Positions 1 to 34,336 of a stretch of 34,336 nt of DNA are shown here, piece after piece (within the stretch, counting starts at the first letter, position 1; every line of letters starts with the position of its first letter). Location of the stretch: the NCBI GenBank assembly GCA_026986115.1, contig JALSPG010000091.1:1-34336 (forward strand), written 5' to 3'. The notes under the pieces are model-generated. The model had not been told where the DNA came from. It did no database searches and was given only the letters and a program-made list of their open reading frames with translations. Origin of the DNA: Thermodesulfobacteriales bacterium. Its GTDB lineage: Bacteria; Desulfobacterota; Thermodesulfobacteria; Thermodesulfobacteriales; Thermodesulfatatoraceae. Made by a program: the position numbers and the translations under genes.

Positions 1-563
1 CTTACTCGGCGGCTGGCTTTAAGCTGAAGAACCTGTTGACGAAAAATATGTTGGACTAATTTATCCTGGTCTGCTTCGGTGATCCAGATAAACTTAAAAG
101 CTACTTCACAACCTTGAGAATCGCAGTTCTCCACCCTTACAACTTCCCCAAAGGTTTTTAAAAATAGCCATTCTGGAAGCAAGCCTAAATCTATCTCGTA
201 AAGATCTCCAGGTTTTGGTTCGTGCGAAAGTCTAACTCTCAACCCACCTGCACTGAGATTGGCCTCTGTCTCCCGAAAACCTTTTAAAAATTCCTCTCCT
301 AAAAAGTGAATTAAAATACGATCAAGTTTTTGATTCAAAATTTCTAAAACCCCTGCAAGCTCCCGGTCTTTCTCTCGCAGACGTTTGAGATAAGATTCGA
401 GTTTTACCACTTCTCCGGGAGGACGAATGGGGTCAATCCAGGGTTTTTCTTTGCCTTCTTTATAATTGGCAAGTTTCTTTTCAAATTCTTCGCGCTTTAG
501 GGGTTTTAAACGCAGCAAAACTCGATCGTAAATACGAATATGATGTCTTTTCTCTTCGCTCAT
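1..563 (-). CDS. PilZ-domain protein, C-terminus cut by window edge
   Basis: Open frame read by hand from ATG at 563 (MSEEKRHHIRIYDRVLLRLKPLKREEF...) to the window edge. Contains NLSAGGLRVRL, matching the PilZ [D/N]xSxxG motif. ATGA overlap with the motB stop codon. Confidence 0.75.
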   Translation of the reverse strand, partial: MSEEKRHHIRIYDRVLLRLKPLKREEFEKKLANYKEGKEKPWIDPIRPPGEVVKLESYLKRLREKDRELAGVLEILNQKLDRILIHFLGEEFLKGFRETEANLSAGGLRVRLSHEPKPGDLYEIDLGLLPEWLFLKTFGEVVRVENCDSQGCEVAFKFIWITEADQDKLVQHIFRQQVLQLKASRRV

Positions 564-1336
564 TTTACCTCCTGAGGAAGGGGCTCCTGTTCTTTGGGGC
601 CAGAAAAAGCTTCCCGATATTCTAAAAGTGGGGTCTTATGTTGTAAGAGAATGATCTCAACCCTTCGATTGGCAGCCCGGTGCTCTTCAGTATCATTGGG
701 ATAGAGAGGACGGCTGGGGCCGTAACCAACTGCTGCCAGCTGACGTGGTAACACAAATTTGTGCTTCAAGAAAAATTCTACCACTCTTGCGGCCCTTACT
801 GCTGAAAGCTCCCAGTTGGAACGGAAGCGCCCGCCTTTGATTGGGGTATTATCCGTGTGCCCTGCTACTACGATTTCCCCGTCAAAAAGTTCTAAAACCT
901 CTCCCACTTTAAAAAGGACCTGTTTAGCTCGGGGGGAAAGCTCGGCACTGCCCTTCGGAAAAAGCAGTTCATCCTTAAAGCGCAGAATGACCCTATCTTT
1001 TAAGCTTTCAATTTGAATTTCACCTTTGATCATCTCAAGCTTTACCGCGGCCTTTATCCTTTCGAGAAGCTCTTCAACAGTAAATTTGGCTGGAAATTCC
1101 GTCGAAACCACATCTATACCTTTAGGAATCTCAAAAACCACTTCTTCTCTTTGCACCCCAAAAGCATCTCTCAAAGATCCTGCTACCTCTTTAAAACGCG
1201 CCACATCCATTTCGGAAAAAGAGAGCAAAAGGACGAAAAAACACATGAGAAGCGACATGAGGTCGGAAAAAGTAGTCATCCATTTGGGGGCTCCAGCTTC
1301 GCACTTTTCTTTTTTTTCTGGACAATTCTTACCCAT
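560..1336 (-). CDS. motB: Flagellar motor protein MotB (N-terminal TM plus OmpA-like peptidoglycan-binding domain)
   Basis: PKWMTTFSDLMSLLMCFFVLLLSFSEMD plug/TM segment; VAGHTDNTPIKGGRFRSNWELSAVRA OmpA motif; adjacent to motA. Confidence 0.93.
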   Translation of the reverse strand: MGKNCPEKKEKCEAGAPKWMTTFSDLMSLLMCFFVLLLSFSEMDVARFKEVAGSLRDAFGVQREEVVFEIPKGIDVVSTEFPAKFTVEELLERIKAAVKLEMIKGEIQIESLKDRVILRFKDELLFPKGSAELSPRAKQVLFKVGEVLELFDGEIVVAGHTDNTPIKGGRFRSNWELSAVRAARVVEFFLKHKFVLPRQLAAVGYGPSRPLYPNDTEEHRAANRRVEIILLQHKTPLLEYREAFSGPKEQEPLPQEVK

Positions 1337-2100
1337 TATCCTTCACCGCCCCCTGCTTCTCGCTTTTTAGGTGGAAGGAATGCTTTGAGTATCTCTTCAA
1401 GCACCCGTGGATTGAGGCCTTTTTGAAGGCCAATCACTCCTTCGATGATGAGTCGGTAATTTAGCTGCTCCTCCTGAGAACGAAGGGCAAGTTTATTGGC
1501 AATAGGAATAAAGATTAGGTTGGCCAAAACGGCACCGTAAAGAGTGGTAAGAAGGGCTACAGCCATAGAAGGACCAATAGATTTGGGATCATCCATGCTA
1601 GAAAGCATTTGGACCAAACCAATAAGGGTTCCGATCATTCCAAAAGCCGGGGCCAAGTCAGCCATGGTCTTAAAAAGATTTTGGCCTGTTTCATGACGTT
1701 CAGCCATAAGGGCTACTTCTTTAGAAAGAACCTCCTCGATAAATTCTGCCTCGTGCCCATCCACACAATACATGATGGCCTTCTTGAGAAAGGGATTTTT
1801 AACAGGTTGTTTTTCGAGTTTTAAAAGCCCTTCCCGACGGGCAATGTTGGCCAAAGTGGTAAGTTCTTTGATAATTTCTTCCGGGGGATCAAGCTTGTTG
1901 AAAAAAGCGTTCATAGCGATTTTAAACGAACCAATCACATCTGGAAGCGAGTAAGAGATAAAAGACCCCGCAATAGTTCCTCCCACCACTACCAAAACCG
2001 AGGGAATATTGATGAAGATCCCAAGACTTCCGCCAACCAAGATTGAACCTAGAAGGAGAACGATTCCGAGGACTAAACCAACTACCGTTCCAAGATCCAT
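1336..2100 (-). CDS. motA: Flagellar motor stator protein MotA
   Basis: Four-TM MotA/ExbB family: MDLGTVVGLVLGIVLLLGSILVGG, AFGMIGTLIGLVQMLSSMDDPKSIGPSMAVALLTTLYGAVLAN. Confidence 0.95.
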   Translation of the reverse strand: MDLGTVVGLVLGIVLLLGSILVGGSLGIFINIPSVLVVVGGTIAGSFISYSLPDVIGSFKIAMNAFFNKLDPPEEIIKELTTLANIARREGLLKLEKQPVKNPFLKKAIMYCVDGHEAEFIEEVLSKEVALMAERHETGQNLFKTMADLAPAFGMIGTLIGLVQMLSSMDDPKSIGPSMAVALLTTLYGAVLANLIFIPIANKLALRSQEEQLNYRLIIEGVIGLQKGLNPRVLEEILKAFLPPKKREAGGGEG

Positions 2101-2162
2101 AAGAACCCCACTTTGCCTTTAGTCTCTCAGAAGTTATCGGCAAAAGTGGGGTAGTGGTTGAG

Positions 2163-5100
2163 CTAAAGGAGACCCTTACGGGCGTAATAACAAGCGGGAA
2201 GGTTTTTATAATAATCCTGAAGAGGTCTTACGGTAAATTTGGCTTCTTTAAGACGTCTGATGGCCTCAACCATGGCCCTGGCACAGGAGATAGTGGTAGC
2301 GTAAGGAACATCAAGCTCCATAGCATAACGCCTAATAAGATAGGCATCTTCACGGCTGACTTTACCCTGGGCGGTGTTTATAACCAGAGAGAATTCACCG
2401 TTTTTAAGAAGATCAATGGCATTGGGACGTACTTTATCGGAAATTTTGGGAATGATCTCTACAGAAAGCCCTGCAATTTTTAAGGTTTCGGCAGTTCCCC
2501 TGGTAGCTACGATCTCAAAACCAAGTTCTGCTAAGGCCTTGGCAATCTCCACTACTAAAGGTTTATCTGGGTCCTTGACGGAAATAAAAACCTTTCCAGA
2601 GGTAGGAAGACGCATACCTGCAGCCAACTGAGCCTTGGCATAAGCAAGCCCAAAATCAAGATCTATGCCCATCACTTCTCCGGTAGATTTCATCTCCGGG
2701 CCAAGAAGGACATCTACCCCTGGAAAACGTCTGAAAGGAAACACCGCTTCTTTTACGGATACATGTTTGGGCTCAATTTCTTTGGTAAATCCGAGTTCCT
2801 TAAGGCTTTTCCCCATCATCACCCAGGTGGCAAAACGGGCCAAAGGTACCCCGATAGCTTTAGAAACAAAGGGTACTGTGCGTGAAGCCCTTGGATTTAC
2901 TTCTAACACGAAGAGTTCATCATCCTTGATGGCGTACTGGACGTTCATAAGGCCCACCACATTGAGTTCCTTTGCCAAGGCGCGGGTAGCTTCCTTGATC
3001 TCCTCTATCATTTGGCGTGAAATAGAGATGGGCGGGATAACACAGGCTGAATCTCCGGAGTGAATCCCAGCCTCTTCAATGTGTTCCATGATGCCACCGA
3101 TTACCGTAATTTCGCCATCTGAAATAGCATCCACGTCCACTTCAATAGCCTGTTCTAAGAATTTATCAATGAGAACAGGGTGTTCGGGATTTACTAGAGC
3201 CGCGGTAGCCATGTAATGTTTAAGGCTTTCTTCATCCCAGACAATTTGCATGGCTCGTCCGCCAAGCACATAAGAAGGCCTCACCAGCACGGGATAACCT
3301 ATTTTTTGAGCTACCTCCAGGGCCTCTTCCACGGTGAAGGCCGTGCCAGCAGGAGGTTTCTTGAGCCCAAGTTTGTCAAGGAGGGCAGCAAAGCGTTCTC
3401 GGTCTTCAGCCCGGTCAATACTATCAGGTGAAGTGCCAAGAATTTTCACCCCGGATCTGGCTAGCGGAACTGCTAAATTCAAAGGGGTCTGCCCGCCAAA
3501 TTGAATAATTACCCCTTCGGGAGCTTCTTGTTCATAAATATGAAGCACATCTTCTAAGGTAAGGGGTTCAAAATAGAGCCTGTCTGAAGTGTCATAGTCG
3601 GTAGAGACCGTTTCAGGATTGGAATTTACCATGATAGATTCCACTCCAAGCTCCCGCAAACCGAAAGAGGCATGAACACAGCAATAGTCAAACTCGATCC
3701 CTTGCCCTATCCGGTTTGGCCCCCCTCCAAGAATCATCACCTTCCGTCTTCTGGAAACCCGAGCTTCGTTCTCTACCTCATAGCTTGAGTAATAGTAGGG
3801 AGTATAGGCCTCAAACTCCGCCGCACAGGTGTCTACTAATTTATATACCGGACGAATTCCCTGATCTTTTCGCAAACGGGCCACCTCTTCTTCGTCTTTT
3901 CCCGTCAAAAAAGCAATCTGGCGGTCAGAAAATCCAAAGCGCTTTATCTCGTAAAGAGGTTCTGGACGACGAAGGGCTTCTTCGGAAATCTCTCCTTCCT
4001 TCTCTACTATCTGGCGGATTTGCTCAAGAAACCAGGGATCTATGCGCGAAAGCTCATAAATTTCCTGGGTAGAAAAGCCGGCTTTATAAGCCTCGCGAAT
4101 ATAAAAAATTCTCTCGCTATTTGGAAGGCGTAATTTTTCAATGATTAACTCGCGGGCAGGAAGCTTACCCCTATCAGAGGGAGATTTACCATCGGCTCCG
4201 AGCCCGGCGCGCCCTATTTCAAGCCCTCGCAAAGCCTTCTGAAGGGCCTCCTTAAAAGTGCGCCCAATGGCCATGGTCTCCCCCACCGATCGCATAGAAG
4301 TCGTGAGCTCATCTTTGGTCTCAGGAAATTTTTCAAAGGTGAAGCGGGGAACCTTTACCACCACATAATCAATAGTGGGTTCAAAAGAAGCCATGGTCTC
4401 CCGGGTAATATCATTGGGAATCTCATCCAGTGTGTAACCCACTGCCAGTTTGGCAGCAATCTTAGCGATGGGAAACCCAGTGGCTTTACTGGCCAGGGCC
4501 GAGGAACGTGAAACCCGAGGATTCATCTCGATAACGACCATCTCTCCAGTCTCAGGATGAATAGCAAACTGGACGTTTGAGCCTCCGGTATCTACACCAA
4601 TCTCGCGCATAATAGCAATGGCAGCATTTCGCATACGTTGATATTCCCGATCTGTAAGGGTCTGGGCAGGGGCTACAGTAATAGAATCTCCGGTATGAAC
4701 TCCCATAGGGTCAAAATTTTCAATAGGACAAATAATGACAACGTTATCGTTTTTGTCTCGCATTACTTCGAGCTCAAACTCTTTCCAGCCTAGTACACTT
4801 TCTTCAAGCATAACCTGGTGAATCAGAGAAAGTTCAAGGCCTTGAGTAACAATTTCTTCAAGCTCTTCCCGATTGTAGGCCACCCCTCCCCCAGTACCTC
4901 CAAGCGTAAAACTTGGGCGTACAATAATGGGATAGCCTATTCTTTCAGCAGCCTTAAGTGCCTCCTTCACTGTAGTTACAATTTCACTTCGAGGGACCTT
5001 GAGACCAATATTTTTCATAGCTTCCCGAAAGGCCTCTCGGTCTTCAGCCTTTCGAATAACCTCTGCCGAAGCAGCAATCATTTCTACCCTGTATTTTTCA

Positions 5101-5423
5101 AGCACCCCCCGGCGAGCAACCTCGAAGGCCACATTAAGGCCTGTTTGACCACCCAAAGTAGGTAATAAGGCGTCAGGGCGTTCTTCTTTAATAATTTCAG
5201 CCACCACTTCTGGGGTGATAGGTTCCACATAGGTGCGGTCTGCCATTTCAGGATCTGTCATGATGGTGGCCGGGTTAGAATTTACAAGAACTACCTCAAA
5301 ACCTTCTTCCTTCAAGGCCTTACAGGCCTGAGTACCTGAATAATCAAACTCACAGGCCTGCCCAATCACAATCGGACCAGAACCTATAATGAGAATCTTT
5401 TTGAGATCAGTTCTCTTAGGCAT
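2163..5423 (-). CDS. carB: Carbamoyl-phosphate synthase large subunit
   Basis: Duplicated ATP-grasp halves ([52 protein letters not shown]) and a C-terminal MGS-like domain. Start placed at MPKRTDLKK rather than the longer track ORF. Confidence 0.97.
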
Positions 5424-5431
5424 GGCCTCCC

Positions 5432-7315
5432 CTATAAATTCGGTAATTCTTGAAAGAGTTTCACCTGGGCCTTTTCTCGAAGATGCCGATACCAAGCCGA
5501 AAAGGCCTCCCGACGCTTTTCAGCTGTGAGACGCTTCAAATAAGTTTCTTTTTCTTTGGCAAACAAGGCGAGATCAGCTGGTTTAAGATCTGCTACTCGT
5601 ACGAGATAATAAAAATCTCCTGCCAAAATAGCTTCCTCTGCCCACTCACCTTTTCGCCCTAACCCCTTCACTACCCGTAGAACTGCTGGGGGGATACCGG
5701 ATACCGAAACCTCCTTGCGGGCAAAATACCCACTTTCTTCAAATTTGAGCCCGGCTTTCTTAAGAACTTCAACGGGATTAGAGGCTCCTTTCAAGGATAC
5801 TAGCAGTTCTCGAGCCTTTTGAGCACAAAGCTTTAAGGCCTTTTCTTTTAAAAGATCCTCCCGAACTTTATCTTTTACCATCTTAAAAGGCGGAATTCGA
5901 GGCTCCCTCCGTTCAGAAAGCTTGAAGAGTAAAATCCCTTCGGGAGTCTCCACAATAGGGCCTAACTCTCCCTCTTCGAGCTTAAGAGCCGCTTCCAAGG
6001 CCTCCGTAGTCAAGATAGAAGGAGGATTTTGGGGAGTAAAAAGAGGAGTTTTTTGAAGTTTAACCCCGTTTTTTTGGGCCCATTCTTCAAGTCCTCCCAA
6101 AAGGATAACCTCGTCGTAAATTTTGTTGGCTTTTTCCCAGGCATAATGTTTGAGCCTTTCTTCAAGAAGACGCTTTCTGATCTCCTCCTTAACCTCTTCA
6201 AAAGGTTTCTGGGTAGCAGGCTTGATCTTCTCTACCAAAATAATGTGGTATCCCAGGGGGGTTCTTAACGGACCTATAATTTCCCCCTCTTTGGCTCCAA
6301 AAGTTACATCTCTTAAGCTTTCAAATAATTCTTCACGGGTAAGCCACCCCAATTCTCCTCCTTCTTTCTTGGTATGGGGGTCGTCAGAAAATTTACGGGC
6401 GACCTCGGCAAAGTTCTCTGGGCCTTTGATCTTTTGACGGATTTCTTGGGCCCTCTTAAAGAAGGTTTCTTCGTCCTCCCCTTTTTTAGGAGTAATCAAA
6501 ATGTGTCTTATCTTTCGTTTTTCCGGAACGGTATATTCTTTTTTATGCGCTTCATAATAGCTTTTTAATTCCTCATTAGAAATCTTAATTTCTTTTTTAA
6601 GATCATCATATTTTAGCAGATAGTAAGATAGCGCCAATTTTAATGGGGTACGATATTTCTCTTTATTTTTCTCATAATATTCTTTTATCTCCTCTTCTGT
6701 TAAAGAAATTTCTTTCTCACATTGAGAAATAGGCAGCTTTATATAAGAAATTTTTATTTTTTCATTTTCAAAACTATACCAGTCTTTAGCCTCGTTCTCG
6801 GTAGCGCGAATAGGAGAAGTAAGCAAATGTCTTATTTTGGCCTCTAAAAGATCGGCGCGAACCATTTCCTCAAAATCAGCCGGAGAAAGGCGCAAGTTTC
6901 TCAAGACGAGGCGATAACGGCGGGGGTCGAACCGACCCTGGCTTTGAAATACCGGCATCTGAGAGATAGCAAGCTGTATTTCTTTGGTACTAACTTCTAT
7001 ATCCATCTCCTTGGCAGCTTCAGCTAGAAGACGCCTTTTAACCAGATCTTCAAAGACCTGAGCGGGAAGCTGTAATTGTTTGAGAAGATTTTCGTCAAGC
7101 CTAGCACCAAAAAGGGCCTGTAACTGCTGAAGCCTCTGGGCATAAAGGGCCCTGAATTCTGTAAGGGTGATGGGCTGCCCGTTCACTTCAGCCAAAATAT
7201 CGGCCTTACGGGTACGGAAAGTGCCTACCCCCCAGAAGATGAAAACAATAATAATGGCCGCCAAAAGGGCCTTTACCATCCAAGAACCTGCTCGCTGCCG
7301 CAAGAAATCGAGCAT
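5432..7315 (-). CDS. PpiD/SurA-type periplasmic folding chaperone with parvulin PPIase domain
   Basis: N-terminal anchor [33 protein letters not shown] typical of PpiD; parvulin core [30 protein letters not shown]...[11 protein letters not shown]...[13 protein letters not shown]. Confidence 0.88.
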
Positions 7316-7351
7316 AAGAAACCCCCACGCTGAATTCAGCTCCTCAAGCCT

Positions 7352-8050
7352 TTAACATCTTACCTCAAGAGAGGCAATAGGGAGGGAAGGTAAAAGGATT
7401 TTAGCAAGCTCTAAGTCTTCGGAAGTAGTAATTTTAAAATTTTTGAATTCTGATGAAACAATGTGAACTGAAACCCCATAGGCCTCAAGTAATGAGGCTT
7501 CATCGGTAAAATCAAGCCCCTTTTTTAAAGCCCAAGAAAAGGCCTCTTTTAAAATTTCATAAAGGGCTCCCTGAGGAGTATGAGCTAGATATATCCTCTC
7601 TCGAGGAAGGGTCCTTAAAACCCGGCCTTCCAAGACCTCTTTTACCGTGTCTCTGGAAGGCAAAGCTGCTAAAGCAGCACCTTTTTCTTTTACCTTCTGT
7701 AAAACCTTTTGTACCAAAGAAGGGCTGGCAAAAGGGCGGCAGGCGTCATGGACCAGAACGACTCTCGCTTCAGAAGGAACAGCTTTAAGGCCCTGGTATA
7801 CCGATTCTTGCCTAGTATTTCCTCCTAAAACAATCTCGAAGTCTTTCTCAAAATCGACAAGTTCTTCTTGCAAGCGTCCTTCCCAGCCGGAAAGCACCGG
7901 GATAATCACCAGGTCTATTTCGGGAAGCCTTTCAAAAATGGCTAAAGTATAGCGAATAAGCAAACGGTTTCCTAAAGGAAGAAACTGTTTAGGGACTTTC
8001 TTTCCTACTCTTTTTCCCACGCCTCCAGCGGGAACAATCACCACGTTCAC
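7352..8050 (-). CDS. ispD: 2-C-methyl-D-erythritol 4-phosphate cytidylyltransferase (GTG start)
   Basis: VPAGGVGKRVGKKVPKQFLPLGNRLLIRYTL; VLVHDACRPFASPSLV; FTDEASLLEAYG. Confidence 0.93.
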   Translation of the reverse strand: MNVVIVPAGGVGKRVGKKVPKQFLPLGNRLLIRYTLAIFERLPEIDLVIIPVLSGWEGRLQEELVDFEKDFEIVLGGNTRQESVYQGLKAVPSEARVVLVHDACRPFASPSLVQKVLQKVKEKGAALAALPSRDTVKEVLEGRVLRTLPRERIYLAHTPQGALYEILKEAFSWALKKGLDFTDEASLLEAYGVSVHIVSSEFKNFKITTSEDLELAKILLPSLPIASLEVRC

Positions 8051-8687
8051 GGCGTACCCTCTGGCTTAAAAGATGAGCCTGACGTAATGGTTCTGGCAAA
8101 CGATAACCAGAAAGACACTTCTTGACCACCTTCAAGGCCCAAGAAAGGTCTATAAGATGGCCGGGAGAGATATAGACAGGCTTAACACCTTTGCGACTGC
8201 GCAAAACTACCCCTCGGATTTCGCCGTTGAGATAAATAGGAGCGGTAGAGCCCATTTCCTCGGCAGGAAGCTCAAATTCGCCCACCAACGGCTTTTTGGC
8301 CACCCCGATCGTGGGAATCCCTGTCTCAAGGCCCAAGTGGCTTGCAAGACCAAGTCCGCGAGGATGAAGAATTCCCTGCCCATCCACCAGGATCACCTCC
8401 GGCATATTTTTGAGGCTCAAAATAGCCTTTTTAAGGACAGGAACCTCCCTGAAGGAAAGAAAGCCTGGAATATAAGGGAATCTTACCTTTTCTTCCGCAA
8501 AGGTTTCTTCTATAAAACAGTCTTTCTTAAGATCAAAGACCACCACAGCCCCTAGGGCCAAATCACAAGCGGGAAGATAGGAAACATCAGCCCCTCCCAC
8601 TAAACGCGGAAACTTCTTAAGGGGTTGAAGCTTTATCTTCTTAGCCAAATTCTTTTGAAGAAACTTAAGCTCTTCAAGCCTTTGCAA
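7989..8687 (-). CDS. nfi: Endonuclease V (deoxyinosine 3'-endonuclease)
   Basis: GGADVSYLP; YIPGFLSFREVPVLKKAI; VILVDGQGILHPRGLGLASHLGLETGIPTIGVAKKPLVG. Confidence 0.93.
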   Translation of the reverse strand: MQRLEELKFLQKNLAKKIKLQPLKKFPRLVGGADVSYLPACDLALGAVVVFDLKKDCFIEETFAEEKVRFPYIPGFLSFREVPVLKKAILSLKNMPEVILVDGQGILHPRGLGLASHLGLETGIPTIGVAKKPLVGEFELPAEEMGSTAPIYLNGEIRGVVLRSRKGVKPVYISPGHLIDLSWALKVVKKCLSGYRLPEPLRQAHLLSQRVRRERGDCSRWRRGKKSRKESP

Positions 8688-10080
8688 TTTCCTCTACCAA
8701 TCTCTTGGGAAGACCGTCAAAAGGGCCATTTGACATAAAAAGCACTATGTCTTGGGGTAAAAGTATCTCTCTAAGAAAAGAAAACATTTCCTCTGACGAA
8801 GAGAAGGCCCAAGCCTTAATATTTCGCTCTCCAAGCCTTTGCACTAGAAGCTCCAGGTCAATCCTTTCATTTTCTGGAACCTTTTCAAGTTGAGGAGGTG
8901 ACTTAAGGAGAACCAAATCTGCCAACGAAAGGGCCTTGAGATAATCTTCCTCAAAAATTTTACGCCGGCTGGTATTGGTGCGAGGCTCAAAGCAAGCAAC
9001 AAGCCGTCTTGCAGGCCAAAGCTCACGGAAGGCCTCTATGGTAACTGCAACCGCTGTCGGGTGGTGTGCAAAATCATCCACTACCAAAAAAGGTGTTTCC
9101 AAAAGGATTTCCTGGCGTCTCTTGGTCCCTGGAAAAGTGGCAAAGGCCTCTTTTATAGACCCAGAAGAAAAGCCAAGCTCTTTTAAAAGACCAAAGACCG
9201 CCAGAGCGTTTAAGGCGTTATGTCTGCCAACCAGCGGAAGAAAAAATTTATCTTCCTTTCCTTTAAAAGAAAAACTAATTTCTTGACCTAATGGCCTCCG
9301 AGAAATATCTCTTTTGAGAAGAATTAAATCTCCCGTATTCCCATAACCTACTTTCTGTCCGGAAAAGGACTCTGCCAAAAGGCTTACTTCTTTATCGTCC
9401 GCAAAATAAAGCAACACCCCGGAAGGAGGCAAAAGAGAAACAAAATCAGAAAAGGCAACTTTTAAGGTCTTAAGATCAGGGTAGATATCAGCATGATCAA
9501 ACTCGATACCCGTCAAAATAGCTCCAAAAGGGGCATAATGAATAAATTTGGGACGCTTATCAAAAAAAGCCGAATCATATTCGTCTCCTTCAAGGACGAT
9601 ATATTCCCCTTCTCCGTAGCGGAAATTACGACCACGGTCTCGTAAAAGGCCCCCTATCAAAAATATAGGATCAACTCCCAACTTTTCTAAGGCGTAAGAT
9701 AATAGGGCTGAGGTAGTGGTTTTACCATGAGTACCAGCCACCACTAAGCTCTTACGCCCTCTTATAAAATAGCCAAAAAGGGCTTCAGGAAGAGAAAGAT
9801 AAGGTTTTTTGCTGGCTAGAACTTGAAGAACTTCAGGATTATCCTTCCGGATTACGTTTCCCACAATGATAAGATCTGGATCTTCGCGAACAATATTTTG
9901 CGGATTATAGCCAATATGCACCCGGGCTGAAATTTCTTCTAAAAGATCACTCATGGGAGGATAAACTGGGCCAGCCTCTGAACCACAAACTTCAAGCCCG
10001 GCTTCTTTAAAAAGACCAGCCAAAGCCCCCATCCCTACCCCACCAATTCCCATCAAATAAACTTTAAAAGGACTTTGCAT
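8674..10080 (-). CDS. mpl: UDP-N-acetylmuramate--peptide (murein tripeptide) ligase, Mpl/MurC family
   Basis: VYLMGIGGVGMGALAGLFKEAGLEVCGSE; VAGTHGKTTTSALLSYAL; VDDFAHHPTAVAVTIEAFRELWPARRLVACFEPRTNTSRR. Confidence 0.87.
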   Translation of the reverse strand: MQSPFKVYLMGIGGVGMGALAGLFKEAGLEVCGSEAGPVYPPMSDLLEEISARVHIGYNPQNIVREDPDLIIVGNVIRKDNPEVLQVLASKKPYLSLPEALFGYFIRGRKSLVVAGTHGKTTTSALLSYALEKLGVDPIFLIGGLLRDRGRNFRYGEGEYIVLEGDEYDSAFFDKRPKFIHYAPFGAILTGIEFDHADIYPDLKTLKVAFSDFVSLLPPSGVLLYFADDKEVSLLAESFSGQKVGYGNTGDLILLKRDISRRPLGQEISFSFKGKEDKFFLPLVGRHNALNALAVFGLLKELGFSSGSIKEAFATFPGTKRRQEILLETPFLVVDDFAHHPTAVAVTIEAFRELWPARRLVACFEPRTNTSRRKIFEEDYLKALSLADLVLLKSPPQLEKVPENERIDLELLVQRLGERNIKAWAFSSSEEMFSFLREILLPQDIVLFMSNGPFDGLPKRLVEEIAKA

Positions 10081-10164
10081 TTATCTCCCCCAGAAAAGGA
10101 TGAGCATTAACTAATTTGGTAGATTTTTCTTCCGCAAAATTTTGAGCTCTGTTAAATTGCAAAT

Positions 10165-10647
10165 ATGCTAGTTGACCATCTGTTTTTGGTAAAGGCACAG
10201 GATTTTAACGAGGCCTGTGAACGTATCAGACGTTTTTTAAAAAAATATCAGCTAGTAGCCTATGAAAGTATCTCCTTCAAAGAAAATGGCTTACAGCCTT
10301 TCAATCCCCTCTTTTGGCAAACATTAGAAGAAGGTCTTTGTCGCAACAAGGCCTTTGTCAAAGAAAATCTCAAACTTTTACACGATGAGGGATTTGAAAA
10401 AACCCTTGATCTTCAAGATATCCCCCAAGGCTACCTTTCAAAACAACTCCACGTGATAGTACATTTTCTGGATGGCTTTTTCGGAATCGACTCTTTTTTC
10501 TATAATCTTATCGAAGATTCCCATTGGTTGAGCAAGGGCCTTTATCAAGAACTAAAGGTTAACCCGAATCTCTTTTGGCTGGTAAAAGTAAGGGCCTCTT
10601 CCTTAGCGGAAGAGCCCCTCTTTGAAAAGATTAAACATCCTTCTTAA
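10165..10647 (+). CDS. Hypothetical protein, about 160 aa
   Basis: Uninterrupted plus-strand ORF divergent from mpl (MLVDHLFLVKAQDFNEACERIRRFLKKYQLV...). No family recognised by eye. Confidence 0.7.
   Translation: MLVDHLFLVKAQDFNEACERIRRFLKKYQLVAYESISFKENGLQPFNPLFWQTLEEGLCRNKAFVKENLKLLHDEGFEKTLDLQDIPQGYLSKQLHVIVHFLDGFFGIDSFFYNLIEDSHWLSKGLYQELKVNPNLFWLVKVRASSLAEEPLFEKIKHPS
10591..10619. terminator. Candidate hairpin terminator for the minus-strand copper module, inside the 3' end of the 10165-10647 CDS
   Basis: agggcctcttcc-ttagc-ggaagagcccct, 12-bp stem with one mismatch, 25 bp past the stop of the minus-strand gene at 10644. No clear U-tract on either strand. Confidence 0.35.
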
Positions 10648-10967
10648 TGCCACTTTTTGTGCCATTTTTGGTGATAATTTTTCTCCATTTCCTCGTGATG
10701 TTGTGAAGAAGAATTTTCTGAATTGCCCTCTTCGTGTTCTTTTTTCATCTGATTCCGATGCCTTTCCTTCTCTTCATGGTACTTTCGCATCTTCTCTGGC
10801 ATTGGCATGCCCTGGTGCCACTTCTGCCATTCCTCCGGACTCATCATTTGCCCTTTCTTAGGACAATTCGGACATGGACAAGTCTTTTCGGCCTTTTTGG
10901 CTTCCATAGCTAAAGAAACACCCGTCCACAGAAAAACCGCCAACAATACTCCCCAAAACTTTTGCAT
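10644..10967 (-). CDS. Exported His/Met/Cys-rich small protein, putative metal (copper) binding
   Basis: Signal peptide MQKFWGVLLAVFLWTGVSLAM; CPCPNCPKKGQMMSPEEWQKWHQGMPMPEKMRK; C-terminal HHEEMEKNYHQKWHKKWH. Directly downstream of copA. Confidence 0.72.
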   Translation of the reverse strand: MQKFWGVLLAVFLWTGVSLAMEAKKAEKTCPCPNCPKKGQMMSPEEWQKWHQGMPMPEKMRKYHEEKERHRNQMKKEHEEGNSENSSSQHHEEMEKNYHQKWHKKWH

Positions 10968-11066
10968 CTTCAACCTCCTCCAGATTCTAAATTTTTGGAT
11001 TTTCAATTCCTACCAAAACAATATATTTGGATTCTAAAGCAATTTTAAAATTATATCAAGTAAAAA

Positions 11067-13577
11067 TTACAATTTAACACGTTTTAATCTCAAAGCGTTG
11101 GTAACTACAGAGACTGAACTCATAGCCATGGCCGCGGCGGCAATGGCTGGAGAGAGTCTCAAACCATAAAAGGGGTATAGAAGCCCAGCTGCAAGAGGTA
11201 TGGCGAGCACATTGTAAGCAAAGGCCCAAAAGAGATTTTGTTTAATAATGCGAAGGGTTTTCCGCGAAAGACGGATAGCTTTAGGCACGAGGCGCAAATC
11301 TGGCCGCATAAGAGCCACATCTGCAGCCTCAAGGGCGATATCTGTGCCGGAAGAAAGGGCTATTCCCAGATCCGCTGCTGCTAGAGCCGGAGCATCGTTG
11401 ACACCATCTCCTACCATGGCAACTCGAACTTTTTGACGTAATTTCTCGATTTTACGGCTTTTCTCGGCAGGTAAGACTTCAGCCCAAAAATCGTCCACCC
11501 CAAGTTCTGAGGCCACCGCCTGAGCTGTGAGGAAATTGTCTCCCGTAAGCATATATACTTTAAGCCCCATGGCCTGTAAGGCCCGAATCGTCTCACGGGC
11601 TTCCGGACGAGGAGAATCGGCAAGAGAAATAAGCCCTAGAATTTGCGGCCCCCAAAAGACCCATACCACCGTCTGCCCTTTCTGGGCCAAACGTGAAGAA
11701 GCTTTGAAAAGTTCCCCCGGAATTTCTAGCCCAAATTTTTGGAGGAGTTCTTTTTTACCTACTCCAGCCGGCTTACCCTTTATCTCCCCAAGGATCCCGA
11801 AGCCCACTTCAGCCCGCATTTTTTGGGCCTCAAAAGGAGAAAAATGTTTGGCCTTAAGAGCAATAGCTCTTGAAAGAGGATGTTCGGAGTGCTTCTCCAA
11901 GGCTCCCGCAACCTTGAGAACCGTCTCAAGCTTTTGGCCTGGAGCAGGGATAATTTCTCTCACTTCAGGCTGGCCTTTGGTAAGGGTGCCCGTCTTATCA
12001 AAGATACAGGCCTTTACTTTAGCTCCTTCTTCAAGGGCCAAGGCATTTTTAACCAGAATTCCTTCCTGAGCTGCTCTTCCCGTGCCTACCATTACAGCTG
12101 CCGGAGTAGCAAGCCCCATGGCGCAGGGACAGGCAATCACTAATACCGACACAAAAGAAAGAAGGGCATTGGTAAGTTTGGGAGAAGGCCCCCAGAAGTA
12201 CCAAATTAAAAAGGTAAGTGTAGCTATCAAAAGTACCAAGGGCACAAAAATACCTGCCACTTTATCTGCCAAACGTTGAATTTTGGCCTTAGAGCCTTGA
12301 GCCTCTTCGACCAGACGCGCAATAGTGGCCAAAACGGTATCTTTGCCGATTTTCTCCACCCTAATCTTCAAAATACCGTGAGTATTTAAGGTGCCGCCGA
12401 TTACTTTATCTCCCGGGCCTTTCTCCACTGGAAGACTTTCTCCAGTAAGCATAGATTCATCGAGTGCCGAACGACCTTCAATGATTACCCCGTCTGCAGG
12501 AAGACGTTCTCCAGGCTTTACTATGACCACGTCACCAGGCAATAAAGAGGTTGCAGGAACTTCTTGCTCCAATCCATTTCTAATCACCCTTGCCGTAGGG
12601 GGTGCAAGGGAGAGAAGTTTTCTTACGGCCTCTGTCGCACGCCCCCGGGCTCTAACCTCCAGATATCTGCCTAACAAAACAAAGGCGATAATCATTACTG
12701 CAGAATCAAAATAAACATGCAAAGGAAGGCCAGCCCTTAAAAAAATACCCGGAAAGAAAGTTACCACCGAAGAGTAAAAATAGGCTGCAAGGGTACCTAA
12801 AGAAACCAGCGTATTCATATCGGCACTGCGATGCTTAAGTGCTGTCCAAGCTCGTTTTAAAAACTCTCCCCCAGCATAAAACTGTACGGGTGTAGTCAAA
12901 GAAAAAAGGAGATAAAAACGCCACGGAAGGGATATCTTTTCAACCCAAGGAAAAAGTCCGGGCATTGAGAGAAAAAAAACCAATGGAGCCAGCCCCCAAG
13001 CCACCCATAGACGTTTGCGCAGAGCCGATAAGCGATCTTCTTCTGAAAAAATTTTTTCTGTAACAAGGCCTAAAAACTGATATCCCTCCTCTTCAATGAC
13101 TTTCTGTAGGAGGGAAATATTTACTAAACCGGGATCAAAAAGTACTTGCCCCTGCGAAGCAGCAAAATTGACGCGGGCTTCCTTTACTCCAGCTATTTTG
13201 GAAAGGGCCTTCTCGATACGGGCAGCACAGGCCGCACAGCTCATCCCACCAATGCGGAAAGATACCTGCCGCAGGCCTTCTTCAGACGATCGGAGTTCGT
13301 AACCTTCTTCTTTGACCCGTTTCTCCAAAATCGCAGGCGATATCTTGGCAGGATCATATAGGATTTCTGCTGTTTCGGTCGCAAAGTTGACCTGGGCCTC
13401 TGCTACCCCAGGAAGAGACTTAAGGACCTTTTCAATGCGGGATGCACAAGCCGCACAACTCATCCCGCTCACCTTGTAAAAGGCCTTTTTAAGACCTTCT
13501 GGGGACGGAGAGGCAGAAGAGGTCACCTCACGTGTTTGAGGGAAGGAACAAGAAGTATCGCAGATCTTTTCGGCCAT
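11067..13577 (-). CDS. copA: Cu+-translocating P1B-type ATPase with two N-terminal HMA domains
   Basis: Two HMA motifs ([28 protein letters not shown]); [43 protein letters not shown]. Confidence 0.95.
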
Positions 13578-13780
13578 TAACCCCTCACCACCTTGTAACC
13601 CGCTTCTTCAATGGCCTTAGCAATTTCTTCAAGGCTTAAATTTTCCGGGCGTTCAAAAGTGGCTTCACCCCTTTCTAAAGAAACCCTGACGTTTTTCACA
13701 CCAGGGAGACTCTGCAGGGCCTTTGTGACCCGCTTGACACAATGTTCACAGCTCATGCCGGAAATCTTGATGGTAATCAT
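13577..13780 (-). CDS. copZ: Copper chaperone, HMA-domain CopZ-like
   Basis: 67 aa single HMA domain [33 protein letters not shown]; adjoins copA; Shine-Dalgarno gaggaggtag upstream. Confidence 0.92.
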
Positions 13781-13784
13781 TTAG

Positions 13785-14040
13785 CTACCTCCTCTGACTT
13801 AGGTATTCGATCAGAAGACGAGCTTCGTCTTCGTTTATATCAGCACCATAGTTTTGCATGCGTCGAATAGTTGTTTCCCACCATTGAGCATCCTTCTTTT
13901 TGTCGTAGATTCTTTTGGTACTATGTCATTGATGACATTTACTGTTGATAATGGCCGTGGCCTTCTTCTCAAGAGGACTCTTGGAACAAGAAGCCATAAA
14001 TAGGAAACTTATCATTAAGAAGTATAAGAAAATATTTCAT
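13785..14040 (-). pseudogene. Small c-type cytochrome lipoprotein-like gene with in-frame UGA in the heme motif; pseudogene or selenocysteine-recoded gene
   Basis: Not in the ORF track; read by hand. SD aggagg before ATG at 14040: MKYFLILL, then an apparent +1 shift into the frame MISFLFMASCSKSPLEKKATAIINSKCHQ*HSTKRIYDKKKDAQWWETTIRRMQNYGADINEDEARLLIEYLSQRR, ending TAG at 13785. The UGA is at 13926-13928. The W..TI.RM...GA.I...E...L..YL tail matches monoheme cytochrome c. Ends 4 bp before copZ. Confidence 0.6.
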
Positions 14041-14093
14041 AAAACCTCCTAATCAAAAATTTTACTAATTTTAAAATAGAAAAAATTTCTTCG

Positions 14094-15095
14094 ATGTCAA
14101 TTACTATTTTTCAGCTGGGAAAACCAAAACTTTTGTTGGCTCCGATGGCAGGTCTTACGCATGCCGCTTTTAGAGAATTGGTAACATCTTATGGAGGTTG
14201 CAGTCTTTATTTTACAGAAATGTTAAATGTCCGGGCTTTGGTATTTCAAAACCCCGAAAAAGACCCGTATTTAATTAAAGGCACAAAAGATCGCCCCCTT
14301 TTTGCCCAGTTAGTAGGAAAAGACCCGGAACTTTTTGCCAAGGCGGTAAAAAAGCTTGACGAAGTCTTTTCTTTTGACGGTTATGATGTGAATTTTGGCT
14401 GTGCCAGAGGAGTAATCCAGCGTTACGGCTGGGGAGCATCTCTCCTAAGAGAGCCTCGCTTATGTGTAGAGATCTTGCTAGCAGTGAAGGAAAACACCGC
14501 TAAACCGATTTCCGCTAAAATACGAAGCCCGGAACATCGCAAAGAAGAACTTTTGAATTTAGTGGAGGAGTTTTTCAAAGCTGGTATTTCTTTTCTTACG
14601 TTCCATCCCCGAGCTCCGCAAGATGGCTTTCGCCGCCCGGCAAGATGGGAAGAAATAAGCTGGCTCAAAAAAGCCTTCCCTAATTTCCCTATAATAGGAA
14701 ATGGGGATGTCTTTTCTCCCCAAGATGCCCAGAAAATGCTTCTTCAATGTGGCTGCGAAGGTGTAATGATTGGTCGGGCAGCACTTTTACGACCCTGGAT
14801 CTTCAGAGATACCCTCCTCTATCTCAAAGGAGAAAAAATTCCACCCCCGCCCCCAAGCCTTGAAGCCCCGGAAAAATTGGCAAAATTAATTGCATATTTA
14901 TTACCTGAGGAAATACAAGAAAAGCGTTTTGAACTCTGGCTTTTTTGGTATCTCCAAAATTTTCCCTACGGGTTACATTACTTTGGAAAAATAAAAAAGC
15001 AAAAGGGGCTAGCGGCCAAGCTAGCCCTTTTGCAAGAATTACTCGCTAAGGAAAAAATAGGCCCCTACCCTGCTAGGCCCTATCTTCTCCGCTAA
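14094..15095 (+). CDS. dus: tRNA-dihydrouridine synthase
   Basis: LLLAPMAGLTHAAFRELVTSYGGCSLYFTEMLN; FAQLVGKDPELFAKAVKKL; GYDVNFGCARGVI; IIGNGDVFSPQDAQKML; GVMIGRAALLRPWIF. Confidence 0.92.
   Translation: MSITIFQLGKPKLLLAPMAGLTHAAFRELVTSYGGCSLYFTEMLNVRALVFQNPEKDPYLIKGTKDRPLFAQLVGKDPELFAKAVKKLDEVFSFDGYDVNFGCARGVIQRYGWGASLLREPRLCVEILLAVKENTAKPISAKIRSPEHRKEELLNLVEEFFKAGISFLTFHPRAPQDGFRRPARWEEISWLKKAFPNFPIIGNGDVFSPQDAQKMLLQCGCEGVMIGRAALLRPWIFRDTLLYLKGEKIPPPPPSLEAPEKLAKLIAYLLPEEIQEKRFELWLFWYLQNFPYGLHYFGKIKKQKGLAAKLALLQELLAKEKIGPYPARPYLLR
14999..15033 (-). terminator. Candidate Rho-independent terminator of pnp, embedded in the 3' coding end of dus
   Basis: gcaaaaggggctagcggccaagctagcccttttgc inverted repeat. 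On the minus strand it is followed by a T-rich tract (ccccttttgcttttttattttt), 40 bp beyond the pnp stop. Confidence 0.6.
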
Positions 15096-17202
15096 CATCT
15101 TCTGTAGGCCTCTCTTTTAAAGATTCAGAGAGAGCTGCCTTGCGGGAAAGCTTGATACGGCCCATTTTATCGATGTCTATTACTTTTACCAAGACCTCAT
15201 CACCTTCGCGTAAAATATCGGTTACGTTTTTAACTCGTCGATTATCAAGCTGTGAGATGTGGATGAGGCCTTCAGTGCCAGGAAAAATTTCTACAAAAGC
15301 CCCGAAATCCGCCACTCTGGTTACTCGCCCCAGATAGAGCTTTCCGACTTCCGCCTCCTGCGTAACTTCCTTTACCATTTTAGCCGCTTTCTCCGCAGCT
15401 TCAGACGAAGAAGAATAAATCCGCACCAGACCTGTCTTGTCATCAATATCAATTTTCACGTCCCCACAAGCCGCGATGATACCTTTGATGGTTTTTCCTC
15501 CAGGACCAATAAGATCGCGCACCTTCTCTGGACTGATTTCTACTGTGAGGACTTTGGGGGCATATGCAGAAAGTTTTTCTCGAGGCTTTTCTAATACTTC
15601 TCGCATCTTGGCTAGAATCTCAAGACGGGCCTTGCGGGCCCTTAAAAGGGCCTCAGCCATAATCTCACGTGTTATACCGCTAATCTTTATATCCATCTGC
15701 AGGGCAGTAACCCCTTTTTCCGTGCCAGCAACCTTAAAATCCATATCTCCCATGCGATCCTCATCGCCAAGAATATCGGTAAGAATGACTACCTGCTCTC
15801 CTTCCTTTATAAGACCCATGGCAATGCCAGCCACCATGTCTTTGATAGGAACTCCGGCATCCATAAGTGATAGGGTAGCCCCACATACCGTGGCCATGGA
15901 AGAAGAACCATTTGACTCCAGAACATCAGAGACCACCCGAATAGTGTAAGGAAATTCTTCTTCTGAGGGCACCACCGGAGTCAAAGCGCGTTCTGCAAGC
16001 ATACCATGGCCAATCTCCCGCCGGGAAGGGCCCCTTAAAGGTCGCACTTCGCCTACACAATAAGGCGGAAAATTATAATGGAGAATAAAATGCTTAAAGA
16101 CTTCTTCCCCTGGCATATCAATGCGCTGCTCTTCCTCTGGACTCCCTAAGGTGGCTACGGTCAAAACCTGAGTCTCTCCCCGAGTAAAAATTGCTGAACC
16201 ATGGGTACGAGGTAGTACAGACACCTCAGCCCAAATGGGGCGGATTTCCTCTGGACGCCGACCATCAATCCGGAGTCCTTCTTTTAAGAGACGCTCTCGT
16301 AAGAGCTCCTTTTCAAATTCTTCAAAATATTCCCGTATCTCCCCTTCACGCCCTGCTTGAACTTCTCCCAAAGCTTCAAGAAGGGCCTTAAAAACTTCTT
16401 TGCGTTTCCGATTTCGCTCCACCTTCGAAGGGGTTGTAATCACTTCCTTTAGCCCGTTAAGAGCTAGTTCTTTCACTTTGCCCTTTAAAGTCTCATCCAC
16501 AGGCGGTTCTTCGAAAGCCATCTTGGGGCGACCAGCTTTTTCTCTTAATTCGTGCTGAAGTGTAAGGAGTGGTTTGAGATTCTCATGGGCAAAAAAAAGC
16601 GCCTCTTTAACGACCTCTTCCGGCACTTCCTTAGTCATTCCTTCCACCATTACGATAGCTTCTTCACTCCCTACAATCACAAGGTTAAGATCACTCTCTT
16701 TAAGGAGACTAGCAGAAGGATTGAGAACAAACTCTCCCTCCACCCGACCCACCCGCACGGCTGCCACCGGACCTGCAAAAGGGATATGAGAAACCTCAAG
16801 AGCAGCTGAAGCTGCTGTAATAGCTACAATGTCTGGATCAACCTCCGGATCCATAGAAAGTACAGTTGCCATTACCTGAGTTTCATATCGCCAGCCCTTG
16901 GGAAATAAGGGTCTTATGGGTCGATCGATGAGACGGGCAGTAATAATCTCTTTTTCACTCCCTTTACCAACTTCTCTGCGGAAATAGCTTCCCGGAATTC
17001 GCCCCGCGGCGTAATACATTTCTTGATACTCAACACTCAAAGGCAAAAAATCCATCTCTTTTGGTTCGTCGGAAGCCACCACAGTCACTAGAACCACAGT
17101 ATCTCCATAAGTGGCCCAAACTGCGCCATGCGCCTGTTTAGCCACTTTTCCGGTCTCAAGACTGAACCGGCGACCAGCGATTTCCATTTCTACACGATGC
17201 AT
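15073..17202 (-). CDS. pnp: Polyribonucleotide nucleotidyltransferase
   Basis: Two RNase PH domains, KH (IGPGGKTIKGIIAACGDVKIDIDDKTG) and S1 (GKLYLGRVTRVADFGAFVEIFPGTEGLIHISQL). Confidence 0.97.
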   Translation of the reverse strand: MHRVEMEIAGRRFSLETGKVAKQAHGAVWATYGDTVVLVTVVASDEPKEMDFLPLSVEYQEMYYAAGRIPGSYFRREVGKGSEKEIITARLIDRPIRPLFPKGWRYETQVMATVLSMDPEVDPDIVAITAASAALEVSHIPFAGPVAAVRVGRVEGEFVLNPSASLLKESDLNLVIVGSEEAIVMVEGMTKEVPEEVVKEALFFAHENLKPLLTLQHELREKAGRPKMAFEEPPVDETLKGKVKELALNGLKEVITTPSKVERNRKRKEVFKALLEALGEVQAGREGEIREYFEEFEKELLRERLLKEGLRIDGRRPEEIRPIWAEVSVLPRTHGSAIFTRGETQVLTVATLGSPEEEQRIDMPGEEVFKHFILHYNFPPYCVGEVRPLRGPSRREIGHGMLAERALTPVVPSEEEFPYTIRVVSDVLESNGSSSMATVCGATLSLMDAGVPIKDMVAGIAMGLIKEGEQVVILTDILGDEDRMGDMDFKVAGTEKGVTALQMDIKISGITREIMAEALLRARKARLEILAKMREVLEKPREKLSAYAPKVLTVEISPEKVRDLIGPGGKTIKGIIAACGDVKIDIDDKTGLVRIYSSSSEAAEKAAKMVKEVTQEAEVGKLYLGRVTRVADFGAFVEIFPGTEGLIHISQLDNRRVKNVTDILREGDEVLVKVIDIDKMGRIKLSRKAALSESLKERPTEDVSGEDRA

Positions 17203-17261
17203 ATCCTTATCACTCCTTTCGAATTATAAAGACGTTGTCTCTTCCTAAAAAAACCCAAAAT

Positions 17262-17290
17262 AAAAGGGCGGACCTAAGCCCGCCCTTTTT
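17262..17290 (-). terminator. Rho-independent terminator/attenuator between rpsO and pnp
   Basis: Minus strand aaaaagggcgggcttaggtccgcccttttattttggg: GC-rich stem followed by T-rich tract, directly after the rpsO stop. Confidence 0.75.
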
Positions 17291-17564
17291 AACCGCGTAA
17301 ACCTAACGCTTTAACAATATTTCGGTAACGTTCGAAATCCGTGCGTTTAAGGTAGTTAAGAAGTCTGCGGCGTTGTCCTACAAGTTTAAGAAGGCCCCTT
17401 CTAGAATGATGATCTTTCTTGTGGATCTTGAAATGCTCTTCCAAGTGTTTGATACGGGCTGTAAGAAGGGCAATCTGTACCTCCGGACTCCCCGTATCAT
17501 TAGGGTGTCTAGCAAACTTTTCGATAATCTCTCTCTTTACCTCGGCATCAAAGGCCATTTTCAA
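17289..17564 (-). CDS. rpsO: 30S ribosomal protein S15
   Basis: [59 protein letters not shown]. Confidence 0.97.
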
Positions 17565-17665
17565 ACCTCCTTTATATGAGATTTAAGCCCAGAGGGGGCT
17601 AGGCCACCCTCCGCGCGTAAAACTTGCTTCTCAAACTTACCTCAAACCCGGTCCTTTGGCCAGAA

Positions 17666-18604
17666 TTAGGTCTCAGGAAAAACCCGTACCATTTTTACAT
17701 TACCTGAGGCATAAAGATCAGAAGGATACTCTAAAACCGCTACTAGCTTTCCATCTGGAGTCACCAGCCGCAACCATGGTATCCGAGGTTTCTGGGAGAC
17801 TTTTTGAAGACGTATCATGTTGGCCAGAGAGGAAATAGCAAGCGGGCGGCCATTTCGAATGCGCAAAGCCAAATCTTCACCAATAGTAAGGGCAGGAATA
17901 AACTCAAGAGCCTTTGCAGGAGGGATAATATAGCGTTCAATTTCTCTTTGTTTAAGAAGTTCTTCAAGCTCTTCTAGCGTAATTGCCTCCTCTAAGGTAA
18001 AAGGCCCTTTACGTAAGCGCCTTAATTCTGCCAAAACGGCTCCACAGCCGAGCCTTTTTCCTACTTCATGTATGAGACTGCGAAGATAAGTCCCCTTTCC
18101 GCAATAAATTCGAAATTTCACCCGAGGCGGATCAAAAGCCAAGGCTTCAAACTCAAGGATTTCTATTTTTTTAGGTGGTTTTTCTACCTTCAGACCTTCG
18201 CGGGCATATTTATAAAGAGGCCGACCATGCAACTTAGCTGCGGAAAAAGGTGGAGGAGTTTGCTCCAAAACCCCTACAAACTCCTCAAAAACTTGTTGGA
18301 TATCATCAAGAGTCAAGTCTTTGGGAACTGGATGGCGGGCGGTAATTTCACCGGTAATATCGTATGTTTCGGTTTCAATTCCTAGCTCCATCACCCCCTC
18401 ATATTCTTTATCGCCTGCCAGAATGAACTGGGCAATCTTGGTACCCTTGCCTAAACAAATAGGAAGTACCCCAGTAGCAAACGGATCCAGAGTGCCACCA
18501 TGGCCCGCTTTGCGAACTTTAAGCTTTTTTTTAACTTTTTCCACTATCTGAGTAGAACTAAAACCTTCGGGTTTATCTATCACTAGGACTCCATCTTTTT
18601 TCAT
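17666..18604 (-). CDS. truB: tRNA pseudouridine(55) synthase TruB
   Basis: GVLVIDKPEGFSSTQIVEKVKK; KAGHGGTLDPFATGVLPICLGKGTK; RIYCGKGTYLRSLIHEVGKRLGC. Confidence 0.96.
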   Translation of the reverse strand: MKKDGVLVIDKPEGFSSTQIVEKVKKKLKVRKAGHGGTLDPFATGVLPICLGKGTKIAQFILAGDKEYEGVMELGIETETYDITGEITARHPVPKDLTLDDIQQVFEEFVGVLEQTPPPFSAAKLHGRPLYKYAREGLKVEKPPKKIEILEFEALAFDPPRVKFRIYCGKGTYLRSLIHEVGKRLGCGAVLAELRRLRKGPFTLEEAITLEELEELLKQREIERYIIPPAKALEFIPALTIGEDLALRIRNGRPLAISSLANMIRLQKVSQKPRIPWLRLVTPDGKLVAVLEYPSDLYASGNVKMVRVFPET

Positions 18605-19557
18605 GAAATAAGGGCCTCCAATTCTTTTAAGAGTATGTAACCAAGGGATTTGAGGTCGGTCTTCGATTTAAAGCCCGCCGCAAAACGATGCCCCCCGCCC
18701 CCAAAATGAGCAGCAAAAGTGGCCACGTTTATTTTTCCTCGGCTACGAAGGCTCACAGAAATTTCACCAGGCTTAAATTCTTTTAAAAGCACACTTACCT
18801 CTACACCTTCGATTCCCCGAAAAAAGGTAGCAAAATCGTCAGAATCAGCCTTAGAGGCTTTACATTCCTTATAATCTTCGTGCGAAAGAAAGGAAAAGGC
18901 TATTTGGCCTTCACCTGAAAGCCGGAGATGAGAAAGCGCCTTTTTTAATAAACAAAGGCGTGAGAAAGGATAACGTTCGGTAAGACGTTCGGCCACAAAG
19001 GCCGGATTCACCCCCACCTCGATAAGCCTTTGGGCCAAAGCAAAAGTTTCGGCTGTGGTCTGCTGAAACCTAAACCCTCCGGTATCGGAAAAAATGGCTA
19101 CGTATAAATTTAGGGCGATAGCAGGGGTGAGAGAAACATTGAGTAGCTTTAAAAGTTTATAGACTAAAGCTCCCGTAGCATAAGTAAGCTCCACATGACG
19201 TTTGGTGCCAAGGTTTCCGCTCACTTCATGATGATCAAGAACCAGAATTTCACTTAAATCCTTGACAAAAGCCTCTGCTTTTTCTCCCAAGCGCGAGGCC
19301 TCACCACAATCAAGGATTATGGCAGTCCAGTCTTTGTCAGGAGGTATCTTATAGTACAAAAGATCTTTACCAGGGAGAAATTCGTAAACAGAAGGCAATT
19401 CATCTGCTAGATAAGGCCATACTTCTTTGTCTTTTTCTTTAAGGGCAATTGTTAGGGCGAGCAAAGAACCTATGCCATCGCCATCGGGGTTCACATGGGT
19501 GGCCAGGAAAAAACGAGGGGCTTTTTCTATTATGGGGAGGAATTCTTCAAGAGCCAT
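18601..19557 (-). CDS. nrnA: DHH/DHHA1 phosphoesterase, NrnA-like oligoribonuclease/pAp phosphatase
   Basis: FFLATHVNPDGDGIGSLLAL; ILVLDHHEVSG; FGGGGHRFAAGF (DHHA1). Start placed at MALEEFLPII. Confidence 0.88.
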   Translation of the reverse strand: MALEEFLPIIEKAPRFFLATHVNPDGDGIGSLLALTIALKEKDKEVWPYLADELPSVYEFLPGKDLLYYKIPPDKDWTAIILDCGEASRLGEKAEAFVKDLSEILVLDHHEVSGNLGTKRHVELTYATGALVYKLLKLLNVSLTPAIALNLYVAIFSDTGGFRFQQTTAETFALAQRLIEVGVNPAFVAERLTERYPFSRLCLLKKALSHLRLSGEGQIAFSFLSHEDYKECKASKADSDDFATFFRGIEGVEVSVLLKEFKPGEISVSLRSRGKINVATFAAHFGGGGHRFAAGFKSKTDLKSLGYILLKELEALIS

Positions 19558-19897
19558 GACGAATGCGTTCGAAGAGGGCCTCAAGTCGTGCTTCTTCTTC
19601 GCTTTTCTTGTCCACCAAAAACTCTAACTCTGGCACAAATTTGGTATAAAGTCTTTGCGCCAAAAGATGTCGGATATAGGAACCGGCCCGTTTGAAACCT
19701 CGCCGCGCAGCTTCCTCAGCTTCTTCCCCCCCGTGAACCACATAATAGACCTTGGCTTGTTTGAGATCAGGGCTTACCTGTACCTTGGAAATAGTTATTA
19801 ATCCCTGGAGCTCCGGATCACTGAGCTCCTCACGTAATATTTGCGAGATCTCTTCCTGGATAAAATCAGCCAAACGTCGATCTCGATGCCCTTTCAT
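19547..19897 (-). CDS. rbfA: Ribosome-binding factor A
   Basis: RDRRLADFIQEEISQILREELSDPELQGLITISKVQVSPDLKQAKVYYVV; operon position. Confidence 0.92.
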   Translation of the reverse strand: MKGHRDRRLADFIQEEISQILREELSDPELQGLITISKVQVSPDLKQAKVYYVVHGGEEAEEAARRGFKRAGSYIRHLLAQRLYTKFVPELEFLVDKKSEEEARLEALFERIRHGS

Positions 19898-19902
19898 TTT
19901 AT

Positions 19903-20193
19903 TTACATGGAGATGAGGTCTATTTCGGCCTGAATAATCTCAAAATCGTCAAATTCTTCCATATAATCTAGAACTTTGTCGAGAATACTATTTACAAGCC
20001 TTGTATCAGGACCGACTGCCGAAATTCCAATAACGGCCTTTTGCCACAGGTCTTGATCTGCAACCTCAGAAACCGCAAGGTTTTTAAAGCGCCCGTTAAC
20101 CCGCTGAATCAACTTTTTCACTACCTGCCGTTTCCCTTTAAGGGAACGAGTCTCTGGAATATGTAAAGAAACCTTAATCACCCCTACTACCAT
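19903..20193 (-). CDS. DUF503 / YlxP-like protein
   Basis: VVGVIKVSLHIPETRSLKGKRQVVKKLIQRVNGRFKNLAVSEVADQDLWQKAVIGISAVG; located between infB and rbfA as commonly seen. Confidence 0.85.
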   Translation of the reverse strand: MVVGVIKVSLHIPETRSLKGKRQVVKKLIQRVNGRFKNLAVSEVADQDLWQKAVIGISAVGPDTRLVNSILDKVLDYMEEFDDFEIIQAEIDLISM

Positions 20194-20195
20194 AA

Positions 20196-22919
20196 CTAAT
20201 GAAGTTCGCGTTTGATTTCGACCACCTCAAAGGCTTCAATAATATCGCCTACTTTGATGTCTTGGAAATTCTCAAGCCCTACACCACATTCGTACCCAGC
20301 AACAACTTCTTTAACGTCCTCTTTAAAACGTTTGAGAGAAGCGATCTTTCCGGTATATATCACCACGTTGTCCCGCAAAAGTCGCACCTTGGCTCCACGC
20401 TCAAGTTTCCCCTCCTTCACATAACAACCCGCCACCACTCCGACTTTGGGTACTTTGAAGGTAGCCCGCACTTCTGCCACCCCTACCACCTGCTCTTCGT
20501 ATTCGGGTTCCAAAAGACCGCTCATAGCGGCTTTTACATCTTCGATAAGTTTATAAATCACGTCGTAGAAACGCACCTCTACCTTCTCTTGCTCAGCAAG
20601 TTCCTTTGCTTTAGAAGTGGGCCGCACGTTGAAACCAATCACAATGGCATCAGAAGCCGAAGCCAGCATAATATCGCTCTCAGTAATAGCACCAATTCCC
20701 GAACGGATAATATTCACCCGCACTTCATCGGTAGAAAGCTTGTTAAGAGAATCTTTTAAGGCTTCAAGTGTACCTTGCACATCAGCCTTAAGAACCACTT
20801 TAAGCTCTTTGATTTCACCTTCCTTGAGTTTTTCAAAGAGTTTTTCAAGTGACATCTTGGCCTCACGGGCCATCTCTGCCTCGCGTTGCTTGCGGGCCCG
20901 ATATTCTGCCACCTTTCGTGCCTTCTGCTCGTCAGGCATTACAATAAAGTCGTCTCCTGCCTGGGGAACCTCGTGAAAACCAAGCACTTCCACCGGAGTT
21001 GCTGGACCTGCCTCCTTAAGACGCTTTCCTCGTTCATCAAGCATAGCCCTTACTCTTCCGTAGGTGGTCCCAGCTACAAAAGGATCACCTTCCTTTAAGG
21101 TTCCTTCTTGGATAATAACCGTAGCCACCGGCCCGCGGCCTTTATCCAGACGAGATTCGATAATGCGACCTCTGGCAGGACGCTTAGGAGCCGCTTTAAG
21201 CTCAAGCATCTCCGCCTGAAGAAGAACAAGTTCTAAAAGGTCTTCGATTCCAATCTTCTTTTTGGCCGAAATCTCAGCATAAAGGGTGTCTCCTCCCCAA
21301 TCTTCAGGTACTAATCCAAGTTCGGCCAACTCGCTCTTCACCCTTTCAGGATTAGCATCAGGCTTGTCAATTTTGTTGATAGCCACCACGATGGGTACCC
21401 CGGCAGCACGGGCATGGTCGATAGCCTCTTTGGTCTGATCCATTACCCCATCGTCGGCGGCCACCACCAAAATGACAATATCTGTCACCTGGGCCCCACG
21501 AGCACGCATATGGGTAAAGGCTTCGTGCCCTGGAGTATCAATAAAGGTTATCTCCTGACCATCTTTGAGCTTTACTTTATAAGCTCCTATGTGTTGGGTA
21601 ATACCTCCGGCTTCTCGTGAAACGACATCTGTTTCGCGAATAGCATCAAGGAGGGTGGTCTTACCATGATCTACATGCCCCATTACGGTAACCACTGGGG
21701 GGCGAGGCTTAAGTTCTTCCGGAGAAGGAGGGGTATACTCTAAAAGCTGTTCTTCCTCGATGGCAGCCTGCTCCACTTCGTAACCGAATTCTGCAGCCAC
21801 AATAGCAGCAGTTTCCGGATCTATAGATTGATTAATAGTGACCATGGTACCGAGCTCCATAAATTTGCGGATCACATCAGCCGCCTTAACTCCCATCGCC
21901 TTGGCCAGTTCCCCTACTTGAATAGATTCATAAACTTTGATTTTTTTCTCTTTTTTGGGCAGAGTACCCGGACGTTCGGGCTCTTTCTTTTCAACTACTT
22001 TCTTTTCTTCATCAGACCCTTCAAAAGGTTGAACTTCCTCGCTTACAGCTTCCAAAAGCTCTTCGGTTGGTTTTTCAAGCTCCTCCATTAATTCTAACTC
22101 TTCAAGGATTTCTTCTCGCTCCCTTCGTGGACGAGAGGCCTTCTTTTTGGCTGCTTTTTTATGAAATTCGTCGAGTTCCACTACTTGTCTTTTCTTCTTT
22201 TTCTTTTTCTTCTCTGGCTCGGGTTTTCTTTCTGGTTCTACCGCACGAGGAGCCTGGGCTTCGGGTTTAGGACGCTTTTCAAATTCGGTAACTACTCGAC
22301 GCCCCTTCAAAGATCTTGAAGGTCTTTCGGTTTTTTTGCTGGGTTCCACCACTTGCTTGGCTACCCCTACTGTACGGGCTACTACCTTCGGCCCACGAGG
22401 TTTAACTTCCTCTTTTTCTTCTGGAGACTTTTCTAATTTTGGAACAGCCTCTTCAATTTTGGGTTTTTCTTCTCTTGGGAGGCTTTCTTTCATCTCCGGA
22501 GCTTCAGGGGGCTTCTTCTCAACCGGAGTTTTTTCGGCCTCAAGAGGTTTTTCAGCTTCAAGGGACTTTTCGGCCTCGACTTTTTCTGCAGGCTTGGCCA
22601 CTGGTTTTTTAATCACAAGTTTTATTTTGAGCTTCTTCTCAGGCTTTTTGGGGGTCTCTTGTTTTTCAGTCGCAGGCTCTCCTTCAGCCCCTCTACGCCT
22701 CACAATAACTACTGGGCGTTTCGGAGCCGGCTTTTCCTCACTAGAATTTTCTTTCTGCGACCAATTTTTAAGCTCCCGTCTCACCCTTTCTGCGTCCTCT
22801 TCACTAAGGGTGCTAGAATGGCTTTTAACATCAAAACCAAGCTCTTGAATACGCTTTGTAAGCTCCTTGGGAGTAACCCCCATTTCTTTTGCTAAATCAT
22901 AAATTCTTACCTTACTCAT
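20196..22919 (-). CDS. infB: Translation initiation factor IF-2
   Basis: IF2 N-terminal domain, charged linker, G domain [40 protein letters not shown]. Confidence 0.97.
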
Positions 22920-23229
22920 TTGTCGTGTTGCCCCCTTTGCGCGATGCTATCATCGCCAAAATTCTGTCAATAGTTTTTTGTGGAAGCTCCCGAGCGCGGC
23001 CCTTAAAGGCCCAACGGAGTCTCTTGTCTCCGTGTTTGGTAAAAAGTTTGGCCACACAAGCATCCGTTGGGCAAACATAGGCCCCTCTCCCCGGAAGCCT
23101 TTGTTTTTCATCAAAAAGCACACAACCCCTTTCATCTAGAACCAAACGTAAAAGCTCCTGTTTGGCAGTCTTTTTCTTACAAATGATACAAGATCTTTGC
23201 GGAACATGCCGCTTATGCTTCGTGAACAT
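22912..23229 (-). CDS. YlxR family nucleic-acid-binding protein
   Basis: [27 protein letters not shown]...[33 protein letters not shown]; between nusA and infB. Confidence 0.88.
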
Positions 23230-24553
23230 TTTTTTCTAAATCTTCTGCAAGAGAAACTCCTCCTTCATCTAAAGGGGCTTCTGCTTGCTTTTCTTCAGAG
23301 GTTCTTTCCATTTCACCTTTTTCGGCAAGATGTTTACGAGCAGCCTCTATCAAGGCCTTGGCTTCAGAATTTTTAATCCGGGCAATGTCTGCTACCTGTT
23401 CTATCTCTGCTTGTGCTAGATCTTTTATGCTTTTGAGACCCTTATCATAGAGTTTGGCTGCGATTTCTTCATTCATCCCTTCTAAAGAAAGTAATTCCTG
23501 AAAATGTGGATCCTGCCGACGCATATACTGAGTCTCACTCATTACATCTATACGCCAACCAAGAAGCTTGGAGGCCAGACGCACGTTTTGCCCTTGTTTT
23601 CCAATAGCAAGAGAGAGTTGATCATCAGGAACAATAACTTCAAGGGTCTTATTATCTTCATCTACAATCACCCTGGTGCACTCTGCAGGAGCCAAGGCAT
23701 TATAAACGAGCTTAGCTGGATCTGGACTCCAAGGAATAATATCAATCTTTTCTCCTCGAAGCTCCTGCACCACCGCCTGGACCCTAGAACCTTTAAGCCC
23801 TACACAGGCTCCCACAGGATCCACATCTGGATCCGAAGAAACTACCGCCATTTTTGCTCGACTACCGGGTTCTCTGGCTACGGCTATAATTTTCACAATC
23901 CCTTCTCGTATTTCCGGAACTTCAAGCTCAAAGAGTTTTTTGAGAAAATCTGGATGAGTACGAGAAAGGACAATTTGAGGATCTCTCCCAGAACGATTCA
24001 CTTCGACAATCAAGGCCCGAATACGATCTCCCCGGTGATAACGCTCGTTTGGAATCTGTTCCGAGGTAGGAAGTACGGCTTCCGCCCTTCCAAGTTGAAC
24101 GATAACATTACCCCTGTCAAAGCGGTGTACAAAACCGCTTACGATTTGACCCACACGGTCTTTAAATTCCTGATAAATAAGCTCTCTTTCTGCCCCACGA
24201 ACCTTTTGAGTAAGAATCTGTTTGGCTAATTGAGCCGCAATTCGACCCATTTCTCTTACATCTACTTGAGTTCCGATTTCATCTCCAATTTGAACATTAG
24301 GGTCATATTGCTTGGCTTCTTCAAGAGCTATCTCTGTTTCAGGGTCTTCTACTTTCTCCACCACCCGACGAAAACGATAAACTTCAATTTCTCCAGTATC
24401 TTCATTGTACTGGGCATCTATAATAGCCCGGGAACCAAATTTTTTCCGGGCTGCGGCTTTCATCCCCTCTACTAAAGCTTCGATGATTACTTCACGCGGA
24501 ATACCTTTTTCTTTACTAAACTGATCTACAAGTTTTTTAATTTCTCCAGCCAT
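23213..24553 (-). CDS. nusA: Transcription termination/antitermination factor NusA
   Basis: NusA N-terminal, S1 and KH domains (GACVGLKGSRVQAVVQELRGEKIDIIPWS; LAIGKQGQNVRLASKLLGWRIDV). Start placed at MAGEIKKLVDQF. Confidence 0.96.
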   Translation of the reverse strand: MAGEIKKLVDQFSKEKGIPREVIIEALVEGMKAAARKKFGSRAIIDAQYNEDTGEIEVYRFRRVVEKVEDPETEIALEEAKQYDPNVQIGDEIGTQVDVREMGRIAAQLAKQILTQKVRGAERELIYQEFKDRVGQIVSGFVHRFDRGNVIVQLGRAEAVLPTSEQIPNERYHRGDRIRALIVEVNRSGRDPQIVLSRTHPDFLKKLFELEVPEIREGIVKIIAVAREPGSRAKMAVVSSDPDVDPVGACVGLKGSRVQAVVQELRGEKIDIIPWSPDPAKLVYNALAPAECTRVIVDEDNKTLEVIVPDDQLSLAIGKQGQNVRLASKLLGWRIDVMSETQYMRRQDPHFQELLSLEGMNEEIAAKLYDKGLKSIKDLAQAEIEQVADIARIKNSEAKALIEAARKHLAEKGEMERTSEEKQAEAPLDEGGVSLAEDLEKNVHEA

Positions 24554-24563
24554 TTTTCTCCCC

Positions 24564-25034
24564 TCAGACGTCAAACTCGAATTTGATATGGGCTTTCTTT
24601 ATCTTATTCCTGGGCAATCTCCAAACCCTGCCGTCAACTTCTAAAAGAATCTCTTCACCTTCAATGCCCCGCAAAAGACCAGTAAAGTTTCGACGGCCCT
24701 CTAAAGGCTCTTTGAGCTGAATTTTTACTTTATCGCCGGCAAATTTTTTAAAATCTTCCCTCTTACGTAAAGGACGATCTAACCCCGGAGAAGAAACCTC
24801 AAGATTATAAGAATGATGAATGAAATCTTTGGCATCTAAAAGGTCTCCCAAGATCTCACTTACTCGCACACAATCTCCCAGAGTTACCCCACCAGGCTTG
24901 TCAATATAGAGGCGTAATACCCAGCCCTGGCGCTCTCTCTGGAATTCGATGTCCACCAGTTCAAGGCCCAAGCTTATGATCACAGGCTCTGCCAGCTCCC
25001 AAACCTTTTTGATGATCTCTTCTCGGTTGTTCAT
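24564..25034 (-). CDS. rimP: Ribosome maturation factor RimP
   Basis: GLELVDIEFQRERQGWVLRLYIDKPGGVTLGDCVRVSEILGDLLDA...YNLEVSSPGLDRPL. Start placed at MNNREEIIKK. Confidence 0.93.
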   Translation of the reverse strand: MNNREEIIKKVWELAEPVIISLGLELVDIEFQRERQGWVLRLYIDKPGGVTLGDCVRVSEILGDLLDAKDFIHHSYNLEVSSPGLDRPLRKREDFKKFAGDKVKIQLKEPLEGRRNFTGLLRGIEGEEILLEVDGRVWRLPRNKIKKAHIKFEFDV

Positions 25035-25048
25035 GCTTCCATAACAAA

Positions 25049-25077
25049 AAAGTGGGCACTCAGGGCCCACTTTTAAA
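25049..25077 (-). terminator. Terminator/attenuator hairpin upstream of rimP
   Basis: Minus strand taaaagtgggccctgagtgcccacttttttg: about 10-bp stem followed by T6. Confidence 0.7.
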
Positions 25078-25093
25078 GAAACCCTTTGTTTAT

Positions 25094-25113
25094 TTTAAGC
25101 CCCTATGGGCTTA
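25094..25113 (-). terminator. Second hairpin just 3' of tRNA-Gly, possible terminator or processing signal
   Basis: ttaagccc-ctat-gggcttaa, 8-bp perfect stem; weak T tract. Confidence 0.45.
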
Positions 25114-25118
25114 ATTTC

Positions 25119-25194
25119 TGGAGCGGGCAACGGGACTCGAACCCGCGACCCTCAGCTTGGGAAGCTGATGCTCTACCAACTGAGCTATACCCGC
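25119..25194 (-). tRNA. tRNA-Gly, anticodon CCC, CCA encoded
   Basis: GCGGGTATAGCTCAGTTGGTAGAGCATCAGCTTCCCAAGCTGAGGGTCGCGGGTTCGAGTCCCGTTGCCCGCTCCA. Acceptor GCGGGTA/TGCCCGC, anticodon loop TTCCCAA, T-loop TTCGAGT. Confidence 0.95.
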
Positions 25195-25208
25195 TCCGAG
25201 CATTTTAT

Positions 25209-25237
25209 ATAATAGAGGGAGGAAAAAAGGGTGTCAA
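25209..25237 (-). promoter_or_regulatory. Strong sigma70-type promoter for tRNA-Gly (and possibly the rimP-nusA operon)
   Basis: Minus strand TTGACA - 17 bp - TATTAT, ending about 14 bp before the tRNA 5' end. Confidence 0.8.
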
Positions 25238-25294
25238 GATTGTGAAGGTTCAACTTTCCATTTGGTAAACATTGCTCTGTTCACAAAATCGCCG

Positions 25295-25666
25295 CTACTG
25301 TAGAGCGCCTTCTCCAGGAATAATGTCTATTTCTTTTATCTTCTCATCCTTACTCCACAAAACCCATACATTTCGAATATTCTTATTTTTAATATATGAA
25401 CAATTGAGCTTTCTTTTCTCAACCAAATCTCCTTTAAAACTTACTTCGTATAGAGGAGCTCTTAAACATTCTATTTTAAGTTTGCGAATAGAACCATTAT
25501 TTTGTATTTCAAGGATAATAAATTTACCATGAATCTTGATATTTGCGGAATTCTTTTTAAATAGGGTTCTCACTGAAGATAAATAATTTTGGGCCTGACA
25601 ATTACCAACTAAGAAAAAAAATAACAGGGAAAACGATAACAAAAAAGACAATATTTTCATTGCCAC
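25295..25666 (-). CDS. Small exported hypothetical protein, last gene of the pilus cluster
   Basis: Signal peptide MKILSFLLSFSLLFFFLVGNCQAQ then about 100 aa; 17 bp after the pilY1 stop, same strand. Confidence 0.7.
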   Translation of the reverse strand: MAMKILSFLLSFSLLFFFLVGNCQAQNYLSSVRTLFKKNSANIKIHGKFIILEIQNNGSIRKLKIECLRAPLYEVSFKGDLVEKRKLNCSYIKNKNIRNVWVLWSKDEKIKEIDIIPGEGALQ

Positions 25667-25683
25667 CTCCTAAATAGGGAAAA

Positions 25684-28600
25684 TCAATGGATCTCAATAT
25701 CGACATCTGTCCAACTTCCTTTCTGAAACCAAAAATCTTTCGTTTCCACATAAAAACTTTTAATAGCTTCCGTAGTAGTGACCCTTGCAATATTTTTATT
25801 AATAAAAGTAACAGGAGAAACAGGAACACCCTTACCGACATATAATCCAATAGGAGCTTTTCCAGCCACTAGGTCATTTTCATCTACTTTACTATCTCCA
25901 TTTATATCTAGGCGAGGAGAGCCAAGACAGCCTTTTTGATAATCAAGAGCATAAAGCCAAGTATCTCCTGTACCAGAACATTCATCACCAGAGGGAAGAA
26001 AAGTGAGGAAAAAGACAGTCCCACCGAAAACGGTTGGAGGAGTAACAACTCTTTCACCAGGACGTAAGGTAACTTTCCAACCATTTCCATTTGTAGAACA
26101 GGAAGAAGGTATTATATATTCTCCGCTATAAGATATTTCGATATTATCTAAAGTAGGGGCTGTACAAGAATTAAGGTTATCTAGAAATCCTATTAAATAT
26201 TGAGAGCTTGTATCAGTGATATCGTTAATATCCCAATATTTCCCGGTTCCAAGATAAACCCAGGTCTTGCTACTATCTGGCAAGAAAGATACAGCGACCC
26301 TAGCAGAAACAGGATGCTGGAGACCCAGACTCAAAATCCGACAGGGGCTAGAAAGTTCGCATCCGGAAAAACGCCAGAGATTGCCCTGTAAATCTCCTAC
26401 ATAAATATAATCAAGCCCTTCAGTATTATCATTGTAAACCGGTGTGGCCGAAGAAGCCATGTTAGGCGTATCTTCTCCCAGAGAAACTTTGGCAAGCTTG
26501 CTTCCGGAATTAAGATCTAAGGCATAAAAATAGGCCTTTTTATTCGGCCAATCAGCATCGTTTACCGCATATCCTGAAGGCAAAAAGGCTACCCATTTAC
26601 CATCTTCACACTTGGCAAGAGTAGCTTCATTCCAAGTCTCACCTAAGTCAGGATCAGTAAATTCCCACTTAAAAGAAACTCCCTCAGGAGCATTAGTGAT
26701 ATCCAGGGCGATAAAATAGGGCCCTCCACGGCCAAGCCCTACTACCAGAATATCTCTGCCATTTACTTCCTGAATAGCTGGTGTCCCGTCGAAGAAAAAC
26801 TGGTGACAATAGCCAACGGTAAAGTAGCTGGCCTCAATATACCTTTCGAGCATTATATCCGGAATATAGGCAAACTTTTCTTCTCCGGTCTCAACATCAA
26901 AAGCATGTAACATACCATCGTTAGCCGCTATCCATACCAAATTCTTCCAGACTTTTGGCTGACTATTGATGATATCTCCCAGAGGCTTAGATCTACTACG
27001 AAACTCCTCATCAGGTGCTCCGCAACCCCTCTCCCCTCTGATAAAAGCTACTTGTTCTGCACTAAGAGGAGAAACTGTACCAGAAAAATTTTGCATTTCA
27101 GGGCCATACTTTATATTTCTAACTGAATTACAAGAAAGCTCCTCTGTAGAAGACCAACCTTCTTCCATAGACCACCAAAAACTATCTTCTATCTCTCCTT
27201 TAAGGATAGAAATAATGGTATCTATTTTGGCACTGGAATAATTTTTGACAGCCTCTTCGCCCATTTTAGCTTTTACTTGAGAAAGGTCACTCAAAAATTC
27301 CTCTAATTTTTCCCAGTCGATCGGTTCCGGCGTATCTAAATGGCCATCTCCGTCAATATCTTCTTTAACATCCAGATGTCCATCATTATCTACATCTTCT
27401 CCTTCATCAAGAACACCATTTCCATTTTTATCTTCAATTACTGTATCTAGTTTTCCATCACCATCTAGATCTTCGTTAACTAAATCCAGATGTCCATCTT
27501 CATCTAGATCTTTATAATAATTCCACCGTGCCAAACTTCTAACATCAGCCGGAGTATGACAATTAGCACAGTTAAAAGCAAAATGGCCGGATCTTATCTC
27601 TCCCGTCCAGTCGGTAACATCAAATTTAGTCCAGAGAACCATATTTCCTACCTCTGTTTGTCTGGCAGCCCCGGTTCCAGTGCTAAAGACAGTTTGTTTT
27701 ATTTCATAGATTATTGAACGAAGGGTCTCCGCAAGTTCCTGAGGGTTTCTCGCTATAAAGGGATCAGGAACACCATCTCCATCCTGGTCGCGATGGAGGG
27801 CATAGGTGTTTTCGCCATCTGCTTCTTGATTTGCCACCTGAGCCATGGCACGCAATTGGGCATCCTGATCCTCAGGAAGATTAAATCCCACTGCCACTAC
27901 TGTAACACCAGAATTAACCAAATCTCTAGTCCTTGTCCTAACATTTGAAACAGAGGAGTCAATATTACCTATACCATCTGTCAGAAAAATGGCGAATTTT
28001 TTGGCACACTCTCCAGGAGAATAAATCTGACCGTCTTCATCCGTAAAGTTTCCGGAAAAATATTCTCTAGCTGCAATAATAGACGGAGAAAAAGGAGTTC
28101 CACCTCCAACATTAACACGATAACAAGTATAATCATTATTCTCACAGAAAAATGGTTCATGAGCTACATTATCAAGAATCGATATCAGATTATTTACATG
28201 TTCGGCACTATAAAGTTTTATACCTTCATAAATACGGGTATAATATTTCGAATAAGGGAAATAAGCCTTAAAAAAACCAAGCCCTATAGATAACGAAGCA
28301 TCTTGAACGAGATCTTTTATAACACTTGAAACCACTTCTATTCTCATAGTATTTAGATAATTACCTAAAGCAACAGTATCATCTTCATAAATATAGGGAC
28401 AATTATAAAAAGCATAATACTCTTCAGCATAAGGTGGACCATTATTATAAAAATGATAGGACCAATCTGCTATACCATAAGTCGAAAGGATCTCATCAAT
28501 ATAGACATTATCAAGAGAATCTATAGAAGACAAATAATCATAACACTCGTCAGTTAAAAATTCATCAACAAGGTGTAATATAGAATCAGAACATGGATAT

Positions 28601-28920
28601 ACTTCAAAATAGCCATCATAATAAACTCTATTAAAAACATAATTTTTAAAACCTTGGTCGGTATAAAAACCAGCATAATTTTCGCTAGCATTATAAACTG
28701 GTGACCAATCTGGTCTCAGACCATAAGCCATAGAACCCGAAAGGTCAACAATAAAAAGGATATTAGGAGCAACATATCTTCCTAAATAAAGAGGAACCTC
28801 TCCACAAACATCTAGCTCATCCTCTGCTTTTAAAAAGGACACCAAAAAGAAAAAAATTAAAAGTGCTATCAGAGAGAAAAAATATAAATATCTTTTTATC
28901 CTAAAAATTCCAAAGAACAT
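25684..28920 (-). CDS. pilY1: PilY1-like type IV pilus assembly/tip protein with vWA domain and C-terminal PilC/PilY1 beta-propeller
   Basis: vWA MIDAS NILFIVDLSGSMAYG; propeller blocks VWIAANDGMLHAFDVETGEEKFAYIPDIML, DYIYVGDLQGNLWRFSG; adjacent minor pilin genes. Start placed at MFFGIFRIKRYL with SD ggaggg. Confidence 0.9.
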   Translation of the reverse strand: MFFGIFRIKRYLYFFSLIALLIFFFLVSFLKAEDELDVCGEVPLYLGRYVAPNILFIVDLSGSMAYGLRPDWSPVYNASENYAGFYTDQGFKNYVFNRVYYDGYFEVYPCSDSILHLVDEFLTDECYDYLSSIDSLDNVYIDEILSTYGIADWSYHFYNNGPPYAEEYYAFYNCPYIYEDDTVALGNYLNTMRIEVVSSVIKDLVQDASLSIGLGFFKAYFPYSKYYTRIYEGIKLYSAEHVNNLISILDNVAHEPFFCENNDYTCYRVNVGGGTPFSPSIIAAREYFSGNFTDEDGQIYSPGECAKKFAIFLTDGIGNIDSSVSNVRTRTRDLVNSGVTVVAVGFNLPEDQDAQLRAMAQVANQEADGENTYALHRDQDGDGVPDPFIARNPQELAETLRSIIYEIKQTVFSTGTGAARQTEVGNMVLWTKFDVTDWTGEIRSGHFAFNCANCHTPADVRSLARWNYYKDLDEDGHLDLVNEDLDGDGKLDTVIEDKNGNGVLDEGEDVDNDGHLDVKEDIDGDGHLDTPEPIDWEKLEEFLSDLSQVKAKMGEEAVKNYSSAKIDTIISILKGEIEDSFWWSMEEGWSSTEELSCNSVRNIKYGPEMQNFSGTVSPLSAEQVAFIRGERGCGAPDEEFRSRSKPLGDIINSQPKVWKNLVWIAANDGMLHAFDVETGEEKFAYIPDIMLERYIEASYFTVGYCHQFFFDGTPAIQEVNGRDILVVGLGRGGPYFIALDITNAPEGVSFKWEFTDPDLGETWNEATLAKCEDGKWVAFLPSGYAVNDADWPNKKAYFYALDLNSGSKLAKVSLGEDTPNMASSATPVYNDNTEGLDYIYVGDLQGNLWRFSGCELSSPCRILSLGLQHPVSARVAVSFLPDSSKTWVYLGTGKYWDINDITDTSSQYLIGFLDNLNSCTAPTLDNIEISYSGEYIIPSSCSTNGNGWKVTLRPGERVVTPPTVFGGTVFFLTFLPSGDECSGTGDTWLYALDYQKGCLGSPRLDINGDSKVDENDLVAGKAPIGLYVGKGVPVSPVTFINKNIARVTTTEAIKSFYVETKDFWFQKGSWTDVDIEIH

Positions 28921-28945
28921 ATAACCCTCCAAAAAGATCATTTTA

Positions 28946-29404
28946 TTAGAAAATTTGGCTACATAATTCTTCATCAAGCACCGATTTAACAGCTACGATC
29001 TTTACCAAGACCGCTTTGCCTTCTATATTAGCTTTAACCTCAAACCTTTGACAACATGTACTTCTAGTACAATTTCTAGTAAGACCTAAATTCTTGATAG
29101 AAACTTTCACCTGGACGTCATCATTACCCATAGGGATATTATAATCATAATCTACATAGGAACCAAGAGGAAAATAATTAATAGAAGATGGTATTATTTT
29201 CTCTATAACAGCCTTATAAGCTGCACTTTCTGTAGCATAGAATACTCGCGAAAATTTCTTTTGAGAATAAGTAGCCCAGAGATCAAATATAACCTCGCGA
29301 TAAGCCCACATAGACACAACAAGAATGATCAACAAAATTATCAGGGATAATGGCAAAATAAAACCGTTTTTCTTTCCTAAAAGGAATTCTCTATCTTTAA
29401 ACAT
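28946..29404 (-). CDS. PilX-like minor pilin / pilus assembly protein
   Basis: KKNGFILPLSLIILLIILVVSMWAYREVIFDLW; N-terminal hydrophobic helix lacking Glu5, immediately upstream of pilY1. Confidence 0.75.
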   Translation of the reverse strand: MFKDREFLLGKKNGFILPLSLIILLIILVVSMWAYREVIFDLWATYSQKKFSRVFYATESAAYKAVIEKIIPSSINYFPLGSYVDYDYNIPMGNDDVQVKVSIKNLGLTRNCTRSTCCQRFEVKANIEGKAVLVKIVAVKSVLDEELCSQIF

Positions 29405-29407
29405 AGA

Positions 29408-29848
29408 TCAACCTTCGCTAATTCTATAAAAAGAGATATCATAATTTGAACCCCAATTAGAAGATACATTAATTATAATAAGCTTGAAAGGATTCGAATT
29501 ATCAGAAATAATATTACAACTTACATAATATATATCGTTGTCAATAATCACCAGTCCATTCTCCTCGGAACAAGCAGCCTCTAACTCATCATAACTAACA
29601 GAAGCTAGTTTCTCTATAACACTTGTAGCCAGCTCTACTTTCCTGGAAAGGATTAAACCTTGACGAGAAGAAAAAAAACTCGCAATATTAAGTTTTAAAA
29701 CACCCACAACACTTACACTCAAAATCGATATAGCTATCAAGATTTCCAGCAGTGAAAAAGCACTGTTTTGGGAATTGGAAAATTTAAAATCTAAAAATTT
29801 CCTTAATTTTTTTAACTTTTTGTTTTTATTATTTGATGAATTTACCAT
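29408..29848 (-). CDS. PilV-like type IV minor pilin
   Basis: Prepilin N-terminus SAFSLLEILIAISILSVSVVGVLKLN; cluster position. Confidence 0.78.
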   Translation of the reverse strand: MVNSSNNKNKKLKKLRKFLDFKFSNSQNSAFSLLEILIAISILSVSVVGVLKLNIASFFSSRQGLILSRKVELATSVIEKLASVSYDELEAACSEENGLVIIDNDIYYVSCNIISDNSNPFKLIIINVSSNWGSNYDISFYRISEG

Positions 29849-29932
29849 AATAGTTACTCAAAAAAGATTCAATTTTTTGCAACTTTCCATAAAATCGTTT
29901 ATTCGCAAAAATTAATTATACAGAACAATTAT

Positions 29933-30538
29933 TTACTGAATCGTTCTATTTCTTATCCCAACTCTAAAATTAAAAGGTAAAGATAAAACAACATTAGTTT
30001 TAGATTTTTGGCTCATCTGAATGGTACCACTAATATCAATATAAACAATATTTTCAACTTGATTAGTAGGCAAATTTTCTTTATCAAAGAAAGAAAAACC
30101 AAAAGACGTAAGATCTATGCCAAGATCTCCAGAAGAAAGTCCACCGAGAAAAGATTCACATGAAGAATTATAACTCGATTTTCGACAAATATTAGAACCA
30201 TCATAATGATATGTTATCTGTTCTTCAGGCCCATCACAACAACCATCGCCATCAAGATCTCTAGAAAATGAAAATTCTGTCTCGGTAGCGGTAATTATAT
30301 CATCGCAATTTATCGCACAGGAGTCATCTTTACCATTAGGAAAAGAGCCGGCAAGCCTTATATCTCGGCACATAATTTCCATAAAAGCACGCATTTCTTC
30401 CTGAAGAAGAGAAGTCAATTGTAATTGGTCAGAAGTTGTCGCCGAGCTCTTTAAAATAAAAAAGAAAGCTCCCCCAAGAAAACTTATAATAGCTATAGCA
30501 ACTAATAACTCTACCAGAGAAACACCTCTAACATTCAT
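29933..30538 (-). CDS. PilW-like type IV minor pilin
   Basis: MNVRGVSLVELLVAIAIISFLGGAFFFILKSS class III signal; RDIRLAG and RDLDGDGCCDGPEEQITYH typical of PilW-like proteins. Confidence 0.82.
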   Translation of the reverse strand: MNVRGVSLVELLVAIAIISFLGGAFFFILKSSATTSDQLQLTSLLQEEMRAFMEIMCRDIRLAGSFPNGKDDSCAINCDDIITATETEFSFSRDLDGDGCCDGPEEQITYHYDGSNICRKSSYNSSCESFLGGLSSGDLGIDLTSFGFSFFDKENLPTNQVENIVYIDISGTIQMSQKSKTNVVLSLPFNFRVGIRNRTIQ

Positions 30539-31016
30539 TGATACGAACCCGTCCTGTCCGATTATAAATTACCGCTAAACATTTAGCCGTCTTACTATGG
30601 ATAAGAGTTATAGTATCGGCACCAAAACCACCACTCGGATTTTTAGGAAGTCCCCTTTCAAAATAAACACGGTTGTTTAAAGTAATACTTATGCTATTAT
30701 CAATAGAAAAAGATTGTATTATTCTTTCAGTAGCATCACATAAGCCATTCATATCTCGATCATAGCAAAGTTTAATTTCCGAGAGATTAGAAAAATCCAA
30801 AGCCACGGGACCCTCTTTAAGAGATATAGTTTTGGCAGCCAGCAAAGCGGAAGCCACAGTTCTTGCAGCTCCTTTAAGATCAAGATTGTATTTCACTTTC
30901 ATCAATCTCGGAATGGAAATCAGAACAAGAAAAGATATAATCCCTATTATTACTATCAACTCTACCAATGAAATACCTATTATCTTTTTAAAATGATCTT
31001 TAATTAAAAAAGTCAT
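30528..31016 (-). CDS. FimT/GspH-like minor pilin
   Basis: IIGISLVELIVIIGIISFLVLISIPRLMKVKYNLDLKGAARTVASALLAAKTISLKEG; C-terminal NRTGRVRI typical of GspH/FimT. Confidence 0.82.
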   Translation of the reverse strand: MTFLIKDHFKKIIGISLVELIVIIGIISFLVLISIPRLMKVKYNLDLKGAARTVASALLAAKTISLKEGPVALDFSNLSEIKLCYDRDMNGLCDATERIIQSFSIDNSISITLNNRVYFERGLPKNPSGGFGADTITLIHSKTAKCLAVIYNRTGRVRINEC

Positions 31017-31033
31017 ATCTCCATTTAATAAAC

Positions 31034-31059
31034 TCAGGAGGGGATTGCTCCCCCCCTGA
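31034..31059. terminator. Hairpin between pilA and the minor pilin genes (attenuator or 3'-end stabiliser candidate)
   Basis: tcaggagggg-attgct-ccccccctga: 10-bp GC-rich stem, one mismatch, located between the pilA stop (31070) and the FimT start (31016). Confidence 0.5.
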
Positions 31060-31069
31060 AATTTAAGTA

Positions 31070-31441
31070 CTAACTAGCTTCACAACTGACAACATTATTA
31101 TCAATATTACAGGATACACTAATGCCCTTTACTGTAATAGAATCACAACCAGAAATAGAACCATCATTTTCATTTAAATTTAGATTACAGGTCTGATCAC
31201 CAACATTACAAGTCCATGAAGTTGTACCGTCATCAGCATAGGCGGCTACCAGTTCACTCATACAGGAAGAGATGGCTCCTTCGGCAGCAGCAGCAGCAGA
31301 CTTTTTCTTGTATTTGGCATACTGCGGTATGGCAACTGCCGCCAAAATGCCGATAATGGCCACGACTATCAAAAGTTCAACCAGTGTAAAACCTTTACGT
31401 CGATTCCTCTTTTTCGATTCTTTCTTACCTTTATACATCAT
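31070..31441 (-). CDS. pilA: Major type IVa pilin (PilA-like)
   Basis: [42 protein letters not shown]; mature protein about 106 aa. Confidence 0.9.
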
Positions 31442-31481
31442 TTAACCTCCTATTAGTTTTTTATCTGCTTGATTTTATTTC

Positions 31482-31497
31482 CGAGGTGGCCACCTCG
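31482..31497. repeat. 16-nt perfect palindrome in the pilA 5'UTR
   Basis: cgaggtggccacctcg. Confidence 0.8.
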
Positions 31498-31517
31498 TTT
31501 TCTATCTATAGTTTATT

Positions 31518-31532
31518 GCAACCTTCATGCCA
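31518..31532 (-). promoter_or_regulatory. Sigma-54-type (-24/-12) promoter upstream of pilA
   Basis: Minus strand TGGCAT-GAAGG-TTGC, matching TGGCAC-N5-TTGC at 5 of 6 plus 4 of 4 positions; predicted TSS about 65 nt before the pilA ATG. Confidence 0.75.
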
Positions 31533-31597
31533 GAGCTCGAAAACCTTTTCTCCGCTAGAAATGCTATCGGTAAAGGAGGACGAAGAGTTAAAAAAGG

Positions 31598-31649
31598 GCT
31601 TTTGGATTGCCAAATTTTGTCAATGATTGACAAAATTTGGCTTAAAAGC
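31598..31649 (-). terminator. Extended Rho-independent-terminator-like hairpin upstream of pilA
   Basis: Perfect 15-bp stem GCCAAATTTTGTCAA-TGA-TTGACAAAATTTGGC (31609-31641) plus outer GCTTTT/AAAAGC; on the minus strand followed by ccctttttt. Confidence 0.65.
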
Positions 31650-31982
31650 GAAAGAAGGTCTTTTTGTTGTTCTTAAGCTCTACTAAGCAGAACAAAAGAG
31701 AGCTCCTATTTCATAATAAAAGAGACCTTTACAAAAGATCTTTTAGGACCTGTTTTTTTGTTCAAAAAAAGCGAATTCTCCTCTTTAAACTTTGTACTTC
31801 TTATCTTGGAAGTAAGTTTGGATTGTTTTTAAGTATGTAATTTAAGTATGTTAATAATGAAGGCCTTTATTCTATAGGCGATCGAACTCTAACTGAACAA
31901 AAAAGCCTCCCACAGCTTTATCTCTTCGACAACCCCAGACAGTTAAGTTCTGAAGCCATAAATCCTGGTTTTTTAAAAAACA

Positions 31983-32659
31983 TTAGATATAAGGAAAGAT
32001 ATAAGGAAGGGGATCTTTGATCCCGGCTTCTCGAAAACCTTTAAGGCGCAAGAGACATGATTCACAACGTCCACAAGCTATATCTTCGCGCTGATAACAA
32101 GACCAAGTAAGGTGAAAGGGAGCTCCGAGTTTAGCTCCTAGTTTTACAATTTCGGCTTTGGTGAGATTAATAAGAGGGGTTTCAATACGAAGATCTGTTT
32201 CAGGACGTGTTCCTTCGGCGATTACCCGGTTGAAAGCCTCAAAGAAAGAGGCTCGACAATCAGGGTAACCAGAAAAATCTACCTGACTGGCCCCGATAAA
32301 TATCTTTTTAGCCCCTAGTACTTCCCCCCAGGAGACAGCGATGGCCAGGAAATGGGCATTTCGAAAAGGTACGTAAGTGATTGGTATTTGATCAGTTGAG
32401 ATCTCCCCTTCTGGCACCTTGATTTTTTCGTCTGTAAGGGCTGAACCACCAATCTGTTTAAGAGCCGGGACGTCTGTTACGAGTCGATACTTTACCTGGT
32501 AAAAATTGGCTATTTCGTGAAAGGCCTTGAGCTCCCGGTTTTGGGTACGTTGTCCATAATTTACATGCAAGAAGGCAAGCTCAAACTCTTGGGCGGCTAC
32601 AGCTGCGGCTACACAAGAATCAAGCCCACCGCTGACCAGACAGATAGCAAGGGGTTTCA

Positions 32660-32660
<1 letters not shown>
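31983..32660 (-). CDS. queC: 7-cyano-7-deazaguanine synthase QueC
   Basis: CLVSGGLDSCVAAAVAA PP-loop; HVNYGQRTQNRELKAF; SCYQREDIACGRCESCLLRLKGF zinc site. Start placed at MKPLAICL. Confidence 0.95.
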
Positions 32661-33928
<1,268 letters not shown>

Positions 33929-33986
33929 TTAGTTCGTTTAAGAAACCCCTCTTCTACCCGTCAATATTTAACTTAAAGAATATTTG

Positions 33987-34336
33987 CTAAAGACCAGCCA
34001 GCTCTTTAATTTTATCGACCATATCGAGTTTTTCCCACGTAAATTCCGGTTCTAGACGTCCAAAATGACCATAAGCAGCGGTCTTTCGATAGATGGGGCG
34101 CCTCATATCGAGATATTCAATCATGTGACGCGGACGAAAATCAAAGAGTTCTTTGATTATTTCTACAATCCTTTCAAGAGGAATGTTATTGGTACCGTTC
34201 GTATTAACGTTGATAGCAATTGGTTCTGGCACCCCGATAGCATAGGCTACTTGGACTTCAAGTTCCCGGGCTACTCCGGCAGCAACCATATTTTTGGCCA
34301 CGTAACGGGCGTAATAAGAAGGGGTACGATCGACTT
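33987..34336 (-). CDS. metK: S-adenosylmethionine synthetase, C-terminal part, truncated by window edge
   Basis: Frame open to the edge (VDRTPSYYARYVAKNMVAAGVARELEVQVAYAIGVPEPIAINVNTNGT...TAAYGHFGR). Confidence 0.95.
   Translation of the reverse strand, partial: VDRTPSYYARYVAKNMVAAGVARELEVQVAYAIGVPEPIAINVNTNGTNNIPLERIVEIIKELFDFRPRHMIEYLDMRRPIYRKTAAYGHFGRLEPEFTWEKLDMVDKIKELAGL

Follow-up and report, generated by a model that had tools for sequence, protein, structure and literature searches.

The PilY1/PilC proteins (PF05567; 3hx6) act at the tip of type IVa pili and in their priming, and the protein described here shares with them a beta-propeller, an upstream von Willebrand factor A-type (VWA) region, an export signal, a C-terminal EF-hand-like loop and the placement of its gene after minor pilin genes. 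It differs from them by a cytochrome-like insert that carries a CxxCH motif together with EF-hand-type loops. In Myxococcus, a monoheme cytochrome, TfcP, is encoded in the pilY1.1 operon and stimulates calcium binding by PilY1.1. The heme of TfcP is thought to be structural and its distal ligand is a Cys, while TfcP itself is a separate soluble periplasmic protein which is not in purified pili and has been reported only in Myxococcales (PMC8833165). No earlier description of a heme-bearing PilY1 was present in the literature searched, in which only TfcP was relevant.

The locus shares with TfcP of Myxococcus xanthus a c-type motif for a single heme in association with a PilY1/minor pilin operon, as well as a link with calcium. 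However, the module studied here is located inside PilY1, its candidate distal ligand is a Met and it has calcium loops of its own. The features of the TfcP type (stand-alone protein, distal Cys, charged C-terminal extension) were not found, no distal Cys being invariant, and the module is not a TfcP. With class I cytochromes c (PF13442/PF00034) it shares the predicted order of CxxCH, helix, helix, Met and C-terminal helix, but it appears to lack the N-terminal helix, has three to seven inserted calcium loops and falls below the family thresholds. With EF-hand loops and thrombospondin type 3 repeats it has in common the tandem DxDxDGxxDxxE loops of 12-13 residues, which differ here in being embedded in a CxxCH module and in being present in 3, 5 or 7 copies.

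The window (the whole stretch of DNA analysed, 34,336 nucleotides) is an entire contig from a 1.83 Mb draft genome of a Thermodesulfobacteriales bacterium. The product of its pilY1 gene (Table 1) matched PF05567 above the curated cut-off of Pfam (E=3e-27, 96 bits against 28.1) and matched P. aeruginosa PilY1 (3hx6) in a phmmer comparison with E=1.9e-35. By these tests of sequence and by gene order the protein is identified as PilY1, and a location in the pilus tip or priming complex would be expected from its family; PilM is also encoded in the genome. The likelier start of the gene is the ATG at residue 20 (position 28920), and a hydrophobic export signal was recognised by eye at residues 20-51. 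The strands around DWTGE were found, by alignment and by-eye comparison, at the position of 'DW.GdL.ay.l' in ordinary PilY1s, and a loop similar to the C-terminal EF-hand/dockerin-like loop was present in all five proteins that carry the module.

Table 1. Features of the pilY1 locus, with positions in the window
Feature	Position	Strand	Basis or remark
Small secreted protein gene, directly downstream of pilY1	25295..25666	-	Same place in carriers, sequences weakly alike
pilY1 gene	25684..28977	-	1097 aa frame from TTG; PF05567, 3hx6 match, four orthologs elsewhere
C-terminal EF-hand/dockerin-like loop, DINGDSKVDEND	25873..25908	-	Sequence
PilY1 beta-propeller core (PF05567)	26365..26949	-	Pfam
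Inserted module (residues 470-605; 136 aa here, orthologs 111-160 aa)	27163..27570	-	W.G-to-[FY].RG spacing; lengths
C-terminal cytochrome-like helix, YSSAKIDTIISILKG	27196..27240	-	Conservation, profile alignment, AF2 model
Met572, proposed distal heme ligand	27262..27264	-	Invariant; paired with the axial Met in the profile alignment with class I cytochromes c
Five tandem EF-hand-type calcium loops of 12-13 residues (DxDxDGxLDxxE), residues 490-549	27331..27510	-	Sequence; copy numbers in carriers
Helix after CxxCH, TPADVRSLARWN	27520..27555	-	Conserved; helix in low/medium-confidence AF2 model
CANCH, residues 470-474	27556..27570	-	Candidate site for heme c (through Cys470 and Cys473), with His474 as putative proximal ligand
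Two strands around DWTGE, residues 441-469	27571..27657	-	Alignment and by-eye comparison; strands in low-confidence model
VWA region, residues 70-440	27658..28770	-	PF00092 E=6e-4, weak, below cut-off; sequence
MIDAS-like DLSGSM in VWA region	28729-28746	-	Sequence
PilX-like minor pilin gene	28946..29404	-	Position and hydrophobic N-terminus
PilV-like minor pilin gene	29408..29848	-	N_methyl PF07963
PilW-like minor pilin gene	29933..30538	-	N_methyl PF07963
FimT/FimU (GspH)-like minor pilin gene	30528..31016	-	PF12019 E=0.006, below cut-off
Pilin gene	31070..31441	-	N_methyl PF07963 E=1e-10

Upstream of pilY1, a pilin gene is accompanied by four minor pilin-like genes (fimT/pilW/pilV/pilX-like), the latter in the same order in the carriers; no significant Pfam match was obtained for the pilX-like gene. 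The GC content of the pilin and minor pilin stretch (28001-32000 of the window) was 0.31-0.36, with 0.31 at 28-30 kb, compared to a value near 0.45 over most of the contig. On the other side of pilY1, a gene for a small secreted protein follows in 5/5 carriers (counterparts at L032:384-731 (-), L033:13668-14108, L034:1962-2312 and L036:13371-13793 (+)). The sequences of these small proteins are just 18-25% alike and the four tested gave no Pfam match. They may be dedicated partners of the module-bearing PilY1.

A sequence-only reading of this DNA had placed a c-type heme motif, CANCH, inside PilY1, and the translated frame, which reads DWTGEIRSGHFAFNCANCHTPADVRSLARWNYYKD in this region, confirmed it exactly. 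The 1097 residues of the protein include 19 Cys and 14 His, and any CxxCH appeared in only 0.4% of composition shuffles. The sequence C-A-[ND]-C-H followed by S/T is kept in all five genes of the module-bearing type. Among 60 distinct PilY1-type frames, some of them partial because many PilY1 loci extend just ~1.5 kb to each side of the matched region, CxxCH was found in six, which are the five genes with one split in two, and in none of the other 54. As the motif is conserved in every member of one type and absent from the other frames, a chance origin was rejected. The proviso of the sequence-only reading, that CxxCH might be lost in orthologs, did not hold, since alignment of the homologs showed the motif to be invariant; a distal Met was invariant as well. 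Another frame with a CxxCH, at 10753-11034 (+), spans other frames and was given no weight.

In ordinary PilY1s, the strand pair 'W.GdL.ay.l' is succeeded by 'W.A...L....R.I.T', after which comes '[FY][LIV]RG'. The carriers have, in this beta region linking the VWA domain to the propeller, an insert of ~110-160 residues which opens with the CxxCH. The distance from W.G to [FY].RG is 177-214 residues in the five carriers compared to 70-145 residues in frames that have no CxxCH, the latter range covering only those in which both W.G and [FY].RG were located. The extra sequence, ~100 residues at one defined place, is absent from ordinary PilY1s, and these additional 100 or more residues could have room for a heme. 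The boundaries of the insert, its loop repeats, the distal Met and the comparison with TfcP are the most informative parts of the present analysis and were missing from the earlier reading.

Within the module the order is CxxCH, helix, EF-hand-type loops, helix, Met572 and C-terminal helix, and its consensus consists of CxxCH, 'tPadvRsLARWNyy', the DxDxDGxLDxxE loops and 'PIDw..L..FL.d...v...MG..Al..Ys..kI..II.ilkG'. Matches of the loop region to EF-hand and FG-GAP families in Pfam were sub-threshold. There are three loops in one carrier (G010), five in the window genome (G000), G005 and G008, and seven in G076, in which one of eight pattern matches overlapped another and was left out of the count. 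The distance from His474 to the Met varies because the copy number of the loops differs, being 73, 98 and 122 with 3, 5 and 7 loops, respectively, while the flanks stay put. Copy numbers were always odd, changing by pairs of loops (about 24-25 residues). Of the 57 columns in the distal part of the insert, only 13 are invariant, and these include no Met, His, Cys or Lys apart from Met572.

Judged from its sequence, the module is arranged like a class I cytochrome c whose middle is interrupted by calcium loops. When the five modules, with the loops removed, were compared by hhalign with 18 domains of class I cytochromes c from relatives, the unconstrained alignment brought the CxxCH, a helix and the C-terminal helix into register and set Met572 opposite the axial Met. 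Among column shuffles that kept the CxxCH, 2/200 reached the global score and 8/200 the local score. The CxxCH itself supplies most of the score, and the insert after the CxxCH, taken alone, was not significantly cytochrome-like (score reached by 21/300 shuffles). The profile alignment gives modest support to Met572 as the axial Met. A class I type CxxCH...YMP domain, with spacing resembling that of the module, was also seen in frames of ~440-900 aa from relatives (L096-L104, L107-L109).

With the loops removed, no significant cytochrome match was obtained for the module in Pfam or in PDB sequence searches; the best cytochrome family in Pfam was PF13442 (E=0.2, 12.4 bits against 27), and only after loop removal. 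As the Pfam threshold was failed, the module is named cytochrome c-like, not a confirmed class I cytochrome. The AF2 models, built on an alignment of three sequences, had a pLDDT of 41 for 260 residues and of 60 for the module of 158 residues, in which the helices predicted to flank the heme had block values of about 69-82. In the module model, which is weak, the helices are in cytochrome order, and in the longer model (pLDDT 41) a strand precedes the CxxCH in the place of the usual N-terminal helix of cytochromes. Foldseek searches of these weak models against the PDB returned no usable match and no cytochrome, an outcome taken neither for nor against a cytochrome fold.

A search for cytochrome c maturation genes, which the earlier reading had recommended, showed that a cytochrome c synthase, CcsA, is present in the window genome, with two CcsA-type proteins containing the WGSYWSWDPKETW motif (G000:C53:45026-45637 and G000:C34:3699-4319). 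The second of these immediately precedes hemA and could be a HemX-like protein. CcsA was found in all five carriers. ResB was found in the four carriers other than the window genome and not in the window draft; as those four carriers and three further congeners tested have ResB, its absence from the draft is probably an assembly gap. The DNA pattern coding for CxxCH occurs 218 times in the genome compared to 43 for the reversed pattern, which served as a control, and its dense clusters suggest multiheme cytochromes. Purified CcsBA requires both thiols and the His of CxxCH, and not helix 1 of the cytochrome (PMC8112865), therefore the apparent lack of the N-terminal helix would be no obstacle to attachment. 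We consider covalent attachment of heme at the CANCH of PilY1 to be probable, and ligation of the iron by His474 and Met572 to be rather likely, with somewhat less assurance.

The module-bearing PilY1 was found only in a few Thermodesulfobacteriota. A whole-protein search over 99 relatives gave four strong relatives, and two of the carriers were also recovered in a named collection, as MAGs labelled Thermodesulfobacteriaceae (L037/L039) and Thermodesulfobacteriales (L038). G005 is of the same genus as the window genome and has its pilY1 split over two contigs, G008 is of the same family, G010 is of the same order, and G076 is of the same phylum but of another family, being the sole carrier among 56 genomes of its class. 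Scanning genome contigs with the window PilY1 alone gave no match, so that the module alignment was needed; with it, a scan of 395 genomes of the phylum, in which G008 was not drawn, detected no further carrier.

In families f1 and f2, the genomes positive for PF05567 (G000, G005, G008 and G010) all carry the module, as do all PF05567 genes found in the GTDB family of the window, and the remaining f1 genomes tested had no PF05567 match at all. There was no PF05567 PilY1 match in G001-G004, G006 and G007, which are of the same genus, or in G009 of the same family, some of these genomes being near-complete. In f39, the family of G076, PF05567 was matched in two genomes (G265 and G458), neither of which gave a strong match to the module. 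Overall identity between pairs of the five carrier proteins is 46-58%, and the four others are 51-58% identical to the window PilY1 (G076 58%, G008 55%, G010 51%). The identity of G076, which exceeds that of the relatives from the same family and order, and the AT-rich pilin stretch are a hint of horizontal transfer.

The explanation which we favour, at about even chances, is that the inserted heme module is a structural, calcium-coupled element of PilY1 folding and stability. PilY1 would carry, in the beta region that separates the VWA domain from the propeller, a monoheme cytochrome c-like module in which a CcsBA-type synthase would attach heme to Cys470 and Cys473 in the periplasm, with the iron ligated by His474 and Met572 and the EF-hand-type loops spliced into the middle. 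The covalent heme would then be mainly a structural core that joins the two halves of the module around the calcium loops, and heme loading and calcium binding could together lock PilY1 into a fold competent for assembly and pilus priming. The module may, in this way, be an in-cis counterpart of the action of TfcP on PilY1.1 in Myxococcus. It is by this analogy, as the module would join heme and calcium in the way that TfcP and PilY1.1 do, that we infer a role in folding and stability in preference to electron transfer or sensing.

Another explanation is that there is no heme, and that a CxxC disulfide, or a metal site at the CxxCH, staples the base of the calcium-loop insert, making the module purely an element of adhesion or stability. 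PilY1 has other conserved cysteines which probably form disulfides, the cytochrome profile similarity beyond the CxxCH is modest, and loops of the TSP3/EF-hand type alone could explain the insert. However, His474 and Met572 are both invariant and a disulfide needs neither of them, and an exported CxxCH in a cell with a cytochrome c synthase is expected to be a substrate (PMC8112865). A heme-less module is rather unlikely. A zinc site at the CxxCH, which the earlier reading had allowed for, was rejected, as the insert has no further invariant Cys or His that could serve as a fourth ligand.

The suggestion of a heme-bearing PilY1 is strengthened by the CxxCH in 5/5 carriers, the discrete insert, the invariant distal Met and the synthase genes, and the redox- or gas-sensing function attached to it was not supported as such. 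In its boldest form, the tip adhesin would itself be a cytochrome c, in which a redox-active heme, coupled both mechanically and allosterically to the stacked calcium loops, would be carried on the tip of a retractable pilus, there to sense the surface that is touched or to exchange electrons with it; we regard this as doubtful.

We consider it quite improbable that extracellular electron transfer involves the pilus tip, with a redox-active heme there relaying electrons between the multiheme cytochromes of the cell and whatever the pilus touches, be it a mineral, an electrode or a partner cell. The strong excess and dense clustering of CxxCH-coding DNA would agree with such a role, and His/Met ligation would give a usable potential. 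Also in its favour, PilY1 of syntrophic sulfate reducers has been reported to be highly expressed (PMC10553843). Against electron transfer, a lone heme where a pilin filament ends would have no obvious wire behind it, and the pilus cluster contains no multiheme gene. TfcP, to our knowledge the only PilY1-linked cytochrome that has been tested, was considered an improbable participant in electron transport (PMC8833165). A heme that acts as a sensor of redox state, oxygen or sulfide/NO at the tip, altering the shape or calcium affinity of PilY1 and with it adhesion or retraction, would be plausibly placed to act as a switch, beside the calcium loops and with the VWA domain on one side and the propeller on the other. 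This reading is similarly improbable; no signalling partner was identified, and the invariant Met suggests a six-coordinate heme, leaving no free site for a gas.

TfcP, the only PilY1-linked cytochrome described in the literature searched, is a separate helper outside the pilus. If PilY1 does possess a heme and calcium module of its own, a cofactor would be placed in the pilus tip complex itself, and the link of heme and calcium to PilY1 would exist in a second form. This would provide a compact system, within a single polypeptide, for heme-supported, calcium-dependent folding, and the same system could be used to test for redox-active pilus tips in thermophilic sulfur bacteria.
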